Assembly: GCF_000341225.1 (NCBI RefSeq)
Contig: NZ_ANAC01000021.1
Span: forward strand, 1-64,000
DNA length: 64,000 bases
Origin: Nocardiopsis alba DSM 43377
GTDB lineage: Bacteria; Actinomycetota; Actinomycetes; Streptosporangiales; Streptosporangiaceae
Direction: 5' to 3'
Shown here: positions 1 to 64,000 of the stretch, piece after piece
Position numbering within the stretch: position 1 is the stretch's first letter
Layout: the number at the start of each line of letters is the position of its first letter
The notes under the pieces: model-generated
The model's input: only the letters and a program-made list of their open reading frames with translations
Told to the model about the DNA's origin: nothing
The model's database searches: none
Position numbers and translations under genes: made by a program

Positions 1-1647
1 CTCGCCCTGGGACTCCTCGGGCGTGGTCGCCCCTCCGGTCGGGGTGGTTCCGTTCGCCGGCACACCGGCGGCCGCTCCGGCGATCATCCCGCCGCGACGA
101 CGGCCCCAGTTCTGCGCCTTGAGGTAGGCGACGGGCGGGAGGACCGCCGCGCTCTTGCCCAAGGCCTGGCTCTGGGCGGCGTCGTTGACGATCCGCGAGG
201 TGAAGCTGTTCGCGTTGACCGAGGAGAAGAGGTAGGCGAAGGTCTTGCGGTAGATGAAGAGCGCCAGGGTGAACAGGGCCAGCAGGATCATCTGTAGCCC
301 CCACCCGATGGGTGTCGACATGACGATGCCGTAGCTCATGACCAGCAGGGCGATCAGCAGCACCACGAAGATCTGTTTGAGCAGGAAGCCCACCATCAGC
401 TCCACCCAACGCAGCAGGACCATACGCCCATAGCCCGGGTGGATCCCGATGAGCAGGAAGATCGGGGAGAGCATGAAGAGCAGCATGAAGCCGATCTTCA
501 AGACGATGAGGGCGACCGAACCCGCCAGGATCAGACCTCCTGCGAAGATGGACGCGAAGAGAGCGAGAGTGGCGACTCCGATCCGACTTCCTGAATCCTC
601 ACCAGAGAAAAGAGGATAGACACTCGGGTAGTTTTCCTGAATGTCAGAAGCAATACCCTCGTAAGCTTCTTGTTTTTCTGTGACCAAGGCTGCAGCATCA
701 ATGTCACCGTCTTCGATCTGCTGCTGCTCTATCCTGCTGATGGCTTGGGCCGCCATGAGATCTTCCGCATGCATCTCAGCAGCATTGATAGCCATATTAT
801 CGTTGCCGAATTGACCCGACATCCACGGTTGGCAGACCAGGCTCGACCACATCATGTCCGCGTTACGACGTACCTGGAAGTCGGCCTCCGACTCCCAGTC
901 CGCGCGTTCGGGTGGCTCGGCCCCGGCCGGGCAGACCCCCGACCCTCCTCCGTAGGGGACCTGTCCGACCGCGCTGGTCACCAGCTGGGTCCCCGAGTTC
1001 ACGAGGGTGCTGCCCAGCCCCATGACCTGGGCGGGGTTGATGAGGATCCACATGCCCAGCGCGGTGGCCGCGACCATCCACACGCTGGACTCGATGGTGA
1101 GCGTCATCCGCTTGCGGATGAGCCCGTACCAGCCGAGCCAGATGGCACCCAGGATGACGATGGTGGGGATCAGTGGCCGCCAGACGCCTTCTCGGAGGGC
1201 GACCACGACGTTCTCGACCGTCTCGGTGAAGCTGGCGAGCAGCCCGTCGGAGGTGGCGGCCTGGTAGACGGTGATGGTGGACTGGTTGATGGTCTTGGAC
1301 AGGTCCCAGGCGGAGTTGGCGATCGTCGCCTGGGCACCGTTGGCCATCCCGTCCACACAGGATTCGGTGATCATGTGCCATTGGGTGCCGGCCGTGCCGT
1401 ACTGGCCGTACATGCTGGCGTCGGGGGGAAGCCCGTCGGGTGAGCCCTCGATGGCGGACTGGGACTGGGGAGGCACCAGGAGCCCGTCGGAGCCGCTTCC
1501 CGCGGATTCGGGGAGGGGCGCCGGCTGCCCCGGGCACAGGGGGTTGGCGGTGGCCCCGCTCAGCGGCAGCAGGATGAAGCCGCTCAGCATCAGGAACGTC
1601 ATCAGGAGGCGTCGCCATCCCCGCCGGTGGACGTGCTGATGCGTCAT
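1..1647 (-). CDS. VirB6/TrbL-like polytopic T4SS membrane protein (TcpH-like), partial
   Basis: The frame starts at ATG 1647 and is open for 549 codons to the window edge, so the C-terminus is missing. Residues 12-33 form a cleavable-looking signal segment, followed by a Pro/Ser-rich stretch, then hydrophobic segments near residues 145-165 and 180-205, and a cluster of at least four more in residues 330-470 that includes a run of Leu/Ile/Phe around LLFMLSPIFLLIGIHPG. After residue 480 the chain becomes Gly/Ala/Pro/Thr-rich. A large multi-spanning core with a soluble tail is the layout of VirB6/TrbL/TcpH channel proteins of type IV secretion systems. The assignment is supported by the VirB4 and TcpC-D-E homologues further right, and by an upstream motif shared with those genes. 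It is the first gene seen on the minus strand and no partner gene lies within 500 bases. Family membership is from topology and context; no catalytic motif exists to confirm it. Confidence 0.7.
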   Translation of the reverse strand, partial: MTHQHVHRRGWRRLLMTFLMLSGFILLPLSGATANPLCPGQPAPLPESAGSGSDGLLVPPQSQSAIEGSPDGLPPDASMYGQYGTAGTQWHMITESCVDGMANGAQATIANSAWDLSKTINQSTITVYQAATSDGLLASFTETVENVVVALREGVWRPLIPTIVILGAIWLGWYGLIRKRMTLTIESSVWMVAATALGMWILINPAQVMGLGSTLVNSGTQLVTSAVGQVPYGGGSGVCPAGAEPPERADWESEADFQVRRNADMMWSSLVCQPWMSGQFGNDNMAINAAEMHAEDLMAAQAISRIEQQQIEDGDIDAAALVTEKQEAYEGIASDIQENYPSVYPLFSGEDSGSRIGVATLALFASIFAGGLILAGSVALIVLKIGFMLLFMLSPIFLLIGIHPGYGRMVLLRWVELMVGFLLKQIFVVLLIALLVMSYGIVMSTPIGWGLQMILLALFTLALFIYRKTFAYLFSSVNANSFTSRIVNDAAQSQALGKSAAVLPPVAYLKAQNWGRRRGGMIAGAAAGVPANGTTPTGGATTPEESQGE

Positions 1648-2211
1648 CTGCTGAGCTCCTGCGTCGTGTGTTCGTCCGGGGTGATGGCAGACCACGAGGC
1701 CTCACGCCGCACACGCCGGCACGCCTCCAGGCGCACGACCGCACGGCCACAAGGCCCCCGCATGTCTTTACCCCATCCTCTATGGTGCTCCATCACCGGG
1801 CTCGTGGATGGGTTCAACTCGATGAGATTTCCGATTCGTACCCTCACGGGGGCCAGACGCACAGGTACGAATGCGACCTTTCATGATGTTTCCCCAGGTA
1901 GAGACCTTGAAAGGACATCCGGAACTCCCAAAAACCGCGAGGCCACAATTTGCTGACCAGACGGGGACTATGAGGGGCGTCACACCACCTTTCGTAGTGA
2001 AAAGTGGACACAAGGCCACCAATCGGACTGGAACCCGGTTCCTTTCACGGCTTCCGAGACGGCCGCAGCCCTGATTGCCGCCGGCCCGAAACACGCCGCC
2101 CCGTAGGCGAAGGAGGCTTTCGCACCAGGGGGAGCCATGACCCCTCGAGCCCCGAGGGGCCGCTCCGCTCACGCCCCCGCGCAGAACGCCCCGGGGAGGC
2201 TCCCCATCGAG
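1648..2211. other. 564-base gap with VirB6 promoter region
   Basis: No convincing coding frame. The only structure seen is the shared T4SS upstream motif at 1769-1793. The part from 1870 to 2060 is noticeably lower in G+C than its surroundings. Confidence 0.5.
1769..1793 (-). promoter_or_regulatory. Shared T4SS upstream motif, copy 1 (VirB6)
   Basis: On the minus strand this reads ATGGAGCACCATAGAG followed by GATGGGGTA. It lies about 120 bases upstream of the VirB6-like start. It matches the site upstream of the TcpC-like gene (19348-19371) in 22 of about 25 positions allowing one gap, and the VirB4 upstream site (11441-11456) in its first half. It may be a promoter element (CACCAT resembles a -10 box with A2 and T6) or an activator site. 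Confidence 0.5.
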
Positions 2212-2895
2212 TCAGGGGCGGATCGGGGCCGTAGCGGCCCCGGCGACATCGGCGATCGCCCTTTCGACCCTCCTCAGCGCGACACCGCGCTCCTCGTCGG
2301 TCATCCGGACCGGCTTGTGGGTGACCACGGGGTCGAGGACCTCGTAGCCGACGAACTCGAGCATGCCTCGACGGATATGGAACAGGAAGTCGTCCATCGG
2401 GCCGAAGGCGCCGTCCGGCTCGAAGGCCTCGGCGGAGCCTCCGGTCGTGAGCAGCAGCATCGCGCGTCTTCCGGCGAGGGCGGCGTCTTCGAAGAACCCG
2501 TGTTCGCCGCCGAACACCCCGCCCATCACGAAGACCCGGTCCACCCAGCCCTTGAGGACGGCGGGCATCGAGAACCACCACATCGGGAACGACAGGACGA
2601 GCAGGTCGGCGGCGAGCAGGCGTTGGAGGTGGGCTTCGACCTCGCGGTCGAGGGTGCCCTCCCGGACCGCGCGCACCTGTTCGGCCTGCGGTTTGAAACG
2701 GTCCTCGGTGGACGCGAACTGTTCACGCCGGAGGACCGGCGCCCATCCTTCGGCGTAGAGGTCGAGCACGTCGACGTGGTATCCCGCGCCGTTCAGAGTT
2801 CGCGCCGCGGTGGCCATCTGAGCGGCACTGAAGGAGTGCGGCTCGGGGTGGGCGTGGACGATGAGGGCCGTGGGGACGCCACCGAAGGTCGACAT
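2212..2895 (-). CDS. NAD(P)H-dependent flavodoxin-fold oxidoreductase (Flavodoxin_2 family)
   Basis: 227 residues. The N-terminus ALIVHAHPEPHSFSAA is the FMN phosphate loop typical of NQO1/MdaB-type NAD(P)H:quinone oxidoreductases. The central LVLSFPMWWFSMPAVLKGW and the following DRVFVMGGVF are the conserved core of the Flavodoxin_2 family. These cytoplasmic enzymes use FAD or FMN for two-electron reduction of quinones or electrophiles; the substrate cannot be told from sequence. The gene lies 34 bases downstream of an ArsR-family regulator on the same strand and is most likely co-transcribed with and controlled by it. ATG 2895 follows a palindromic candidate operator. Confidence 0.85.
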   Translation of the reverse strand: MSTFGGVPTALIVHAHPEPHSFSAAQMATAARTLNGAGYHVDVLDLYAEGWAPVLRREQFASTEDRFKPQAEQVRAVREGTLDREVEAHLQRLLAADLLVLSFPMWWFSMPAVLKGWVDRVFVMGGVFGGEHGFFEDAALAGRRAMLLLTTGGSAEAFEPDGAFGPMDDFLFHIRRGMLEFVGYEVLDPVVTHKPVRMTDEERGVALRRVERAIADVAGAATAPIRP

Positions 2896-2906
2896 GATCG
2901 AATCAT

Positions 2907-2922
2907 ATCGACATATTTCGAT
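2907..2922. promoter_or_regulatory. Candidate operator between ArsR and reductase genes
   Basis: ATCGA-N6-TCGAT inverted repeat (ATCGACATATTTCGAT) in an AT-rich patch 12 bases upstream of the reductase start and inside the intergenic gap. Short arms, so the call is tentative. Confidence 0.3.
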
Positions 2923-2929
2923 GCGTCAA

Positions 2930-3262
2930 TCAGATATCGGTTCCGATCGCCCGCGCCACCTGGGCCAGCCGTTCGTCATCACGCCGGTAGTGCGTCCACT
3001 TGCCCACCCGGGTGGGATGCACGAGACCGGCGCGCTCCAAGGTGCTCATGTAGCTGGAGACGGTCGACTGGGCGAGCCCCGACTTCTCCTGGATGTGCGT
3101 GACGCACACGCCCACCGACAGACGATCCGCGATCGGCTCGTACTCGCCGAAGTGCTCCTCCGGGTCCTTCAGCCATCGCATGATCCGCAGACGCGCCGGG
3201 TTGCCGAGGGCCTTGAACACCTCGATCAGGTCGTTCGACTCCGGATCCACCGCCACGGACAT
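2930..3262 (-). CDS. ArsR-family winged-helix transcriptional regulator
   Basis: 110 residues from ATG 3262, chosen because AAAGGTGG precedes it and the conserved domain begins about ten residues later; the frame stays open upstream but that part looks non-coding. The core reads FKALGNPARLRIMRWL (helix 1-2 of ArsR proteins), then KSGLAQSTVSSYMSTLERAGL (recognition helix) and a wing with TRVGKWTHYRRDD. A Cys at the VGVCVTHI segment is present, but the classical ELCVCDL metal motif is absent, so metal sensing is not indicated. It is first in a likely two-gene unit with the flavodoxin-fold reductase, suggesting redox or electrophile sensing (inference). Confidence 0.85.
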   Translation of the reverse strand: MSVAVDPESNDLIEVFKALGNPARLRIMRWLKDPEEHFGEYEPIADRLSVGVCVTHIQEKSGLAQSTVSSYMSTLERAGLVHPTRVGKWTHYRRDDERLAQVARAIGTDI

Positions 3263-3599
3263 ACGCCACCTTTCCCACCGGCCGACTCGACGCACCACGA
3301 TATCCGGACGCTCGAACCCGGCGGTGGGGTCGGGAGCCCGTCGTCGCGTGTGGTGTCGGGAGAAGGCCCGGGAGGCCGATGGGGAGGGATGCGAGGCGAG
3401 GGGAACACGGTCGGGCCCGCTCATGCGAAGGCGAGGGCGCGAAGGCCCCCGTGCGGTTCCTCGCGCCCTCGTCCCGAGGTCCGCCGACGTCTCCATGCGC
3501 CCCGGGACGGCCACCCGGCCCGGCCGTCCTGGAGGAACCGGACGACGCGCGTCCGTTCACGTTCCCCCTCCGAACCGGTGGACCGTCCCTGAGTACACA

Positions 3600-3617
3600 T
3601 GAGAACGCCCGTTCTCA
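3600..3617. promoter_or_regulatory. Perfect 18-bp palindrome, TetR operator candidate 1
   Basis: TGAGAACG-CC-CGTTCTCA: two perfect 8-base arms around a 2-base centre. The same half-site and spacing recur at 3781-3794 just upstream of the TetR start, which supports autoregulation. Confidence 0.65.
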
Positions 3618-3780
3618 CACCGCGAGACTATGCCGCGGGCACGGAGCTTTTCAAGTGGAGTACGCGAGACCCGCCACGGTCTCCGCCGCCCACTTCGGCT
3701 CCCTCTGCACCTCTCGGACAGTCGAAGGGCGGACCGCGAACCCGGCCACCCGGCCGCCCGGTCACCGAGGACTACGATGA

Positions 3781-3794
3781 AGAACGGACATTCT
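3781..3794. promoter_or_regulatory. TetR operator candidate 2
   Basis: AGAACG-GA-CATTCT matches the core AGAACG-CC-CGTTCT of the palindrome at 3602-3615 with one arm mismatch and identical spacing. It ends 17 bases before the chosen TetR start codon. Confidence 0.55.
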
Positions 3795-3811
3795 CCTGGA
3801 TGGGCGAGAAG

Positions 3812-4396
3812 ATGCCGGATATGGACACCGTCACGGACGACCGCGCGCAGGTGCTGGACGCCGCCGACTCCCTGTTCTACGACCATGGGATCCAGGCGGT
3901 GGGCATGGACCGCATACGGGATACCGCCCGGGTTCCGCTCAAACGGCTCTACAGGGTCTTCCCGTCCAAGGCCGAACTGGTCGAGGCCTACCTGCGCAGA
4001 CGGGACGTCCGGGCCCGCGAGGCCTTACGCGCCCACACCGACCGGTACGCCGTCCCCGAGGAACGTGTCCTGGCGGTCTTCGACTGGCTGCACGGTTGGT
4101 ACTCCCTGCCCGAGTTCCGCGGTTGCCCCTTCAGCAACGCCTTCGGGGAGCTGGGCCGTGACTCCGAGCCGGTCGCCCGGGCCGTACGCGACCACATGAC
4201 CGCCGTTCGAGACCACCTGTACACGCTGGCGGCGGAGACGACGGCCCCCGACCCGGGTTCGCTGGCCCGTCAACTGCACAACCTGGTCGCCGGGGCGACG
4301 ATGCTGGCGGCGATCCACGACACGCCCGAGTCCGCCCTCCACGCCCGGGAGAGCGCCCGGATCCTCCTGGACGCGCTGCCCACGCGTTCCGGCTGA
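3812..4396 (+). CDS. TetR/AcrR-family transcriptional regulator
   Basis: 194 residues from ATG 3812 (ATG 3821 with GAGAAG nine bases upstream is equally possible; the frame is open further left but lies in the operator region). The N-terminal HTH reads RAQVLDAADSLFYDHGI, then VGMDRIRDTARVPLKRLYRVF and PSKAELVEAYL, the standard TetR_N signature. The C-terminal ligand domain includes WYSLPEFRGCPFSNAF, a segment common in the YxaF/QacR-like subgroup. Two AGAACG-N2-palindromes upstream suggest autorepression. Forty bases downstream lies a membrane protein gene on the same strand that may be a target or co-transcribed. Confidence 0.85.
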   Translation: MPDMDTVTDDRAQVLDAADSLFYDHGIQAVGMDRIRDTARVPLKRLYRVFPSKAELVEAYLRRRDVRAREALRAHTDRYAVPEERVLAVFDWLHGWYSLPEFRGCPFSNAFGELGRDSEPVARAVRDHMTAVRDHLYTLAAETTAPDPGSLARQLHNLVAGATMLAAIHDTPESALHARESARILLDALPTRSG

Positions 4397-4436
4397 TCCC
4401 CCCGATCACCGCGGCCCGAGAGAACCGGAGCCTCCC

Positions 4437-5642
4437 GTGCCGTCATCGGACGGAGAGCACCGATCCCCCGTCTCTCCCTCGGAGGTGTCCGCGAGCATGT
4501 CCCCTTCGTCTCCCCGATCCCCCGGCCCCGCCACGAAGAGCCGCTCCCTCTCGTTCCTCGATACCTCGCCGTTCGCGGCGACGGCGATCCTGGCGTTCCT
4601 TCTCCCACCGATCGTCGTGGTCGGCGCGATCCCCCTGTTCCTCGTCTCCCTCTTCGTCGGGGTGTTCGTCTTCCAGGTCGACTCCTACGCCTCGACCGCG
4701 GTCTTCACCGTTCTGGCCGGCGTCGGCCTGGTGGGTCTCGCCTTCCCGCTCCACCGGTTCCTGCGACGGGTGGGCCTGCCACGGCCCCGGGCCCTCGTCT
4801 GCCTGCTGTACCTGGCGATGGCGCTGCCCGCGATCCAACTCCCCTTGTCGATGTTCCTCTCCGATACCGGAGCGGGGGCGTTCCTCGGCGCCATCGGCCC
4901 GGAGGCGGAGGGGGTCCCGTGGATCATCGGCGCCTACCTGCACCTGGCCGTGCTGTGCGCGGTCCTGTTCCTGTGCGAGCGCCGTCGACGTTCCCGTGAC
5001 TGGCTCCCCTCCGACGCCGGGTCCGTCCCCGACGAGGACGTACGGCGTACCGACCGCCGGGTGATCCTTCGAACCTCGGCGGCGCTGGCGGCGACCTTCC
5101 TGATCACCGGGGCCGTCACCGCCGGGATCGCCGAGCGGAGCACCCTCGACCGAGTGGCCGAGGACGCGGCCGGGCTCGGTGATCACACCCGGCCACTCGT
5201 CGTCCTGGACGGCCCCGGCTGGAGGCCGTGGCATGTGCGTTCCCACGGCGACCGGGAGGAGCTCCGGATCGCCTACATGAACGACGATCGGGAGGTCGTG
5301 GAGGTCCACACCATGCCCTTCGAGACGGTCGAGGAGGGGTTCGTCGAGGAGCGATCGATCGAGGCTCCGGGGCTCTCCGAGCGGGAGGCCCGGGTCGCCT
5401 TCGACGTTCTCCCCGGCTTCGTTCCGGAAGGCGACTCCCTGTTCGTCGAACTCCCCGGGACCGACCGCGTCGTGGCCCTGTATCCGGGTATCGACGGCCG
5501 GCACGGCCTTCTTCAGGGGACGGCCCGTTTCGACGTGACCGGAGAGGAGCTGCTGGAGCTGGTCGGGCACCTGCGTCTCCTCGACCCGGGGGACACCGAG
5601 GCGGTGCGCGAGCTCGCCCTCCAGGCACGTACGGCGCGGTGA
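4437..5642 (+). CDS. Multi-spanning membrane protein of unknown function
   Basis: 401 residues from GTG 4437 with CCGGAG just upstream. A Ser/Pro-rich N-terminus (1-40) precedes hydrophobic segments at about 47-82, 88-107, 122-142 and 160-180, a basic cytoplasmic loop (CERRRRSRDW) and another segment near 212-230. The C-terminal 170 residues are soluble and acidic, with no Cys and no recognised motif. I do not recognise the family. It follows the TetR gene by 40 bases and could be in the same transcript. Confidence 0.7.
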   Translation: MPSSDGEHRSPVSPSEVSASMSPSSPRSPGPATKSRSLSFLDTSPFAATAILAFLLPPIVVVGAIPLFLVSLFVGVFVFQVDSYASTAVFTVLAGVGLVGLAFPLHRFLRRVGLPRPRALVCLLYLAMALPAIQLPLSMFLSDTGAGAFLGAIGPEAEGVPWIIGAYLHLAVLCAVLFLCERRRRSRDWLPSDAGSVPDEDVRRTDRRVILRTSAALAATFLITGAVTAGIAERSTLDRVAEDAAGLGDHTRPLVVLDGPGWRPWHVRSHGDREELRIAYMNDDREVVEVHTMPFETVEEGFVEERSIEAPGLSEREARVAFDVLPGFVPEGDSLFVELPGTDRVVALYPGIDGRHGLLQGTARFDVTGEELLELVGHLRLLDPGDTEAVRELALQARTAR

Positions 5643-5939
5643 CCCCGGACGGTTCCGACCCGCTCGGCGACCTCTCCGGCACCCTGAGGGCACCGGCGTT
5701 CCACGAGCTCGTGAACGCCGTCTCCGAGCGCCCGAAACACCGGTACGGAGGTCTGACCACTATCGGTCACCTGCGGTAAAGCCCCGAGGCAGGGCGACCT
5801 CCCCCGGTTTACAGTGGTGTTCCGGTTCCGACCGATCCACGAAACGGCGGTCCCCTCTCCCGCGCGTGGTGGTGCGCGTTCACTCCCGCGAAGGCAGTCC
5901 CGCGCGCCGGCCCGCACCGCCAGAAGGGAGGCCGTTCGG
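5643..5939. other. Intergenic region upstream of Ser/Thr kinase
   Basis: No gene. A possible -10 box TACAGT occurs at about 5810, but no matching -35 was seen. Confidence 0.3.
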
Positions 5940-7670
5940 ATGCCCCCGCCCGAACACACGACGGTCGGCCGCTACGAGCTTCGTGAACGGCTGGGCGTAG
6001 GCGGAATGGGCACGGTGTGGCGTGCCTGGGACCCCGCCCTCCAACGGGACGTCGCGGTCAAGGAGGTCCTGCTCCCCGACGGCATGAGCGAGGAGGACCG
6101 GATCGAGGCGCACGCCCGCACCATGCGCGAGGCCCGGGCGACCGCCCGGATCAGCCATACCGCGGTGGTCACCGTCCACGACGTGCTCGAGCACGAGTCG
6201 AGCCCGTGGATCGTGATGGAGCTGCTCAGCGGTTCCTCCTCGCAACAGCACATCGACGCCCACGGGACGATGCGGGTGGAACGGGTCGAGAAGGCTGCGC
6301 GGGCGTTGTTGGGCGGTCTGCACGCCGCCCACGCCGCGGGCGTGACGCACCGTGACGTCAAACCCGCCAACATCATGTTCACCGAGGACGAGCGGACGGT
6401 GCTGACCGACTTCGGCATCGCCAACGTCGACGGGAGCGCCGCGCTCACGCAGACCGGGGTGTACATCGGTTCGCCCGAGTACATGGCCCCGGAACGGTTC
6501 GAGGGGGAACGGGCCCTGCCGGCCTCGGACCTGTGGAGCCTGGGCGTGACGCTGTACTCGCTGTTGGAGGGGCGTTCCCCCTTCAAACGGGACAGCATCA
6601 CGGGCATGATCAGCGCGGTGTTGACGTCGCCGGTGCCACCTCGTCTGTCCCGGAACGAGGCGGCGGGGTCCCCTCGGAGCGCGGCCCTGCGGGCGCTGAT
6701 CGAGGCTCTGTTGACCCGGGATGCGGCGGCCCGGCCCACCCCGTCGGCCGCTCTGGAGCTGTTGGATCGCGTACGTCCGGAGACCCTGGAGAACGTGCCG
6801 ATCCGTAGGGGCGCGCCGCCGGGTGGTGCGCCCTACGGTGGCGTGACGGCCCGGGGCACGGGGCCGCGCGGGGTTCCGGTGCCGCGTCCCCCGGCGGGCG
6901 GGGTTCCGACACGGCACGTCCCGCTTCCTGGCACGCCGCCTAGAGGCGTCCCGGTGGAGGGGGTCCCCGAGCCGCGCCGCCCCGTCTCCGGCACTCCCCC
7001 GGGCGGGGTCCCCGCGGGAGGGAGACCGATGTCCCCGCCACGTCCCGCCCCTCCGCCCGCCGGGGCGGTGACACCCGGCCGAGGTACGCCCGTTCCCGGT
7101 GGAAGCGGTCGGCCTTCCGGAGCCCCCGGCCCCGCACCCCGTCGTCCCACTCCCCCGGCGGGGACCCCCGTACCGCGCCCCTCCCCTCCGGGGGCCTCTC
7201 CCGGTGGTGTTCCTGTCGAAGGGCCCGCGTCGAAGGTCGTGAGTATGCCGACGGAGGCCGCCCGGGGGTTCCTCGACGGTGTCGGTTACAGCGTCTCCCC
7301 TTCCGAGGGTCGGTCGAAGGGGGAGAGATCGGCCTCCTCGCTCGCCGTCACGGTGATGTGGGGGATCAACGCCGTGGCGTTCTCGGTCCTCGCCGTCCTG
7401 GGTCCCTCGCTCGGTGCCGGAACCGGATGGGCCGGTGCCGTGCTCGCGGCCTCGGCCGGACTGTCGTCGGCCGGTGCCGCGATCGGGCCGGCCGTTCGCC
7501 ACCGGGCCGCGTTCCCGGTGGGGCTGCTCGCTCTGCTCCTGAGCGGCGCGGCTCTGGGATGGGGCGTGTTCACCGGGGAGGGCGCCGGTCCCCTGGTGGC
7601 GCACGCGCTCTTGACGGCGCACGCCCTGGCCGCCTGCGGGCTCCTGTTCGTCTCGCGGGGGCCGCGCTAG
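5940..7670 (+). CDS. Ser/Thr protein kinase with Pro/Gly-rich linker and four-helix membrane tail
   Basis: 576 residues from ATG 5940, which has GGGAGG nine bases upstream. Kinase domain at residues 10-270: glycine loop GVGGMGTVW, catalytic Lys in VAVKEVL, HRDVKPANIMF, DFG, and activation-segment end GSPEYMAPE, so all catalytic residues are present. Residues 290-455 are a low-complexity linker with repeated GVP/TPPGG units. The last 110 residues contain about four hydrophobic helices and end two residues after SRGP. There is no extracellular sensor domain, unlike PknB or the kinase at 47247. It lies on the strand opposite to the T4SS genes around it, so a role in controlling the machine is conceivable but unsupported. 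Confidence 0.9.
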   Translation: MPPPEHTTVGRYELRERLGVGGMGTVWRAWDPALQRDVAVKEVLLPDGMSEEDRIEAHARTMREARATARISHTAVVTVHDVLEHESSPWIVMELLSGSSSQQHIDAHGTMRVERVEKAARALLGGLHAAHAAGVTHRDVKPANIMFTEDERTVLTDFGIANVDGSAALTQTGVYIGSPEYMAPERFEGERALPASDLWSLGVTLYSLLEGRSPFKRDSITGMISAVLTSPVPPRLSRNEAAGSPRSAALRALIEALLTRDAAARPTPSAALELLDRVRPETLENVPIRRGAPPGGAPYGGVTARGTGPRGVPVPRPPAGGVPTRHVPLPGTPPRGVPVEGVPEPRRPVSGTPPGGVPAGGRPMSPPRPAPPPAGAVTPGRGTPVPGGSGRPSGAPGPAPRRPTPPAGTPVPRPSPPGASPGGVPVEGPASKVVSMPTEAARGFLDGVGYSVSPSEGRSKGERSASSLAVTVMWGINAVAFSVLAVLGPSLGAGTGWAGAVLAASAGLSSAGAAIGPAVRHRAAFPVGLLALLLSGAALGWGVFTGEGAGPLVAHALLTAHALAACGLLFVSRGPR

Positions 7671-7752
7671 GACCGGGCCCTCGACCGCCGGCCCGCACCC
7701 TCCGGCCCCGTCCCCGGAAGCCCGTCGACGTCGCCCGCGCCCGGGTGGAAGG

Positions 7753-8829
7753 TCACACCGCGGCGGGCTCGACCCGGTCGAGCCCCGTGGCGGCGGCGTG
7801 GACCCGGGCCACGCTCTCGTCACGGATCCGTCGGGCCGCTTCGGCCGTGTCCGCCAGCTCGACGACCTCCGGCGGTTCGGCGCGGAGCAGCGACGCCTCC
7901 GCCCGCAGCTCCGCGTATTCGGTGAGCGCCCCCACGGCCTCCTCGCACTGTTCCCACTCCAGATGGGCGGCGACCGCCTCCTCCACCAGCCGTCCATAGG
8001 CGACGATCCGCGCGACCCGTGACCGGATATGGCCCTCGATGGCGTCCAGATGCTCGCGTTGAGGGCGCAACGCCTCTCTGACCCGCTCCGAGGTGGCCCG
8101 TTGCCATCGCAGAAGGTGGTCGCGGCGCAGCTCTCTCCGACGGGCGAGGAGGGAGGCGATCCGCCATTCCTGGTCGCGCAGGACCACCAGGCCGCGGGCG
8201 GTGTCCAGGGGGTCCTCTCCGCCGAACTCCGCCCGGGCGTCGGCCACGAGGTCGAGGGTCCGCTGGACCTCGACCAGCGCGTCGTGGTCGACCGGGTCGA
8301 TGTCCTCGGGGAACAGGACCCGGCCTCGAAGGTCGATCGTGCCCCGTCTCCCCTCCTCGCCGACGAGGACGTCCACGGAGACCGTCCCGACCAGGAGCGC
8401 GAGGAGCGCCGCGGGGGCCGCGACCAGGAGCTCCGGGTCCACCGACCCGAACAGCCACAGGGGCGTGATCGCCAAGGCCCCGAGACCGGCCAGGCCACAG
8501 ATCCATCGGGCCCCGCGTGTCAGATCGGGGTGAAGGATCGGGGTGAGGGCGTACGCGGCCAGAAGGAGCACGATCCCCGGGCGGCCTCCGGCCACGACCA
8601 GGACGGTGGTCAGGATGCCCACCAGCCAGGACATGCGCTCCCATGCCTCGCGCAGACGTCGAAGCCGGTCGTGGACCTTCGCCGTTCGGGCGGGATCGTC
8701 GTCCTCGGTGGTGGTCCCGCGGTGGAAGCGGTGCGGTGCGATCGCCGCCGCCCGGAGCAGGTCCTCGCGGACGTCCTCAGGCAGGGCGGGGTCGACGACG
8801 GTACGCGGCCGGATGACGTCCTCACTCAT
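7753..8829 (-). CDS. Two-hairpin membrane protein with C-terminal coiled coil, unknown
   Basis: 358 residues from ATG 8829 with AAGGGA seven bases upstream. Residues 65-102 and 108-152 are hydrophobic hairpins. Residues 165-350 are an Arg/Glu/Ala-rich helix-forming stretch with heptad character (for example RTLDLVADARAEFGGED and LEWEQCEEAVGALTEYAELR), a likely coiled coil. I do not recognise the family. It follows the VirB4 gene on the same strand, 108 bases away, but a strong hairpin lies between them, so it may be read through only partly. Position suggests a T4SS accessory or structural component (inference). Confidence 0.65.
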   Translation of the reverse strand: MSEDVIRPRTVVDPALPEDVREDLLRAAAIAPHRFHRGTTTEDDDPARTAKVHDRLRRLREAWERMSWLVGILTTVLVVAGGRPGIVLLLAAYALTPILHPDLTRGARWICGLAGLGALAITPLWLFGSVDPELLVAAPAALLALLVGTVSVDVLVGEEGRRGTIDLRGRVLFPEDIDPVDHDALVEVQRTLDLVADARAEFGGEDPLDTARGLVVLRDQEWRIASLLARRRELRRDHLLRWQRATSERVREALRPQREHLDAIEGHIRSRVARIVAYGRLVEEAVAAHLEWEQCEEAVGALTEYAELRAEASLLRAEPPEVVELADTAEAARRIRDESVARVHAAATGLDRVEPAAV

Positions 8830-8865
8830 GGGGGTCCCTTGTGAGTGGTGGGGGTCTGTCGGACG

Positions 8866-8897
8866 GTGTCCCGAACGCCGAGGCGCGTTCGGGACAC
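8866..8897 (-). terminator. Hairpin downstream of VirB4
   Basis: 13-base perfect arms (GTGTCCCGAACGC and its complement) around a 6-base loop, 40 bases past the VirB4 stop. No T-tract, as usual in high-GC actinomycetes. Confidence 0.6.
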
Positions 8898-8937
8898 GAA
8901 GGTCGATACCCCTCTAGATCCCCATCAGCGGCGCGCG

Positions 8938-11394
8938 CTACTCCCCACGGCCGTTAGTGGACACCATCTCGGCGGGCCGCTCCCGGGTGGGGTTGGTGTC
9001 CAGCCAGCGCAGCAGAGATTCGGAGACCAGGTCGACGCCGATCCTGCCGGTGCGGCCGTCCAGGTCCCGGAAGAGGCATTCGCCGTTGCCGAGGTTGCGC
9101 AGGACCGCCATGTGGTCCTCGTTCGGTTCCACGCCGAGCAGGTCCATCACGCTGCCCACCTCGTGCGCCTCGCTGGAGCGGAAGGCGAACACCGAGGACA
9201 GACAGTTGGTGACCTGCTCGTTGAGCATGTCACCCGCGTTCTGGGAGACGAGGATGAGCGCGGTGTTGCGGGAACGGCCCATGCGGGAGACCTCGGGGAC
9301 GAGCTTGGCCCCCTCGGGCGTGGAGGTGACCGCCCAGGCCTCATCGAGGAAGATCGCCTTGGGCAGGCGACGGTCCAGACCGTTCATGAGGCGGCGGGCG
9401 AACTGGGAGACCAGGTAGAGCAGGGCCACGGACAGGCGCTGTTCGTAGGAGTAGTCGTCGCGGTCGACCCCGGAATCGGGCAGGGTGAGCCCGCCGAGGG
9501 TGAAGACGGTGGTCCATCCCTCGGTATCGATGCGTGCCTCGCCCTGGGGGTCGAAGCACAGGGAGGCCAGACGCATCTCCGCCATCGACCCGAGCACCGC
9601 GCCGAGGTTGCGCGAGGCGGCGTCGTCGGAGGCGGTGAGGTGGTCGACGACCTTGGCCAGGGAGGGCCGGGGCTGGTTGGCGACGGTGGCCACGGCCTGG
9701 ATCATCGCGGACTCGCGCTCCTCGCTCATGCGGGGCAGGAGCAGACGCAGGGTCTCGGTGGCCATGGTCTTCTTGGCCGCCAGGTCGTCGCCGAACGCGA
9801 AGGGGTCGAGCAGGCCTGGCTGGGCCGAACCCAGCGACATGACGCGCGCCTTGCGTCCCCGGTGCTTGAGCAGTTCGACGAGGGACTCGGCGTCGCCCTT
9901 GGGGTCGATGGCGGCGACGGTGACCCCGCGCAGGGCGAGCTGATAGATCATCAGCAGCGCCAGGGTCGTCTTGCCGCCACCGGGCTCACCGGTGATGGCG
10001 ATGGCGGTGGGACGGTTGCGCGCGGCGGCCACCATGGGGTCGAAGTGGACGATGGAGCGCGCCCGTCCGACGGTCTCACCGACGTAGGGGCCCACCCAGC
10101 CGCCGCCCTGCCGGTCGGTGCGGTCTCCGACCTCGACGGTGGCGGTGGGCATGCCGCCCGCGATGGTGCGCAGCGGCTGACGTTGCGCGTAGGCGTTGAG
10201 TCGGATCTTGTCTCCGGGCAGCGACTCGTTGAACAGGGAGAGCTGGTCGCCGGTGGAGTTGATGACGTCGATGCCGATGTCGCGGTAGTGCTCCATGACC
10301 GCCTCGACCTGCTGGACGAGGAGGCGTTCGGTGGGCGCGGAGACCATGAGCCGGTGCCAGCCGTAGACGAACGGCAGGCGTTCCTTGGTGATGCCGTGTT
10401 CCAGCATGCGGGCGGCGTCGATCTGCTCGGCCAGGGCGATGGGCGCCTCCACTCCGGCCTCGCGGATGTGGGCGTCCATGTCCCGCGCGTGCGCGAGTTT
10501 GCGCCCCACGTCCTTGGAGGCCTTCGCGGGCGGGATGAGCTTCATGCGCAGGGAGAGCTCGACCGGGAAGGGCAGCGCGTCGGCGTGGTGCAGCCACGGT
10601 TCCCCGTCGGGGAAGGGCATCAGGTCGGGGAATCGGGCGAAGGAGAGGAAGGAGACGTGGGTGGAGCCGGAGGGTTGTTCGAGTCTGAGCATGGAACGCC
10701 CGTTGTGGACCACCCCGTCGACGAGCGCCTCGATCTCTCCCCGCCCCCAGGTGCGGCGGCCGGCGGCCGAGGGGCGGATCTCCTCGGAGGTGCCGGTGAC
10801 GGAGTGTCGGACGAGCCAGGCGATCTCATCGGAGGTGGCGTGGCGGGCGTGCAGGGAGCTGGCGGCCAGGGCCCGGCCCAGACGTTCGGACTGGTCGGTC
10901 CAGCGGGCGAGCTCCTTGTCGTCGACCGCGTCGTCGTTGATGCCGAGGACCTGTTCGGTGCGCTGGTAGGCGCCGAAGATCTGGGAGAACAGACCGAGGC
11001 CGCCACCGGCGTTGCGCATGCCCAGCCGCACCCCGAGGTAGACCTCCTTGGTCCAGAAGTCCTTGGCCCATACGTGCCGGTACATCTCGTCGAGGTAGTC
11101 GTACCAGCCGGGTCCGGAGTCGGCGGTGGCGTCCAGTTCGGTGGCCCACTGGGCGGCCGGATAGGTGCGGTGGGCGACCCTCAGGTGCACCTCGGCGTCG
11201 TTCATCCGGATGGCGGCGAGGGCGATCGTGATGTTGGTGGCGAGCGCCTGCCGTTCCTCGGGCGTGGTGAACTCGTAGGAGACGGTGGGCAGTCGGAAGT
11301 AGGCCCAGGCCTCGGTGTCGCTGAAGAGCACACGGTCGTCGAAGTAGCGGACCGCGAGGCGGGTCGCCCCACGGGTCCCCCTGGTGCCGGTCAT
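8938..11394 (-). CDS. VirB4/TraC-family T4SS ATPase (TcpF-like)
   Basis: 818 residues from ATG 11394; the frame continues 28 codons upstream but those overlap the control region. The N-terminal half is the variable VirB4 domain (YRHVWAKDFWTKEVYLGVRL is typical). The C-terminal half is a RecA-like motor: Walker A ITGEPGGGKTTLALL near residue 500, IDPKGDAES, Walker B KAIFLDEAWAVTS near 690, and the sensor LILVSQNAGD. VirB4 proteins are hexameric cytoplasmic ATPases that energise assembly and substrate transfer of type IV secretion systems. In pCW3 the TcpF ATPase follows TcpC-D-E; here the order C-D-E then F then VirB6-like is kept on the minus strand, with two unrelated genes (ectD and HNH) inserted between E and F. 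Confidence 0.92.
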   Translation of the reverse strand: MTGTRGTRGATRLAVRYFDDRVLFSDTEAWAYFRLPTVSYEFTTPEERQALATNITIALAAIRMNDAEVHLRVAHRTYPAAQWATELDATADSGPGWYDYLDEMYRHVWAKDFWTKEVYLGVRLGMRNAGGGLGLFSQIFGAYQRTEQVLGINDDAVDDKELARWTDQSERLGRALAASSLHARHATSDEIAWLVRHSVTGTSEEIRPSAAGRRTWGRGEIEALVDGVVHNGRSMLRLEQPSGSTHVSFLSFARFPDLMPFPDGEPWLHHADALPFPVELSLRMKLIPPAKASKDVGRKLAHARDMDAHIREAGVEAPIALAEQIDAARMLEHGITKERLPFVYGWHRLMVSAPTERLLVQQVEAVMEHYRDIGIDVINSTGDQLSLFNESLPGDKIRLNAYAQRQPLRTIAGGMPTATVEVGDRTDRQGGGWVGPYVGETVGRARSIVHFDPMVAAARNRPTAIAITGEPGGGKTTLALLMIYQLALRGVTVAAIDPKGDAESLVELLKHRGRKARVMSLGSAQPGLLDPFAFGDDLAAKKTMATETLRLLLPRMSEERESAMIQAVATVANQPRPSLAKVVDHLTASDDAASRNLGAVLGSMAEMRLASLCFDPQGEARIDTEGWTTVFTLGGLTLPDSGVDRDDYSYEQRLSVALLYLVSQFARRLMNGLDRRLPKAIFLDEAWAVTSTPEGAKLVPEVSRMGRSRNTALILVSQNAGDMLNEQVTNCLSSVFAFRSSEAHEVGSVMDLLGVEPNEDHMAVLRNLGNGECLFRDLDGRTGRIGVDLVSESLLRWLDTNPTRERPAEMVSTNGRGE

Positions 11395-11440
11395 CTCGTG
11401 TCGCCTTGCCCTTCTGGTCGCGTCGCGGCTGAGCGTGCCA

Positions 11441-11456
11441 GTCCATAGTGGAGCAT
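11441..11456 (-). promoter_or_regulatory. Shared T4SS upstream motif, copy 2 (VirB4)
   Basis: Minus strand ATGCTCCACTATGGAC, 47 bases upstream of the VirB4 start. It aligns with ATGCCTCACTATAGGG upstream of the TcpC-like gene and ATGGAGCACCATAGAG upstream of the VirB6-like gene. The GATGGGGTA half is not conserved here. Confidence 0.4.
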
Positions 11457-11513
11457 GCGGCCCGAGGCGCAGAAGCAAACGGGGTTACGGCACGCCGGAA
11501 ACCCGATCGTGGT

Positions 11514-11560
11514 GGGTCCGGGTGGGCACGCGACATCCGGACGCGCGCCCACCCGGACCC
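11514..11560 (-). terminator. Hairpin downstream of HNH nuclease gene
   Basis: 14-base perfect arms (GGGTCCGGGTGGGC and complement) with a 19-base loop, starting 8 bases beyond the HNH stop codon. It separates the HNH transcript from the VirB4 unit. Confidence 0.65.
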
Positions 11561-11567
11561 TCCCTCG

Positions 11568-12227
11568 TCAGCAGGCGGTGTCGAGGGTGCCGTTCAGGGA
11601 GGACTTCTCCGTGGAGGTGATGGTGAGGTCGTAGCGGTGCTTCACGTCGATCCAGGACTTCACGTAGTCACAGTGGACGGAGGTGTTGGTCGGCATCCAC
11701 TCCGAGGGGTCCTTGTCCCCCTTGGCGCCGTTGCTGGACGGGGTGGCCAGCCACAGCTGGGAGGACTCCACGTCGTTGGCGAAGTCGGCGCGCTCGGAGG
11801 TGGACCAGTCGGCGGCCCCGGTCTTCCAGGCCTCGCTCAGCGGCACCAGGTGGTCGACGCTGATGTCGCCGGGGACGTCCTCGACCCACTCGTCGTCGAA
11901 GGCGCTCCACCAGCTTCCGGAGGTGGGCTGGCACCTGGAGTCGGTGACCACGTCGTGGCCGTCACGCTGGAGCACCACCTGTCGAGCGGTGCAGGGGCTC
12001 TCCACCACGTTCCAGTGGGGGAAGAGGCTTCGGTCGTAACCGTCCTGGGGGCCCTTGGGGGCGACGGTGAGGGAGTCCAGCTGGGTCCTGGCCTCGGACT
12101 CCGAGGGGATGTTCGGGGGCAGGGTGTGGTCGGCGGCGGCGGGGGCGGACCATCCGATGACCACGGCCATCGCGGCGGCCGAGACCGCGGCGATGCCGCG
12201 CGAGAGCGCACGGGGGAGGGTGGACAC
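11568..12227 (-). CDS. Secreted HNH nuclease (DUF1524 family)
   Basis: 219 residues from GTG 12227, selected because AGAGGAGAG lies six bases upstream; a longer ATG frame exists. A signal peptide with ALSRGIAAVSAAAMAVVIGW and cleavage after SAPAAA is clear. The mature part carries the DUF1524/HNH features: two Cys pairs around SPCTARQ and DSRCQPT, ISVDHLVPLSEAWKTGA (the metal and catalytic His), then SQLWLATPSSNGAKGDKD and DYVKSWIDVKHRYDL. These are extracellular metal-dependent nucleases, often called GmrSD-C-like or HNH family. It sits between the E and F genes of a secretion machine but has its own terminator and ribosome site, and carries a Sec-type signal, so it is probably exported by Sec rather than by the T4SS. 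Confidence 0.88.
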   Translation of the reverse strand: MSTLPRALSRGIAAVSAAAMAVVIGWSAPAAADHTLPPNIPSESEARTQLDSLTVAPKGPQDGYDRSLFPHWNVVESPCTARQVVLQRDGHDVVTDSRCQPTSGSWWSAFDDEWVEDVPGDISVDHLVPLSEAWKTGAADWSTSERADFANDVESSQLWLATPSSNGAKGDKDPSEWMPTNTSVHCDYVKSWIDVKHRYDLTITSTEKSSLNGTLDTAC

Positions 12228-12750
12228 GTTATCTCTCCTCTTGAGCGGGTCGAGGAAAAGTGGACGCACCTACTGTGCGGTAATCGAGCCCTCGACACCA
12301 GACCCCGTCAGGAGAATTCCGCGTGAAATACACGGAGCGGGTGGGACTGGAGCGCAAAACGGGAGCTCGTCGGTTTGAACCATGCAGCACACCAGATTCG
12401 TGTGAAACAGGTCACATGGAAACCGGGGACTCGGGCATCTCGGGGAGAGGGTCGACGGCGACAACCGGACGACCTGGGACGATGACCCCGGGTCAGCGGA
12501 TTCGTCACCCTGGGCGATTCGACGCAGGTAAGCCCTGGGACGGCCTCACCAACCTCACGCAAACCCGAGAACAACGGTCCTTTGATTTACGTTTTCCGCC
12601 CATATAGTATGTCAGTAATACCCCGAGGACCTTCCGGTAAACAAACGGACGTTCGAGCCTCGAATATGCCCTCCCGTCGGATTTGTTAGGTTCACCTGTC
12701 GTAGGAGAGAACCCGATTCGAGAGGAGCGACCCTCACCGAGGGGAACGGC
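12228..12750. other. 523-base divergent region between HNH and ectD
   Basis: No gene. It is lower in G+C than the flanks, especially 12570-12690. On the minus strand ACTATATGGGCGG near 12596-12608 loosely resembles the T4SS upstream motif. GGAGCGACC-type purine runs before ectD are its ribosome site region. Confidence 0.4.
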
Positions 12751-13656
12751 ATGACTCTGCAAATGGATCTTCCGACCGCGGACGAGTACCCGACCCGTAA
12801 GGCCCCGGAGCCCGCGCTGCTCTACCGTCAGGACCCCACGGTCTGGAGCGGTGACGCGACGGGCCCCTTCACCGCCGAGGAACTGAGCGACTATGGTCGC
12901 CGCGGCTACACACAGGTCGCGTCGATGGTCGACGCTCAGGAGGTCGAGCGGTACCGGGCCGAACTCAAACGCCTCAGTGACGACCGCGCGCTCCGCAAGG
13001 ACGAGCGGATCGTCGTGGAACCCACCTCCGACGAGGTCCGTTCCGTCTTCGAGGTGCACAAGATCAGCGAGGTCTTCTCCGACCTCGTCAACGATCCCCG
13101 ACTGGTCGACCGTGCCCGTCAGATCCTCGGATCCGACGTGTACGTGCACCAGAGCCGGGTGAACTACAAGCCCGGTTTCGGCGGAGGCTCGTTCTACTGG
13201 CACTCCGACTTCGAGACCTGGCACGCCGAGGACGGCATGCCGCGTATGCGCGCGGTCAGCTTCTCGGTGGCCCTGACCGACAACTACACCCACAACGGCG
13301 CTCTGATGATCATGCCGGGCTCGCACAAGACGTTCGTCTCGTGCGTCGGCGAGACTCCGGAGGACCACTACCGGTCCTCGCTCAAGAGCCAGCACGTGGG
13401 CACCCCGGACCAGGCGTCGCTGGCCCTGCTGGCCGAACGGCACGGCATCGACGTCCTCACCGGTTCGGCCGGCGACGTGACCGTCTTCGACTCCAACTGC
13501 ATGCACGGATCCGGGGGCAACATCACGCCCTTCCCGCGATCCAACGTGTTCATCGTGTACAACAGCGTGGAGAACGCCTGCGACAAACCCTTCAGCGCGA
13601 GCTCGGCTCGCCCGGGTTTCCTCGCGTCCTCCGACACCACTCCGGCCGGTCGTTAG
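12751..13656 (+). CDS. ectD: Ectoine hydroxylase
   Basis: 301 residues. EctD is a cytoplasmic Fe(II)/2-oxoglutarate dioxygenase that turns the compatible solute ectoine into 5-hydroxyectoine. The family signature around residues 134-192 is present (QSRVNYKPGFGGGSFYWHSD and ALTDNYTHNGALMIMPGSH). The iron triad is H151, D153 and H252, the last within SNCMHGSGGN. Length is normal (about 295-305). ectABC and the ectR regulator are not in this window, so ectoine must be made or imported through genes elsewhere. It sits alone on the plus strand between secretion genes, with two strong terminators downstream. Osmotic induction is expected from the family but no promoter element was identified. Confidence 0.95.
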   Translation: MTLQMDLPTADEYPTRKAPEPALLYRQDPTVWSGDATGPFTAEELSDYGRRGYTQVASMVDAQEVERYRAELKRLSDDRALRKDERIVVEPTSDEVRSVFEVHKISEVFSDLVNDPRLVDRARQILGSDVYVHQSRVNYKPGFGGGSFYWHSDFETWHAEDGMPRMRAVSFSVALTDNYTHNGALMIMPGSHKTFVSCVGETPEDHYRSSLKSQHVGTPDQASLALLAERHGIDVLTGSAGDVTVFDSNCMHGSGGNITPFPRSNVFIVYNSVENACDKPFSASSARPGFLASSDTTPAGR

Positions 13657-13793
13657 CATCCGGCCACAGGCACTCGTAGGGCCCCGGACGCGCGAACGTG
13701 GGAGAGACGTCCCGCGCGTACCGAAGCGGCCGACCGACCCCGGCACGGACACCACGGGTTCGACGCCTCGAGCGGGCCGGAAACGAACGCCTC

Positions 13794-13820
13794 GGGGCGT
13801 GTGAGAGCTCCACACGCCCC
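13794..13820. terminator. Terminator 1 downstream of ectD
   Basis: GGGGCGTGTG-N7-CACACGCCCC, perfect 10-base arms. Confidence 0.6.
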
Positions 13821-13834
13821 GCGACCGAGAACCA

Positions 13835-13869
13835 CCGAGGGCCCGCCCCGATCCGGGGCGGGCCCTCGG
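13835..13869. terminator. Terminator 2, bidirectional, ectD / TcpE fusion
   Basis: 16-base perfect arms (CCGAGGGCCCGCCCCG and complement) with a 3-base loop, between convergent genes; it starts 14 bases past the TcpE-fusion stop codon. Confidence 0.75.
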
Positions 13870-13883
13870 GCCGTGTACCGACC

Positions 13884-16800
13884 TCAGTGCCGGGGCGTCG
13901 AGATCAACGAGTTGACCAGGACCCCGCCCAGGGCCCCGTGGGCCCTCTTGGTCGCGGGGCGCAACGCGCCCACGTCGATCTTCGTGTACGAGGAGCCCAG
14001 GTGGTCGTCCCACGGAATGCGCACGATCGCGCGGCAGCGGCCTCGGGCCACCCGCTCGGCGGCGTCGACGTCCCGCAGGCTGCGCTTGCTCACCCCGTTG
14101 ACCACGAGCACCGAGTTGGCGCGAAGCGCGGAGTATCCGTTGCCGTCCAACCACTCGAAGGTCATGGACACGGCGCGCTCGGCGTCGGCGCTGGCCGGCG
14201 CGACCAGCACCAGGCCGTCCGCGACCGGCAGGGCCCGCGCCACACCGGTGGCGGCCGGGTCCAGCAACGTCAGACCGTAGAAACCGCCGAGCAGTTCGGC
14301 GAGCTGACCGTAGTCGCGGTCGTCCAGGGTCTGGACGTAGGGATCGTCGAGGGTCTGGACGACCTCCAGCCCGGTCACGGCGCGCCCCGCGTAGGAACGC
14401 ATCCGCTCGTACTCGTCGATCCCGTCGGCGTTGGCCAGCAGGGCCGTGAGCGTCTCCGGCGCCTGGGCCCCGACCCGTCGGGACAGTCCGTTGGGGCCCG
14501 GGTTGACGTCGACCGCGACCACCCTGTCGTCGCGGTGCGCCGCGAGGGTGTGGCCGAGCATCAGCGCGGTCACCGACTGTCCGGCGCCACCGGTGCATCC
14601 GAGGACCACCAGGGCCCGGGGTCGGTCGAGGGGTGCGCGGAGCCGTTCGATGTCGCCCTCGGGCAGGTCCGAGCGCATCGGCGCCGCGCCGCCGGTGACG
14701 ACCCTCGCCAACCGGCGCCATCCCCGGGTGGCCCCGGAGTCGCCCGCGGCCTCGGCGGCGGGTTCGGCCGGTTCGGGGTCGACCCGGCGCGCGGTGCCGC
14801 CTCCGGGGGTGTCCCCCAGGCCATCGTGTTCTCCGGTGCCGTGGTCGAGCTCCAGCTCCTGGGAGGGGGACTCCTCCCGATCGGCCGTCTCCTCGCGCGC
14901 CTCCCTCGTCTCCTGTGCGGTGCGGGGCGCGGGCGGCTCGGGCTCCTCTCCGGGCACGGTCTGTCCGAAGAGTCGGCCGATCCTGCGGGCGTTCTGGGCG
15001 ACCTTGTGGAAGACCCCGTCGTGGGGATCGTGCGGGCCGAAGGACTCCCGGTCCTCCGAGGTGTCCGAGGGGTCGGGCTCCGTGCGCCGGCCGTCCTCCT
15101 CGACGGTCTCCTTCGTGATCCCCGGTTCGGAGGCGATGGCCGGCTCGGCGGCTCCGTCGGCCCGACGGCGGGCGCGCAGGGCGGCCTCCTCGGCCTCGGC
15201 CAGTTCGTCCTCGGTCGGGCGGAGGGCGGCGGCCGCGTTCTCCTTCGAACGGAGACCTTCGACCTTTCGGGGCCTCTCGGGGGCGGGTCGTTCGACGCGC
15301 TCCCGGTTCGTTCCCTCGACCGCGGCGCTGCGCTCCGTGGAGTCGGCCGCGTCCACGGTCCCGGTCGCGCCGGCCCGGACCCGGGGTTCCGGTTCCCGTC
15401 GCACCTCCACGAAGCTGACCAGCTCACCCGTACCGTGATCCAGCTGGGTCGCGGGCTTGGCCGTCTCCTCGCCCCCCTTCGTCGGTGTCCCGGTGGAAGG
15501 GGCGGTCCGCGGTTCCACGTCCGTCCGGGGTTCGGGGTCCTTCTCCAGGACCGTCTCCGGCTCCGGGGCGGGTTCGGGCGCCTCGGTGGCGACGGCCTCG
15601 ACGGCCTCGGGGGCCGGTTCGGGCTTCGGGGCGGGGACGGGGGCGTCCGTCCTCTCCGGTCGACCGTTCTCCCCTTCGGTCCCCCGCTCTCTCGTCTCCG
15701 GTTCCGGAGCGGGCTCGGGTTTCGGCTCGGGCTCCCGTCGCACCTCCACGAAGCTGACCAGCTCACCCGTACCGTGATCCAGCTGGGTCGCGGGCTTGGT
15801 CTCCTCCTCGGGGTCCTCCGTCCGAGGCTCGTCGGCGGACGCCTCCCGCTCGCCGCTCTCCTCCCGCAGTTCCTCCGCCGGGATGACGGGGTTGTCGCGG
15901 TCTCCGACCTTCGGCTGGTCGGGGTGACGGCGCTTGCCGTCGTCGAACCACTCCGCGTCGTCGGTCGGTTCGTTCTCCCGCTCGTGCGCGGGAACGACGT
16001 CGGCGAACTTGGGGCGGGGCGGCGCCGGGGTGTCGGCCTGGATCAGGTGGCGATCGAGCACGGACATGTGCTCGTCCCACTCGGAGTCGTGTCCGGTCCG
16101 CCCCTCACCCTCCGGTTCCCGTCCCGTTCCGCTCCTGTCGGCGGTCTCGGTCCGGGCCTCGCCGAGGCCGTCGGTGGCGTGCGAGGCCTGCGGTCCGGCC
16201 GCGGTCCGGCCGATCCGTCCGGCTTCCGCGGGGGTAGGCTCCTCCCGCTCCGGGGTGGTGGACGCCGGTGGAAGCCATGGAGCCGGGGAGACGTCGCGGG
16301 CCGCTGAGGGCCTGCCCGTGGCCTCGGCGTAGCGCGCGGCGTAGTCGGACAGGTCGGGGTAGCCGCCCGCTTCGGAAGAGGGGTCGCTCGACGCGCCCTC
16401 CCGATCGGCGCCGTCCGGGTCGAGGGACCAGGGGGCGGCGTGCGGCCGCCCCTTCGGCCCGGCGGGCCCGTCCACGGGGTCGGTGTCCTCGGTGGCGGGC
16501 AGGGCCGTACCCCGCGCGCGTATCGGGGGTTCGGCGGGACGGACCCGTTCGCGGACCGGTTCCCGTTCGACCGTGTCGGCCACCCGTGTGTCGTCGGTGA
16601 CGTCGACCGGACCGGTCTCGCGCTCCCGGCGGTCGGCCAGGTCCTTGGCGACCCGGATGCCCTGGGCGCGTCCGCGCAGACGACGGGCGGCGGTCGACTC
16701 CGAACGACTCTCGGTCGGCTCGGGCGCGGCCATGATCTCTTCGGCGCGACGCCGATCCTCGGAACGCTCGGCGGCCGATCGGACCGCCGAGGCGAGTTCA

Positions 16801-17870
16801 TCGGTGCTCATGGCGCCGGTGTCGGATTCGGCGTAGGCGCTCTTGGAGGACAGACCGATCGGTGTCTCACCGGAGGAGGCGCGCAGTCGGGCGAGCCACT
16901 CGTCGCGGTCGCGTCGTTCGTCCTCCTCGGTGGCGTGGACGGGCTCGTCGAAGACATCTCCCTCGATGTTCGAGCCCTCCCCACCGACACGATCCCGAGC
17001 GTCGTCCTCGGGTTTCTCCCGGGCCTCGCCGTCACCACCGCCACCGGTGTTCAGGGCGAAGCCGAAGTAGTTGAGTACGCGGCGGCCGACCCCGGGACGG
17101 GCGCCGTCGTCGCTTTCGCGGGCCTCTACGGCGGCCATCGCGACGTGGGTGTCCCCGAGGCCCTCCGTGGTCTCCCGCGTACCCTCAGTGTCCTCCTTGG
17201 CCGGCGCTCCGGCGGTGACCGGAACCCGCGTGTCGGGGGCCTCGACCGTCTTCTCCGGTTCGGTGAGCCGGTCGCCGGGGTCGGGGAGCGGCTCGACCTC
17301 CCTCGCGGCGGGCTCGGGGGCGGCCACCCCGCGCAGCGGCGGCGCCGCCTCCCCGACGGCGCGCGGATCGCGTTCGACCTCGCTCGGGGCGGTGGATTCG
17401 ATGGAGGCCTCTTCGGAGACCTCGATCTCCTCCGTCTCGGCGGCCTCTTGGTCGCGGCGTGCGCCCCGGGGCAGGGGAAGCGGCCCGGCGGCGGGGTCGC
17501 GGTGCCACACACGCACCGCCACACGCACCTCCGAGGGCTCGTACTCCGGGGCGAGCCTGGTGTACACGCGCGCCTCGGTGAGGAAACGCGCCTGTGAGAT
17601 GAGCAGCTCCGTGAGGCGCTTGCCCTCGATCACCGGCCGGGTCGCCAGCACGGTGATCACCCCCGGTGGCACGACCCACAGCACCAGGTGCCAGCCGTTG
17701 CCGAACTCGAAGGGGGCGTTGACGATGCTCAGCAGCACCACCCAGAGCGCGAAGACCCCCAGCGCGACACCGAAGGTGCCGACCGGGAGCGGCATGGGCA
17801 GCCGGAAATCGTAGAGCTTGTAGAGCCTCTTCTCGATACGCCAGATGTTGGTGTACGTGGGCAGATCCAC
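13884..17870 (-). CDS. TcpE-like membrane domain fused to MinD/ParA-like domain by long acidic linker
   Basis: 1328 residues. Residues 1-130 match the TcpE family: YTNIWRIEKRLYKLYDFRLP, two hydrophobic segments (about 27-50 and 58-82) and LTELLISQARFLTEARVYTR. Residues 145-1080 are disordered, rich in Glu, Pro, Arg and Ala, with the motif LDHGTGE three times and a perfect 67-bp DNA repeat. Residues 1085-1328 resemble MinD/ParA ATPases: VVLGCTGGAGQSVTALMLGH, VVAVDVNPGPNGLSRR, a TLLDPA box and VLVVNGVSKRSL. The signature Lys of Walker A (GK[ST]) is Gln and the first Lys of the deviant motif is missing, so ATP hydrolysis is doubtful. TcpE is a small inner-membrane T4SS subunit in pCW3. It is the third gene of the C-D-E operon. 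A scaffold or substrate-capture role for the tail is an inference. Confidence 0.8.
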   Translation of the reverse strand: MDLPTYTNIWRIEKRLYKLYDFRLPMPLPVGTFGVALGVFALWVVLLSIVNAPFEFGNGWHLVLWVVPPGVITVLATRPVIEGKRLTELLISQARFLTEARVYTRLAPEYEPSEVRVAVRVWHRDPAAGPLPLPRGARRDQEAAETEEIEVSEEASIESTAPSEVERDPRAVGEAAPPLRGVAAPEPAAREVEPLPDPGDRLTEPEKTVEAPDTRVPVTAGAPAKEDTEGTRETTEGLGDTHVAMAAVEARESDDGARPGVGRRVLNYFGFALNTGGGGDGEAREKPEDDARDRVGGEGSNIEGDVFDEPVHATEEDERRDRDEWLARLRASSGETPIGLSSKSAYAESDTGAMSTDELASAVRSAAERSEDRRRAEEIMAAPEPTESRSESTAARRLRGRAQGIRVAKDLADRRERETGPVDVTDDTRVADTVEREPVRERVRPAEPPIRARGTALPATEDTDPVDGPAGPKGRPHAAPWSLDPDGADREGASSDPSSEAGGYPDLSDYAARYAEATGRPSAARDVSPAPWLPPASTTPEREEPTPAEAGRIGRTAAGPQASHATDGLGEARTETADRSGTGREPEGEGRTGHDSEWDEHMSVLDRHLIQADTPAPPRPKFADVVPAHERENEPTDDAEWFDDGKRRHPDQPKVGDRDNPVIPAEELREESGEREASADEPRTEDPEEETKPATQLDHGTGELVSFVEVRREPEPKPEPAPEPETRERGTEGENGRPERTDAPVPAPKPEPAPEAVEAVATEAPEPAPEPETVLEKDPEPRTDVEPRTAPSTGTPTKGGEETAKPATQLDHGTGELVSFVEVRREPEPRVRAGATGTVDAADSTERSAAVEGTNRERVERPAPERPRKVEGLRSKENAAAALRPTEDELAEAEEAALRARRRADGAAEPAIASEPGITKETVEEDGRRTEPDPSDTSEDRESFGPHDPHDGVFHKVAQNARRIGRLFGQTVPGEEPEPPAPRTAQETREAREETADREESPSQELELDHGTGEHDGLGDTPGGGTARRVDPEPAEPAAEAAGDSGATRGWRRLARVVTGGAAPMRSDLPEGDIERLRAPLDRPRALVVLGCTGGAGQSVTALMLGHTLAAHRDDRVVAVDVNPGPNGLSRRVGAQAPETLTALLANADGIDEYERMRSYAGRAVTGLEVVQTLDDPYVQTLDDRDYGQLAELLGGFYGLTLLDPAATGVARALPVADGLVLVAPASADAERAVSMTFEWLDGNGYSALRANSVLVVNGVSKRSLRDVDAAERVARGRCRAIVRIPWDDHLGSSYTKIDVGALRPATKRAHGALGGVLVNSLISTPRH
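15394..15460. repeat. 67-bp perfect direct repeat, copy A
   Basis: Identical to 15733-15799, 339 bases away (113 codons, in frame). It encodes the linker peptide that includes TQLDHGTGELVSFVEVRRE in the TcpE fusion. Perfect identity at wobble positions implies recent duplication or gene conversion. Confidence 0.95.
15733..15799. repeat. 67-bp perfect direct repeat, copy B
   Basis: Second copy of the repeat at 15394-15460, in the same reading frame of the TcpE-fusion linker. Confidence 0.95.
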
Positions 17871-17889
17871 GGTCTCCGGCCTCCCTCGC

Positions 17890-18219
17890 CTATTCCGTCG
17901 GTACGCCCATCGCTCGGGCGAGCGCCACCGCGATGACCTCGATGATGCCGGGGACGTAGAAGACGATCCCGATGAAGATCGCCAGGATCAGGAACTGCGC
18001 GAACCGTGTGATCTCCCTGGTGAACAGGAAGAAGATCGCGACGATGGACACGATGACGAGGAAGAGCGGCCCGAAGAAGCCTCGCAGGAAGTCCGCGAGT
18101 CCACCGGTGTCGGGGGCGTTCTCCGTCGTTCCCGGGGTGGCGTCGGCCGCCAGGTGGAGGAGGTCCGTGCCACCGATGGCCGTCATGGCGTCGGCGGTCG
18201 AGGACAACAGGGGGAGCAT
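17890..18219 (-). CDS. Small T4SS membrane protein (TcpD-like)
   Basis: 109 residues from ATG 18219 with GGAGGG upstream. Two hydrophobic stretches at about 47-66 (GFFGPLFLVIVSIVAIFFLF) and 72-100 are separated by TREITRFAQF. This two-helix architecture, the length, and its place between TcpC-like and TcpE-like genes fit the TcpD family of pCW3-type conjugation systems; a VirB2/VirB3-like role has been proposed for such small subunits. It starts 72 bases after the TcpC stop and ends 19 bases before the TcpE-fusion start, so the three form one operon. Confidence 0.65.
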   Translation of the reverse strand: MLPLLSSTADAMTAIGGTDLLHLAADATPGTTENAPDTGGLADFLRGFFGPLFLVIVSIVAIFFLFTREITRFAQFLILAIFIGIVFYVPGIIEVIAVALARAMGVPTE

Positions 18220-18291
18220 GTCAGGCGCCTCCCTCCGGTGTCGTTTCTGGTGTGCGCATGGTTCTTCTCGTCTCCTTGCCTACAGGCCCCG

Positions 18292-19257
18292 TCACCCGCC
18301 GAACGAGTGCGGGGCTCCCTGGATGTCACGCACGTACCACTCACTGCCCGAGTCGACGACCGTGACCAGGTAGTTCTGCACCATCTGTCCCGTGTTCCCG
18401 CCGTCTCCGGCCGTGTCGCCGGAGGGGAGGGACCAGACCACGGTGGCGGCCACCTGTCGTACGTCATCATCCCCGGTCGAGGACTGGGATGGCACCGCGA
18501 TATCGGACAGTTCGTGAAATTCCAGGGTGTCCGCCGGAAGTGGGGTGATCGAGACCCCCGGTTCCACGTAGCGGTCCAGGTGTCCGGCCTCCTCCGCGTA
18601 GACCTCGAAGAAGCCCGAGAGGGTGTCCCTCAACTGTTCGGCGGCCTGGGAGTCGGTGTCGTAGGAGACGCCCTCCGGCAGGCTCGCCTGCGCCGGGGCG
18701 GCGAGCAGCGCGGGAGGACCGGAGAGCACCAGGGCGTCGCCATCGCTGTAGACGGGCACCTGGAGGCTCATGGGTTCGCCGTTGACGTCGGCTCGGACCA
18801 CGACGAGGGCGTTGTGGTCGTCGAGGACGTCGACGGCGACGACGGTGAGGTTCTCCCCGGTGAGACCGTCGGCCGGCACGTTGAGGGAGCCGACCTCGCC
18901 CTCGGGCACGAAGGAGACCAGCGCCGACTGCCGGGCCTCGAGGTCGGAGGTGTCGAGGTAGGTGTCGGCGAAACGCAGCGCGAACGCGGCCGCGGGGGCT
19001 TCGGGGAACGCGGGGGCCTCGGTCGTCTCGGTGTCGGCGGACGAGGAGGAGGGGAGGGAGAAACCGTTGCGGATGGGGAACCAGATGCCGTTGAAGATGA
19101 CGACGATGATGAACGCCCAGAGGAGGACGCGCCCCACGCCGACCCACCAGCGTCCGCCCGCGCCCGCCTTGGGCCTGCGGGGACGCGGAGCGTCGAGATC
19201 GTGGTCGTCGTCGGCCCGGTCACGCACCGCGGTGTCGCGCCGCGACGTCTTGACCAT
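18292..19257 (-). CDS. TcpC-like (VirB8-like) T4SS bitopic membrane protein
   Basis: 321 residues from ATG 19257, chosen because AGGAGG lies five bases upstream; the frame is open five codons further. A charged N-terminus with many Arg/Asp precedes one membrane helix at about 45-65 (VGRVLLWAFIIVVIFNGIWF). The extracellular part (80-321) has two similar halves typical of TcpC's two NTF2-like domains: AAFALRFADTYLDTSD starts the first, and AEQLRDTLSGFFEVYAEE the second; it ends with SEWYVRDIQGAPHSFG. TcpC is a VirB8-like assembly factor essential for conjugation in pCW3. It heads the C-D-E operon, downstream of the shared motif and a leader hairpin. Confidence 0.82.
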   Translation of the reverse strand: MVKTSRRDTAVRDRADDDHDLDAPRPRRPKAGAGGRWWVGVGRVLLWAFIIVVIFNGIWFPIRNGFSLPSSSSADTETTEAPAFPEAPAAAFALRFADTYLDTSDLEARQSALVSFVPEGEVGSLNVPADGLTGENLTVVAVDVLDDHNALVVVRADVNGEPMSLQVPVYSDGDALVLSGPPALLAAPAQASLPEGVSYDTDSQAAEQLRDTLSGFFEVYAEEAGHLDRYVEPGVSITPLPADTLEFHELSDIAVPSQSSTGDDDVRQVAATVVWSLPSGDTAGDGGNTGQMVQNYLVTVVDSGSEWYVRDIQGAPHSFGG

Positions 19258-19280
19258 CCCCGCCTCCTGCACATAGTGAC

Positions 19281-19302
19281 GCGCCGGCGCTTTCGCCGGC
19301 GC
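19281..19302 (-). other. Leader hairpin upstream of TcpC-like gene
   Basis: GCGCCGGCG-N4-CGCCGGCGC, perfect 9-base arms, 24 bases before the start codon and downstream of the motif. It would fold in the mRNA leader just before the ribosome site. Confidence 0.5.
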
Positions 19303-19347
19303 CCGTACATCATCGCGCCGTCACCGACGCTTCCGCCATGCCTTGTC

Positions 19348-19371
19348 TACCCCATCCCTATAGTGAGGCAT
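19348..19371 (-). promoter_or_regulatory. Shared T4SS upstream motif, copy 3 (TcpC operon)
   Basis: Minus strand ATGCCTCACTATAGGG followed by ATGGGGTA, about 90 bases upstream of the TcpC-like start. Best match is the VirB6 upstream site at 1769-1793. Confidence 0.5.
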
Positions 19372-19737
19372 TGTGAGGGTTGGGAGTGGCCAGGGCGAGT
19401 CGGTGTTTCACCACCAAGGCCACATTGCACCACCGAAGGAAGCACACAAAAAGGTCAGAGCATGGCAATACACCACCGAACCTGCTCTAGTGATGTGCGC
19501 TTCAGTGCATTTCCGACCAGACCGTAAAGGGATTAGTCACCTTCTGGAGAGCCAGATCTGTCCCCACCGGCCGGAAAACCACCGTCCGGATGTCACCAAG
19601 AGCCCTTCCGGAACACCGACCTCCCTCGACACGACCGGGCGGGATACGGAGAACCCGGGCGACCCCACGTCTCCATGACGCGTCCGATCGGACGAACGCC
19701 CAGGCCAGAACGGGGGACCGCTGTCTATGATGTCCGG

Positions 19738-20427
19738 ATGATCCCTGATCGGCCCCTTCCCCGGGCACTGCTCGCGCTGTTCGCCCTCATCTGCCTCGTC
19801 CACCTGTGGATCCAGGTGTTCGGCCCCGAGAGCTGGTCACGTCCCACTCAGGTCGCCCTCATGCCCGCCCTGGCCCTCGTCCTGGTCGCCGCCGCCGGTC
19901 GCCCGCTCGGCCGCCTGCTCGGACTCACGGTGGTCGCCCTGGTCTTCTCCTGGCTCGGGGACACCGCCCCGGGCCTCGCCTCCGGCGACACCGCGTTCCT
20001 GTTGATGGTGGGTTTCTTCCTCATCGCGCAGGTCGTGTACGTGGTGGCCTTCTGGAGGTACCGGGCCGAGAGCGTCCTGTACCGACGGCGTCTCCTCCTC
20101 GTCCCCTACGTGGGTTACGTGGCGGCGCTCGTCTGGATCTGCGCGCCGAACACCGGCCCCCTGCTCGTCCCTGTGCTGCTCTACGGACTGCTCTTGGGCC
20201 TGATGGCGATCCTGTCCACCGGGCTGGGACCGTGGGTGGCCGCCGGCGGGGCCCTCTTCCTGATCTCGGACTCGCTGATCGCTCTGAACGCCTTCGCCCC
20301 CGGCCTCGACCTGCCCCAGCGCGACCTCCTGGTGATGAGCACCTACATCGCCGCCCAGACGCTCATCGTCCTGGGACTGCTCCGGCTCGAACGCGCCCCG
20401 GAGCCCCGGATCACCTCGAACGTCTGA
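19738..20427 (+). CDS. Lysoplasmalogenase (YhhN family)
   Basis: 229 residues from ATG 19738 (a longer frame starts at 19675, but the membrane domain begins right after MIPDRPLPRALL). Eight hydrophobic segments span the whole chain; the family signatures SWLGDTAPGL and FLISDSLIALNAF are present, the second being the conserved ISD box. YhhN/TMEM86 enzymes cleave the vinyl-ether bond of lysoplasmalogens in the membrane. No good ribosome site is visible, so the message may be leaderless or have a weak start. Convergent with the RidA gene, with a terminator hairpin between. Confidence 0.88.
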   Translation: MIPDRPLPRALLALFALICLVHLWIQVFGPESWSRPTQVALMPALALVLVAAAGRPLGRLLGLTVVALVFSWLGDTAPGLASGDTAFLLMVGFFLIAQVVYVVAFWRYRAESVLYRRRLLLVPYVGYVAALVWICAPNTGPLLVPVLLYGLLLGLMAILSTGLGPWVAAGGALFLISDSLIALNAFAPGLDLPQRDLLVMSTYIAAQTLIVLGLLRLERAPEPRITSNV

Positions 20428-20437
20428 GCGTGCTCGT

Positions 20438-20466
20438 CCCCTCCGGCCGTTCCGGGCCCGGAGGGG
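20438..20466. terminator. Bidirectional terminator, lysoplasmalogenase / RidA
   Basis: CCCCTCCGG-N11-CCGGAGGGG between convergent genes. Confidence 0.6.
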
Positions 20467-20477
20467 AGGCCGACGGG

Positions 20478-20873
20478 TCACTCCAGGACGGCGGTGGCCT
20501 CCACTTCGACGAGGATCTCGGGGCGGTACAGGCCCTCGACCCCGATGAGCGAGGCGGGCGGCAGCGGGCGGGGCAGCCCGATCTCCTCGGCGACGCGTTC
20601 GATGCCCGCCATGAGCTCCTCGACCCTCTCGTCGTTCCGGTTCGTGACGTAGAACGTGAGGCGCACGACGTCGGCGAAGCCGGCGCCCGCGCCCGCCAGT
20701 CCGGTCGCGGTCTCCCGCAGGGCCGAGGCGACCTGCCCGGCGAAGTCCTCGCGCTCTCCCTCGCGCGCGACCTGACCGGCCACGTGCACGTGACGGGTGC
20801 CGGTCGCGACGGCGACGTGGTGGTAGAGGGTCTCCCCCATCATGCCCTCGGGGGTGAACAGCGCCACGGCCAT
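20478..20873 (-). CDS. RidA/YjgF/YER057c/UK114-family protein
   Basis: 131 residues. Family features are VHVAGQVA, DFAGQVASALRETATGL and DVVRLTFYVT, ending with PEILVEVEATAVL. RidA proteins deaminate reactive enamines and imines formed by PLP enzymes; the canonical catalytic Arg in the C-terminal box (R-x-x-E/V-V) is not obvious, since the segment reads YRPEILVEVEA, so this is a Rid2-7-type paralogue whose activity is uncertain. It is divergent from an HxlR regulator across an 81-base gap holding a palindrome, so it is the likely target of that regulator. Confidence 0.85.
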   Translation of the reverse strand: MAVALFTPEGMMGETLYHHVAVATGTRHVHVAGQVAREGEREDFAGQVASALRETATGLAGAGAGFADVVRLTFYVTNRNDERVEELMAGIERVAEEIGLPRPLPPASLIGVEGLYRPEILVEVEATAVLE

Positions 20874-20899
20874 GTGCTTCTCCTTCTCGCTTCGGTGCT

Positions 20900-20920
20900 C
20901 AGGTATACGATTGATACCTG
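20900..20920. promoter_or_regulatory. HxlR-type operator in the ridA/hxlR divergent promoter
   Basis: CAGGTAT-N7-ATACCTG, a 21-bp palindrome with perfect 7-base arms in the 81-base gap between the two starts. Placement between divergent promoters suits control of both genes. Confidence 0.65.
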
Positions 20921-20954
20921 CTATCCGAAGGACACTTCAACGAGACCAGGTACC

Positions 20955-21329
20955 GTGCGCGAAACCTCCTCCACCCCTCCCGAACACGTCGAGATCGCCA
21001 GACCCCATCGCGAGCTGCTCGACCAGGTCCTCGACAAATGGTCGCTCCAGGTACTGAACGAGCTCTGCGAACGCCCCTCGCGCTTCAACGAACTGCGCCG
21101 TGCGATCCCCGCGGTGACCCAGAAGTCCCTGACCGCGACCCTCCGCCGCCTGGAGCGCAACGGGATCGTCGAGCGCACCGTGACGAGCACGCGGCCGGTG
21201 GCGGTCGAGTACGACATCACCCCGCTCGGCAAGACGATCCGAGAGCCGATCGACGCGCTCCTCGGCTGGGCCCACGAGAACATGGCGGACATCGAACGGG
21301 CGCGCGCCCGGTTCGACGAGGAGGGGTGA
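20955..21329 (+). CDS. HxlR-family winged-helix regulator
   Basis: 124 residues from GTG 20955. The family core is LLDQVLDKWSLQVLNELCER, RFNELRRAIPAVTQKSLTATL and RRLERNGIVERTV, followed by VEYDITPLGKTIREPIDALLGW. No Cys is found near the N-terminus before DKW, so the thiol-sensing mode of YodB/HypR is not evident. It is likely autoregulated and regulates the divergent ridA-like gene through the palindrome at 20900-20920. Confidence 0.88.
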   Translation: MRETSSTPPEHVEIARPHRELLDQVLDKWSLQVLNELCERPSRFNELRRAIPAVTQKSLTATLRRLERNGIVERTVTSTRPVAVEYDITPLGKTIREPIDALLGWAHENMADIERARARFDEEG

Positions 21330-21523
21330 ACCCGCCCTCCGTCCCGCCCGGGTGACCGGGGGATCCGCGGGAACGGGTACCCCCCACCCCTATCCGACGG
21401 AAACCCCGACGAGGCACCCGCTCCCCACACGCCGCCCCTCGAAGAGCGACCCTCACCCGCACGTTCCCGGCCACTCCCCCACCACCACTCCGACTCCCCG
21501 ATCATGGGGATCACCTCTTGCAA

Positions 21524-21544
21524 ATATACCCCCCAGGGGTATAT
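21524..21544. promoter_or_regulatory. CsoR-type copper operator
   Basis: ATATACCCC-CCA-GGGGTATAT: 9-base perfect arms. The ATACCCC...GGGGTAT pattern is the established recognition site of Cu(I)-sensing CsoR repressors in actinomycetes. It lies 62 bases upstream of the His-rich protein gene. csoR itself is not in the window. Confidence 0.8.
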
Positions 21545-21606
21545 GTTCATGGTCATCGCCCCGAGAACGGGACGGCACCGACAGGACCAGAGCATCGGGA
21601 GTCACC

Positions 21607-22455
21607 ATGCGGAACCACACCGGCCACGACACGACCGCCCACACGCACCACGCCGACCACGGCGACCACTCGACCCACGCCGCCCCCGGCGGCCTCTCCG
21701 TCTCGGAGAACGGCCACACCCTCGAGTTCGACTCCACGATTTTCGACGCCGGCACCCGGACGGTCACCTTCCGGGTGATCGGCCCCGACGGGCGGCCGGT
21801 GACCGAGTACGTCCCCGAGCACGAGAAGGAACTGCACCTCATCGCCGTCCGCCGCGACACCTCCGGGTTCCAGCATGTGCACCCGGTGATGGACGAGAAG
21901 GGCACCTGGAGCGTCGAGGTCGCCCTGGAACCCGGCGACTGGAGATTCTTCGCCGACGTCCACCCCGCCGGTCACGACGGGACCATGACCCTGGGGATCG
22001 ACGTCTCCGTCGCCGGACACTACGAGCCTCGTCCGCTCCCCGCGATCGATCGGGTCGCCCGGATCGGCGACCACACCGTCACCCTCGACGGCGAACTCGT
22101 CGCAGGGCAGGCCCGCGAGCTGACGCTCACCGTCGCCCGCGACGGTGAACCCGTCACCGACCTCCAGCCCTACCTCGCCGCCTATGGACACCTGGTGGCG
22201 CTGCGCGTCGGCGACCTGGGCTACCTCCACGTCCACCCCGAAGGCGCCCCCGGCGACGGCGTCACCGCGCCGGGCCCGGAGATCACCTTCATGGCGGTCG
22301 CCCCGTCCGACGGCGTCTACCGCCTCTACCTGGACTTCCTGCACGACGGGGTCGTCCGCACCACCGAGTTCACGGTCCGGACCACCGCGACCGTTCCCGG
22401 GCCGGACGCCGCGCACTCCCACGAGGGGCACCACGACGCCCACGCCCACCACTGA
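21607..22455 (+). CDS. His-rich copper-associated protein
   Basis: 282 residues from ATG 21607. The N-terminus carries a His cluster (HTHHADHGDHSTH) and the C-terminus another (HSHEGHHDAHAHH). Between them are two beta-rich domains with internal His motifs (QHVHPVMDEKG, FFADVHPAGHDG, YLHVHPEG). There is no signal peptide, so a cytoplasmic metal buffer or chaperone is suggested, though secretion by another route cannot be ruled out. It is the first gene of a three-gene unit behind a CsoR-type operator, 32 bases before an AhpD-like gene. I know similar proteins beside actinobacterial copper-resistance genes, but none has a firm function. Confidence 0.75.
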   Translation: MRNHTGHDTTAHTHHADHGDHSTHAAPGGLSVSENGHTLEFDSTIFDAGTRTVTFRVIGPDGRPVTEYVPEHEKELHLIAVRRDTSGFQHVHPVMDEKGTWSVEVALEPGDWRFFADVHPAGHDGTMTLGIDVSVAGHYEPRPLPAIDRVARIGDHTVTLDGELVAGQARELTLTVARDGEPVTDLQPYLAAYGHLVALRVGDLGYLHVHPEGAPGDGVTAPGPEITFMAVAPSDGVYRLYLDFLHDGVVRTTEFTVRTTATVPGPDAAHSHEGHHDAHAHH

Positions 22456-22487
22456 GCCGACGTCCCGACATCCGAAGGGCCACGATC

Positions 22488-23018
22488 ATGACCCGCCTGA
22501 ACCGACTCACACCCGAGACGGCGGTCGGCGCCTCACGCGACCTCCTGACCGACCTGGTCTCCCGTCATGGCCGCGTCGGAGACATGGTCTCCACCATGGC
22601 GCACTCGCCGGCCGTTCTCGGCGGCTACCTCCAGCTCGGCCGCGCCATGCGACGGGCCCGGCTCGACCGCCGGATCTCCGAACGGATCTCGATCGCCGTC
22701 CAGACCCACCAGGGCTGCGCCCTCTGCCTCGACGCCCACATCGACGCCGCCCGCTCCCTGGGGCTGGACGAGGAAGAGATCGAGCGCGCCCGGGCCGGCA
22801 CCTCGGCCGACCCCGCGATCGCCGCGATCATCGCCCTCGCCCTCCAGGTCCACCGCGAACCGTCCTCCATCACCGACGAACGGATCGTCGAGTTGAGGGA
22901 GCACGGCTACAGCGACCGGGAGATCGCCGACGTCGTCGGTGTCGTCTCCCTGAACGTCCTCACCGGCGCCTTCAACCTGCTCGCCGGCCTCTCACCGGCC
23001 ACCACCGACGGTGTGTAG
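22488..23018 (+). CDS. AhpD-like / carboxymuconolactone decarboxylase-family protein
   Basis: 176 residues. The redox motif C77-A-L-C80 with H84 (QGCALCLDAH) is that of AhpD-type peroxidase partners. The surrounding RISERISIAVQTH matches the CMD domain core. Such proteins act as thiol reductants or peroxidases. It belongs to the copper-operator unit (32 bases after the His-rich gene, 80 before the MFS gene), which suggests protection against copper-driven oxidation (inference). Confidence 0.88.
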   Translation: MTRLNRLTPETAVGASRDLLTDLVSRHGRVGDMVSTMAHSPAVLGGYLQLGRAMRRARLDRRISERISIAVQTHQGCALCLDAHIDAARSLGLDEEEIERARAGTSADPAIAAIIALALQVHREPSSITDERIVELREHGYSDREIADVVGVVSLNVLTGAFNLLAGLSPATTDGV

Positions 23019-23098
23019 CCGTACTCCGGCCCCGTGTCGAGGGGCGCGGCCCCGCCCGCGAGACCGCGCCCCTCCACGTCGGCCTGGAAGGAAACGTC

Positions 23099-24376
23099 AT
23101 GCGTCTGTTCACCATTCGCGACTATCGCTACCTGTTCAGCGCCCAGGTGATCGCCCTGTTCGGCACCGGGCTGACGACGGTCGCCCTCGGACTGCTCGCC
23201 TACGAGCTCGCCGGCCCGCGCGCCGGTGCCGTCCTCGGCACCGCACTGACCATCAAGATGGTCATGTACGTGGTCATCGCGCCCTTCGCGGCCGCGTACG
23301 CCGACCGGCTCCCCAGAAGAGGGTTCCTGGTCCTCCTCGATCTCCTGCGCGCCGGGGTGGTCCTGGCGTTGCCGTTCGTCACCGAGATCTGGCACATCTA
23401 CGTTCTGATCGCCCTGCTGCAGGCCTCGTCGGCGGCGTTCACCCCGACGTTCCAGGCGGTCATCCCCGACATCGTCACCGACAAGGCCGCCTACACGCGG
23501 GCCCTGTCCGCCTCGCAGGTCGCCTACACCATGGAGAGTCTGCTCAGCCCGGTCCTGGCCGCGGTCGCCCTGCTCTTCATGGGCTTCGACCTGCTGTTCG
23601 TCGGCACCTCCGTCGGGTTCGCCGTCTCCGCTCTGCTCGTCCTGGCGACCCGCATCCCGAACGCCCGCCCCAGCGCCCACAGCGGGGTCCGGGAGAAGCT
23701 GGTCGCGGGGATCGGGACCTTCGTCCGAACCCCGAGGCTGCGCGGCGTCATGGCGCTCAACATGGTGGTCGCGGCGGCCGGTTCGATCGTCGTCGTCAAC
23801 ACCGTCAACCACGTACGTGACCGGCTCGGCGGTTCCCAGTCGGACGTCGCCTGGATGTTGGCCGTCTCCGGTCTCGGAACGCTGCTGGCCGCCCTCGTCC
23901 TGCCCCGCCTCCTCGACCGGATCGCCGAACGCACCGTCATGGTGACCGGCGCCGGGGTCCTCGTGGCCGGAACACTCGGCGCCCTGGTCCTCGTCGCCGT
24001 ACCCGCGGCCGGATGGGCCGGCACCGCGATCGTCTGGGGCGTGATCGGCGTCGGAACGGCCCTGGTCGTCACCCCGACCGGCAAGGTCCTGCGGGCGTCC
24101 GTCCCGCCGAACCGGATACCCGAGGTCTTCGCCGCCCAGTTCTCTCTGTCGCACCTGGCCTGGCTGGTCACCTACCCCGTCGCCGGCCGGCTCGGAACCG
24201 CGGCCGGGCTCGCCCCCGCCTGGACCGTCCTCGCCGTCCTGGCCGCCGCCGGAGCCGTCGGAGCCCTCCTACTGTGGCCGCGCCGCGACGTGGACGGACC
24301 CGCGGACGAGATGGAGTCCGCCGAGTCCGTGTCCCCTTCGGAGACCACCGGCCGGAGGTACGGGCCCGCGGCCTGA
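23099..24376 (+). CDS. MFS transporter
   Basis: 425 residues from ATG 23099, preceded by GGAAGGAAACGTC. About twelve hydrophobic segments; the family loop between helices 2 and 3 reads APFAAAYADRLPRRGFLVLLD. The opening FTIRDYRYLFSAQVIALFGTGL is typical of the enterobactin-exporter-like/MFS_3 group. The substrate is not predictable; its position after the copper operator suggests copper or a copper-related metabolite export (inference). Last gene of the unit, followed by a hairpin at 24401-24433. Confidence 0.9.
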   Translation: MRLFTIRDYRYLFSAQVIALFGTGLTTVALGLLAYELAGPRAGAVLGTALTIKMVMYVVIAPFAAAYADRLPRRGFLVLLDLLRAGVVLALPFVTEIWHIYVLIALLQASSAAFTPTFQAVIPDIVTDKAAYTRALSASQVAYTMESLLSPVLAAVALLFMGFDLLFVGTSVGFAVSALLVLATRIPNARPSAHSGVREKLVAGIGTFVRTPRLRGVMALNMVVAAAGSIVVVNTVNHVRDRLGGSQSDVAWMLAVSGLGTLLAALVLPRLLDRIAERTVMVTGAGVLVAGTLGALVLVAVPAAGWAGTAIVWGVIGVGTALVVTPTGKVLRASVPPNRIPEVFAAQFSLSHLAWLVTYPVAGRLGTAAGLAPAWTVLAVLAAAGAVGALLLWPRRDVDGPADEMESAESVSPSETTGRRYGPAA

Positions 24377-24400
24377 CGGTACGGAGGGCCCCTGCGATGA

Positions 24401-24433
24401 GAGGGGCGGACCGCGATGAGCGGACCGCCCCTC
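24401..24433. terminator. Bidirectional terminator downstream of MFS gene
   Basis: GAGGGGCGG and CCGCCCCTC arms with further internal pairing (CCGC/GCGG), between convergent genes. Confidence 0.65.
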
Positions 24434-24456
24434 GAAACCGCTTCGGGGCGGGCGGG

Positions 24457-24963
24457 TCAGTCGATGAAGCCGACCGGCAGGGCGCCGTCCACGGCGTCGC
24501 GAACGTCGGCGGCCGCCGAGGCGCCGAGGCCCCCGTAGAGCTCCACGATCCCCACTCCGTGCTCCCGGGCCTCCCTGACCCGTTCGATCAGTGCCTCCCG
24601 GTCGGCGACCCCGGCGACCACGACCCCCTCGTGCCGGGCCAGGGGTGTGGAGACCGTCGACCCGTACAGGAACAGCGCTCCCCCGGCCTCCCCGGCCTCG
24701 AAGGAGGCCTTGTAGGCGGCCACCTGTTCGAGTGATTCGAATCCGTACCGGTTCACCCTCACCTCCACACCGCCACCGATCACCTCGATGACCCGCGCGG
24801 CGTCGTCGACGCCGACACCGCCGCAGAGCTCGACACGATCGGCGTCGCGTGCGGCGTTCGCCGCCCTCTTCACCAGGTCGGCGAGTTCGACCCCCTCGAT
24901 GATCACGTCACCGTCGTCGACGATGACACCCGGCTCTCCTTCGAACAGAACATGTGTCGTCAT
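24457..24963 (-). CDS. DUF6506-like protein with duplicated half-domain
   Basis: 168 residues. Two similar halves end in the same motif: DADRVELCGGVGVDDAARV near residue 50 and GIVELYGGLGASAAADV near residue 145, each preceded by a helix. This (V/I)ELxGG(F/V/L)G box is what I recall for the DUF6506 family, so a fused two-repeat form is plausible; no function is known. Cytoplasmic, no membrane segment. Confidence 0.55.
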   Translation of the reverse strand: MTTHVLFEGEPGVIVDDGDVIIEGVELADLVKRAANAARDADRVELCGGVGVDDAARVIEVIGGGVEVRVNRYGFESLEQVAAYKASFEAGEAGGALFLYGSTVSTPLARHEGVVVAGVADREALIERVREAREHGVGIVELYGGLGASAAADVRDAVDGALPVGFID

Positions 24964-25323
24964 GTCCGACCGAACATCCCCGGTGCCGGCGGGATTCCTC
25001 GGAGATCCGGTGCGGGAATAACCTTCGGCCCCTCACCGGACCGTCCCACGGGATCGATGGCCACAATCGGCCGCCACCGCGCGGACTCGTTCCGGCTCGG
25101 ACGCTTATCCGCACGCTATGATCGCGACGACGGGTGAGGATGAACCCCTGATTCCCCATGCCTTCGGCCTCGAATACGCACGATGAGCCGACCGCCTCCC
25201 CTCTCATGAATCAGCGGAACCGGACACCCCATGTCGACAGGGTGAAACACACACGCCGTGCCACCTGTCGAGACATACCCCCGTTTCAGCACGGAAAGGA
25301 AGCGCGCCCGAGCGCGCCCCCGC
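24964..25323. other. 360-base divergent region
   Basis: No gene, hairpin or palindrome was recognised between the DUF6506-like gene and the lipoprotein gene. Confidence 0.4.
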
Positions 25324-26397
25324 ATGAAGACCAGTAAGAGGATTCTCGCCCCCATAAGCCTGATCTCCGTCGCGGGGATCGTTCTGACCGGATGTTCCTC
25401 CGGCCCGGACGGTGTATACGATTTCACCCGGTCCGAATATCTCGAACCCGCCCCCTCGGTCGGAATCGACATCCCCGACGGGCTTCGTGAGGCCGCCGGG
25501 GCCGACGCCGAGGGACTGCTGGTCTCCTCCGCCATCGCCGGCTCCCGCGAACTGGAGGGATCGCAGTACTGCGCCATCGACATCGGGATCTCCTACACCG
25601 ACGACAAGGCCTTCGAAACGCTCACGGCGCCCGTTTACGGCGAGGACGAGGCGGCCGCGGAGGTTCGAGAGGACATTCGATATCTGTCGAGTGCCGTAGC
25701 GCCGGAGGCGACCGAGGACCTCGACACGATCAAGGAGGACTTCCTCGAGAACACCCGGGAAGGGCTGCAGTACGAGATCGACTCCTCGCGCGATGAGGAC
25801 GTCCGTGAGATGAGCATCGAGGAATACCTCGAGAGCGAGGAATACGACAGCCGAGTGGAGGAGTACTCCCTCGACGGGGTGGACTTCCCCCGTTCCGTCG
25901 AAGAGTTGGCGGCCACGGCCGTCTGGGCCCATTACCACTCGTGGATGGAATACGCCGGTCTCGATCTGCCGGACCCCGTCCCGGAGGCCCCGGCCACCAC
26001 CGAAGCGGCCCTCCAAGAGGCCGTCGCGGGATTCGAGGAGTATCGAGCCGAAAAGGTGGAGGAATCCGCCCAGGTGCCCGAATGGGAGAACCTCGCCGGA
26101 CCGCTCGGCTTCGATTCGCCGTATTCGATGGAGGACTTCGACGAGGCCGACCTCGAGGAGGGTTCCTACTTCTCCGATGACCTGGAGACCGTGACCGTGG
26201 TGAGCGACTGCGCCAAGTCCTCCACCGACGAGGACTCCCTCATCCCCTTCCACTTCCCCATCGAGACCGAGGACGGGATCGATACCTTCGCCTCCGTCGA
26301 TCTCACCGTGATGAGGAACGGCGACGTCTCCGTCGCCGACAGTGAGGTGGACGGCTACGTGGTCGACGCCAACGGCGACTGGATCACGGCGGGTTGA
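25324..26397 (+). CDS. Acidic secreted lipoprotein of unknown function
   Basis: 357 residues from ATG 25324. Lipoprotein signal MKTSKRILAPISLISVAGIV followed by lipobox LTGC with C24 as the lipidated residue. The mature protein is strongly acidic (many Glu/Asp, for example SIEEYLESEEYDSRVEEYS). Two further Cys occur, in SQYCAID and VVSDCAKS, and could form a disulphide. I do not recognise the family. Stand-alone gene ending in a strong terminator. Confidence 0.8.
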   Translation: MKTSKRILAPISLISVAGIVLTGCSSGPDGVYDFTRSEYLEPAPSVGIDIPDGLREAAGADAEGLLVSSAIAGSRELEGSQYCAIDIGISYTDDKAFETLTAPVYGEDEAAAEVREDIRYLSSAVAPEATEDLDTIKEDFLENTREGLQYEIDSSRDEDVREMSIEEYLESEEYDSRVEEYSLDGVDFPRSVEELAATAVWAHYHSWMEYAGLDLPDPVPEAPATTEAALQEAVAGFEEYRAEKVEESAQVPEWENLAGPLGFDSPYSMEDFDEADLEEGSYFSDDLETVTVVSDCAKSSTDEDSLIPFHFPIETEDGIDTFASVDLTVMRNGDVSVADSEVDGYVVDANGDWITAG

Positions 26398-26436
26398 GGC
26401 CACGCGGTCCGCGGGTGAACCCGTCGAGGGGACCGT

Positions 26437-26475
26437 GGAGAGGGCGGGCCGGGGCGACCCCGGCCCGCCCTCTCC
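26437..26475. terminator. Bidirectional terminator, lipoprotein / tmm
   Basis: 18-base perfect arms (GGAGAGGGCGGGCCGGGG and complement) around CGA, between convergent genes. Confidence 0.75.
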
Positions 26476-26496
26476 ATGCTCACGGGCTCCGGTGGG

Positions 26497-27885
26497 CTAG
26501 ACGGCCGCGCTCGGAGCGTTCCGCGGGCTCTCTCCGGGCTTCTCGGCAAGGTAGCGCTCGAGCGAGTCGTCGAGCTCCTGGATCCACGGGGTGTGGTGCT
26601 CGGCCGAGAGGGTCCCCGTCATCACCGAGCGGTACACGCGGTCGCGATAGCCCATGATGTCGGCCTTCTTGTCCCGCTTCCAGGCGAGGAAGATCTCCAC
26701 GACCCGGTCGAGGTCGAATTCGGGGTAGTCGGTCTGCTCCAGCAGGTCGCGCACGTAGTCGGCCTGGAAACGGATCTCGTCGGCGTCCGAGGCGATCTTC
26801 TCGAAGCGGGCCCGCCATTCGGCGATGGACGCCGCGCGCTCCCGCTCGTCGGGCAGATCGGCGCGGCCCATGATGAGGTCGCGCACGTACCAGGCCTGCG
26901 TGTCGAACATGTTGAAGGTGAACCACTGGTCCTGCGCGCCCAGGTAGGCCAAGCGCGGATTGCGCTGCCACACGACGCCGCGGTACAGGCCCTCGGGGTA
27001 GACGTTGTTCGGCGAGGACAGCGCGAGATCACCGGGGAGGAACGGGTACTTGTGGAGGTATCCGGTGCACAGGATGACGGCGTCGACGCGTTTCGAGCTG
27101 CCGTCGACGAAGTGGACCGTGTCGCGCTCGAAGCGTTCGACGAGAGGGCGTTCCTCGAAGCCCTCGGGCCAGTCATAGCCCATCGGCGCGGAGCGATAGC
27201 TCGCCGTCACCGAGCGCGCGCCCATCTTGTACGCCTGGCTGCCGATGTCCTCGGCCGAGTAGCTCGAACCGATGACGAGCACGTCGCGGTCCTTGAGCGC
27301 CTCCGCGCCGCGGAAGTCGTGCGCGTGCGTCACCTGCCCCTCGAAGGTCTCGATACCGGGAAGGTCGGGGACGTTGGGGAAGGAGAAGTGGCCGGTGGCC
27401 ACGACCACCCGACCGAACTCCTCGGTCGTCGTCTCTCCGGTGGGTAGGTCTTCGACCGTGAGCGTGAAGATCTCTCGCGCGGCGTCGTACTCGACCCAGC
27501 GCACGATGGTCCGGAACCTGATGAACTCGCGCACGTCGGCCTTCTTCAGGCGGCCCGCGATGTAGTCCCACAGCACCGGGCGCGGCGGGTAGGAGGAGAT
27601 CGGTCGGGCGAAGTGCTCGTCGAAGGAGTAGTCCGCGAACTCCAGCGCCTCCTTCGGGCCGTTCGACCACAGGTTGCGGTACATGCTGGAGTGCACGGGC
27701 TCTCCGAACTCGTCGAGCCCGGTGCGCCAGGTGTAGTTCCACTGGCCGCCCCAGTCCGCCTGCTTCTCGAAGCAGACGATCTCGGGGATCTCCGCCCCCG
27801 CGCGGGCCGCGGCCTCGAAGGCCCGCAACTGTGCCATGCCCGAGGGGCCGGCACCGATGATCGCTACTCGTTCTCCGTTCGCCAC
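26497..27885 (-). CDS. tmm: Flavin-containing monooxygenase, trimethylamine monooxygenase type
   Basis: 462 residues. FAD motif VAIIGAGPSGMAQLRAF at the N-terminus; then ADWGGQWNYTWRTGLDEFGE and VHSSMYRNLWSNGPKEALE, which are hallmark segments of bacterial Tmm. The FMO fingerprint appears as FEGQVTHAHDFRG, followed by the NADPH site VLVIGSSYSAEDIG. Tmm oxidises trimethylamine to its N-oxide with NADPH and O2, letting cells use methylamines as nitrogen or energy source. No TMAO demethylase or gamma-glutamylmethylamide genes are nearby, so the pathway is completed elsewhere or the substrate differs (other tertiary amines, sulfides). Upstream gap of about 400 bases is AT-rich at 28140-28190 and may hold the promoter. 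Confidence 0.9.
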   Translation of the reverse strand: MANGERVAIIGAGPSGMAQLRAFEAAARAGAEIPEIVCFEKQADWGGQWNYTWRTGLDEFGEPVHSSMYRNLWSNGPKEALEFADYSFDEHFARPISSYPPRPVLWDYIAGRLKKADVREFIRFRTIVRWVEYDAAREIFTLTVEDLPTGETTTEEFGRVVVATGHFSFPNVPDLPGIETFEGQVTHAHDFRGAEALKDRDVLVIGSSYSAEDIGSQAYKMGARSVTASYRSAPMGYDWPEGFEERPLVERFERDTVHFVDGSSKRVDAVILCTGYLHKYPFLPGDLALSSPNNVYPEGLYRGVVWQRNPRLAYLGAQDQWFTFNMFDTQAWYVRDLIMGRADLPDERERAASIAEWRARFEKIASDADEIRFQADYVRDLLEQTDYPEFDLDRVVEIFLAWKRDKKADIMGYRDRVYRSVMTGTLSAEHHTPWIQELDDSLERYLAEKPGESPRNAPSAAV

Positions 27886-28291
27886 TTACGGGTCCTCCAT
27901 ATTCGTCATGTATCGAATGCGTCCACCATCGAGACGGCACAGGGCCCGTACGGTCACCGCGAGCGGAACGGCTCGATCGGTCCGGAGAGGCGAACGTCCT
28001 TCGACGGTGGGCGGGGGAGACGGCCGAGGCGCACCTCGGCGACGACGGAGCGTCGGCCCTACCGTTGTTCTGGGGCGGTCCGGGGCGAGTCGGGGGTCGA
28101 CGCCTCCGGGGACCGCACGGTCTCTTCACGGACCTGTGGTCGAGACAGTGGTGACTTTAGAGTACAAAAGCCCAAAAAACGCCACGAAGCCGGGCATGGG
28201 TTCATCGGATGTATCCCGATGCGGCAGGAGGGGACGCGAAGCGTGACCATGGGCGGCCTTCTCACGGATCACGGAAGGCGCGCGCCACCGC
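27886..28291. other. 406-base gap upstream of tmm
   Basis: No gene. An AT-rich patch (28145-28185, with TTTAGAGTACAAAAG) stands out and could carry the tmm promoter. No palindrome was recognised. Confidence 0.35.
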
Positions 28292-28735
28292 TCACTCCTC
28301 GAACCGCCACTTGAGCAGCAGGTTCCCGGGACGTGGAGGGTGGACCGGCCCGGACTCGCCCCCCAGGCGGACACCGTCGAGGTTGTAGCCTCGGCGCACC
28401 ACGTCATCGTGGACCTCGGCCAGGAAGACCCGCGGGCCCGGCTCCCGAAAGGCGTACACCTGCCACCGGCTTCCGGGGACGAACCTGTCGATCCAGGAAT
28501 CGTGGACGAGATCCGCGAGCCCCGCCGTGTGCCGCTCCCCCGCCGGGTCGACGTACTCCACCATGACGATCTCGGTCTCGTCGGAGGTGTGGATCGACGT
28601 CACCGTCCCCGTCCTCGGACTCCGGTCCAGAGCGGGCAGAGGGGCGAAGGTGACCCGGGTCAGGCCGATGAGGGTGGTCGCCGTCGCCACGAGGACGACT
28701 CCGAGCAGGACGCAGAGAACGACCTCCCAGCCCAT
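28292..28735 (-). CDS. Small membrane-anchored protein of unknown function
   Basis: 147 residues from ATG 28735 (GAGAGG upstream; the frame opens further left). One N-terminal membrane helix (WEVVLCVLLGVVLVATATTL), then a beta-rich cytosolic or external domain with TGTVTSIHTSDETEIVMVEY and WIDRFVPGSRWQVYAF. The layout resembles DUF3592-type proteins, but the match is weak. Separate from neighbours: the following tmm gene starts 406 bases away. Confidence 0.6.
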   Translation of the reverse strand: MGWEVVLCVLLGVVLVATATTLIGLTRVTFAPLPALDRSPRTGTVTSIHTSDETEIVMVEYVDPAGERHTAGLADLVHDSWIDRFVPGSRWQVYAFREPGPRVFLAEVHDDVVRRGYNLDGVRLGGESGPVHPPRPGNLLLKWRFEE

Positions 28736-28845
28736 CGCCCCGCCTCTCTTCGAACACCCCGGTTCGGGTGGGCGACAGCCTCCCACGCCCCCGATCCCCG
28801 TTCAAGCCCCGGACGCGCCCCATAGGCACGACCCCTGACACGACG

Positions 28846-28891
28846 ACGGGAGGGTGGGGAACGCGCCCACGCGCGCTCCCCACCCTCCCGT
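28846..28891 (-). terminator. Terminator after the ychF-derived tail
   Basis: ACGGGAGGGTGGGGA with a perfect 15-base complement, 16-base loop, starting 14 bases past the stop codon at 28905. It is probably the original ychF terminator, now separated from ychF by the inserted segment. Confidence 0.65.
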
Positions 28892-28904
28892 GGCGAAGAA
28901 GAGG

Positions 28905-29753
28905 TCAGACGTTGAAGCGGAACTCCACCGCGTCCCCGTCCCGGCTCTCGACATCATCGACACATGACTGGATCAGATCCAGATCCTCCCCTTGTCCCTC
29001 CGCGACCCGTCCGCGCCACCGGAGTCCGTCCGCACTCACGGCGGCAAAGAGGTTGAAGCCGGGTCCCTGCCCGCCGTGCCCAACGAGCGTCACCGGCTCG
29101 CCTTTGCTCATGACCCCGAGGCCGTATCCGGCATGAGGTGACAGTGGGTGCGTGGCTGGCACATTGACCGGGACCGGCTGCATCATCAAGCGGGGAATAT
29201 CGTCGCCAAGCTCGCCGCGCATGACCGCCGCGATCCCCCGGGCCGCTTCATCAGGCTCAGCAGCGAACGTGCCCGTGAACACCCATCCCGGATCGTAGGC
29301 GCGAAGCTCTTCCCCGATCGACTCGTGCGTACATGCGAGCCAGTCGCTACGGGACGCGAAGGGAAAGGCCTCAACACCGAGCGGCTGTAGAACCTGACGG
29401 GAGATTGCGGTGAAGAAGTTTGCGGATTCGTTGTACTCGAGAGCGAGTCGCAGCACGGCGAAACCGATGTTGGAGTACCGGAACCGGCCGGCAGGTCCAA
29501 CGACTGCTCCCGCGAGAACACGGTCGATCTCCCACGCATCTTCGCGCGCTTCTACTGCTGCGCGGTAATCCGCCCACCCGAAGTAATCGTTGAGGCCCGA
29601 GGTGTGGTTCAGCAAGGCCCGCACCGTAACCGAACGAAGGGACTCCGGCAGAGCGGGAACCAACTCGCCGAGCTGAACACCGACGTCGAAGGAGCGAAGC
29701 ACCGCGACGGCTGTGTAAGCCTTGGCGATGCTGTACACAGGGACGACGCTCAC
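28905..29753 (-). CDS. N-terminally truncated serine hydrolase (beta-lactamase family) ending in a ychF tail
   Basis: 282 residues from GTG 29753, overlapping the ychF stop by four bases (GTGA). It has SxxK (S8-I-A-K11), YxN (Y93-S-N) and HGGQGPG, all three motifs of class C beta-lactamase-like hydrolases. About 50 residues that normally precede SxxK are missing, so folding and activity are doubtful. G+C is visibly lower than that of the neighbours. Its last residues DGDAVEFRFNV are the canonical end of YchF, not of a hydrolase. The segment therefore looks like a foreign fragment inserted into the 3' end of ychF. A pseudogene is possible. Confidence 0.7.
   Translation of the reverse strand: MSVVPVYSIAKAYTAVAVLRSFDVGVQLGELVPALPESLRSVTVRALLNHTSGLNDYFGWADYRAAVEAREDAWEIDRVLAGAVVGPAGRFRYSNIGFAVLRLALEYNESANFFTAISRQVLQPLGVEAFPFASRSDWLACTHESIGEELRAYDPGWVFTGTFAAEPDEAARGIAAVMRGELGDDIPRLMMQPVPVNVPATHPLSPHAGYGLGVMSKGEPVTLVGHGGQGPGFNLFAAVSADGLRWRGRVAEGQGEDLDLIQSCVDDVESRDGDAVEFRFNV
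28918..28940 (-). repeat. 23-bp imperfect direct repeat, distal copy (original ychF end)
   Basis: 21 of 23 positions identical to 29781-29803. Here it is followed in frame by the codons for FNV and a stop, as expected for an intact ychF end. Confidence 0.85.
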
Positions 29754-30853
29754 TTCTTCCCTCCAGAGGTTAGACCGCTACGGAACTCCACCACGTCGCC
29801 GTCGGCCATCACGTACTCCTTGCCCTCCATGCGGACCTTGCCCGCGGCACGGGCGGCCTGCATGTCACCGGCCTCGACGAGGTCGTCGAAGGAGACGACC
29901 TCGGCCTTGATGAAGCCGCGCTCGAAGTCGGTGTGGATGACACCGGCCGCCTCCGGGGCGGTGGCGCCCTGCTTGATCGTCCAGGCCCGGGCCTCCTTGG
30001 GGCCCGCGGTCAGGTAGGTCTGCAAGCCGAGGGTGGCGAAGCCGACCCGCGCCAGCTGGGCCAGACCGGACTCGCTCTGACCGAGCGACTCCAGCAGCTC
30101 CTGGGCCTCGTCGTCCTCCAGCTCGGCCAGCTCCGCCTCGATCTTGGCGTCGAGGAAGATCGCCTCGGCCGGGGCGACCAGGTCCTGGAGCTTGGTGCGC
30201 AGGGCCTCGTCGGCGAGCTCGTCGCTGTCGAGGTTGAAGACGTAGATGAACGGCTTGACGGTGAGCAGGCTCAGCTCGCGCAGCCGGGCCACGTCCACGC
30301 CCTCGGCCTGGGAGAGCGAGGTGCCCTCGTTGAGAACCTCCTGCGCGGCCCTGGCCGCGGCGAGGAGCTCCTGGGCGTCCTTGTCCTTGGCGTTGCGCTT
30401 GGCGTCCTTCTCCAGGCGCGGAACGGCCTTCTCCAGGGTCTGGAGGTCGGCGAGGATCAGCTCGGTGTTGATCGTCTCAATGTCCCGGGAGGGCTCGACG
30501 TCGCCGTCGACGTGGGTGACGTCGGCGTCCTCGAAGGCCCGGATCACCTGGCAGATGGCGTCGCTCTCGCGGATGTTGGCGAGGAACTTGTTCCCCAGCC
30601 CCTCACCCGTGGAGGCGCCGCGCACGATGCCCGCGATGTCGACGAAGTCGACCGTCGCCGGAAGGATCTTCGCGGAGCCGAAGATCTCGGCCAGCTTCCC
30701 GAGCCGGGCATCGGGCACACCCACGACTCCGACATTGGGCTCGATGGTCGCGAACGGGTAGTTCGCGGCCAGAGCGTCGTTCTTGGTCAGCGCGTTGAAG
30801 AGGGTGGACTTGCCAACGTTGGGCAGGCCGACGATCCCGATAGACAGACTCAC
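29750..30853 (-). CDS. ychF: Redox-regulated ATPase YchF/Ola1, C-terminus altered by insertion
   Basis: 367 residues from GTG 30853; TAGACT eight bases upstream could be a -10 box, giving a leaderless message. P-loop [17 protein letters not shown], switch region [13 protein letters not shown], and NKFLANIRE are family markers; G4 reads FNLDSDE instead of NKxD, consistent with ATP preference. The TGS domain at the end reads [15 protein letters not shown] and should finish FNV, but here continues SGLTSGGKK because 863 bases are inserted. YchF is a ribosome-associated ATPase involved in stress and translation quality. It is transcribed alone, away from the FkbM gene. Confidence 0.93.
29781..29803 (-). 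repeat. 23-bp imperfect direct repeat, proximal copy (inside ychF)
   Basis: On the minus strand GACGGCGACGTGGTGGAG and five more bases; the distal copy reads GACGGGGACGCGGTGGAG. The two copies lie 863 bases apart and bracket the serine-hydrolase segment. Confidence 0.85.
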
Positions 30854-31117
30854 AAGCCCAGAGTCTATGCGGCCCGAGAGGGTGGGCGAGTCCTCGGCGA
30901 CCGAAAGGCGGATCCTGCCATCGGGCCCGTTTCCCCAGGTCGATCCCTGAAACACGGTGCGTGAACACCATTACACAGAGTAGGTTCGACCAGTGACGCC
31001 GGTCACCCCGGGCGGGAGCGCGCGAAAGACCCGCACCAGGGGTGCACATCGGATGACCTGGCTCTTTTCCGGTCGCCGCCACCACGGCACCGTTCCTTTC
31101 CGTGGGGAGAAGACACT

Positions 31118-32089
31118 ATGGTCCACAACCAGTTGCGCGCCCTTGTGCGCCGGTACCCGATCGTCCGTTTCGCCACCCGACGGATCCGTGTCCATCTGCC
31201 CAGAAGGCTCGGCGGCCTGGACCCCGCCCGGGTCCCTCCCCGATACCGCCGCTTCACGCTCTCCCTGCCCCGCCCGGAGGAAGAGCGACGGCGCCCTGGC
31301 CCGGACCGCCTCGCTCTGCACATGCCCGGTGACCTGACGGTGCCCCGGAGTCTCTCCGAGACCGGACTGGCCGGTCACGAACCCGACAGCGTCGCGAGCT
31401 TCATGGCCCTGCTCGACCACACCCGCCCCGGGGCGGTCCTCGACGTCGGCTCCGGCATCGGTGTGTACTCGATCCTCGCGGCCGCCCGTTCCCGCCGCCC
31501 CGTCTTCGCCTTCGAACCGACCCCCGAACTCGCCTCCGCCGCGAGGTCGGTCTCCGCCTCGGGGAACCTCGGCTTCACCGTGGTCGACCTGGCCCTGAGC
31601 AACCACAACGGGACCGCGCGACTGTCCCGGGCCCCGCACAACGACACGTGCAACCGGATAGTGCACAGCTCGCGTCCGGCTCTGTCCCGTCCGACCGTGC
31701 GGACCGCCACCCTGTCGCGGTGGAACGAGACGGCGGCGGTCTTCCCCACGGTGATCAAGATCGACACCGCCGGGAGCGAGCCGGACGTGGTGGCCGGGGG
31801 CCTGGAGGTGCTGCGCCGGTACCGTCCCTGGCTGCTGGTGAAGGTCCGGCCCGGCCGAGGGATCGAGGAGAGGTTGATGGCGCTCCTGGATCCCCTGGAG
31901 TATCTGTGGTTCCCGGTGACGGGGGATCCCCCCTTCCAGGCACGCGGGGAGATCTCCGGGCGGGCCTCCCCCGCCTCGGGGAGGATGTGGATGTTCACCC
32001 CGGAGGAGCCGCCCGAGGAACTGTGGTCCTCGGTGAAATCCTGGCGTGAGGCCCTGCGGTCCTGCGACGCGACCCCTACCGCCCCCTGA
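31118..32089 (+). CDS. FkbM-family SAM-dependent methyltransferase
   Basis: 323 residues, with GGGGAGAAG upstream of ATG 31118. SAM motif I AVLDVGSGIGVYSILAA, then FAFEPTPELASAA, and the FkbM signature IKIDTAGSEPDVVAGGLEVL. These enzymes methylate hydroxyls of sugars or polyketides. The first 80 residues are Arg-rich and not part of the fold. No biosynthetic cluster surrounds it, so the target is unknown. Divergent from ychF; 160 bases before rmuC. Confidence 0.85.
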   Translation: MVHNQLRALVRRYPIVRFATRRIRVHLPRRLGGLDPARVPPRYRRFTLSLPRPEEERRRPGPDRLALHMPGDLTVPRSLSETGLAGHEPDSVASFMALLDHTRPGAVLDVGSGIGVYSILAAARSRRPVFAFEPTPELASAARSVSASGNLGFTVVDLALSNHNGTARLSRAPHNDTCNRIVHSSRPALSRPTVRTATLSRWNETAAVFPTVIKIDTAGSEPDVVAGGLEVLRRYRPWLLVKVRPGRGIEERLMALLDPLEYLWFPVTGDPPFQARGEISGRASPASGRMWMFTPEEPPEELWSSVKSWREALRSCDATPTAP

Positions 32090-32249
32090 GCCGCTCTCCA
32101 CCCTCTCTTCCTCCGCCTCCGCTCCGCGCGTGACCGACCGGATCCCACCGGCCCCGCAATCGCGACGTCGACGGGGTTCGGGACGCGGACGCGCCCTCGA
32201 TCCCGCGAGAGGCCCCGCGGGGACCCGAACTGAGAGAACATGGGTCACC

Positions 32250-33485
32250 ATGGACGGCCTCGTACTCGTACTCATGCTTCTCATCGGTCTGGCGATCGGT
32301 ATCGCGGTGGGGTGGACCCTGGCCCGCGGGCGCGACGCCCAGGCCCGTGCCGACGCCCGGGCCGCGGAGGAACGCGCCGCCTACATGGAGGAACAGCTCG
32401 CCGACCGGTTCCGCGCCCTGTCCTCCCAGGTACTGGACCAGACCAACCGGAGCTTCCTCGACCTGGCCGAGGGGCGTCTGCGCGCGGTGGGCGCCGAGGC
32501 CGGGGGCGATCTGGACGAACGGCGTCGTGCCGTGGAGCGCATGGTCGAACCGTTGACGGAGACCCTGAACCGGGTCGAGCTCCGTCTGCGGGAGGCCGAC
32601 GCCGGGCGCGCCGCCGCGCACGCCGAACTGGCCAAACAGGTGGAGCTCGTCCGTGAGGGCTCGGACCGATTGCGCGACCAGACCAGCTCCCTCGTGACGG
32701 CGCTGCGGCGTCCCGAGGCTCGGGGGCGATGGGGCGAGCTCCAGTTGCGTCGGGTCGCGGAGCTGGCGGGGATGGACGCGCACTGCGACTTCCAGGAGCA
32801 GGCGGTGGCCGGGGCGCACCGGCCGGACATGGTGGTGCGGTTGGCCGGTGGCAAGAACATCGTCGTCGACTCCAAGGTCCCGCTGGCCGCCTACCTCGAC
32901 GCGGTGGAGGCCGGAGAGGGGCCGGCGGCCGAGGAGCGGCTGCGGGCCCACGCCAAGCATCTGCGCACCCACGTGGACCAGCTCGCCGCCAAGTCCTACT
33001 GGGCCTCCTTCACCCCGGCCCCGGAGTTCGTGGTGCTTTTCATCCCCGGTGAGGCCTTCCTCGCTCCGGCCTTGGAGCGCGACGCGGACCTCCTGGAATA
33101 CGCGATGGGTCGTCGGGTGCACATCGCGACGCCGACGACGTTGATCTCCCTGTTGCGGACGGCCCAGTACGCCTGGCAGCAGGAGGCCCTGAGCGAGAAC
33201 GCGCGCGAGGTCTTCGACCTGGGCAAACAGCTGCACTCCCGCCTGTCGACGCTGGGCGGTCACGTCGAAGGTCTGGGTCGGGCGCTGACCAGGACGGTGA
33301 CCGCCTACAACCAGACGGTGGGTTCCCTGGAGAGTCGGGTCCTGGTGACCGCCCGCAGGTTCGGCGAGTTGGGGCTCGTCGACGCGGATCTGGATCGCCT
33401 GTCGGGTCTGGAGGACCGTCCCCGCACGGTGGCCGCCCCGGAACTCAGCGAGTCCACACCGAAATTCGCGGAGTCGGACATGTAG
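32250..33485 (+). CDS. rmuC: DNA recombination protein RmuC
   Basis: 411 residues from ATG 32250 (GAGAGA upstream; the frame is open through a Pro/Arg-rich stretch that looks non-coding). N-terminal membrane helix LVLVLMLLIGLAIGIAVGW, then a coiled coil to about 190, then the RmuC domain: GRWGELQLRRVAELAGM, NIVVDSKVPLAAYLDA, FVVLFIPGEAFLAPAL and IATPTTLISLLRT. RmuC limits inversions at short repeats and has a nuclease-like fold. It is commonly near xseA/ispH/ychF in actinomycetes, as here. Confidence 0.93.
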   Translation: MDGLVLVLMLLIGLAIGIAVGWTLARGRDAQARADARAAEERAAYMEEQLADRFRALSSQVLDQTNRSFLDLAEGRLRAVGAEAGGDLDERRRAVERMVEPLTETLNRVELRLREADAGRAAAHAELAKQVELVREGSDRLRDQTSSLVTALRRPEARGRWGELQLRRVAELAGMDAHCDFQEQAVAGAHRPDMVVRLAGGKNIVVDSKVPLAAYLDAVEAGEGPAAEERLRAHAKHLRTHVDQLAAKSYWASFTPAPEFVVLFIPGEAFLAPALERDADLLEYAMGRRVHIATPTTLISLLRTAQYAWQQEALSENAREVFDLGKQLHSRLSTLGGHVEGLGRALTRTVTAYNQTVGSLESRVLVTARRFGELGLVDADLDRLSGLEDRPRTVAAPELSESTPKFAESDM

Positions 33486-33785
33486 GGAGTGGATATATCG
33501 AATATGACCAAGTCAGACGGTATTCGGCGTGGAAGTAACGTCCCCGACGACCCGACCTGAAATGAAGTCGGCGGACTTCTCCGGGGAGAGTGACGAAACG
33601 CCCAAGGCCGCGAAACCGACCCGAACCAGGTGGGACGATCTCGGCGTCCAAGGGAGGGAAGGCGCGTTGACCCCGGAAGGGGCAAGTGGCCGAAATGGCG
33701 ACACGTTCCCAGGAAAGACACCCGGAACTTCACAAGAAGTGACACACTAAACACTGTGAGTAACAAACTTGGGAGGCGCACGACC
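33486..33785. other. 300-base gap, promoter region of DUF6542-like gene
   Basis: Lower-GC non-coding stretch. ACTTC-N4-GAAGT at about 33726-33739 is a small inverted repeat shortly before an AT-rich CACTAAACACT, possibly promoter-linked. Confidence 0.35.
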
Positions 33786-34346
33786 ATGCCCCCACGCAGG
33801 ACGGACGGCCCGGATCCCGGGCAGGCCCCGTACTTCGTGCGGCCCGAGGGTCGCGGCCGGAACGTGTCGAACCCGGCCGCCCCCCGAGGCCGGACCACCA
33901 CGGCCCGGGCCGGCTCACCCTCGGCCCCTCGACCCCGCCGTACCCGACCGCCCCGCCTGACCGTACGCGGCGGGGTGCTGCTGATCGTCCTGTTCAGTTT
34001 CGCGGGCACGATGATCGCCAACCTGACGTCGACCCCGGCCGCGCCCGGTATCGCCTTCACGGTCGCCTGCCTGGCCACCGCCGCCATGGTCCGCCCCGGC
34101 GACCTGTTGTCCCTGTCGGTCAGCCCGCCGATCGCCTACTTCGTCGCCGTGGTCGCCGCCGAGAGCGTCCTGGCCGCGGGCAACGACGGCTTCGGACGCA
34201 TGCTCGTCCTCGGTCTGGCCACCCGGCTCGCCGAGGTCGCCCCCTGGCTGTTCCTGGGAACCGCCCTGGTCCTGGTCATCGCGGTGTTCCGCGGGCTGCC
34301 CGGCAATCTCCGCACCCTCGGCGACGAACTCAACGGCCGCAAGTGA
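33786..34346 (+). CDS. DUF6542-like four-helix membrane protein
   Basis: 186 residues from ATG 33786 with GGGAGG nine bases upstream. The first 60 residues are Pro/Arg/Thr-rich and disordered. Four membrane helices follow from LTVRGGVLLIVLFSFAGTMI to LFLGTALVLVIAVF. The place next to xseB and the short Arg-rich lead fit the actinobacterial DUF6542 family as I recall it; no function is known. Convergent with xseB, 19 bases apart. Confidence 0.65.
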   Translation: MPPRRTDGPDPGQAPYFVRPEGRGRNVSNPAAPRGRTTTARAGSPSAPRPRRTRPPRLTVRGGVLLIVLFSFAGTMIANLTSTPAAPGIAFTVACLATAAMVRPGDLLSLSVSPPIAYFVAVVAAESVLAAGNDGFGRMLVLGLATRLAEVAPWLFLGTALVLVIAVFRGLPGNLRTLGDELNGRK

Positions 34347-34365
34347 GCCGAACGGTCTCGGCCGT

Positions 34366-34614
34366 TCAGAAGGGCGCGTCGGCCTCCGAAGCCCCTTCCC
34401 CGTCACCCCGACGCTCGTCCACGGCCGCCGCCAGTCTGGCCCGGGCCCCCTCCAGCCAGCGCTCGCAGGTGCGCGCCAGCTCCTCGCCGCGCTCCCACAG
34501 CGCCAGCGACTCCTGGAGCGTGAGGCCTCCCGACTCCAGCTTGCGGACGACGTTGTTCAGCTCCTCCCGGCTCTCCTCGTAACTCGGTTCCGGGGCCACC
34601 TTCTCCTCGGCCAT
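34366..34614 (-). CDS. xseB: Exodeoxyribonuclease VII small subunit
   Basis: 82 residues. The signature PSYEESREELNNVVRKLESG and LTLQESLALWERGEEL is complete; a DGEGASE tail follows. XseB helices bind several per XseA to form the ssDNA exonuclease VII complex. It starts two bases after the xseA stop, so the two are translationally linked. Confidence 0.95.
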   Translation of the reverse strand: MAEEKVAPEPSYEESREELNNVVRKLESGGLTLQESLALWERGEELARTCERWLEGARARLAAAVDERRGDGEGASEADAPF

Positions 34615-34616
34615 CT

Positions 34617-36050
34617 CTACTCCCCCTCGGTGATGTTCTCGGTCGTCGTATCGTCGTCGGCCCCGGTCCCGCCGGCCTCAGGCTCCGCCGCCTTCTTGGA
34701 CGCGGCGGTCTTCTTCGACGCCGCCGCCCTCTTGGACGGGGAGGCCTTCTTCGAGGCCGTCCTCCCCGATCCGCTCTTCGTCGCCCGCCCGGAGGTCCGG
34801 GGCTCGCGGGTCTCCGGTTCCTCCTCGGTGGGGCCGTCGAGCGCGTCCACCGAGTCGACGGTGGCGGTCAGGCCGTCCTCGGCGAAGCGCAGGCGCAGGC
34901 TCTCCCCCACCGCGGGTTCGGTCGCCGAACGGACCACCGACCCGTCCTCCCTCTGCACGATCGCGTAACCGCGCGCCAAGGTGGTGGCCGGGGACAGGGC
35001 GTGCAGGCGGGCCTCGGTGTGCCTCAGCTCGTCGGAGGCCCGGTCCAACGAGATCGTCAGGGAGCGCCGGGCCCGGTCACGTGCCTCAAGGACCTGGTCC
35101 ATGAGCCGCTCGGTCTCCCGGACCGGATCGGCGAGCACGGGGCGCGAGCGGATTCCGGACAGCCACGTGAACTCCCGGTCCAGGCCGCCCTTGATCACCC
35201 GCCGGCCTCGATCGCGCAGTTGGCGGATGATCTCCAGCTGTTCGCCGACGTCGGGCACGACCTTCTTCGCGGCGTCGGTCGGGGTGGAGGCCCGAACGTC
35301 GGCGACGTGGTCGAGCAACGGGGTGTCCTGTTCGTGCCCGATGGCGCTCACCACGGGGGTGGCGGCCTCGGCCACGGCCCGCACGAGCGCCTCGTCGGAG
35401 AAGGGCAGCAGGTCCTCCATCGAGCCGCCGCCCCGGGCGATGACGATGACGTCGACCTCGGGGTGGGCGTCCAGTTCGCGCAGGGCGTCGATGACCTCTC
35501 GGGTGGCCCGGTCCCCCTGGACCGCGACGGGCCGTACCTCGAAACGCACGGCGGGCCAGCGGCGACGACCGTTCTCCAGCACGTCGCGTTCGGCGGCGGA
35601 GTCACGACCGCAGACCAGGCCGACGGTGTTGGGCAGGAAGGGCACGGGGCGTTTGCGCTCGGGCGCGAACAGTCCCTCGGCGGTGAGGGTACGGCGCAAC
35701 TGCTCCAGACGTGCCAGCAGCTCACCGATCCCGACGTGTCGGATCTCCCGGGCACGCAGTGAGAAGGTGCCCTTGAGCTGGTAGAAGTCGGGTTTGGCGT
35801 GGACGACGACCCGGTCTCCGGGGCCCGGGGGCGTCCCTTGTCGTCGAAGGACCGAGGTCTCGCAGAGGACCCGGACCGAGGCGTTGGCGATCGGATCGCG
35901 CAGGGTCAGGTAGCTCATCCGCCCGCGCGAGTTGAGCTCGGCGATCTGCCCTTCGACCCAGATGGCCCCCAGCCGGTCGATCCAACCACCGACCGCTTGG
36001 AGCACGGCCCTCACCGGCTGCGGCGCCTCAGCGGAACTCTCCATACCCAT
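34617..36050 (-). CDS. xseA: Exodeoxyribonuclease VII large subunit with Lys/Ala-rich tail
   Basis: 477 residues. N-terminal OB fold (VEGQIAELNSRGRMSYLTLRD at 32-52, of which the GQIAELN core is conserved), then the nuclease domain with GLVCGRDSAAERD, IARGGGSMEDLLPFSDEALV and ISAIGHEQDTPLLDHVAD-type box (VSAIGHEQDTPLLD), and a coiled-coil arm ending in ATTLARGYAIV. After residue 410 a tail of about 65 residues is added, acidic first and then repeats of ASKK/PSKR (SKKASPSKRAAASKKTAASK), similar to histone-H1-like tails. ExoVII degrades ssDNA from both ends. Start at ATG 36050 with possible -10 TAGGCT close upstream. Confidence 0.94.
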   Translation of the reverse strand: MGMESSAEAPQPVRAVLQAVGGWIDRLGAIWVEGQIAELNSRGRMSYLTLRDPIANASVRVLCETSVLRRQGTPPGPGDRVVVHAKPDFYQLKGTFSLRAREIRHVGIGELLARLEQLRRTLTAEGLFAPERKRPVPFLPNTVGLVCGRDSAAERDVLENGRRRWPAVRFEVRPVAVQGDRATREVIDALRELDAHPEVDVIVIARGGGSMEDLLPFSDEALVRAVAEAATPVVSAIGHEQDTPLLDHVADVRASTPTDAAKKVVPDVGEQLEIIRQLRDRGRRVIKGGLDREFTWLSGIRSRPVLADPVRETERLMDQVLEARDRARRSLTISLDRASDELRHTEARLHALSPATTLARGYAIVQREDGSVVRSATEPAVGESLRLRFAEDGLTATVDSVDALDGPTEEEPETREPRTSGRATKSGSGRTASKKASPSKRAAASKKTAASKKAAEPEAGGTGADDDTTTENITEGE

Positions 36051-36177
36051 GGCCCAGAGCCTAGGCCAGAGTGAGGACGGTTCAGCGGAGCGCCGTACTC
36101 CGACCGGTCGACCTTCCGGGGCCGTCGGCCGTTCCGACCTCCGTCACCGACCCGTTCGGGCTCGCCGTTCCCCCACC

Positions 36178-36219
36178 GGGCGTCGTGCGGTGGGCTTCGG
36201 CCTCCACCGCACGACGCCC
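36178..36219 (-). terminator. Terminator downstream of acidic protein gene
   Basis: GGGCGTCGTGCGGTGG and its perfect 16-base complement with a 10-base loop, 85 bases past the stop at 36305 and before xseA. Confidence 0.65.
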
Positions 36220-36304
36220 TCTCCGGCCACGCGCGGTCGGCGCGCTCCCCGCCCATGGGCGCGCTCGAGCGGGGCGAACATGAGGAAGGGCATGGACCGG
36301 AACG

Positions 36305-36961
36305 CTACTTCTCCTCGTTCTGGAGCTTGGTGATCCGGTTGTCGTACATCTTGATGAACTCGGGGCGGCCCTGGTGGGCGACCTCATAGGCGCGCAGATC
36401 GCGGACCTGCTCGATGGTGAGCTTGCGCAGGCGGGCCCTGATCGAGGGGAGCGTGAGCTCGTCGTAGGTGGGGACGGCCAGGTCCTCGGCGGCCGGGGCG
36501 GCCTCCTTGCGGACCTTCTCCAGGACCTCGTCGTCGGCGACGGTGGTGTGCGCCTCGGCGGCGGCGAGCTCCTCGGCGAGCTCACGTCCGTCTTCGGGGA
36601 GATCGGCGGTGGCCGGGGCGGCGGGCTCGTCCTTGGGCTCCTCCACCAGCGTGGCGGTCTCGGCCTCGGCGGTCTCCTCGGACGTGACCGGGGCGACGGG
36701 CTCCTCGACCGGCTTCTCCGCGACGGGGGCGGGGGTCTTCTCGACCGACTCCTCGGCGGGGGCCTTCTCCTCGGCCTTCTTCTCGGCGAGGGCCGGGGGC
36801 TTCTCCTCGGACACGGAGGGGGTGTCGACGACCTCCGGAGCCGTCTCCGTGACGGGGGTCTCGTCCTTCTTCTCCGGTTCGGCCTCGACGACCGTCTCCT
36901 TACGCCCGAAGATCCCCTTGACCAGGGACATCAGCTTCGTGGTGATAGTCGGATTCGACAT
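36305..36961 (-). CDS. Acidic low-complexity protein with conserved C-terminal helix domain
   Basis: 218 residues from ATG 36961 (CAGGAG upstream). Start MSNPTITTKLMSLVKGIFGR is amphipathic; residues 22-150 are Glu/Pro/Ala/Thr/Lys-rich and disordered. The last 50 residues, YDELTLPSIRARLRKLTIEQ through YDNRITKLQNEEK, look folded and conserved. The slot between xseA and ispH is where mycobacteria carry Rv1109c (annotated lipid-droplet-associated); the C-terminal pattern is compatible with such a family, but I cannot confirm it. Divergent from ispH. Confidence 0.6.
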   Translation of the reverse strand: MSNPTITTKLMSLVKGIFGRKETVVEAEPEKKDETPVTETAPEVVDTPSVSEEKPPALAEKKAEEKAPAEESVEKTPAPVAEKPVEEPVAPVTSEETAEAETATLVEEPKDEPAAPATADLPEDGRELAEELAAAEAHTTVADDEVLEKVRKEAAPAAEDLAVPTYDELTLPSIRARLRKLTIEQVRDLRAYEVAHQGRPEFIKMYDNRITKLQNEEK

Positions 36962-37153
36962 AGGGCGGGGGCTCCTGAAGATCTCGGCGGGTGGGCGGGC
37001 GGCGCGGCCGGCAAACCGGGCGAGGCCGAGCCGAGGGCGAACCGCCTCATAACAGATGCGATGGTGAACCAGGATAGATGAGGGGGGAACGGCACGAGCG
37101 GCGGGCATGTGAACGATTTCGCCACTTCGCGGGCCGACCGGGTACGTTCCGTT

Positions 37154-37166
37154 GTGACGACGTCAC
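37154..37166. promoter_or_regulatory. Short palindrome in the ispH divergent promoter
   Basis: GTGACG-A-CGTCAC, perfect 6-base arms, midway between the two divergent starts. May be an operator for either gene. Confidence 0.3.
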
Positions 37167-37244
37167 CTTCCCGTGCCCTCCCCGAGAGGCGGGCCCGGAT
37201 CGATGCCCTACGCCACACCCGGGTCCACGACCCATGATCGCACC

Positions 37245-37250
37245 TAGGAT
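37245..37250 (+). promoter_or_regulatory. Probable ispH -10 box
   Basis: TAGGAT, matching the actinomycete -10 consensus TAGRRT, ends six bases before ATG 37257. This would start transcription at or next to the start codon, i.e. a leaderless mRNA. No clear -35 box was seen. Confidence 0.4.
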
Positions 37251-37256
37251 GTGTTC

Positions 37257-38228
37257 ATGACTGCGATGACGACTGCCACGAACCAACGCCGTGTGCTACT
37301 CGCCAACCCCAGGGGTTACTGCGCCGGTGTCGACCGAGCGGTCATCACCGTCGAGAAGGCCCTGGAACAGTACGGCGCCCCCATCTACGTGCGCAAGCAG
37401 ATCGTGCACAACACGCACGTCGTGCGCACGCTGGAGGAGCGCGGCGCGATCTTCGTCGAGGAGACCGAGGAGGTGCCCGAGGGCGCCATCGTGGTCTTCT
37501 CCGCTCACGGCGTCTCCCCCGCCGTCCACGAGCAGGCGGAGAAGCGCAGGTTGAAGACCATCGACGCCACCTGTCCGCTGGTCACCAAGGTCCACAAGGA
37601 GGCGAAGCGCTTCGCCTCCGAGGACCGCGACATCATCCTCATCGGCCACATCGGCCACGAGGAGGTCGAGGGCACCAGCGGTGAGGCCCCCGAGCACATC
37701 CAGATCGTGGAGAGCCCGGAGGAGGTCGACAAGGTCGAGGTCCGCGACCCGAACAACGTCTCCTGGCTGTCCCAGACCACCTTGTCGGTGGACGAGACCA
37801 ACCAGACCGTGGACGCGCTCCGTGAGCGTTTCCCGAACCTGCTCGACCCGCCCAGCGACGACATCTGCTACGCCACCTCCAACCGCCAGGACGCCGTCAA
37901 GGCCATGGCCCCGGAGTGCGAGCTGGTGATCGTGGTGGGGTCCGACAACTCGTCGAACTCCGTCCGTCTGGTGGAGGTGGCCCTGGACGCCGGCGCCGAC
38001 GCGTCCTACCTGATCGACAACGCCGGCCTCATGGACGAGGCCTGGCTCGAAGGCGTCACCACCGTCGGTGTCACCAGCGGCGCCTCGGTCCCCGACATCC
38101 TGGTCCGCGAGCTGCTCGACAAGCTCGCCGGTCACGGGTACGGCACCGTCACCCCGGTGACGACCGCCGACGAGACCCTGACCTTCTCGCTGCCCAAGGA
38201 GCTGCGTCGCGACCTGCGCGCCGAGTGA
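37257..38228 (+). CDS. ispH: 4-hydroxy-3-methylbut-2-enyl diphosphate reductase
   Basis: 323 residues from ATG 37257 (GTG 37251 and ATG 37266 are alternatives). Three Fe-S cluster Cys are C22 ([13 protein letters not shown]), C106 ([12 protein letters not shown]) and C204 ([11 protein letters not shown]). Active-site segments FSAHGVSP and [12 protein letters not shown] are intact. IspH is the last enzyme of the MEP pathway and makes IPP and DMAPP. Together with the cis-isoprenyl transferase at 56190 it feeds polyprenyl carriers. Ends in an exceptionally long terminator palindrome. Confidence 0.97.
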
Positions 38229-38229
38229 T

Positions 38230-38293
38230 CCGCACACGTGAAAGGGGCCCCGCCGACCGGGAACGGTCGGCGGGGCCCCTTTCACGTGTGCGG
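38230..38293. terminator. 29-bp perfect inverted repeat, bidirectional terminator
   Basis: 29-base perfect arms (38230-38258 and 38265-38293) with a 6-base loop GGGAAC. It fills almost the whole 72-base gap between the convergent ispH and DUF4245 genes, beginning one base past the ispH stop. Confidence 0.85.
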
Positions 38294-38300
38294 AGGCGGT

Positions 38301-38870
38301 TCAGGCGTCGTCCTCGGACTCGTCGGCCCCGGAGTCCTCGTCCTCGGGAACGGGGAAGCTCTCCAGGTGTTCGGCGAGGATCGCGAACTCGTCCACGGAG
38401 GTGCTGCCGGAGATCACCAGGGTCCGCTCGTCGTCGCTCAGGACGAGGGCGCCCCAGTCGTCGGAGTCCAGGTGCTCCCATTCCTGATCACCGACCATGA
38501 CGGTGCCCACCGGCTCGGCGTCCTTGGCCCGGCTCTCGACCACCGTGTCGCGGTCGGCGTCGCTCTGGGTCAGCATCGCGTGGCTGTCCCGGGGGGTGGC
38601 GAACCCGATGCTCCACTCGACGGGGCCCGTCGTGTCCAGCGTGGAACTGGTGGGGATCCACCCTTCCGGAAGCTCGTCGGAGGGCGCCGTCACCGGATAG
38701 TCGGCCGCCTGTCGCAGCACTTCGATGTCCGGGCGGTAGTCCACGGTGGGGATGTTCTCACCCGAGCGCGCGGAGACCACGAACGACATGACCAGCAGGA
38801 TGCCGACCACGACCCCGAGGGAGATGGCGTAGTTCTTGAAAGTGGCGTTGGCCCGGCTGTACTCACTCAT
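38301..38870 (-). CDS. DUF4245 membrane-anchored protein
   Basis: 189 residues from ATG 38870 (no strong ribosome site). One membrane helix near 14-36 (NYAISLGVVVGILLVMSFVV), then an external domain with TVDYRPDIEVLRQAADYPV, LPEGWIPTSSTL and WSIGFATP, the DUF4245 core, ending in an acidic tail. The family is widespread next to glpX/xseA in actinobacteria; its function is unknown. It is downstream of a TetR gene on the same strand, 221 bases apart. Confidence 0.85.
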   Translation of the reverse strand: MSEYSRANATFKNYAISLGVVVGILLVMSFVVSARSGENIPTVDYRPDIEVLRQAADYPVTAPSDELPEGWIPTSSTLDTTGPVEWSIGFATPRDSHAMLTQSDADRDTVVESRAKDAEPVGTVMVGDQEWEHLDSDDWGALVLSDDERTLVISGSTSVDEFAILAEHLESFPVPEDEDSGADESEDDA

Positions 38871-39091
38871 GACATGACCAGCTTGCCGCAGGTCCGGGGC
38901 CACTTCGACCCGGGGTCGGGTTAGTCGGCGTTCGCCGAGGCCCCGATCGTGTCCCGATCCGTGTCCGTTCGCCCGGTGAACGGGCGGTGGCGGGGCGGGG
39001 ACGACCTCGTGAGCTCTTCGGTGTGACACCTCTCCCACCGGCCGCGCCCGCCGGGCGGAGGATCCCGGCGGGTCGGGGGAGCCGTCGTCGC

Positions 39092-39712
39092 TCAGTCGCC
39101 GTCGGGGCGCCGTCGCGATTCCAGAAGGCTCAGCAGTCCGGTGATGTCGTCGGCGAGCTCGTGGGCGTCCTGGTCGTCGCGGCGCACCACCTCGGCGACG
39201 GCCAGCAGCATCGAACCGCTGACCACGATCAGGAGCGCCTCGTCGACCGGTTCGTCCGCCTTGCGGAAGAGCGCCACGTTGCGGTCGGTCCACTGGGTGA
39301 GCCGGTCCCGCAACTGGTGGTCGAACCCGGGAGGCCCGTCTCCACTAAAGAAGAGGCGGGCGGTGTCCCGTTCCTCGATGCATCCGAGCAGATAGGCGTG
39401 GGCCGCGATGTTCATCAGCCGTGTGGGATCGCTCTCACCCCGGGCCCTGGCGTCCTTGACCGCCTGGTGGGTGCGTTCCTGCTGGCGTTGCTGGAACTCC
39501 TCGTACAGGGCGAGGTAGAGATCCGCCTTACCCGTGAAGTGGTGGTAGAGACTGCCCACGCTGGCCCCGGCGAGCGAGACGACCTCGCTCACCCCGGCCT
39601 TCGCGAACCCCACCGTACGGAACACTTGGGCCGCCGCCCGCAGCAGGGCACTGCGGGTGGCCGCACCACGCGGGGACACCCGCGCGGGCTTGTCCGTCTT
39701 GTCCACTGTCAC
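39092..39712 (-). CDS. TetR/AcrR-family regulator
   Basis: 206 residues from GTG 39712, where AGGAG lies seven bases upstream; a second GTG is two codons later. HTH segment RSALLRAAAQVFRTVGFAKA, GVSEVVSLAGASVGSLYHHF and TGKADLYLALYEEF is classical TetR_N. The ligand domain resembles TetR_C proteins with HAYLLGCIEERDTARLFF. Divergent from glpX with a 165-base gap; regulation of glpX is possible but no palindrome was found there. Confidence 0.85.
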   Translation of the reverse strand: MTVDKTDKPARVSPRGAATRSALLRAAAQVFRTVGFAKAGVSEVVSLAGASVGSLYHHFTGKADLYLALYEEFQQRQQERTHQAVKDARARGESDPTRLMNIAAHAYLLGCIEERDTARLFFSGDGPPGFDHQLRDRLTQWTDRNVALFRKADEPVDEALLIVVSGSMLLAVAEVVRRDDQDAHELADDITGLLSLLESRRRPDGD

Positions 39713-39877
39713 GCCCTCACTCCTGTCCGAGTTCCCGCCAGCGTAGACCGTCCCGCCCCGTCCGGAGCCGATCGTCCTCGTTCCGACGCGGCCCACCCGT
39801 GACGACCGCAGGTCACTTGGGGTGACTACCCTAAGACGTGAACCCCACCCTGTTCCCTGACGGAAGGTGTCACGTCC

Positions 39878-40903
39878 ATGTCGCAGTCCAGTAGCCCGTC
39901 CGCGCAGCAGTCGGCGCCCGACCGTAACCTCGCGCTGGAACTGGTCCGCGTCACCGAGACCGCCGCGCTCGCCGCGGCCCGCTGGGTCGGCAAGGGCGAC
40001 AAGATCGGCGCGGACGGCGCCGCGGTGCGCGGTATGCGCCACATGATCAGCACCGTGTCGATGAACGGCACCGTGGTGATCGGCGAGGGCGAGAAGGACA
40101 ACGCCCCCATGCTCTACAACGGCGAGCTCGTCGGTGACGGCGGCGGCCACGACTGGGACGTCGCGGTCGACCCGATCGACGGCACCACCCTGACCGCCAT
40201 GGGCATGCCCAACGCCATCGCCGTCATCGCGATGAGCCCGCGCAACACCATGTTCGACCCGTCCGCGGTGTTCTACATGGAGAAGCTGGCCACCGGCCCC
40301 GAGGCCGCCGACGTGGTGGACATCGCCGCTCCGGTCGCCGACAACATCCAGGCCGTGGCCCGCGCCAAGGGCAAGTCGCCCCAGGACGTCACGGTCGTCA
40401 TCCTGGACCGGCCCCGCCACAAGCAGCTCGTGCAGGACGTGCGGGACGCGGGCGCCCGGATCAAGTTCATCAGCGACGGCGACGTGGCCGGAGCGATCAT
40501 GGCGGCCCGGCCCAACACCGGTGTGGACCTGATGCTGGGCATCGGCGGCACGCCCGAGGGCATCATCACGGCCTGTGCGATGAAGTGTCTGGGCGGCGTC
40601 ATCCAGGGTCGCCTGTGGCCCAAGGACGACGAGGAGCGCCGCAAGGCCATCGAGGCCGGTCACGACCTGGACCGTGTGCTCTACACCGACGACCTGGTCT
40701 CCTCGGACGACGTGTTCTTCGCGGCGACGGGCATCACGGAGGGCGAGCTGGTGGGCGGTGTCCGCTACGAGTCCACCGGGGTCATCACCGACTCCCTGGT
40801 CATGCGGGGCCGCAGCGGCACCGTGCGCCAGGTCCGCAGCGAGCACCGTCTGAGCAAGCTGTCCGCCTACAGCGGGGTCGACCTCACCTCCGCTCCGGAG
40901 TAG
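39878..40903 (+). CDS. glpX: Class II fructose-1,6-bisphosphatase
   Basis: 341 residues. [18 protein letters not shown] and [16 protein letters not shown] are the metal- and phosphate-binding motifs of Glp[20 protein letters not shown] is the C-terminal signature. It hydrolyses fructose-1,6-bisphosphate to fructose-6-phosphate, the main gluconeogenic FBPase of actinobacteria, which usually lack class I. The first 15 residues are a Ser/Gln-rich extension. Terminator hairpin follows. Confidence 0.96.
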
Positions 40904-40925
40904 GACCCGCCTCTCCCGCGCGTCC

Positions 40926-40978
40926 GGCCACCGGTGTCCGTAGCCCCTCGACCAGGGGCCACGGACGTACCGGTGGCC
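40926..40978 (+). terminator. Terminator downstream of glpX
   Basis: Imperfect long hairpin: outer arms GGCCACCGGT/ACCGGTGGCC and inner GCCCCT/AGGGGC, with TCCGT/ACGGA pairing between. Confidence 0.6.
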
Positions 40979-41103
40979 TCTTCGTTCTCAGGCCTCCTAC
41001 GGCTCACATGTCGGATTCGGAACCTCTCGTGCCCCGCCGGCGTCACACAGGTCACCGGCCGAGCCGCCGGCCGTCTGTCTCGAACACCCGCGTCGGAGGT
41101 CCG

Positions 41104-42888
41104 ATGTCCTACCCTGATCCCCCGCAGCAGCCCCAGTGGCAGCCGCCGCAGCAACCCGGGCAGGCGTACCCTCCGCCTCAGGGCCCCGCCGGAGGGGCCC
41201 CGCAGCACCCCGGGTTCGCCGCTCCCCAGGGGCCCGGTCCCTACGCCGGTGGCCCGGGTACGCCCATGGGGCCGGGCGGTCCCGGCGCCCCCATGGGTCC
41301 CGGTGGCCCGGGTGCCCCCATGGGTCCCGGTGGCCCGGGTGCCCCCATGGGTCCCGGTGGTCCCGGGGCTCCGATGGGTCCCGGTCAGCCTCCCTACGGC
41401 GGTCACTTCCAGGGAGCACCGGTTCCGCCCCCCGAAGGCGGTGGTCGTCGTCGCAAGTGGCTGATCCCCACGGCGGCGGGCGTGGCCGTGGTCCTGATGG
41501 GCGGCACCGTCTGGGCCGCCATGTCCCTGGCCGACTTCAAGGGCCCCCAGCCCGAGTCGGTCCTTCCGGGGAACTCGGCCGCGTTCGCCAAGGTCGACCT
41601 CGACATCAACGGCTCCCAGGCCGTCGACCTGCTGCGCTTCGTCGACAAGCTCCCGGACGAGATCTCCGACGAGATCGGTGAGTTCGACGAGGACGACACC
41701 GAGAGCCCCTTCGCCGAGCTGTTCTCCGACACCTACGACCTGGATCAGGCCTCGGTCGAGGAGTGGATCGGTCGGAAGGCGGGTGTGGCGGCCTGGAACA
41801 CCGATGACACGAACGCCGGGGACTCCGACGGGATGGCCTTCGCCATCGCTCTGGGGGTGGAGGACACCGGCGCGGCCGACGCGCAGTTCAACGAGCTTCG
41901 GGAGAGCCACGACGTCCATCACCGCCTGGTCGACGACTTCGTGGTCTTCACCGACTCCGAGGCCGCGCTCGCCGACTACGACGAGCAGATGTCGATCAAC
42001 GGCGACCTGGAGAGCGACGAGACCTTCAAGGGTGACGTGGACACCACCCCCAAGGGCAGCATCGCCCTGGCCTGGGCCGACCTGGGCGCCATGCCGGACA
42101 GCGCGGACCTCGGCAACGAGCTGGCCCCCGAGCTCGGCTCCGACGCCTCGGTGAGCGGCCGGATGACGGCCTCCTTCCGTGTCGACAACGACTACCTCGA
42201 AGCCCGGATGGACGTGCTCGGGCTGGAGGTCGAGGGCGCCGACACCGATTGGCTGGCCGTCGGCTCCGGTGGAAGCCTGGAGGCGATGAGCGGTCTGCCC
42301 GGCGGCTCCGTCATGGCCTTCGGTGGCAGCGGGCTGGACGAGATGTTGAGCCTGGCCTGGGAGAACGACGAGTTCCCCGGTCTGGACGGGGACGAGCTCC
42401 GGGAGATGGAGTCGGACATGGCCTCCGTCGGGGCTCCGCTGCCGGACGGGTTCACCAGCCTGCTCGGCACCTCCTCGGCCTTCGGCGTGGCCGACCTCGA
42501 CATGAACTCCCTGATCGGTTCGTACGGTTCCTCGGAGCCCTCGTTCATCTTCCGGGCCGTGGGCGCCGACGAGGACGTCTGGAACGAGCTCCTCGGCGAC
42601 GTCTCCAGCCCGTACTCGACCGCCCCGACCGTGGGGTCCGACGGTGACGCGGTGACGCTCAGCAACGGGAGCATCGGCGGGGGCACCCTGGCCGAGGACC
42701 AGGTCTTCCAGCAGACGATGGCCGGTATGGACGACGCCGTGATCGCGGGCTTCGTGGACCTGCGACAGCTCACGAGCGGCCAGGTCTCGGCCCCCGATCA
42801 GTGGGGGGCCGTGGGCATGGGGATGACCGTCGCCGACGGTGGCGAGCACATCATGGTCGAACTGCGGTGGGCGCCCAGCGGGGGCTGA
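41104..42888 (+). CDS. DUF3352-like secreted/membrane-anchored protein with Pro-Gly repeats
   Basis: 594 residues from ATG 41104, with GGAGG six bases upstream. Residues 1-125 are cytoplasmic, Pro/Gln/Gly-rich, with a nine-residue repeat GPGGPGAPM about four to five times. One membrane helix at about 118-140 ([20 protein letters not shown]). The external region of about 450 residues starts [19 protein letters not shown] and ends with [11 protein letters not shown], typical of the DUF3352 family. Function unknown; cell-envelope location inferred. It is followed by a 36-bp perfect palindrome. Confidence 0.8.
41248..41385 (+). repeat. 27-bp tandem coding repeat (GPGGPGAPM units)
   Basis: Five tandem 27-base units in frame. 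Units two and three are identical at DNA level except for one base (GGTGCCCCCATGGGTCCC pattern), indicating slippage or recent expansion. Confidence 0.9.
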
Positions 42889-42906
42889 CCGGCGTAAGGG
42901 TTCGCA

Positions 42907-42942
42907 CGGCGGCGCGGAAGGGGGCCCCCTTCCGCGCCGCCG
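42907..42942. terminator. 36-bp perfect palindrome after DUF3352 gene
   Basis: 18-base arms CGGCGGCGCGGAAGGGGG and complement without a separate loop, 18 bases past the stop codon. Confidence 0.65.
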
Positions 42943-43364
42943 TCGTCGTGGGGGCCGTCCGGTGGGCGGCCCCTCGTCCTTTTCGAAGCGCGCGGGACCG
43001 CTCCGCCCTCGTTCGTCCTTTTCCATGAAAATCGCCCTCGCGCATGACAAAGGAACGAGGCTTCACGACAAAAGGCGATAACGCTTTCCGGGAGCCTCGG
43101 AGCATAAAGCGGACACGGAGGGTGAAGACGTTTTCTCATGGATCGGTCCTGTTCGGCAGGGTGATCCACCATCAACCGAAAACAAACCTTACTGTTGCCT
43201 GGATCACTCGTCAACCCCGCAGGCCACGGCCTTTTATTCCAGGAAACCTTCCCTTTCACCAACATCTCTGTAATAGTCACCACCCATACCTTTCGGGCGG
43301 GCTGGAACCCCCGTGGGCCCCGTGCCACCGGGCTGCCCGAAAGGTCGTCCCTCCAGCCCGGACG

Positions 43365-43391
43365 ACCGCGCGGGTTCGCGACCCGCGCGGT
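43365..43391 (+). other. Leader hairpin upstream of LPMO
   Basis: ACCGCGCGGGT-TCGCG-ACCCGCGCGGT, perfect 11-base arms, 36 bases before the start codon. A second hairpin GGTCGTCC/GGACGACC lies just upstream (43343-43367, overlapping). Could attenuate or stabilise the message. Confidence 0.45.
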
Positions 43392-43427
43392 GCCCCCGCT
43401 TGTCCATGACTTGAGGAGAACCCCCTG

Positions 43428-44351
43428 ATGAGGTTCGGACGACTCGCACGCTCCGCCGCCGTCCTGGCCGCCGTTCCGGTGGCCGTCACCGGTCTGGCCG
43501 TCACCCCGGCCGCCGCCCACGGCACCCTCGGCGACCCGATCAGCCGGATCGCCGCCTGCTACGCCGAAGGCCCCGAGACCCCGCAGTCCGAGATGTGCGT
43601 CCGGCTCGTCGAGGAGAACGGCACCCAGCCTCTCTACGACTGGCACGAGGTCAACCTCGCCAACGCCGACGGACGCCACCGGGAGATCATCCCCGACGGC
43701 CAGCTGTGCAGCGCGGGCCGGGACAAGTACTCGGCCCTGGACAACCCCGGCGACTGGGCGAGCACCGCCGTCACCCCGTTGCCCTCCGGAGCCGACTACA
43801 CCTTCGAGTACACCGCCGCCGTCCCCCACGCCGGCTACATCGAGTACTACGTGACCACCGACGACTGGGACCCGAGCACCCCGCTCACCTGGGACGAGCT
43901 GGAGCCGGAGCCCTTCGCGATCGACGACCAGCCGGTCGCCGAGAACGGCACCTACACGATGACCGCCCGCCTGCCCGAGAAGAGCGGTGAGCACCTGATC
44001 TACACGATCTGGCAGCGCACCGACAGCCCCGAGGCGTTCTACACCTGCTCCGACGTCACCTTCGGAGGCACGAACGCCACCGTGATGCCGGCGGCGCAGA
44101 CCGAGGCCTTCGACGTGGACCTCACGGCCTACGAGGACCTCGACCACGACCACGCCGCGACCACCGCCGACTCCGAGGACGCGGGGACCGCCGACACGGC
44201 CTCCGACGGACACGGCGCCCACGCCGCCGGTGAGGAGGCCCTCGCCTCCACCGGTACCGCCGTCACCGCCCTGTTCGCCACCGCCATCGCGCTGATGGCC
44301 GCGGGGGCCGGCGCGCTGCACCTGTCCCGTAGGCGTCGAGGCCTCGTCTGA
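43428..44351 (+). CDS. AA10 lytic polysaccharide monooxygenase with LAxTG sortase anchor
   Basis: 307 residues; TTGAGGAGAACCCC precedes ATG 43428. Signal peptide cleaved after AAA30, exposing H31, the N-terminal residue of the copper histidine brace; the second ligand is H134 (AAVPHAGYIEYYVT). IWQRTDSPEAFYTCSDV with F204 is the axial-residue segment typical of chitin/cellulose-active AA10 enzymes. Oxidative cleavage of crystalline polysaccharide is the family role. Residues 235-270 form an acidic His-rich linker (EDLDHDHAATTADSED, GHGAHAAG). LASTG at 272-276, a membrane helix and RRRRG at the end match sortase class E sorting signals, so the enzyme should be wall-anchored rather than secreted. 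Confidence 0.92.
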   Translation: MRFGRLARSAAVLAAVPVAVTGLAVTPAAAHGTLGDPISRIAACYAEGPETPQSEMCVRLVEENGTQPLYDWHEVNLANADGRHREIIPDGQLCSAGRDKYSALDNPGDWASTAVTPLPSGADYTFEYTAAVPHAGYIEYYVTTDDWDPSTPLTWDELEPEPFAIDDQPVAENGTYTMTARLPEKSGEHLIYTIWQRTDSPEAFYTCSDVTFGGTNATVMPAAQTEAFDVDLTAYEDLDHDHAATTADSEDAGTADTASDGHGAHAAGEEALASTGTAVTALFATAIALMAAGAGALHLSRRRRGLV

Positions 44352-44671
44352 TCCGAGGCGCTCCCTCGGTGTCGGTCGATCCCGACACCCTCGCGGCCCC
44401 GTTCACGGACTCGTTCCGGAACGGGGCCGCGCTCCGTCCCCCGGAAAACCCGTTGCCCCGGTCTCCGCTCCCCGGCTACCGTCGAACGGTCGGACCACGA
44501 ACATCAGGACAGGTGGGTATGCCCCGGAACGCGCCGAGCGCGCCTCATGACAACACGGTCCTCCGCCCGTCCCGGACCCTCCGGATCGGCTGAACGGAGC
44601 ACCGTCCTCCGTCGAGTCCCGCTCGGCGCTCTTGCTGATGAACCTCTCATCCTTCGGCAAGGAGTCTCCGG
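44352..44671. other. 320-base gap LPMO / RNHCP genes
   Basis: Holds the LPMO terminator and the promoter of the RNHCP pair. GGTGTCGG-N6-CCGACACC (44369-44390) is a further small hairpin. No gene seen. Confidence 0.4.
44393..44430 (+). terminator. Terminator downstream of LPMO
   Basis: GCGGCCCCGTTC with perfect 12-base complement and internal GGA/TCC pairing. Confidence 0.65.
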
Positions 44672-45037
44672 GTGTCCAACACCGACCCCACCTTCGGCAT
44701 CGCCGACACGTCCACCTTCACCTGTCTACGCTGTGGCACCTCCGTCTCCGTCCTCTCCCCGGACGGGGCGGAACGCGACCACTGCCCGAGCTGTCTGACC
44801 GGCCGCCACGTCCACGAACGGCGCTCGGGCGGACGCTCCGACTGCGGTGGCCCCATGGGGCCGATCGCCGTCGTCTCCGATCACGATCGTTGGCGGCTCG
44901 TCCATCGTTGTGCCCACTGTGACGGGCTCTCCGAAGGGGACGTCGCCTCCGACGACAACCGTCTCGTACTCATGCGCATCGCCGTACGGCCACTGGCGGA
45001 ACCGCCGTTCCCGCTCGAACTCCTCGGGGAGGTGTGA
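44672..45037 (+). CDS. RNHCP-domain zinc-ribbon protein (variant RDHCP)
   Basis: 121 residues from GTG 44672 with AAGGAG seven bases upstream. Zn-binding pattern FTCLRCGTSV, ERDHCPSCLTGRHVH, DCGGPMGPIAVV and HRCAHCDG supplies four Cys pairs. The family is defined by the RNHCP box; here Asn is Asp. Function unknown; nucleic-acid contact is plausible for a zinc ribbon. Its stop overlaps the start of a paralogue by four bases. Confidence 0.82.
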   Translation: MSNTDPTFGIADTSTFTCLRCGTSVSVLSPDGAERDHCPSCLTGRHVHERRSGGRSDCGGPMGPIAVVSDHDRWRLVHRCAHCDGLSEGDVASDDNRLVLMRIAVRPLAEPPFPLELLGEV

Positions 45038-45471
45038 GCGTGGGCCGACGTTCCGACCGGGGAGGAAGGCGCCCTCAGCGTCCCAAGACCTCCCTGCGTT
45101 CTCACGGGGATCGGGGCCGTCGTCACGGACCGACCGCGGAGTCCTTCCGCTGTCTGGAGTGCCGACTCGACGTGTCCACACGCGCGCCGGGGACCGCGCA
45201 TCGCAACCACTGTCCGAACTGTCTGACCAGCCGTCATGTGGACGGCCGGCTCCCCGGGGATCGGTCGGCCGGTTGCGGTGGCCGTATGACGGCCGTGGGG
45301 ATGACGGCGCGCTCGGACGGCGAGTGGATGCTGGTCCATCGCTGCGTCTCGTGCGGTGGGCTCGGCACCAACCGGGTCGCCGGGGACGACAACGTCCGGG
45401 CCCTGGTCCGGTTGGCGGTGCGACCGCTGTCCGATCCGGCTCTGACCCGGTCTCTTCTGACGCGTCTGTGA
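45034..45471 (+). CDS. RNHCP-domain zinc-ribbon protein
   Basis: 145 residues from GTG 45034, overlapping the upstream paralogue (GTGA). A basic 35-residue extension (RSDRGGRRPQRPKTSLR) precedes the domain: FRCLECRLDVSTRAPGTAH, RNHCPNCLTSRHVDG, CGGRMTAVGM, HRCVSCGGLG. All zinc-ligand pairs are present. The N-terminal Arg tail, absent from the first copy, could bind nucleic acid (inference). The pair looks like a tandem duplication. Confidence 0.86.
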   Translation: MSVGRRSDRGGRRPQRPKTSLRSHGDRGRRHGPTAESFRCLECRLDVSTRAPGTAHRNHCPNCLTSRHVDGRLPGDRSAGCGGRMTAVGMTARSDGEWMLVHRCVSCGGLGTNRVAGDDNVRALVRLAVRPLSDPALTRSLLTRL

Positions 45472-45477
45472 GATCTC

Positions 45478-45505
45478 GCGGGCCCGCTCCTCGGGGCGGG
45501 CCCGC
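45478..45505 (+). terminator. Terminator downstream of RNHCP pair
   Basis: GCGGGCCCGC-N8-GCGGGCCCGC, 6 bases past the stop. Confidence 0.55.
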
Positions 45506-45693
45506 CCGTCCGCCGAGAGCGCGCGAGCGGGCGGGGATCGCGGCCGTTCGTCGAGGTCCCACGTCCGGGGGGAGGGACGCGCTCACACGCCGACATGACG
45601 TGCGCAACACCGTGAAGGCCGGGTGAGGTGCGATGTGCTCTCGTGCGTCTGGCAGGCTTTAGTCACAGGTTTTCCCAGGAGAGTTGGGTTGCA

Positions 45694-47082
45694 ATGAGTG
45701 AGTTCCGTATCGAGCACGATTCGATGGGTGAGGTCAAGGTCCCGGCGTCGGCCAAGTGGCGGGCCCAGACCCAGCGTGCCGTCGAGAACTTCCCGATCTC
45801 GGGCCAGGGGCTGGAGAACGCCCACATCGCCGCCCTCGGCCAGATCAAGGCCGCCGCGGCCAAGGTCAACGCCGAACTCGGCGTGATCTCCGACGAGCTC
45901 GGCGAGGCCGTGCGCGAGGCCGCCCTCGAGGTGGCCGAAGGCAAGTGGAACGACGAGTTCCCGATCGACGTCTTCCAGACCGGTTCGGGCACCTCCAGCA
46001 ACATGAACACCAACGAGGTCGTGGCCACGGTCGCCAAGGAGCGCACCGGCCTGGACGTTCACCCGAACGACCACGTCAACGCCTCCCAGTCGTCCAACGA
46101 CGTGTTCCCGTCCTCCATCCACATCGCCGCCACCTCGGCCGTGCAGAACGAGCTGATCCCGGCGCTGCGGCACCTGGAGGGGGAACTCACCCGCAAGTCG
46201 GTCGAGTTCGCCTCCATCGTCAAGAGCGGCCGCACGCACCTGATGGACGCCACCCCGGTCACCCTGGGTCAGGAGTTCGCCGGGTTCGCCGCCCAGGTCC
46301 GCTACGGTGTCGAGCGTCTCGAGGCCGTCCTGCCGCGCGTGGCCGAGCTGCCCCTCGGCGGTACCGCCGTCGGCACCGGCATCAACACCCCTGAGGGCTT
46401 CTCCGCCCGGGTCATCGCCGAGATCGCCGCCAACACCGGCCTGCCGCTGACCGAGGCCCGCGACCACTTCGAGGCGCAGGGCGCCCGCGACGGTCTGGTC
46501 GAGCTCTCCGGTCAGCTCCGGACCATCGCCGTCGGCTTCTGCAAGATCGCCAACGACATCCGCTGGATGGGCTCGGGCCCGACCACCGGCCTGTCCGAGA
46601 TCTTCCTGCCCGACCTACAGCCGGGCTCCTCGATCATGCCGGGCAAGGTCAACCCGGTGCTGTGCGAGGCCATGCTCCAGGTCTCCTCCCAGGTCGTCGG
46701 CAACGACGCCGCGGTGGCCTTCGGCGGTGCCTCGGGCAACTTCGAGCTCAACGTCCAGCTGCCGATGATCGCCCGCAACGTGCTGGAGTCGATCCGTCTG
46801 CTGGCCAACGTCTCGACGGTCTTCGCCGACCGCTGTGTGTCGGGGATCGTGGCCAACGAGGAGCAGTGCCGCGTCTACGCGGAGTCCTCCCCGTCCATCG
46901 TCACCCCGCTCAACCGCTACATCGGCTACGAGGAGGCGGCCAAGGTCGCCAAGCAGTCGCTGGCCGAGAAGAAGACCATCCGCGAGGTGGTCGTCGAGCG
47001 TGGTTACATCGAGGACGGCAAGCTCACCGAGGAGCAGCTCGACGCCGCCCTCGACGTCCTGAAGATGACCAACTCCCGGTAG
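45694..47082 (+). CDS. fumC: Class II fumarate hydratase
   Basis: 462 residues from ATG 45694 (AGGAGAG about 12 bases upstream). [31 protein letters not shown] and the superfamily signature [11 protein letters not shown] are intact. FumC is the iron-independent, tetrameric TCA-cycle enzyme converting fumarate to malate. Length is normal. Terminator follows at 47103. Confidence 0.97.
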
Positions 47083-47102
47083 GCCGTCCACGGACTCCTC
47101 TT

Positions 47103-47130
47103 GGGGCGCCCCGCGCACGCGGGGTGCCCC
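47103..47130 (+). terminator. Terminator downstream of fumC
   Basis: GGGGCGCCCCGC-GCAC-GCGGGGTGCCCC, one G-T pair. Confidence 0.65.
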
Positions 47131-47246
47131 CTGCTGTGTACCGGTTCGGTTCCGTCCTCTTGTCCGCGGGAACCTTTCGCCGGTCGGGCACATCGGACAT
47201 CCTTGCCAGAACACCCAGCACAGAGCCCGCTTCGAGAGGGCGACAG

Positions 47247-49001
47247 ATGTCGAGTTACAGCGAACGCCCCATCGCCGACCGTTACGTGCTCCGCCGAGAG
47301 CTCGGACGCGGTGGCATGGGCATTGTCTGGGAGGCGCACGACACCGCCCTTGACCGCGTCGTGGCGATCAAACAGGTGCTCCTCCCCGGCCACTTCACCG
47401 ACGCCGAGCGCGACGACGCGCACGCTCGTGTGCGTCGAGAGGCCCGCTCCGCGGCGCGGGTCTCCCACCCCACGGTCATCACCATCCACGACGTCTTCGA
47501 CTACGAGAACAACCCCTGGGTCGTGATGGAGCTCGTGGAGGGCGGTTCCCTCCAGGACCTGTTGGCCCGAGAGGGCACGCTCCCCCCGGAACGGGTCGCC
47601 GACATCGCCGAGTCCCTGTTGAAGGCGGTGCGAGCGGCGAACAACGCGGGCGTCCTGCACCGTGACATCAAGCCCGGCAACATCATGATGTCCTCCGATG
47701 GCAGGGTCATCCTCACCGACTTCGGCATCGCCACGATCGAGGGCGGGCCGAGCATCACGCGGACCGGCGCCCTGATCGGTTCCCCCGAGTACATGCCCCC
47801 CGAGCGCCTGGAGGGCGGACCGGCCGAACACCGGGGCGACCTGTGGAGCATCGGTGTGACCCTGTACTCGGCGGTGGAGGGATCGTCCCCCTTCCACCGG
47901 GACTCCATCACGGCGGCGATCGCCGCGGTGATCTCCGCCCCGCTGCCCCCGATGACGAGGGCCGGATGGCTGGAGCCGGTGATCTCGGGTCTGCTGGAAC
48001 GCGACCCCGACCGCAGACTCACCGTGGAGCGGGCGCTGGAGCTGCTCGAGCGGTGCCGTGCCGGTGGCGGGTCCAGTGGGCCGACCGGCGCCATGGCGGC
48101 CGGGGGTTTCGGTCATGTCGAATCCCCCACGCCCCATCCCTCTCTCCATGCCCCCAGCGGCGGCCACCCCGGTGGCGCCGGATACTACGCCCAGGGCCCC
48201 TACCCCGGAGCCGGCGGCGCGGGTCACATGGGCGGCCCTCCCCCGGTCGGCCACCGTTCCGCGGGCCACCCCTCCGGTCCGGTCCCGAGGCGTCGCTCCT
48301 CCAAGGGTCCGTTGATCGCCCTGCTCTCCATCGCCGCCGCGGCCCTGCTGATGGTGATGGGTCTCGGTGTCATCGGAGTGCTCGTCGGGGGCGAAGAGGC
48401 CGGTGGCGACCTCTCCGCGGAGGACACCATCGCTCCCCGGGAGCGTGACGGCGGTGGTGAGCAGGACGCGCCCATCGAGATCGAGGGGACCCCGCCCCAG
48501 TACGACGACGACGATCTCCAGCCCTACACCTCCGACTGGTTCTCGATCTCCTACCCCGGCGGGTGGACGGTCACCAACGAGGCGATCGACGAGCCCTTCG
48601 CGACCTTCGTCGCCCCGGGCATGGAGCACCAGATCACGGTGGAGGGCTGGGAGGAGACGGAGTTCACCGGGACCGGCGCCGAATTCCTGGACCAGAGCCG
48701 CGCCGGCACCGACATCGACGGTGAACAGACCCGGGACTACGAGGTCCTCGACACCGAGGACTTCGACCGGGAGGACTTCTCCGACGGCCTGGCCGGGCTG
48801 GACGTGGCCTACGTCGAGGCCGACCTGGTGAACGACACCTGGAACGATCCCGAACGCCGTTTCTGGGCCTACGCGGCCGTCGAGGAGCGTGGAGACCACC
48901 GGATGTTCTACCTCGTCACGGTCAATGTGCCGCGTTCCGAGGAGGGGGACTTCGACAACATCCCCGAGGACATCATCGAGACCTTCTCCCCGGTCCGCTG
49001 A
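47247..49001 (+). CDS. Membrane Ser/Thr protein kinase with extracellular beta domain
   Basis: 584 residues from ATG 47247 (GAGAGGG upstream). Kinase domain at 12-265: glycine loop GRGGMGIVW, VVAIKQVLL, HRDIKPGNIMM, LTDFGIA and GSPEYMPPERL, all catalytic residues present. Residues 275-350 are Gly/Pro/His-rich. One membrane helix about 355-378 (LIALLSIAAAALLMVMGLGV). The external part (380-584) is acidic, then a domain starting DWFSISYPGGWTV and ending PEDIIETFSPV, similar in outline to PsbP/DUF-like lipid or protein-binding folds seen on actinobacterial kinases. Kinase core is closely similar to the one at 5940. Confidence 0.93.
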   Translation: MSSYSERPIADRYVLRRELGRGGMGIVWEAHDTALDRVVAIKQVLLPGHFTDAERDDAHARVRREARSAARVSHPTVITIHDVFDYENNPWVVMELVEGGSLQDLLAREGTLPPERVADIAESLLKAVRAANNAGVLHRDIKPGNIMMSSDGRVILTDFGIATIEGGPSITRTGALIGSPEYMPPERLEGGPAEHRGDLWSIGVTLYSAVEGSSPFHRDSITAAIAAVISAPLPPMTRAGWLEPVISGLLERDPDRRLTVERALELLERCRAGGGSSGPTGAMAAGGFGHVESPTPHPSLHAPSGGHPGGAGYYAQGPYPGAGGAGHMGGPPPVGHRSAGHPSGPVPRRRSSKGPLIALLSIAAAALLMVMGLGVIGVLVGGEEAGGDLSAEDTIAPRERDGGGEQDAPIEIEGTPPQYDDDDLQPYTSDWFSISYPGGWTVTNEAIDEPFATFVAPGMEHQITVEGWEETEFTGTGAEFLDQSRAGTDIDGEQTRDYEVLDTEDFDREDFSDGLAGLDVAYVEADLVNDTWNDPERRFWAYAAVEERGDHRMFYLVTVNVPRSEEGDFDNIPEDIIETFSPVR

Positions 49002-49017
49002 CCTTCCCTCGAACGGG

Positions 49018-49056
49018 GAACGGCCCCGTGCGGAGTGATTCCGCACGGGGCCGTTC
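49018..49056 (+). terminator. Terminator downstream of kinase gene
   Basis: 17-base perfect arms (GAACGGCCCCGTGCGGA and complement) with a 5-base loop. Confidence 0.75.
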
Positions 49057-49333
49057 GTGTTCGGTCCTCCTACGAGGATCCGGGGGTCGTGACCGGTACT
49101 AGGGAGTGTTTTCTGGGTGCTTTCGTTCGGCATCGGCGGAGCCGATCCGTGGCGAGCGGCAGCCGGGCGATCTCTCGCCAGACGACGAGCGAAGGTGCCC
49201 CTACTGTGCCCTGCTACGCAGGCTCCGCAGGATCGCACAGCGGGGGCCCGCCCGGGTTCGGCTGTCCGAGCGACGTCGGCGCCGCGAGAGGAAGCCCGGC
49301 CACGCGAGCGCGGAATGATCCAAAAAACACGAC
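49057..49333. other. 277-base gap downstream of convergent genes
   Basis: No gene or clear hairpin seen. A weak GC-rich self-complementary patch (49130-49150, GGCATCGGCGGAGCCGATCC) is present. Confidence 0.3.
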
Positions 49334-50020
49334 CTAGTACCAGCCGACGGACTGGGAGTGGGCCCAGGCGTCACAGGGGGTGCCGTAGCGCCCCTTGATG
49401 TAGTCGATGCCCCAGGCGATCTGCGTGGCGGGGTTGGTCTGCCAGTCGGAGCCGTGCGTGGCCATCTTGCTGCCGGGAAGCGACTGCGGGATGCCGTAGG
49501 CACCGGAGCTCGGGTTCTGGGCCGAGGGGTTCCAGTTGCTCTCCTTCTCCCACAGCGGCTCGAGGCAGCCGGAGAACTGGTCCTCGCCCCAACCCTGATC
49601 GAGCACCATCTGCAACGCGATGCCCTTGGGGTCGCCGCTGGGCGGGGGCGTGGTGGACCCTCCGTCCTCGTCGGACTCCTCCTCTTCCTCCTCCTCTTCC
49701 TCCTGGATCGAGCTTCCGGTGGCGGAGGTGCTGAGCACCCCTCCACCTCGAGCCGAGTCACGCTGATCCTGGGCCTGGGCGCGCAGGTCCGCGAGCTCGT
49801 CCTCGCTCAACTCCTCGGAGGCGAAGAAATCTTCGTCACCGTCTCGGATCTCCGTGTCGGTGGCGGGTTCCTCGGACGTGGGGACGGTGGCCGCGTTGGT
49901 GGCGGCGTCCGGGTCCAGACCGTCGTCCGCGAAGGCGGAGACGGCGAACGTCGCGCCGGCGACCAGGGTCGCCGCACCGACCACTGCGGTACTGCGCAGC
50001 GACATACGGTTGAGTAGCAC
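49334..50020 (-). CDS. Secreted transglycosylase-like protein (copy 2)
   Basis: 228 residues from GTG 50020, preceded by GGGAAAGGC; ATG 50005 is an alternative. Signal peptide with STAVVGAATLVAGATFAVSA and cleavage near AFA. A Glu run of nine (residues about 85-100) and Asp-rich spacer lead to the C-terminal domain: CLEPLWEKESNWNPSAQNP, SGAYGIPQSLPG, WGIDYIKGRYGTPCDAW, ending QSVGWY. This is the lysozyme-like/SLT fold of aggregation-promoting-factor and Rpf-like proteins, E in EKESNW being the expected catalytic acid. Peptidoglycan cleavage in the envelope is expected. Second gene of a pair, 43 bases behind its paralogue. Confidence 0.85.
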   Translation of the reverse strand: MLLNRMSLRSTAVVGAATLVAGATFAVSAFADDGLDPDAATNAATVPTSEEPATDTEIRDGDEDFFASEELSEDELADLRAQAQDQRDSARGGGVLSTSATGSSIQEEEEEEEEESDEDGGSTTPPPSGDPKGIALQMVLDQGWGEDQFSGCLEPLWEKESNWNPSAQNPSSGAYGIPQSLPGSKMATHGSDWQTNPATQIAWGIDYIKGRYGTPCDAWAHSQSVGWY

Positions 50021-50063
50021 GTTTGCCTTTCCCAAAAGGGGGTTTAGGGCAGGGAAAAACCTA

Positions 50064-50789
50064 TTAATACCAGCCGACGGACTGCGAGTGTGACCAAGCA
50101 CCGCAAGGGGTCCCATAACGCCCCTTGATGTAGTCGATGCCCCAGGCGATCTGCGTGGCCGGATTGGTCTGCCAATCAGAGCCGTGGGAGGCCATCTTGC
50201 TGCCGGGAAGCGACTGCGGGATGCCGTAGGCACCGGAGCTCGGGTTCTGGGCCGAGGCGTTCCAGTTGCTCTCCTTCTCCCACAGCGGTTCCAGGCATCC
50301 GTAGAACTGGTCGGAGTCCCACCCCTGGTCGAGCACCATCTGCAACGCGATCTCCTTCGCGGAGCCGGAGGGGGCCGAACCGCCCGAGGAGGAACCGGAG
50401 GGAGCCGACGAGGCGGTGGAGGTGCTCTCGGCGGGCTCGGGATCCGGTTCCGGGTCGGGCTCGGGTTCCGGCTCGGCGATCCCGCTCCCCGTTCCGCTTC
50501 CCGACGACGCCGCGGCCGCGACCGCCGCGCCGGAGCGCTCCCTGGCCTCCTCACGCCGGTCCTCGCGGTCCCGCTCGTCCTGTGGAGAGGGGCTCGCGAA
50601 GAAGTCGTCCGAGAGGTCCACCGCCTCGGGGCTTTGGAGATCCGGGAGGGCCGCCGTGGAGGCCGCCCTCTCCGGGTCGAGACCGTCGTCGGTCTGCGCG
50701 AAGGCGGAGACCGTGAACATGCCGCCCGCGACCAGCGCGGCGGCACCGACGGCGCTCATCTGGCGCCAGGAGATGCGGTTGAGTAGCAA
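50064..50789 (-). CDS. Secreted transglycosylase-like protein (copy 1, TTG start)
   Basis: 241 residues from TTG 50789, chosen because its first codons (TTG CTA CTC AAC CGC) align with GTG CTA CTC AAC CGT of the downstream paralogue and AAAGGG sits five bases upstream. Signal peptide SAVGAAALVAGGMFTVSAF. Linker is Glu/Pro/Asp repeats (EPEPEPDPEPDPEP). C-terminal domain nearly identical to that of copy 2 (CLEPLWEKESNWNASAQNP, GAYGIPQSLPG, ending GWY), so recent tandem duplication or gene conversion of the domain. Leader of about 290 bases upstream contains a palindrome at 50982-51010. Confidence 0.84.
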   Translation of the reverse strand: MLLNRISWRQMSAVGAAALVAGGMFTVSAFAQTDDGLDPERAASTAALPDLQSPEAVDLSDDFFASPSPQDERDREDRREEARERSGAAVAAAASSGSGTGSGIAEPEPEPDPEPDPEPAESTSTASSAPSGSSSGGSAPSGSAKEIALQMVLDQGWDSDQFYGCLEPLWEKESNWNASAQNPSSGAYGIPQSLPGSKMASHGSDWQTNPATQIAWGIDYIKGRYGTPCGAWSHSQSVGWY

Positions 50790-51194
50790 GATCGCCCTTT
50801 CACGTTGACACACGCGTGTCCCGCTCGGGGAATGCGCGTGGTGTGGGTCGCCGCGTCGGACCGCGTGGCCCTCGACGACCTGCCGTGGAGGGGACGGTTT
50901 CGACCGTTCGACCGACCACGGGGTGGGGCACCCACACGGGAGGGGGTTGCTCGGTGCAGCGCATTCAGCCTGCACCATCGTCACGGTAAAGTAACGCCGT
51001 TTTTACCGTGTCCTGAATCACATCACGGAATGTACGGTTATTTCACCGCTCTGACCTGCGAAGAGACACGAAGGGTCAAGGGGTGATCATGTCCGGACAG
51101 GTCTGTGTCACGTCTCTCCCCCCGGAGTGACCCCGGGCCGCGTCCGCCGTCTGAGTACCCGTACGGATGTGCCCGCACGGGCGGGACGCCCAGG
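50790..51194. other. 405-base divergent region of transglycosylase pair / membrane protein
   Basis: Lower-GC part at 50980-51060. Contains the inverted repeat at 50982-51010. In Streptomyces related genes are preceded by a c-di-AMP riboswitch, but I could not match its conserved boxes here. Confidence 0.4.
50982..51010. promoter_or_regulatory. Inverted repeat CACGGTAAA/TTTACCGTG
   Basis: Perfect 9-base arms with an 11-base spacer that itself contains AAC-GCC-GTT pairing. No matching site was found elsewhere in the window. May be an operator or a hairpin in the leader of the transglycosylase operon (about 195 bases before its start). Confidence 0.45.
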
Positions 51195-54100
51195 ATGAAC
51201 CGTATGAACGCCGAAGGAACCCCGTGGCCGCCCGGGGCGGGTCCCCAGTGTCCCGACTGCCGTATCGCCCTCGCGCCCTCGGCCCACGCCTGCCCGCACT
51301 GCGCGCTCTCCCTCGTAGGGCCCACGGCGCAGCGTCTGTGGTGGATCGACGCGGAACTGGTCTCGCTGGACCGACGCCGAGACACCCTCCTCGCCGAACG
51401 CCCCCGTGTCCTGGAGCGACTGCGCCGGGAATCGTCCGTCGGAGCCGGGGCGGCACGCTCCTCGGAGCGGCCCCTTCCGTCCGAGGCCCCCGCCATGGGG
51501 CTCTCCCCCGTCCCGCAGGGGCCACCGCCGATGCCCGGAGGCGCCCCGTCCGGCGGTCGCGTCCGCGACTCGGCCCAGAACGTCATCCTCGGGCTCGGAG
51601 CCCTCCTCATCGGTGTCGCGGCGCTCGTCTTCGTCGTCTGGAACTGGAGCACGATGGGGACCGGGGCCCGGGCCACCGTGCTCGGAGCCATCACCCTGGC
51701 CTTCGCCCTCCCCGCCCCGCCGCTGTACCGGCGCGGCCTGCGCTCCACCGCCGAGACCTTCGGCATCGTGGCCGCCGGCCTGCTCTGCCTGGACGCGTTG
51801 GCCCTGTGGTTCCACACCGACGGCCTCACCAACACCGCCGGTTACACGGCCGCCGCCCTCGCGGTGATCGGCTCGCTCCTGGCGCTCTACCGACGGCTCG
51901 TCCCCCTTCGCTCCCCGTCGGTGCTGATCGCCCTGTTCGCCCAGCCGATCCCGCTCCTCCTGGTGCTGGCCCTGCCCGTCGACACCTCCTCGTCCCCGGC
52001 CTGGATCCTCGCCTCGATCTCCGCCACCGCGCTCGCCGACGCCGTCGTCCTGCGCCTCCTCGGTCCCGCACACCCGGGGGCACCGCTCCGCACTCTGCGC
52101 GCGGCCGCCATCGCGATGTGGACGCTCACCCTTCTCCTGGTCGTCCCGACTCTGGCCCTGCTCACCTTCGAACGGTTCGACCCCTGGCACGGGTGGGGCC
52201 TCGTGGCGGCCCTGCTCCCGGCCGGGGCGGCCGTCCTTCTCCTGGCCCGACCGAGAACGGAGCCCGTCTCCCCCCTCTCCTGGCACCTACCTGCGGGCCT
52301 GGCCACCCTGACCCTGGTCCCCCTCGCCGCGGGACCGCCGATCCTTCCGGCCCTGCCCCGAACGATCTCCTCCCCCGGAGGCCTGTCCCTCTCCGACATG
52401 GCCGAGCCCGCCGTCGCACTCTCCTTCGGAGACCGGGCGGTCGACCTCCTGCCCCCGGCGAGCCTGCCCCACCTGATCGCGATCCCGGTGGCCGCGCTCC
52501 TGGCCCTGGGCGTGCTGTGGAGCACGCACCGACGGGCCCTGCCCGTCCTCGCCGTGCTCCTGGCCCCGGTGACCCTCCTGCCCCTCCCCCTGTTGGCGGG
52601 GGCCTCCCAGTCCGTGGTCGCGGTGGGGGCGGCGGTGCTCGGCGGTGGACTGGTGCTGCTGTCCGCCGTACTGCCCGGCCGGTCCGGCCTCGTCGCGCCG
52701 ATCACCGGCGCCCTGACCCTGGTGGCGGGCCTCGTCTGGGCCCTGCCCGAGCGGTACACGACCCTCACCGTCCTGGTGATCGTCGCCCTCACCGCGATGA
52801 TCTGCGCCCTCGGAGCGCGTCGATACGCCGGACGCCGCCCCCACTCGGTGCCCTCTCTGCTTCTGGGAACCGCCCTGACCTGGGGTACGGCCCTGGTCAT
52901 GGGCCTCGTCCACCTGGTCGGGATCCGGATCGAGGCCGGCCGGGCTCCGGACCAGTGGTGGCTTCTGGGGGCCGTACTCGTCCTTCTGGCCGTGACCGTC
53001 CTCGTCCTCGCCGGAGCCCCGCTCCGCGCCGCCCCCTCCTCGAAGGCCGAGGGGTCCGGGCGACGCGACGTGTTCGAAGTCGTCGGGCTGGCCCTGCTGA
53101 CGTCGCTCCCCCTGGTGGTCGGGCCGCCCGGCGCCCCCGTCGTGGCCTTCCTCTCCCGCTCCTTCCCGCTCTACGGGGCACCGGTCGAGGCCCTGACCCA
53201 CCCGGCCCACGAGTTCGTGGGGCTCCCCGACTCCACGGCGGCGGGCCCGGCCGTGGCTCTCGGAGCGTTGATCTCCGGCACGGTGGCCCTGCTCGTGGTC
53301 GCGCTGGTGTACCGGAGGCCGCTGCTCCGGGCCGCCGCACTGCTCGCCCCGGGTGTCCTCGTCCCGTTGCCCTTCGCTCTGGGGCTGCCCTTCGTGGTCG
53401 CCCTGGTGTGGACCCTGCTGGTCGGATCGGTGTCGATGATCTGCGCCGGGCCGATCCGCCGGGTCGGGGTAGCCCTGGTGCCGTGGACCGCCGGCGCCTT
53501 CACCCTGCTGCTCGCGACGAGTTGGGCCCTGTCGGAGCGTTACTCCACCGTGGGGGTCCTGTTGGTGGTCGCGGTCGCCGCCTCCGTGTCCGCCGCCCTC
53601 GCCCGTACCCGGGCGATCGCCGTCGCCTCCACCGCCACGGCGACCTTCGCCACCGGGGCCTTCGCCCTCGGCCTACTCCTGACCTTGGACGTATCGGTCG
53701 AATACGCGGCCTTCGGTCCGCTCCTGGTGGTCGCCGCCTTCGTCGCCGCGGCCCCGCGCCTGGCCTCCCCTCTCTTGGAGGCGACCGAGATCCCCGCCGC
53801 CGTGTGGGCGGCGCTCGCCCTCGGCACGGCCCTCGTCTTCGGCACCCGCCCCGAGGTGATGGCGACCTCCCTGGCGGTGGTCGGCGTGCTGGCCCTGGCC
53901 CGCGCCCTCCACCCCGACCGCCGATGGACGGCCGCGGTCGGCGGGATCCTGATGCTCTGCGCGCTGTGGACCGTGCTGTACGCCTGGGACGTCTCCGTTC
54001 CCGAGGCGTACACGGTCCCTCCGGCGCTCGCCTTCGTGGCCATCGGCCACGAATGGTCGCGCCGCGCCGAGAGGCCCGTGTCGAGCCTCCTGACCCACGG

Positions 54101-54437
54101 CGGCGGGCTCGTCCTGCTCCTTTTGCCCACGGTGCTGTCGGCTCTCGACGGCGATGGGATGGAATGGCGGGTGCCCGCTGCCCTGGCCGTCGGCCTGGCC
54201 ATGGCCCTGTGGGGCATGCGCGCCCGGCTGCTCGCTCCCCTGCTGATCGGAGCGACCGGGGTGTTCCTCGTCTCGCTGCGCGCCTTCGGCCCTCCGCTGT
54301 GGGATCTGACCCGGGCGATGCCCAACTGGGTGCCGATCGCCGTGATCGGTCTACTGCTGCTCTTCGTCGGAGCACGTTACGAGGCCGGGCTGAACCGGCT
54401 GCGCCGGGCCGGGCACTACCTCGGACGCCTCCGCTGA
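51195..54437 (+). CDS. Giant polytopic membrane protein, SCO7613 C-terminal-domain family
   Basis: 1080 residues from ATG 51195 (ATG 51204 is an alternative; AGGA upstream). A zinc ribbon opens the protein (CPDCRIALAPSAHACPHC, residues 19-36), then a helical segment with RLWWIDAELVSLDRRRDTLL and a Pro-rich linker. From about residue 125 to the end there are roughly 28-32 hydrophobic helices with few charges, which matches the SCO7613 C-terminal domain membrane proteins of Streptomyces. Function unknown. The GC-rich sequence encodes mostly Leu, Ala, Val and Pro. Confidence 0.8.
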   Translation: MNRMNAEGTPWPPGAGPQCPDCRIALAPSAHACPHCALSLVGPTAQRLWWIDAELVSLDRRRDTLLAERPRVLERLRRESSVGAGAARSSERPLPSEAPAMGLSPVPQGPPPMPGGAPSGGRVRDSAQNVILGLGALLIGVAALVFVVWNWSTMGTGARATVLGAITLAFALPAPPLYRRGLRSTAETFGIVAAGLLCLDALALWFHTDGLTNTAGYTAAALAVIGSLLALYRRLVPLRSPSVLIALFAQPIPLLLVLALPVDTSSSPAWILASISATALADAVVLRLLGPAHPGAPLRTLRAAAIAMWTLTLLLVVPTLALLTFERFDPWHGWGLVAALLPAGAAVLLLARPRTEPVSPLSWHLPAGLATLTLVPLAAGPPILPALPRTISSPGGLSLSDMAEPAVALSFGDRAVDLLPPASLPHLIAIPVAALLALGVLWSTHRRALPVLAVLLAPVTLLPLPLLAGASQSVVAVGAAVLGGGLVLLSAVLPGRSGLVAPITGALTLVAGLVWALPERYTTLTVLVIVALTAMICALGARRYAGRRPHSVPSLLLGTALTWGTALVMGLVHLVGIRIEAGRAPDQWWLLGAVLVLLAVTVLVLAGAPLRAAPSSKAEGSGRRDVFEVVGLALLTSLPLVVGPPGAPVVAFLSRSFPLYGAPVEALTHPAHEFVGLPDSTAAGPAVALGALISGTVALLVVALVYRRPLLRAAALLAPGVLVPLPFALGLPFVVALVWTLLVGSVSMICAGPIRRVGVALVPWTAGAFTLLLATSWALSERYSTVGVLLVVAVAASVSAALARTRAIAVASTATATFATGAFALGLLLTLDVSVEYAAFGPLLVVAAFVAAAPRLASPLLEATEIPAAVWAALALGTALVFGTRPEVMATSLAVVGVLALARALHPDRRWTAAVGGILMLCALWTVLYAWDVSVPEAYTVPPALAFVAIGHEWSRRAERPVSSLLTHGGGLVLLLLPTVLSALDGDGMEWRVPAALAVGLAMALWGMRARLLAPLLIGATGVFLVSLRAFGPPLWDLTRAMPNWVPIAVIGLLLLFVGARYEAGLNRLRRAGHYLGRLR

Positions 54438-54444
54438 CAAGGGG

Positions 54445-54479
54445 CGTGGCCCCTCCACCGGCGGGGTGGAGGGGCCACG
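54445..54479. terminator. Bidirectional terminator, membrane protein / phoH
   Basis: CGTGGCCCCTCCACC with perfect 15-base complement and a 5-base loop, 8 bases after the membrane protein stop. Confidence 0.75.
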
Positions 54480-54530
54480 TACGTCGTCGGGGTCGGGGAC
54501 CGGTCGTTCAGGGGACCTCGGGGACGAGGG

Positions 54531-55883
54531 TCAGTTCTCCAGCATCTCGGTGACCAGGGCGGCGATCGGAGAACGCTCGGACCTGGTCAGGGTGACGTGC
54601 GCGAACAGAGGGTGGCCCTTGAGCTTCTCGATGACCGCGACCACACCGTCGTGCCTGCCCACACGCAGGTTGTCGCGCTGGGCGATGTCGTGGGTGAGCA
54701 CCACCCGGGAGTTCTCGCCCAGCCGGGAGAGCACCGTCAACAGGACCCCGCGCTCCAGCGACTGGGCCTCGTCCACGATCACGAACGCGTCGTGCAGCGA
54801 ACGACCTCGGATGTGCGTGAGCGGAAGGACCTCCAACATCCCCCGGTCCACGATCTCCTCGATGACGTCCTCACTGGTCACGGCCGACAGGGTGTCGTGC
54901 ACCGCCTGACCCCAGGGCGTCATCTTGTCGTTCTCGCTCCCGGGCAGGTAGCCCAGTTCCTGACCGCCCACGGCGTACAGCGGGCGGAACACCATCACCT
55001 TGCGGTGGCGGCCACGCTCCAGCACGGCGTCCAGGCCGGCGCACAGGGCCAGGGCGGACTTGCCCGTACCGGCGCGACCGCCCAGGGAGACGATGCCGAC
55101 GTCGGGGTCGGCGAGCAGATCCAGGGCGATCCGCTGCTCGGCGCTGCGTCCCTTGAGACCGAAGACGTCCCGGTCGCCCCGCACCACCTTCACCGACTTG
55201 TCCGCCTGGACCCGACCCAGGGCGCGCCCCTGGTCGGAGACGAGCACCAGCCCGGTGTGGCAGGGCAGCTCCTTGGCCTCCTCGATCTCGCTCTCACCGT
55301 CGGAGAACAACTCCTGGATGTCGGCGGCGGGCACGTCCAGCTCGGCCATACCGGTCCAGCCGTGCTCGATGGCGAGCTCGGCCCGATACTCGTCGGCCAC
55401 CAGACCGATCGACGAGGCCTTGATCCGCATCGGCAGATCCTTGCTGACCAGGACGACGGAGTCCTCCTCCGTCCGCTCCTCCCGAAGGTTGCGGGCCACC
55501 GTCAGGATCCGGGTGTCGTTGTCGCCGAGCCGGAAGCCCGCCGGAAGGATCGCCGGATCGCTGTGGTTGAGCTCCACCCGGAGCGTGCCGCCCTGGTCGT
55601 TCACCGGTACGGCGACGTCCAGACGGCCGTGGACCACCCGGAGATCGTCCAGGAGTCGCAGCGCGCCGCGGGCGAAATACCCGAGTTCCGGGTGGTGACG
55701 CTTGCTCTCCAGTTCGGTGATCACCACCACGGGGATGACGACCTCATGCTCGGCGAAGCGGGTCATGGCCAACGGGTCGGCGAGCAGGACACTGGTGTCG
55801 AGCACATAGACGCGCGTCCCCTCGGTCGTCTCGGGGACGGCCGGGGGCTGGGTGTCACGGCGATCGGTCGAGGAACTAGCCAC
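54531..55883 (-). CDS. PIN-domain PhoH protein (PhoH2 type RNA helicase/RNase)
   Basis: 450 residues from GTG 55883 with AAGGGGAG upstream. N-terminal PIN domain ([52 protein letters not shown]) carries the acidic metal-binding residues. C-terminal PhoH domain has Walker [15 protein letters not shown] and Walker [14 protein letters not shown]. Mycobacterial PhoH2 is an ATP-dependent, sequence-specific RNase-helicase. Here there is no upstream PhoAT antitoxin-like gene; the next gene upstream is a 306-base gap away. Confidence 0.92.
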
Positions 55884-56189
55884 TCGTTCTCCCCTTGGGC
55901 ACCACGAGGGTGCCCTGCTGTCACGGGATCATGGAGGACCGGGACCCGCCCCATGAGGGCCGGGTCCGGCCCTCCTCGTCGATGTTCCGCAGTACAGCCG
56001 GAGATCAATGAGATGGGGCCTCCCGAACGGGTGGACGAACACCACCCGCTTTCATCGACGCTACGCGCCCGAGAGCCCGTTTTCCAGATCCCGAACCGGC
56101 CCCCCGGTGAACTTCGTGTGACGGGCCCGTCGTCGACGGACACGACGATCCCCACGAGCGAGGGTCGGAGAGAGAAAGGGAGCCGGAGC
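55884..56189. other. 306-base gap phoH / isoprenyl transferase
   Basis: Contains a tight hairpin GAGGGCCGG-GT-CCGGCCCTC (55955-55974) and GGGCACC/GGTGCCC near 55895. One may end the isoprenyl-transferase transcript, the other lies near the phoH start. No gene seen. Confidence 0.4.
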
Positions 56190-56951
56190 TCAGGAGCCGA
56201 AGCGCCGATTGCGCGCGCCGTAGGAGCGCAGTGCACGCAGGAAGTCCACCCTGCGGAACGCGGGCCAGAAGACCTCGCAGAAGTAGAACTCCGAGTGCAC
56301 GCTCTGCCACAGCATGAAACCCGAGAGACGCTGTTCACCCGAGGTGCGGATGAGCAGGTCCGGATCGGGCTGTCCGCGCGTGTAGAGATGCCGAGCGATG
56401 TCCTCGATGTCCAGGCGCTCCGCCAGCTCCTGGATATCGGTGCCCTTGGCCGCCTCCTCTTGGAGGAGAGACCGAACCGCGTCAGCGATCTCACGTCTAC
56501 CCCCATACCCGACGGCGACGTTGACAACCAGGCCGGGGTTGCCGGATGTGGCCTCTTCCGCCTCTTTCAAGGCGCGGGCGGTCGAATCGGGCAGGACGTC
56601 CAGAGCGCCGACGGGTCGCGTGTTCCACCCCTCGTCTCGCAACCGGGCGATGGTCTGCTCGATGATGCGGACGAGCGGGCCGAGTTCGGCCTCGTCACGG
56701 GTCAGGTTGTCCGTGGACAGCATCCACAGAGTGACCACCTGCACACCGACCTCGTCGCACCACCGCAGCAGTTCGAAGATCTTGTTCGCACCGGCCTGAT
56801 GCCCCTGCTCGGCGCCCGGAAGACCACTGCTCTTGGCCCAGCGCCGATTGCCGTCCATGGCGACACCGACGTGCCTGGGAATCTCCTGGCTGGTCAGACT
56901 GCGTTCCAGACGCCGTTCGTACAGCCAGTACAGGGGGTCACGGAGCCCCAT
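56190..56951 (-). CDS. Isoprenyl transferase (cis-prenyltransferase, Rv1086-like)
   Basis: 253 residues. Start MGLRDPLYWLYERRLER is typical of the actinobacterial short-chain Z-FPP-synthase-type paralogue (Rv1086 group), while VAMDGNRRWAK, STDNLTRDEAEL and GQPDPDLLIRTSGEQRLS are universal cis-prenyltransferase motifs. These use FPP or GPP and IPP to make Z-polyprenyl diphosphates, precursors of decaprenyl or undecaprenyl carriers. Product length is not certain from sequence. Independent of the uppS-like gene expected elsewhere. Upstream lies the ECF sigma gene, 93 bases away. Confidence 0.92.
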   Translation of the reverse strand: MGLRDPLYWLYERRLERSLTSQEIPRHVGVAMDGNRRWAKSSGLPGAEQGHQAGANKIFELLRWCDEVGVQVVTLWMLSTDNLTRDEAELGPLVRIIEQTIARLRDEGWNTRPVGALDVLPDSTARALKEAEEATSGNPGLVVNVAVGYGGRREIADAVRSLLQEEAAKGTDIQELAERLDIEDIARHLYTRGQPDPDLLIRTSGEQRLSGFMLWQSVHSEFYFCEVFWPAFRRVDFLRALRSYGARNRRFGS

Positions 56952-57044
56952 TGGCGAAACCTCTCAGAGCTGGATCAAAGGACGGCGCACTCCAGTGACG
57001 GATGTGCCGACGGGGATGGGTCCAGAGTAGTTCGCCTGGAAGGT

Positions 57045-57659
57045 CTACGTCACGGCCAGCGATTTACGCACGTGCTTGCGCCCCTGATGGATCCGGGACT
57101 TGACCGTGCCCAAGGCCAGATCCAGTTCGGAGGCGATCTCGTTGTAGTCCATCTGGCACAGGTCGCGCAGGACCAGGGGGGCCACCAGGTTGGGGCGGTC
57201 CTTCTCCAACTGTTCCAGGGCCTCCAGCAGGTCGATCCGGGAGCCCGCGATGACACTGGTGGTCCGAGGGTCGCGCTGGTGCGGCATGCGCTCGGCCTCG
57301 GTCGGGAACTCGGCGGAGCGACGCTTCATGGAGCGGTAGGTCTGCCGCGCGGAGTTGGACACCACCGTGTACAGCCACGTGGTGAACAGCGAGTCGCCCT
57401 TGAAGCTGTCGATCTTGCGGGCCACCCGCAGCAACGCGTCCTGGCAGGCCTCCTCGGCGTCCTGACGGTAGGGAAGGAACCGGGCGCAGCGACGCAGCAC
57501 CTCGGGCTGGATGCGACGCAGCAGGTCGTCCAGGGCGGCGGCGTCGCCGTCCCTGGCCCGTCGCGCGAGCTCTTCCAGCTCCTCGTCGACGTTGCTCGCC
57601 ACCCTGCGTCGGGGTGCGGCGGGGGTCTCCTCGTGGTCCGAATGATCACTACTGCGCAT
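57045..57659 (-). CDS. ECF-type sigma factor
   Basis: 204 residues from ATG 57659 (AGGAAGAG upstream). Region 2 includes EEACQDALLRVARKIDSF and TWLYTVVSNSARQTYRSM; region 4 has EIASELDLALGTVKSRIHQG. No adjacent anti-sigma factor gene is seen. The N-terminal 25 residues are basic. It is divergent from a membrane Ser/Thr kinase over a 311-base gap, which suggests a sigma/kinase pair (some ECF groups are controlled by phosphorylation), but no target promoter was recognised. Confidence 0.92.
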   Translation of the reverse strand: MRSSDHSDHEETPAAPRRRVASNVDEELEELARRARDGDAAALDDLLRRIQPEVLRRCARFLPYRQDAEEACQDALLRVARKIDSFKGDSLFTTWLYTVVSNSARQTYRSMKRRSAEFPTEAERMPHQRDPRTTSVIAGSRIDLLEALEQLEKDRPNLVAPLVLRDLCQMDYNEIASELDLALGTVKSRIHQGRKHVRKSLAVT

Positions 57660-57970
57660 GGTTCGTCTCTTCCTGGCTTACGACAGACGTCCGGCCGTCC
57701 ACGCGGGCGCGTCTCGCTCCCACGTTCGAGAGGGTCACACGTCGGTTGGACGTCTACGAACCCCGCTCGGATCCGTCACTACGCATGACACCGCCCACTC
57801 CGTTGCCACGGAACGGCCGTATCCGAAAGGGGGGTCTTCCAGTCTCCATGCCCCGAAGGCGTCGGCGCTACCCGGGAAGGGGATCATATCCGCGGAAGCC
57901 AACGCCAAGGCCCAGATGGTGTATTAGTGGGCAACGAACGCGTATCAACCCCCAACAGACCGAGGCGGAA
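57660..57970. other. 311-base divergent region sigma / kinase
   Basis: No gene. A GGAAG-containing patch and GTGTATTAGTGG just upstream of the kinase could be its promoter (57895-57935). No palindrome recognised. Confidence 0.35.
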
Positions 57971-59335
57971 ATGAGCCAACCCGAGGCTTTCGGACGCTAC
58001 CGCGTCATGCGACGCCTGGGTTCCGGTTCGTTCGCCACCGTCTGGCTCGCCCAGGACGACCTGCTGAACTATCCGGTGGCCATCAAGGTACTCGCCGAGA
58101 ACTGGGCGCACCAGATGGACATCCAGCACCGGTTCCTGGAGGAGGCGCGCATCCTCCGACAGACCGATTCCACCTGGCTGGTGGCGGTCCACGACGTCGA
58201 TGTGCTGCCCGACGGCCGCCCCTACATGGTGATGACCTACGCCGACCAAGGCAGTGTCGCCGACCTCATCCACCGCGGTCAACTACCCCTGGACGAGGCA
58301 CTGCGCCTTCTGACCGAGATCGGCCAGGGGATCACCGTCCTGCACAACCACGGCACCATCCACCGGGACATCAAACCCTCCAACGTCCTCCTACAGTCCT
58401 CTCCCGTGGGCCAACGCGTGCTCGTCGCCGACCTGGGCTTCGCCAAGTCCATCGACGAGGCCTCCGGGTTCACCGCCGCCGCGGGCACACCCGGCTACAT
58501 GTCCCCCGAGCAGAGCATGCCCGGTGGTGACCTGGACGTTCGCTCCGATGTGTACTCGCTGGGCGCCGTCGCCTACGAACTCATCACGGGGAGACCTCCC
58601 TCACGCCCCCCTGTGCGGATCGCACCTGGCCGCATCCGGCCAGGTCTTCCTCCGGCGCTCGACGAACTGATCCTCTCCGCCCTGTCCGTGGACCGGGAGA
58701 GCCGCCCCGCCGACGCCAAGACCTTCACCGACCGGGTCAGGGCGATCCGTATGTCCAGCGATCTACCGCAGGACATCCCCTGGTGGCAGCGCTACCGCAT
58801 GCCCTGGCCGAGGGCCGGGGCCCTCACCGCCGTCTGCGGCCTGCTCGCGCTCGGGCTCACCACCTCGCTCGGCGTGCCCGGGGTCTCCCTGTCCACGGTC
58901 CGCTACGCCGACCAGGAACTCCGTGTGGACGTGCCCACGGCATGGGCGCGCGAGTTCCACACCGACCAGGAGGCCCGCCCCGCGGCCGCCGAGGCCGGAG
59001 CGGGCCCCGGGCTCCTCGTGGCCACCGGTGCCGACGAATGGCACAACACCGACGTCCCCTCCTACGGGGTGTACGCCACCGTGGTCCCCGGCGCCCCCGA
59101 CCTGCGCAACGTCGCCGACACCGACCCCTGTCCGAAGCCGCCCGAGGAACGCATGGTCGACACCCCCCATTGGGAGGGCGGCCTCTGGGAGTGGCCCGAC
59201 TGCAACGGCGGCGCCTTCACCGCCGCCGCCGTCCACCCGCCGGGCACCCCCAGGACCGTGTACCTGGAGATCCGCCAACCCGACTATCGGCCCGACCTCG
59301 TCGACGAGATCATCGCCGGCGTACGGCTCCGGTAG
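57971..59335 (+). CDS. Membrane Ser/Thr protein kinase with DLG in place of DFG
   Basis: 454 residues from ATG 57971 (GAGGCGG upstream). Kinase domain at 8-265: glycine loop LGSGSFATVWLAQD, YPVAIKVLAENW, HRDIKPSNVLL and PGYMSPEQSM. The metal-binding motif is DLG (VLVADLGFAKS) instead of DFG, a tolerated variation. One membrane helix around 280-300. External part (305-454) has no recognised fold, with two Cys (DPCPKPPEE, WPDCNGG) that may pair. Divergent from an ECF sigma factor; convergent with aztD only 16 bases away, with no terminator in between. Confidence 0.9.
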   Translation: MSQPEAFGRYRVMRRLGSGSFATVWLAQDDLLNYPVAIKVLAENWAHQMDIQHRFLEEARILRQTDSTWLVAVHDVDVLPDGRPYMVMTYADQGSVADLIHRGQLPLDEALRLLTEIGQGITVLHNHGTIHRDIKPSNVLLQSSPVGQRVLVADLGFAKSIDEASGFTAAAGTPGYMSPEQSMPGGDLDVRSDVYSLGAVAYELITGRPPSRPPVRIAPGRIRPGLPPALDELILSALSVDRESRPADAKTFTDRVRAIRMSSDLPQDIPWWQRYRMPWPRAGALTAVCGLLALGLTTSLGVPGVSLSTVRYADQELRVDVPTAWAREFHTDQEARPAAAEAGAGPGLLVATGADEWHNTDVPSYGVYATVVPGAPDLRNVADTDPCPKPPEERMVDTPHWEGGLWEWPDCNGGAFTAAAVHPPGTPRTVYLEIRQPDYRPDLVDEIIAGVRLR

Positions 59336-59351
59336 GAGGGCTCGCTCTGGA

Positions 59352-60527
59352 TCAAGGTGCGACCCCGCTCAGTTCGTTGGGCTCCTCGTCCAGGGTGACC
59401 GAGGCGGTGACCTCGCCGGTGGGCAGGTCCACGGCGTGGATCGCACGGGTGGCGGGATCGCTCACGTAGGCGGTGTCACCGCGGACGAACAGGGCCGGTC
59501 GGGGCTCCTGCCATTCCAGGGGCTCCTCCCAGGGGTCGATCAGTTCGACGCTCTCGGTGATCTCGCCCTTCTCCGGGTCGATGACGTGCAGCGCGCCGTC
59601 GGTGCCCAGGACCAGCGCCTCCCCCTCCGGGCCCCGCCCAAGGGAGCGGAACGTGTAGCTGGAGGGCAGGTCGACCAGGCTCAGCTCGGCGCTCTCGGTG
59701 TCGATCAGGGCGACCCGCTCGGGGCGTTCGAGTTCGGCGTCGGGGTCGGTCTTGTAGTCGCCCAGGATGACGGTGGAGTGATCGGATCCGGCCTGGTTGC
59801 CGATACGCCCGTAGTCGTCGGGGGCCTCGACCTTGGTGAAGGCGCCGTCCCGATAGATCAGGGCCCCGTCCTCACAGCCGATGGCGACGACCCCACCGCG
59901 CGCCGCGCTCTCCCCGTGCACCCCGGGGCAGTCCTCGCTGCGGGCGATCTCCTCGCGGTCGGCGTCCAGGACGATCGCGCCGACCCGCTCCTCCTCGTTC
60001 CCGAGGGTCACCAGAAGCCCTCCGTCCTCCAATTCGACGGCCACCCCGTGGTGCGCCTCCTCCGTCGTGTACACCTCGACGTCCTCGGGGTGTCCCGCCC
60101 CGAGCGCGTCGGTGTCGAAGGCGGTGACCTCACCGGTTCCGTCGGCGAACAGCACCGTCCGGCCCGCGTGACGGACGACGTGTCCGGGGGCGTCCGCCTC
60201 GAAGAGGACGTCGGTCGTCTCGGCCACCGCGGCGTCCAAGAGCCGGAACCCCTCGGAGGTGGAGACGAACACGTGCCGGTCGTCCCCGGCCGGGTTGATC
60301 CGGTTGAAGCCCTCCAGTTCGATGTCCTCGACCACGTCGAGGGTCCTGCCGTCCAGGACGTACAGACCACCGTCGTAGGTGGTGACGAGGGGGTCGGTGA
60401 CGGTGGCCTCGGCGGCCGCCTCCGGGTCCGCGTCGCCGCCCTCGCCGGTACCGCAGGCGGTCAGGAGGAGTCCTGCGGCCAGGAGGGTGGGCAGGGCCGC
60501 TTCGCGGCCGTATCTTCTCGCTCGCAT
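59352..60527 (-). CDS. aztD: AztD-type zinc metallochaperone lipoprotein
   Basis: 391 residues from ATG 60527. Lipobox LLTAC (C25 region) after ALPTLLAAGLLL. The mature protein is a beta-propeller of about seven blades (LYVLDGRTLDVVEDIELEG, HHGVAVELEDGGLLVTLG, VVAIGCEDGALIYR), with the ESAARGG/HGES and acidic patches of AztD. AztD hands Zn to AztC in the envelope. It is the last of four genes on this strand (aztB, lipoprotein, aztC, aztD), 73 bases after aztC. Confidence 0.85.
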   Translation of the reverse strand: MRARRYGREAALPTLLAAGLLLTACGTGEGGDADPEAAAEATVTDPLVTTYDGGLYVLDGRTLDVVEDIELEGFNRINPAGDDRHVFVSTSEGFRLLDAAVAETTDVLFEADAPGHVVRHAGRTVLFADGTGEVTAFDTDALGAGHPEDVEVYTTEEAHHGVAVELEDGGLLVTLGNEEERVGAIVLDADREEIARSEDCPGVHGESAARGGVVAIGCEDGALIYRDGAFTKVEAPDDYGRIGNQAGSDHSTVILGDYKTDPDAELERPERVALIDTESAELSLVDLPSSYTFRSLGRGPEGEALVLGTDGALHVIDPEKGEITESVELIDPWEEPLEWQEPRPALFVRGDTAYVSDPATRAIHAVDLPTGEVTASVTLDEEPNELSGVAP

Positions 60528-60600
60528 GGTGATCGGCTCTCTTCTCGTTTCGTGTTCCGTACAGGGGGGTGCGTGACGTGGTTCAAGCCCGGGACCGGGC

Positions 60601-61545
60601 TCACCCGCCACGGAGTCCGTCGGTGATGGCCTCGGTGTTGGCGCGCATCATCTCCAGGTAGGTGGCGGCCCCCTCTCCCTCGGCGCTGAGGGACTCGGAG
60701 TGGAGGGGGATCACCTCGATGTCCACACCGGCCTCCTCCGCCATGACGGTGACCAGGCGGTCGGGCTGGGAGGAATCGGAGAAGACCGCCGAGACGCCCG
60801 CCTCGGCGACGGCGTCGGACAGGTCCTTGAGGTCGGCGGAGCTGGGCGAGGCCAGCGTGGTGCCGCCGGGGACGACCGCCCCGATGACCTCGAAGTCGTA
60901 GCGGTCGGCGAGGTAGCCGAAGACGTGATGGTCGGTGACGAGTCGGCGGCTCTCGGCAGGCAGGGATCCGAACTCGTCGGACATCCACCCGTCGAGCTCC
61001 TCGATCTCCGCCGCGTAGGACTCGGCCCCGGCGCGCACCGCCTCGGCGTCGACACCGTCGACCTCCGCGACCACGTGTTCGGTGATCAGATCGACCGCCG
61101 TGAGCATTCGGACCGGGTCGGTCCAGAAGTGCGGGTCGGGCGACCCCTCGTCCGCATCGGAGGTGTAGGGGAGCGGATCGACCTCCGCCGCGACCTCCAG
61201 GGTCGGCACCCCGGCCTCCTCCGCCGCGGCGACGTTGCGCGCGATCCCCTCCTCCAGGCCGAGCCCGTTGTGGACGACCAGGTCGGCGTTCTCCAGGATC
61301 GCCGCCTCCCGGGCGGAGATCCCGAAGGAGTGCGGGTCGGCGCCGGGCTTCATCAGCACGGTGATCTCGGCCTCGTCGTCGACGATCTCCCGGGTGACGT
61401 CGCCGAGGATGTTGGTGGTCACCACGATCCCCGTACCGTCGTCGTCTCCGGTGCACGAGGTGAGGGCGAGGACCAGTCCCAGGGCGGCCGCGGCCGAGAA
61501 CGCGCGCCCACGTGGCGCGAAGGACGTGTTCACGGGGCTCACCAT
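60601..61545 (-). CDS. aztC: Zinc ABC transporter substrate-binding protein AztC
   Basis: 314 residues from ATG 61545, overlapping the upstream lipoprotein stop by 7 bases. Lipoprotein-like signal AAALGLVLALTSC. Zinc ligands in cluster A-I family: H in KPGADPHSFGIS, H in SPDPHFWTDP, H in TDHHVFGYLAD and D in AVFSDSSQP. AztC, like ZnuA, captures zinc for the AztB/A transporter, but lacks the long His-rich flexible loop (a shortened TSDADEGSPDP segment is found). Expected to be induced by zinc starvation. Confidence 0.9.
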   Translation of the reverse strand: MVSPVNTSFAPRGRAFSAAAALGLVLALTSCTGDDDGTGIVVTTNILGDVTREIVDDEAEITVLMKPGADPHSFGISAREAAILENADLVVHNGLGLEEGIARNVAAAEEAGVPTLEVAAEVDPLPYTSDADEGSPDPHFWTDPVRMLTAVDLITEHVVAEVDGVDAEAVRAGAESYAAEIEELDGWMSDEFGSLPAESRRLVTDHHVFGYLADRYDFEVIGAVVPGGTTLASPSSADLKDLSDAVAEAGVSAVFSDSSQPDRLVTVMAEEAGVDIEVIPLHSESLSAEGEGAATYLEMMRANTEAITDGLRGG

Positions 61546-62723
61546 CCCGTCTCGACCATGAGGTCCGGGGTGACGCCCGGATCGAGGGAGCGGGCCACGC
61601 GCAGGTCGTCGCCGTGGTCGATCTCGTGGACGAGGCCGGCGTGCGCGTCGTTGACGTAGGCGCGACCGGCGTCGACCTGGAGGGCGGGCGGGTGGGCCGT
61701 GTCCACCTCGTCCAAGAGGTGGACGGAGGCGTCCTCCTCCCCCGTCTCCGGGTCCACTGAGCGCAGGGTCCCGTCCCCTTCCAGGACCAGGACGGGGGCG
61801 CCCTCCCCGATCGCCACCGCGTCCACCACGTCGTGGGCCTCGAACGCCCGCCATTCGGCCGCGGCCAGGTCGAGGACCCAGAGGTCCCCTTCGGTGGAGA
61901 CGGTCGCCAGGACCGCGGAGCCGGGACGGTGGCGCAGCGCTTCGGACCGGCCCTCCTCCGGGTGGGCGAGCGTCTCGGCGATCGGGGCCCCGTCCTCCTC
62001 GGTGATGTGGAGGGTGCCCTCCTCACAACCGACCACGAGGCCCCTGCGGGTGACGGCCGCGCCGTTCGGATCGACGCAGGTCGACTCCGATTCCTCCAAG
62101 GGGGAGCCGTCACGCTCGTGGACGCGCACGGAGCCGTCCTCGATCACGATCAGCCGTCCGGCGTAGGGCAGGACCACGGCGTTCCCGGTCAGGTCGGGGA
62201 CGATCTCCTCGACCGTGCCCTCCTCCAGCCCGGAGCGGTCCAACAGCGAGGAGGCGCCGTCCGGGCCGGCCAGCGAGGTCAGCGCGGTGTCGGTGATCAC
62301 CAGAGGGGAGGCGGGGGCGTCCACCGAGCCGACGGGGCCGCTCTCGGTCCGGTAGTAGTGCTTGTGGTCGCCGTGGTCCACGGTCCACACACCACTGTCG
62401 AGGATGTCGAGGGTCTCCCGTCCGGAGGCGTGGAGGTAGGCGAAGCGGCCGTCCCCCGATATCCCGTCGACCCCCGACGTCCCTTCGAAAGCGGTCGTCT
62501 CCTCGGTGATCAGGTCCAGAAGGCCGACCTCTCCGGTCTCCGTGTCGGCGACGACGAGGCGGTAGTGGGGTTCGGAGAGCTCTTCGGCCCCTTCGATGTG
62601 GCCATGGGGTGTCTCCTCGGTCTCGTCGACGTCCGTTCCGGGGTCCGGGCCGGAGCATCCGGCCAGGAGCAGGGCGCACAGCCCGACGGCCCCCGCGATC
62701 GTGGTGGTCCTGTCCTGTCTCAA
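61539..62723 (-). CDS. Beta-propeller lipoprotein paralogue of AztD (TTG start)
   Basis: 394 residues from TTG 62723, which overlaps the aztB stop by four bases (TTGA). Lipobox LLAGC after GAVGLCALLL. The N-terminal mature part has an acidic/His segment (ETPHGHIEGAEELSEPHY) that could bind zinc; then blades such as YRLVVADTETGEVGLLDLI, HDVVDAVAIGEGAP and AAVTRRGLVVGCEEGTLHI. Similar repeat layout to AztD indicates a distant paralogue. Extra metal-binding lipoprotein between permease and binding protein is unusual. Co-transcribed and translation-coupled on both sides. Confidence 0.8.
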   Translation of the reverse strand: MRQDRTTTIAGAVGLCALLLAGCSGPDPGTDVDETEETPHGHIEGAEELSEPHYRLVVADTETGEVGLLDLITEETTAFEGTSGVDGISGDGRFAYLHASGRETLDILDSGVWTVDHGDHKHYYRTESGPVGSVDAPASPLVITDTALTSLAGPDGASSLLDRSGLEEGTVEEIVPDLTGNAVVLPYAGRLIVIEDGSVRVHERDGSPLEESESTCVDPNGAAVTRRGLVVGCEEGTLHITEEDGAPIAETLAHPEEGRSEALRHRPGSAVLATVSTEGDLWVLDLAAAEWRAFEAHDVVDAVAIGEGAPVLVLEGDGTLRSVDPETGEEDASVHLLDEVDTAHPPALQVDAGRAYVNDAHAGLVHEIDHGDDLRVARSLDPGVTPDLMVETGW

Positions 62724-63604
62724 GGGGTCACCGACCTCTCTTCACTTCGGTGGGCGGGTTCGGGGGGTCGAAAGGTTCTCCGGGGTACGGCCCGTCGCCG
62801 GAGCGCCGCGGTGGAGGCCGAGGCGAAGAAGAGGAGCACCGCCGTCGCGGTGATGGTCGCCCCGGCCGCGGTCTCCCAATGCCAGGAGACGAGCAGGCCG
62901 AGGACGGTGGCGGTGGCGCCGAAGGCCGTGGCGCCGAGCATGATCGTCGGCACGCTCCGCGCCCAGTACAGGGCCGCCGCGGGCGGGGCGATGAGGAGTC
63001 CGAACACCAGCAGGGTGCCGACGACGTGGAAGGAGGCGACCACGGCGAGGGTGACCAGACCGAGCAGGACGGCGTGCGCGACCCGTGGGGCCAGGCCCAG
63101 GGTGTGCGCCTTACGCGGGTCGAAGGCCAGAGCCAGGAAGGCCCGGTGGCCGAGTGTCGCGACCACGAGTGCCACGGCCAGTGAGAGTCCCAGGTGGAGC
63201 AGGTCCCGTTCCCGGACGGCCAGGACGTCTCCGAAGAGGAAGGCGGTGAGGTCGACGGCGAAGGACGCCGAGTGGGAGACCAGGATCACCCCCACGGAGA
63301 GCATCCCCACGAACAGCAGACCGATGCTCGTGTCCTGGGAGAGACGGCGGGAACGCCCCAGTGCCGTGATCCCCGCGGCCATGGCGCCCGCCGCCAGCGC
63401 GGCCCCCAGGAACAGGCTCTGTCCGAGGAGGGAGGCCAGGGCCACTCCGGGCAGCATGCCGTGGGACATCGCGTCCCCGAGGAACGCCATGCCCCGCAGG
63501 ACCACCCAGGTGCCCGCGATGGCGCAGATCGCCGAGACCAGGACCCCGGCCCACAGCGCGCGCTGGACGAAGACGACCCCGAAGGGCTCGATCAGTGCTT
63601 CCAT
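62720..63604 (-). CDS. aztB: Zinc ABC transporter permease AztB
   Basis: 294 residues from ATG 63604. Eight to nine hydrophobic helices with the metal-type ABC permease signature GTWVVLRGMAFLGDAMSHGM, LPGVALASLLG, ALAFDPRKAHTLGL and FHVVGTLLVFGLLIAPPAAA (ABC-3 family). It forms the channel for Zn2+ import, driven by AztA. First gene of the minus-strand unit and 16 bases from a Zur-box-like palindrome. Confidence 0.92.
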   Translation of the reverse strand: MEALIEPFGVVFVQRALWAGVLVSAICAIAGTWVVLRGMAFLGDAMSHGMLPGVALASLLGQSLFLGAALAAGAMAAGITALGRSRRLSQDTSIGLLFVGMLSVGVILVSHSASFAVDLTAFLFGDVLAVRERDLLHLGLSLAVALVVATLGHRAFLALAFDPRKAHTLGLAPRVAHAVLLGLVTLAVVASFHVVGTLLVFGLLIAPPAAALYWARSVPTIMLGATAFGATATVLGLLVSWHWETAAGATITATAVLLFFASASTAALRRRAVPRRTFRPPEPAHRSEERSVTP

Positions 63605-63619
63605 GATGCGACACACTAC

Positions 63620-63638
63620 AACGAAAACCATTATCGTT
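63620..63638. promoter_or_regulatory. Zur-box-like palindrome between aztB and aztA
   Basis: AACGAAAACCATTATCGTT: near-palindrome ACGAAAA-CCA-TTATCGT with one arm mismatch. The AAA-N-AT-N-TTT core matches the actinomycete Zur/Fur-type box pattern (TGAAAATCATTTTCA-like). It stands in the 73-base gap between divergent starts, so it may control both. Confidence 0.7.
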
Positions 63639-63677
63639 TCCAAGTAGGGTCGAAAAAGGACGAAAGGGGTGGTCGAT

Positions 63678-64000
63678 GTGATGCTGAACGATCTGCGCGC
63701 GGGATACGGGGAGGGGGACGTCCTCAGAGGGATCGACGCCGAGATCCCGGAGGGGGCCGTCACCGCGCTGGTGGGGTCCAACGGCTCCGGAAAGTCCACC
63801 CTGCTCGGCGTCCTTGCCGGAACGCTCTCCCCCAGGACGGGCACCGTGACCCCGCGCCGGAGGGTCCGTCCCGCCTTCGTGGTGCAGCGCGGAGCCGCCC
63901 CCGACTCCCTGCCCCTGACCGTGCGCGCCACAGTGGCCATGGGTCGCTGGGCGCATCGTGGGTTCTGGCGTCCCCTGAACCGTCACGACCGCGCCGTGAT
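63678..64000 (+). CDS. aztA: Zinc ABC transporter ATP-binding protein AztA, partial
   Basis: The frame starts at GTG 63678 or ATG 63681 (AAAGGGG at 63663-63669) and is open to the window edge. Protein begins MLNDLRAGYGEGDVLRG, Walker A LVGSNGSGKSTLL, then VVQRGAAPDSLPLTVRATV with the Q-loop. Signature LSGGQ and Walker B are beyond the edge. Metal-type ABC ATPase, divergent from aztB. Only the first 107 codons are in view. Confidence 0.9.
   Translation, partial: MMLNDLRAGYGEGDVLRGIDAEIPEGAVTALVGSNGSGKSTLLGVLAGTLSPRTGTVTPRRRVRPAFVVQRGAAPDSLPLTVRATVAMGRWAHRGFWRPLNRHDRAV

Follow-up and report, generated by a model that had tools for sequence, protein, structure and literature searches.

A chromosomal type IV secretion system of Streptosporangiales with a TcpE/VirB3 protein fused to a ParA/MinD-like domain lacking the Walker A lysines

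A fusion gene with three parts

The window studied here, i.e., the whole stretch of 64,000 nucleotides from Nocardiopsis alba DSM 43377 (contig NZ_ANAC01000021.1), contains an uninterrupted 1328-residue frame with a GTG start codon. Its product consists, from the N- to the C-terminus, of a TcpE domain, about 945 disordered residues, and a domain of the ParA/Soj/MinD fold (hereafter pseudo-ParA).

13884..17870, minus strand: TcpE(VirB3)::disordered linker::pseudo-ParA fusion gene, 1328 aa (open frame, GC3, TcpE Pfam match, fusion kept in relatives)
17481..17870, minus strand: TcpE/VirB3 domain, residues 1-130 (PF12648 at residues 5-105, conserved start, hydropathy)
14646..17480, minus strand: disordered acidic linker, residues 131-1075 (composition)
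17052..17069, minus strand: YFGFAL, residues 268-273 (in 29/79 linkers; shuffles predict 0)
16428..16445, minus strand: PHAAPW, residues 476-481 (in 39/79 linkers; shuffles predict 0)
15762..15782, minus strand: LDHGTGE copy 1, residues 697-703 (motif in 47/79 linkers; shuffles predict 0)
15423..15443, minus strand: LDHGTGE copy 2, residues 810-816 (sequence, recurrence in linkers)
14982..15002, minus strand: VAQNARR, residues 957-963 (in 27/79 linkers; shuffles predict 0)
14829..14849, minus strand: LDHGTGE copy 3, residues 1008-1014 (sequence, recurrence in linkers)
14706..14723, minus strand: GWRRLA, residues 1050-1055, immediately N-terminal of pseudo-ParA (GWRR[LIF]A or GLRRL in 73/79 linkers)
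13887..14645, minus strand: pseudo-ParA/MinD domain, residues 1076-1328 (AlphaFold pLDDT 91, pTM 0.90; match to Soj 2bek)
14574..14600, minus strand: altered P-loop GCTGGAGQS, residues 1091-1099, replacing KGGVGKT (Q for the P-loop lysine in 99/99 rows)

The first-pass annotation had described this frame as one protein joining TcpE to a ParA/MinD-like domain, and had named a frame break in the linker in an independent read as one observation that would overturn it. The single protein stands on its open frame, its coding-like GC3 (0.85-0.93 across the entire gene, linker included, as in genuine genes of this DNA), and the same architecture throughout the order, with TcpE and pseudo-ParA in a single open frame in 65 of the 69 named loci that hold both ends. 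A sequencing or gene-calling artefact, in which a missed stop or frameshift joined two genes, could draw on the GC-rich and thus difficult linker and on the frameshift-like breaks that split the other 4 loci. Its probability is nevertheless negligible, as the 65 single frames come from independent projects and GC3 does not drop in the linker, and it was dropped on the evidence of these independent genomes. A few genomes carry a stop inside the fusion frame.

The N-terminus matched PF12648 (TcpE) with 80.4 bits against a curated cut-off of 29.9, which confirms its proposed identity, and the segments near residues 26-57 and 62-81 are hydrophobic, compatible with two helices. The first residues, MDLPTYTNIW, are conserved in 18 aligned relatives, and comparison of TcpE with solved structures returned nothing usable. 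TcpE is taken as VirB3, which adjoins and co-evolves with VirB4 and binds it 1:1 (PMC12857230). VirB3 proteins are expected to be 10-15 kDa with two transmembrane helices, and at 1328 aa the fusion lies outside this definition by its size. The family, the position ahead of VirB4, and the partner genes (TcpC, VirB4/TcpF, VirB6, and a VirB1-type hydrolase) are the same as for TcpE/VirB3 of MPF-FA systems (pCW3 TcpE, ICEBs1 ConC, and ICESt3 OrfE; names per PMC12857230). Those proteins, however, are small membrane proteins of conjugation systems, whereas the fusion has about 1200 additional residues ending in pseudo-ParA and is encoded by a core chromosomal locus rather than a mobile element.

The linker, initially estimated at about 930 residues, was indeed huge, acidic, and disordered (~945 aa, net charge -95, 84% DEKRPGSTAQ), and its length ranged from 384 to 1737 aa in 79 relatives. 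The three LDHGTGE motifs already noted begin at residues 697, 810, and 1008, and three copies are also usual in the 47 linkers with this motif. Because the architecture and the short motifs recur across the order while shuffled linkers give essentially no motifs, neither is attributable to chance. A stretch similar to the last motif (GWRRLV/GWRQW) also precedes the ParA domain in some unfused ParA relatives.

A ParA fold with a conserved, lysine-less P-loop

The C-terminus alone gave a weak match to the CbiA/ParA profile (E 7e-5, under the curated cut-off), and its fold was assigned from structure. AlphaFold with only 21 close relatives reached pLDDT 64 and was replaced by a run on a 71-row alignment (pLDDT 91, pTM 0.90). 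The best structural match of this model was Soj 2bek (Z 24.5, rmsd 2.5 over 227 aa), and it also matched MinD (Z 23.1), FleN, McdA, and TadZ; the E. rectale structure 3fkq, which we take to be TadZ, matched with Z 19.1. Profile and fold searches thus agreed with the MinD-like C-terminus suggested from the first reading, and no other fold emerged.

That reading had also reported GCTGGAGQS in place of Walker A with the lysine missing, and the relatives extend this observation. The consensus GC[TS]G[GS]AGQ[ST] was found in 99/99 rows, where the signature lysine is replaced by T/S (T1093 here) and the P-loop lysine by Q (Q1098), while the nearest paralogues retain KGGVGKT in 18/18. ParA/MinD ATPases are marked by a deviant Walker A, KGGxGK[ST], with two lysines, and the fused domain departs from it at both. 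Codons vary at other positions of the loop with the amino acid pattern kept in all 99 rows, and no other stretch of the domain is as conserved. From sequence, we infer that the pseudo-ParA domain has lost nucleotide binding.

A functional loop is the alternative, in which Q1098 and T1093, with D1121 and D1204 kept, would bind nucleotide in an unusual way and form a real switch, perhaps an ATP or nucleotide sensor as EspI is for ESX-1. EspI, which is peripheral to ESX-1 and combines a P-loop domain with a long disordered region, reduces secretion at low ATP (PMC11302016), and McdA has lost the signature lysine yet is an unusually active ATPase (PMC6328274). The conservation of the loop and of D1121 and D1204, an acidic pair in the nucleotide site that varies in neither fusions nor paralogues, fits such a switch. 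McdA, however, retains the P-loop lysine that is lost here in 99/99 rows, Lys425 of EspI is described as essential for ATP binding (PMC11302016), and two positions close to D1204, G1206 and T1207, also differ from the paralogues, both being changed to alanine; we therefore regard a working loop as rather unlikely.

The fused domains form one clade (support 100/100) apart from the SCO5717-family MinD-like proteins of actinobacteria, their nearest canonical relatives (30-38% identity). Many members of that family also have a long N-terminal stretch ahead of the ParA domain, but they keep KGGVGKT (18/18), lack TcpE, and form a separate clade. One canonical SCO5717-family paralogue adjoins the type VII (ESX) gene EccE, so that secretion machines are a recurrent setting for this MinD/ParA branch, and EspI of M. 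tuberculosis is likely a relative of the family.

An operon fixed in the chromosomes of Streptosporangiales

The chromosomal operon has the order TcpC, TcpD-like, TcpE::pseudo-ParA, VirB4, VirB6, VirB8-like, and NlpC/P60. The following further components were located in the window, where other genes separate the fusion gene from VirB4.

18292..19272, minus strand: TcpC (VirB8-type), 326 aa (PF12642 36.7 bits, cut-off 27)
17890..18219, minus strand: TcpD-like small membrane protein, 109 aa (conserved immediately upstream in almost every locus compared)
8938..11478, minus strand: VirB4/TcpF ATPase, 846 aa (AAA_10 227 bits; TcpF 244 bits)
94..1653, minus strand: VirB6/TrbL, CD3337/EF1877 type (tblastn 66-68% identity to relatives; Pfam and NCBIfam matches of a relative)

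The sole profile match of the TcpD-like protein was a weak one to LptF/LptG. VirB4 has an intact Walker A (GEPGGGKT) and probably starts slightly inside the called frame; the VirB6 frame extends past the contig start, and the following operon genes lie at the end of contig C20. Homologues of VirB1, VirB3, VirB4, VirB6, and VirB8 co-occur, as defines MPF-FA systems, and VirB4 was present downstream of the fusion in 80/80 named loci with the pseudo-ParA domain. The TcpE domain and this T4SS operon bear out the idea of a secretion-machine component anchored in the membrane.

The pseudo-ParA domain was detected in 198/201 sampled Streptosporangiales genomes, and the VirB4 tree broadly follows taxonomy. 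The fused form is fixed in chromosomes across nearly the whole order as an ancestral, strictly conserved component, and the apparatus is a chromosomally fixed, vertically inherited Gram-positive T4SS. A recent ICE was rejected on the VirB4 tree, and an oddity local to a single protein, or a domain in decay, on the 198/201 genomes and the 99/99 loops. A search of open-licence papers found no description of the fusion, and the fused VirB3/pseudo-ParA form appears to be undescribed so far.

Plasmid copies with a separate ParA

Two Nocardiopsis plasmids (NZ_CP099838 and NZ_CP074136), probably representing one event, carry the same type of T4SS operon with a short, unfused TcpE and, directly after the TcpD-like gene, a stand-alone MinD/ParA gene whose Walker A (KGGVGKT) is intact, in contrast to the chromosomal fusion. 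Their VirB4 is nested with Nocardiopsis in the VirB4 tree, and these copies are a derived form of the chromosomal machine. Since the plasmid ParA clusters with canonical paralogues and not with the fused domain, it is a different gene, substituted from the same superfamily. One of the two plasmids also has an annotated partition ParA, a MobF relaxase, and a coupling protein; a purely partition role for the T4SS-linked ParA is less likely because of that other ParA.

The tail-less TcpE of these plasmids, together with the loss of both catalytic lysines, might suggest that pseudo-ParA is a structural leftover, an ancient fused ParA that is no longer active and persists only to help the machine fold or assemble. 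A dead loop should vary, though, yet this one is near-invariant across the order, and the tail-less plasmids have a different ParA gene within this operon, which makes a leftover quite improbable.

Coupling proteins and the role of the tail

Conjugative elements, whether ICEs or plasmids, are recognised by a relaxase and a VirD4 coupling protein. No coupling protein was conserved within the operon. PF02534 (VirD4-type) had a match in 9/16 near-complete genomes with the system and none in the other 7, including the single-contig genomes G105, G103, G068, and G092, and PF12696 occurred in only 21/41 family genomes. MobF, the only relaxase family profiled, was not found in the genome of the window and 10 others of 18. 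The missing coupling-protein matches are consistent with the tail being a substrate receptor in a T4SS without a dedicated VirD4, where pseudo-ParA would bind cargo and pass it to VirB4, and VirC1 is a precedent for a ParA-type recruiter of T4SS substrates (as cited in PMC10241942). Two genomes, that of the window and G074, however, have a VirD4-like gene ~10 kb downstream of the operon, which means that the tail is not in every case a replacement for VirD4, and profiles may miss divergent coupling proteins; such a receptor is doubtful, and the idea that the system always lacks VirD4 was dropped because of these downstream genes.

Other ParA-type proteins have been linked to the positioning of such machines, namely VirC1 (as cited in PMC10241942) and TadZ (as cited in PMC11300603). 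Agrobacterium VirC1 is ParA/MinD-like and serves a T4SS by recruiting substrate at the pole, but it is a separate protein, described as an ATPase, and lies outside the membrane core. TadZ/CpaE of Tad pili places a ParA fold within an envelope machine and is implicated in positioning, but is soluble, belongs to another machine, and has an extra N-terminal domain and no TcpE-like membrane domain; with TcpE as N-terminus and a T4SS as locus, the fusion has only the ParA fold in common with it.

In the likeliest reading, to which we give about even chances, the tail holds a ParA fold blind to nucleotide at the VirB3/VirB4 base, acting as a predicted positioning or docking module. With VirB3 and VirB4 bound 1:1, the cytoplasmic base of the machine would be ringed by several tails, each offering a ParA fold without ATP cycling as a permanent docking site or landmark. 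Its partner could be a substrate, a landmark of the envelope or nucleoid, or a further MinD/ParA protein, which would be brought to the VirB4 channel or would hold the machine at a site; linker length may set the reach, and the short linker motifs may be further docking sites. That the tail positions or recruits substrates is our best inference for its role, helped by the plasmid machine, which has an unfused TcpE and encodes a separate Walker-intact ParA. Several observations sit less easily with docking: no sequence has lost D1121 or D1204, the plasmid ParA is not the gene of the fused domain and comes from what is probably one event, and some loci are split or carry an in-frame stop.

Tentatively, this could be a non-conjugative housekeeping T4SS shared by almost all of this order of filamentous soil actinobacteria. 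Its VirB3 would then bear, on a beads-on-a-string tether, a ParA fold blind to nucleotide as the receptor for selecting or positioning cargo, and its derived plasmid form would return this role to a separate ATP-competent ParA. Overall, our data indicate that almost all genomes sampled from this order, to which Nocardiopsis, Thermobifida, and Actinomadura belong, hold a T4SS that is chromosomally fixed and apparently not yet described. The fused, lysine-less and the separate, Walker-intact forms offer a natural comparison for asking whether a secretion machine can make use of a ParA fold that has no ATP cycle.

The fusion gene and its domains

The fusion gene is a 1328-codon open frame (window 13884-17870, minus strand) with a GTG start, and its base composition is coding-like over its full length, linker included. 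TcpE was matched at residues 5-105 (80.4 bits), and the C-terminal domain (residues 1076-1328), which matched the ParA group weakly by sequence, was modelled confidently from an alignment of 71 relatives (pLDDT 91.4, pTM 0.90). In structural comparison the model aligned with Soj (Z 24.5; 227 residues superposed at rmsd 2.5), MinD (Z 23.1), FleN, McdA, and the TadZ structure 3fkq. The open frame, TcpE score, and fold match confirm the first-pass annotation of TcpE, linker, and ParA/MinD-like C-terminus in a single frame, and the three LDHGTGE motifs and the GCTGGAGQS sequence (residues 1091-1099, replacing KGGVGKT) lie where it placed them.

Composition marks the linker as disordered (84% DEKRPGSTAQ, net charge -95), and linkers ranged from 384 to 1737 residues among 79 proteins. 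On the Nocardiopsis side of the tree, YFGFAL, PHAAPW, LDHGTGE (usually three copies per linker), VAQNARR, and GWRRLA recur, in constant order where compared, and essentially none appear in shuffled linkers. A GWRR[LIF]A or GLRRL element stands shortly N-terminal of the domain in 73 of the 79, and similar stretches also precede the ParA domain in some unfused relatives.

Distribution of the fusion

In a class-wide sample, TcpE was confined to this order. All 37 searched genomes of the window's genus carried it. Most of its open frames there are long, and the short ones are chiefly second copies or cut contigs. A strong relative of the C-terminal domain was found in 198 of 201 genomes sampled from the order; the remaining three (G038-G040), all from one other family, had paralogue-level matches only. 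Among 80 named loci (including Nocardiopsis, Streptomonospora, Thermobifida, Marinactinospora, Actinomadura, Actinoallomurus, Spirillospora, and others), 69 had both ends; the proposed search for the same fusion elsewhere found TcpE and the domain in a single frame in 65 of these, with frameshift-like splits in the other four. The split genes (L101, L117, L121, and L142), one in a genome recorded as complete, may reflect sequencing error or real breaks. Separately, genome G140 holds a much shorter, diverged fusion (L214:253-1839, minus strand; 528 aa), the most divergent copy found, which retains GCTAGAGQT.

A conserved, altered P-loop

The P-loop lysine was replaced by glutamine in all 99 orthologous rows, in which some organisms are counted from both collections, and the signature lysine by threonine (98 rows) or serine (one row), while other P-loop codons differ at silent positions. 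The fusions form a single clade (support 100/100), and all 18 nearest relatives outside it carry KGGVGKT. By these sequence comparisons, the altered P-loop is conserved rather than decayed. One main rival to the reading developed below is that the domain would be an unusual but real nucleotide switch: the acidic residues D1121 and D1204 of the nucleotide site are retained in fusions and paralogues alike, and in McdA loss of the signature lysine alone leaves ATPase activity (PMC6328274). However, McdA keeps its P-loop lysine (GGQGKT), whereas the fusion domain lacks both, and a ParA fold without Walker A lysines should not cycle with ATP.

The secretion operon

The conserved gene order is TcpC, TcpD-like, TcpE::pseudo-ParA, VirB4 (TcpF-like), VirB6 (CD3337/EF1877 type), VirB8-like (210 aa), and an SLT + NlpC/P60 hydrolase. 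Other genera have this operon in compact form, whereas in the window's genome it is interrupted; there, PhyH dioxygenase, GmrSD_C, protein kinase, and other genes intervene and the VirB8-like and hydrolase genes lie at the end of another contig (C20).

Operon genes and interposed genes in the window
94-1653, VirB6, reaching the contig end
2212-2895, minus strand, flavodoxin-fold protein, interposed
5814-7670, plus strand, Ser/Thr kinase, interposed
8938-11478, VirB4
11568-12269, minus strand, GmrSD_C-domain protein, interposed
12751-13656, plus strand, PhyH dioxygenase, interposed

Because the VirB4 tree broadly matches taxonomy, the locus looks old and vertically inherited. The housekeeping gene ychF lies in the neighbourhood in locus L060 and, at greater distance, in the window. 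In Nocardiopsidaceae, a conserved membrane-anchored protein of ~250 aa beginning GLHGWRAF follows the NlpC/P60 gene (e.g., L199:15491-16264, minus strand), and it had no Pfam match.

None of the conserved operon genes encodes a coupling protein. The VirD4-type profile PF02534 was matched in 9 of 16 genomes searched and gave no hit in the other seven, which are near-complete and include four single-contig assemblies; MobF, the only relaxase family searched, was not found in 11 of 18 genomes, including the window's. On these searches the fusion-bearing machine does not look like an ordinary conjugation system. One proposal holds that T4SSs lacking a relaxase mostly export proteins (PMC3158045). 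The other main rival, a tail acting as a receptor that replaces VirD4, is favoured by the patchy PF02534 distribution; against it stands a VirD4-like gene ~10 kb downstream of the operon in the window's genome and one other (G074).

Plasmid copies and related ParA proteins

Two Nocardiopsis plasmids (NZ_CP099838 and NZ_CP074136) carry the same machine, but their TcpE is unfused (169 and 158 aa). A separate MinD/ParA gene with intact KGGVGKT immediately follows the TcpD-like gene and precedes VirB6. Since plasmid VirB4 clusters with the copies on Nocardiopsis chromosomes (support 95), the chromosomal form seems to be the source of the plasmid one. The plasmid ParA falls in the canonical paralogue group, so where the tail has apparently been lost, the operon holds another ParA from the same superfamily. 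Elsewhere, in a further genome, a SCO5717-family paralogue adjoins EccE, an ESX gene, and we read these two placements together as evidence that this MinD/ParA branch serves secretion machines. Further genes on the N. exhalans plasmid specify a MobF relaxase, a coupling protein, and a second annotated ParA; with relaxase and coupling protein beside a nearly full T4SS, it is probably conjugative. PLSDB types both plasmids as non-mobilizable, though each has a nearly full T4SS. In another actinobacterial family, a 763-aa protein (L085:9833-12124, minus strand; nearest relative in the tree, L080) combines an intact-KGGVGKT MinD/ParA domain with a daptide-type HExxH metalloprotease domain.

A possible role for the tail

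T4SSs, TcpE, and ParA-type helpers are already known. As far as the open-licence literature shows, the fusion of VirB3 to a conserved ParA lacking the lysines, within a core chromosomal machine shared by almost an entire order, appears undescribed, no description having been found there. A recent review takes TcpE as the VirB3 of such systems, with VirB3 and VirB4 bound 1:1 (PMC12857230). VirB3 would then surround the base of VirB4 with several tails, which might position the machine, by analogy with TadZ, or recruit cargo, by analogy with VirC1. The best fit would be a constant docking or landmark module, a general reading to which we give about an even chance.

Follow-up and report, generated by a model that had tools for sequence, protein, structure and literature searches.

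A candidate accessory copper-stress operon joining a histidine-rich protein to an MFS transporter in Nocardiopsis alba

The operon, its operator and copper regulators in the genome

The window, a stretch of 64,000 nucleotides from Nocardiopsis alba DSM 43377, contains a three-gene unit encoding a histidine-rich protein (HisR), a CMD/AhpD-like protein and a transporter of the MFS superfamily, and the unit is preceded by an inverted repeat of the CsoR operator type. Its features are as follows.

21518..21547, + strand: putative promoter straddled by the box, inferred by eye; TTGCAA at 21518-21523, then TATATG at 21540-21545 (spacer 16) or TATGTT at 21542-21547 (spacer 18)
21524..21544, no strand: CsoR-type (type 2) operator ATATACCCC-CCA-GGGGTATAT, TAC-N9-GTA, from the sequence and 27/27 orthologous loci
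21607..22455, + strand: HisR, anchorless His-rich protein of 282 aa (ORF and alignment)
22488..23018, + strand: CMD/AhpD-like protein of 176 aa (PF02627, E 1.6e-10)
23039..23074, + strand: 11-bp perfect inverted repeat (RNA hairpin) between the ahpD-like and MFS genes (sequence and fold)
23099..24376, + strand: MFS transporter of 425 aa (PF07690, E 1.5e-29)
24401..24433, + strand: 9-bp inverted repeat after the MFS gene, a possible terminator without a T run (fold)

The operator is a perfect 9-bp inverted repeat with a 3-base spacer, bearing the TAC-N9-GTA arrangement and G/C tracts of type 2 sites, and it agrees with the streptomycete CsoR consensus as given in PMC3902906 at 19 of 20 fixed positions and in the TAC-X9-GTA spacing. 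The HisR ATG (21607) begins 62 bases downstream, in agreement with the preliminary description of a CsoR-type box at this distance from a three-gene unit. The hexamer-like promoter sites were read by eye, and a sigma-70 consensus scan reported no site at 21518-21547. Under a first-order Markov model, ATATACCCC-N3-GGGGTATAT is expected 3.5e-7 times per genome, while the looser TACCCC-N3-GGGGTA is expected 0.13 times and occurs as six perfect sites in the 5.82 Mb genome, an enrichment that is judged on the Markov estimate, the reversed-pattern control (at most one mismatch) being weak (9 versus 14).

Searching the genome for CsoR and further sites, the check named in the preliminary description, turned up these six sites and a copper-type CsoR on contig 13. 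The best PDB match of this CsoR is 4adz ('copper sensitive operon repressor', E 2.2e-35), which we take to be the S. lividans protein. It scores 153.6 bits with the NCBIfam RicR model, below the cut-off of 175, and carries the YC.D and H...C motif of copper-sensing CsoR/RicR proteins (motif from PMC4531530). The csoR gene is itself preceded by a degenerate box, and a copZ-copA operon on contig 11 by two perfect ones. The 61-aa ORF between this copZ and copA was considered as a broken remnant and rejected, as a similar N-terminus occurs in 31 of 40 genomes of the genus (this one included), 28 of them in open frames of at most 155 aa; it therefore looks like a kept short form, the gene order at such loci having been viewed for this genome's copy.

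The genome also encodes a CstR-like paralogue beside genes that resemble, by eye, those for rhodanese and persulfide dioxygenase. Sites of CsoR and CstR-like paralogues resemble each other, and the box might instead be read by this persulfide sensor, with the operon answering reactive sulfur species rather than copper. We hold this to be scarcely probable, as the CstR-like locus has three TAC-N8-GTA sites (read by eye, the script pattern giving no site there) whereas the box and its 27 relatives have TAC-N9-GTA, and the CsoR encoded beside the operon in Arthrobacter bears the copper motif. At one further locus, where no HisR gene occurs in the fetched 3.5 kb, the box of the AhpD gene is N8, so a response to CstR is conceivable for AhpD on its own.

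Conservation and mobility of the unit

A TAC-N9-GTA box lies at most 112 bp upstream of the (extrapolated) HisR start at all 27 fetched loci with a close HisR relative (24 distinct loci, nearly all from Streptomyces). The box arms are the best-conserved upstream block across these relatives, with 1.8-2.0 bits per position over TACCCC and GGGGTA and at most 0.6 from -45 to -5, although the bases immediately 3' are partly conserved as well. The MFS gene follows at every locus (27/27), with an AhpD gene present at 18 and none between at nine. The 80-base gap ahead of the MFS gene folds at -43 kcal/mol, and the hairpin could uncouple the MFS gene from the first two. Such a strong hairpin and a gap of this length would also suit a box that governs HisR only, with AhpD and MFS expressed separately and the hairpin acting as a terminator; this is improbable, however, given that the MFS gene is invariably next, in nine cases without AhpD between, and that a lone MFS gene in the same genus (74% identical protein) likewise carries an N9 box of its own. 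The hairpin is unevenly conserved, its full 5' arm being absent in several relatives, and the repeat at 24401-24433 after the MFS gene was not reported by a terminator scan.

On the Arthrobacter plasmids pA58H2 and pA40H1 the gene order is YHS-CsoR-HisR-AhpD-MFS, the box TACCCCCTGGGGGTA lies between csoR and hisR on both, and the adjoining CsoR has the copper motif. The pA40H1 copy is located within Tn6516, between its two end repeats (58641-73526 of the record), together with copZ-X-copA, where X is a membrane-anchored relative of HisR; the copA-adjacent protein of several other actinobacteria is likewise an anchored HisR relative. The COP module of Tn6516 has been described as CopZ, a 'heavy metal-binding' protein and CopA (PMC6305408), the part of that account on copper resistance naming these three genes and not HisR-AhpD-MFS; the middle protein is the anchored HisR relative, and HisR-AhpD-MFS is carried in the same transposon. 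The box in 27/27 relatives, csoR directly upstream on two Arthrobacter plasmids and the copy that shares a transposon with copZ-X-copA all favour the earlier suggestion that a CsoR-type operator heads the unit, and CsoR control of the HisR-AhpD-MFS operon is a well-supported prediction from these comparisons.

The layout had also been called unusual. It is indeed uncommon, as 15 genomes out of 295 sampled in the genus holding the Streptomyces matches carry the operon, but it recurs, and in M. tuberculosis Rv0849 (presumably an MFS protein) is on record as an MFS-like gene controlled by a copper repressor. The RicR regulon table (PMC10470581) lists Rv0849, as a 'probable conserved integral membrane transport protein', with MymT and LpqS, and so provides a precedent for the control of MFS-like genes by copper repressors of the CsoR type. 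The likeness is one of annotation, and that regulon differs in that MymT is a metallothionein and the part of the source describing it names no HisR-AhpD-MFS unit. The window's unit contains no gene for a P-type ATPase or CsoR, as had been stated, and with its three genes lacks the P1B-type ATPase of copZA-type efflux operons. The CsoR-controlled copZA operons described for S. lividans in PMC3902906 have the same 21-nt type 2 operator form, and the same CsoR type is encoded in the window's genome; unlike those operons, the unit has MFS and AhpD-like proteins instead of CopZ and the P-type ATPase.

The upstream HxlR gene was rejected as a member of the unit because it pairs with RidA at 19/19 relative loci, and operon genes were absent from the approximately 1.5 kb fetched on each side of HxlR there. 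No clean empty site could be demonstrated among these HxlR loci, where the downstream neighbour DUF6506 is not near HxlR.

The three proteins

The 'cytosolic-looking' character attributed to HisR is borne out by comparison: no hydrophobic segment was found in the window's protein, in 12 relatives or in Arthrobacter HisR, whereas such a segment is present in all seven homologues that come from copA-associated loci and have intact starts. HisR of the window type is without an anchor and is partnered with an MFS protein rather than CopA. A Prescottella equi plasmid protein from a csoR-copZ-X-copA operon (coded among the 'cop' rows in the HisR tree) was considered to be anchorless, a reading that was rejected since the bases upstream of it, translated by hand, encode an in-frame anchor and its deposited start is therefore probably too late. 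Anchorless rows fall on one side of a branch in the tree, with support of only 90/30.

HisR is predicted to be mostly beta, with His-rich tails and no Cys. Six His are invariant across 25 aligned relatives, and the invariant residues comprise H77/D84/H90/H92 and H195/D203/H208/H210. Lacking Cys, it should be a poor Cu(I) ligand in the cytosol beside the Cys-based CopZ and CsoR. It also lacks the Cys copper ligands of a CupA-like chaperone. CupA of Streptococcus pneumoniae, a copper-binding protein of the cop operon with a membrane leader, is analogous to the anchored HisR relatives as described in PMC5646241, but it has a cupredoxin fold with Cys ligands, while HisR has neither Cys nor leader.

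HisR scores below the cut-offs of its nearest Pfam families, DUF4198 (23.4 bits versus 34) and YtkA (19.2 versus 25.9), and neither a single-sequence nor a profile search found a PDB relative below E 0.4. Foldseek matches it at low E to Zcp, of which zinc, cobalt and copper structures exist, but this is a fold hint only because TM is 0.22-0.25; VIA-align gives common Ig-like arrangements with Z of at most 8.9. The DUF4198-like signal, the Zcp structures and a characterised DUF4198 protein that binds nickel could point to HisR binding another metal (nickel, zinc or cobalt), with the unit acting as a general metal buffer. That protein, IsDUF4198, prefers Ni(II) and receives no stabilisation from Cu(II), according to the account in PMC12537917; it is linked to HisR by the latter's weak Pfam DUF4198 match and by a His-based metal site (putative in HisR), but it is a secreted protein that starts with a His once its signal has been cleaved off, while HisR has no signal peptide. 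Since copper genes neighbour the anchored HisR relatives and the Tn6516 copy, we regard a different metal as rather improbable.

The second gene had been described as encoding a CxxC/H redox protein, and its product indeed matches PF02627 (41.2 bits versus a cut-off of 23) and contains the motif C77-x-x-C80-x3-H84, with E65, C77, C80 and H84 invariant in 10/10 aligned sequences. It lies above the cut-off of the AhpD core-domain model TIGR00778 (39.2 bits versus 27.8) and below that of AhpD sensu stricto, TIGR00777 (23 versus 191.95).

The third protein is an MFS member (PF07690, 103.5 bits versus a cut-off of 33.4) whose nearest matches are drug/H+ antiporters rather than any known metal transporter: its best NCBIfam models, TIGR00900 (2A0121 H+ antiporter; 244.6 bits versus 319.6) and then Tet(V), are both matched below cut-off, and a PDB search with the MFS profile gave no relative at E 0.001. 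It is therefore possible, though we favour it less, that the transporter is a drug exporter put under copper control that removes a copper-carrying antibiotic or ionophore by which cytosolic copper is raised, while HisR mops up released copper and AhpD handles thiol/disulfide stress. The antiporter matches, the redox nature of AhpD and the accessory status of the operon in an antibiotic-producing genus (the 15 genomes above) are consistent with this. However, sister MFS proteins (48-54% identity) adjoin ArsR/SmtB-like regulators at 8/8 loci read (two of the regulators checked by NCBIfam), which fits a metal link, and the Arthrobacter unit shares its transposon with copper genes.

Among the seven conserved Met of the boxed MFS clade, five are specific to it, compared with 52 of the 247 remaining conserved positions (Fisher p 0.007). 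The five include the start Met as well as Met320, which the window's protein does not have, and three are left in it. Met56, Met145 and Met253 are present in the boxed clade and in none of the seven ArsR-linked sisters aligned, the eighth having been left out after a bad alignment. This points weakly to Met specificity of the clade.

A proposed role in copper defence

We consider it probable, on sequence comparison, that the unit is a copper-stress operon under CsoR repression, accessory in nature and spread by horizontal transfer, which combines a cytosolic copper binder, a redox enzyme and an MFS exporter. Most likely it would serve as an extra set of copper defences that can do without the usual pump, because the box-and-gene set recurs in other soil actinobacteria and on plasmids beside known copper-resistance genes. 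Apo-CsoR, encoded elsewhere in the genome, would occupy the box over the putative promoter and be freed by Cu(I) binding, as the comparisons support. HisR, a cytosolic relative of the anchored CopA-neighbour protein, may then bind excess copper via its two conserved three-His sets and His-rich tails, as its conserved residues and neighbours suggest, while the AhpD-like enzyme, which is not always present, may by its family repair thiol or peroxide damage. The MFS protein, in CopA's place, might export copper, a copper-ligand complex or a copper-carrying toxicant, and this is the weakest step. A bolder and unlikely version is copper exit independent of P-type ATPases, in which the MFS protein would be a Cu(I) exporter fed in the cytosol by a HisR that lost its anchor in moving from a CopZ-CopA to an MFS operon, with Met56, Met145 and Met253 as the copper path.

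The operon would add to bacterial copper defences a mobile, CsoR-controlled module with an MFS exporter and a cytosolic His-rich protein in the usual positions of CopZ and CopA. It allows the ability of MFS proteins to export copper, or toxicants loaded with copper, to be tested directly, and its putative metal-binding domain seems to switch compartment along with its transporter partner.

The CsoR-type box and its probable regulator

The preliminary description placed a CsoR-type box 62 bases before a three-gene unit, a layout borne out by the following features:

21524-21544: CsoR-type box ATATACCCC-CCA-GGGGTATAT, ending 62 bases before the HisR ATG
21607-22455, plus strand: HisR, a His-rich open reading frame of 282 aa
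22488-23018, plus strand: CMD/AhpD-like open reading frame of 176 aa
23099-24376, plus strand: MFS transporter open reading frame of 425 aa

The box agrees at 19 of 20 fixed positions with the streptomycete CsoR consensus ATATACCCCTNAGGGGTATAT, as given in an excerpt of PMC3902906, and shows the TAC-X9-GTA spacing described as conserved in the same excerpt. With first-order Markov statistics taken from 143.5 kb of the strain's own genome, the expected number of such 9+3+9 palindromes is 3.5e-7 per genome. A GGGAG motif resembling a Shine-Dalgarno sequence lies upstream of the HisR ATG. A GC-rich hairpin (23039-23074) precedes the MFS gene; in the same gap in relatives, several Streptomyces differ from the window at both partners of some base pairs, and the 5' arm was missing in other relatives. 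Large minus-strand genes at 15001-18219 presumably resemble components of a membrane complex of conjugation type from an actinobacterial mobile element.

Both the CsoR and the further box sites for which the preliminary description suggested searching were found in the genome, which encodes two PF02583 proteins. That on contig 13 carries the copper motif YC.D...H...C, finds its best PDB match in 4adz (E 2.2e-35), a copper sensitive operon repressor that we take to be the S. lividans protein, and is preceded by a degenerate box. The contig 11 protein is CstR-like (a persulfide-sensor paralogue), lacks the motif His and neighbours genes judged by eye to be rhodanese- and persulfide dioxygenase-like. 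Three TAC-N8-GTA sites were read by eye at this locus (L016, around 4600-5150), and the one-base difference between N8 and N9 could be a spacing code separating CstR-like from CsoR sites. Perfect TACCCC-N3-GGGGTA sites number six, versus 0.13 expected:

Two sites: before copZ-copA
Contig 15 (L014 4844-5672): before a DUF1326 gene
Contig 10 (L012 4140-5301): directly before a beta-lactamase-class (PF00144) gene
Contig 7 (L011 4497-4780): near or before an ORF of 66 aa that matches no Pfam family
Window: before HisR

In this genome, two CsoR-type boxes, one of them imperfect, precede the DUF1326 gene. Streptomyces atratus also has a DUF1326 gene behind two such boxes (L097 3112-3909), close to the HisR operon; the literature search found no paper linking DUF1326 to copper.

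Conservation in relatives and on plasmids

Two routes led to close HisR relatives. Named genomes gave 12 loci: ten from Streptomyces, one from Actinocorallia populi and one from a record under the title Microtetraspora glauca. The other 15 loci came from a sample of 295 genomes in the genus holding the Streptomyces matches. All 27 loci, 24 of them distinct, were examined. The Microtetraspora title may be wrong because its hisR sequence is identical to that of a genome of the Streptomyces-matching genus (L096 and L111). A TACCC-N5-GGGTA box was present in 27/27 loci, starting 50-112 bp before the alignment-extrapolated HisR start, and an MFS relative came next in every one (72-91% identity over matched segments), while the AhpD-like gene occurred in 18. 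Across these loci, TACCCC and GGGGTA carry 1.8-2.0 bits per position and the region from -45 to -5 at most 0.6 bits; some positions immediately 3' of the box are also conserved (up to 2.0 bits), as a promoter would be. The full 21-mer of the window box is identical in one locus (L112). Window-type HisR was found in none of the 36 other genomes searched in the window's genus, where the best matches were 55% identical, and a class-wide sample of 394 genomes gave one full-length match at 75%, the next at 60%, and a partial, stop-containing match of 115 residues at 71% (G303).

The unit also occurs on mobile DNA. Box, HisR and MFS are found on a Streptomyces clavuligerus megaplasmid. Two Arthrobacter plasmids, pA58H2 and pA40H1, share the gene order YHS-CsoR-HisR-AhpD-MFS, and in each a TACCCCCTGGGGGTA box separates csoR from hisR. 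The Tn3-family transposon Tn6516 could be delimited on pA40H1 by its two end repeats (record 58641 and 73526), whose span fits, to within a base, the 14,887 bp stated in an excerpt of PMC6305408, which gives the copper module as three cop genes only. Two sets lie between these ends:

pA40H1 62613-66067: copZ-X-copA (X, a membrane-anchored HisR relative), with two N9 boxes upstream
pA40H1 69112-73298: YHS-CsoR-HisR-AhpD-MFS

Box, gene order, conservation, plasmid and transposon presence and copper neighbours can all be read from the sequences themselves, and the operon is very probably under copper-responsive CsoR control, in which CsoR would bind the box and be released by copper.

The MFS and AhpD-like proteins

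In the window's genus, a lone MFS gene (G021), whose product is 74% identical, comes with an N9 box of its own. Met56, Met145 and Met253 of the window MFS are kept in 14/15, 15/15 and 15/15 members of the boxed clade and absent from all seven sister proteins aligned. For the sister MFS proteins (48-54% identity; loci L170-L177 and L179-L183), eight in all, an ArsR/SmtB-like regulator adjoins in 8/8 loci read, and the two regulators tested by NCBIfam both exceeded the HTH_metalloreg cut-off. The window MFS would carry out export, and its cargo might tentatively be copper or a native copper complex; export of a copper-carrying toxicant is a comparably speculative possibility. A second MFS kind (L037, L043, L088), presumably DHA2-like, is seen repeatedly near CsoR-type boxes or immediately behind them, the PF07690 test covering L088 alone.

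The AhpD-like protein keeps E65, C77, C80 and H84 in 10/10 sequences, is related to AhpD-type PDB entries (best 6e8l, E 2.6e-12) and may perform redox repair. The HisR-AhpD-MFS set was not described in the titles and abstract openings found; the paper that first described the CsoR regulon of S. lividans (JBC 2012), outside that search, may list some of the genes. The M. tuberculosis RicR regulon, to which an excerpt of PMC10470581 assigns Rv0849, coding for a transport protein, and a metallothionein, is a partial precedent for the layout; the CMD gene Rv0771 stands outside the RicR and CsoR groups of the table excerpted there.

The HisR family and its membrane anchor

Invariant residues in the HisR alignment (25 rows) are H77, D84, H90 and H92 together with H195, D203, H208 and H210, one motif of the same kind per protein half. 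The AlphaFold2 model (mean pLDDT 87.5) is mostly beta across approximately residues 30-260, with low-confidence His-rich ends, and its Foldseek matches, at low TM, are Ig-like proteins and Zcp, including its copper form. We assume this Zcp to be the gonococcal protein. Gonococcal zcp is Zur-regulated according to an excerpt of PMC13343924. On balance, HisR is somewhat favoured as a copper binder.

Among the matches listed, the next HisR relatives (44-57% identity) adjoin copA in a number of actinobacteria, several being placed between copZ or csoR and copA. By hydropathy, these cop-type members have a single N-terminal hydrophobic segment in 7/7 checked with intact starts, and no such segment was detected in window HisR, 12 relatives and the Arthrobacter protein, in keeping with the earlier view of a cytosolic-looking protein. 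An eighth cop-type protein, that of L145, lacks the segment as annotated, with one encoded just upstream; translation by hand around 5800-5935 (Prescottella equi plasmid p1-WH99) gives an in-frame N-terminal membrane anchor, and the start annotated for WP_286462050.1 probably lies too far downstream. In L053 (3688-6939), the C-terminus of CopA carries a fused HisR-like domain that has a hydrophobic segment of its own. Between copZ and copA on contig 11 of the N. alba genome lies a 61-aa single-TM ORF (L013 5051-5236); short frames of this sort occur commonly within the genus, and some relatives have a full anchored HisR homologue in its place.

In the HisR tree, a branch with support 90/30 has the anchorless rows on one side, with one change versus 8.6 in shuffles, and L145 joins the anchorless rows (support 100/99). 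Because of this anchor distribution and tree placement, the simplest, though not proven, reading is that the family descends from an anchored, CopA-partnered ancestor and that the anchor was lost in the MFS-partnered line.
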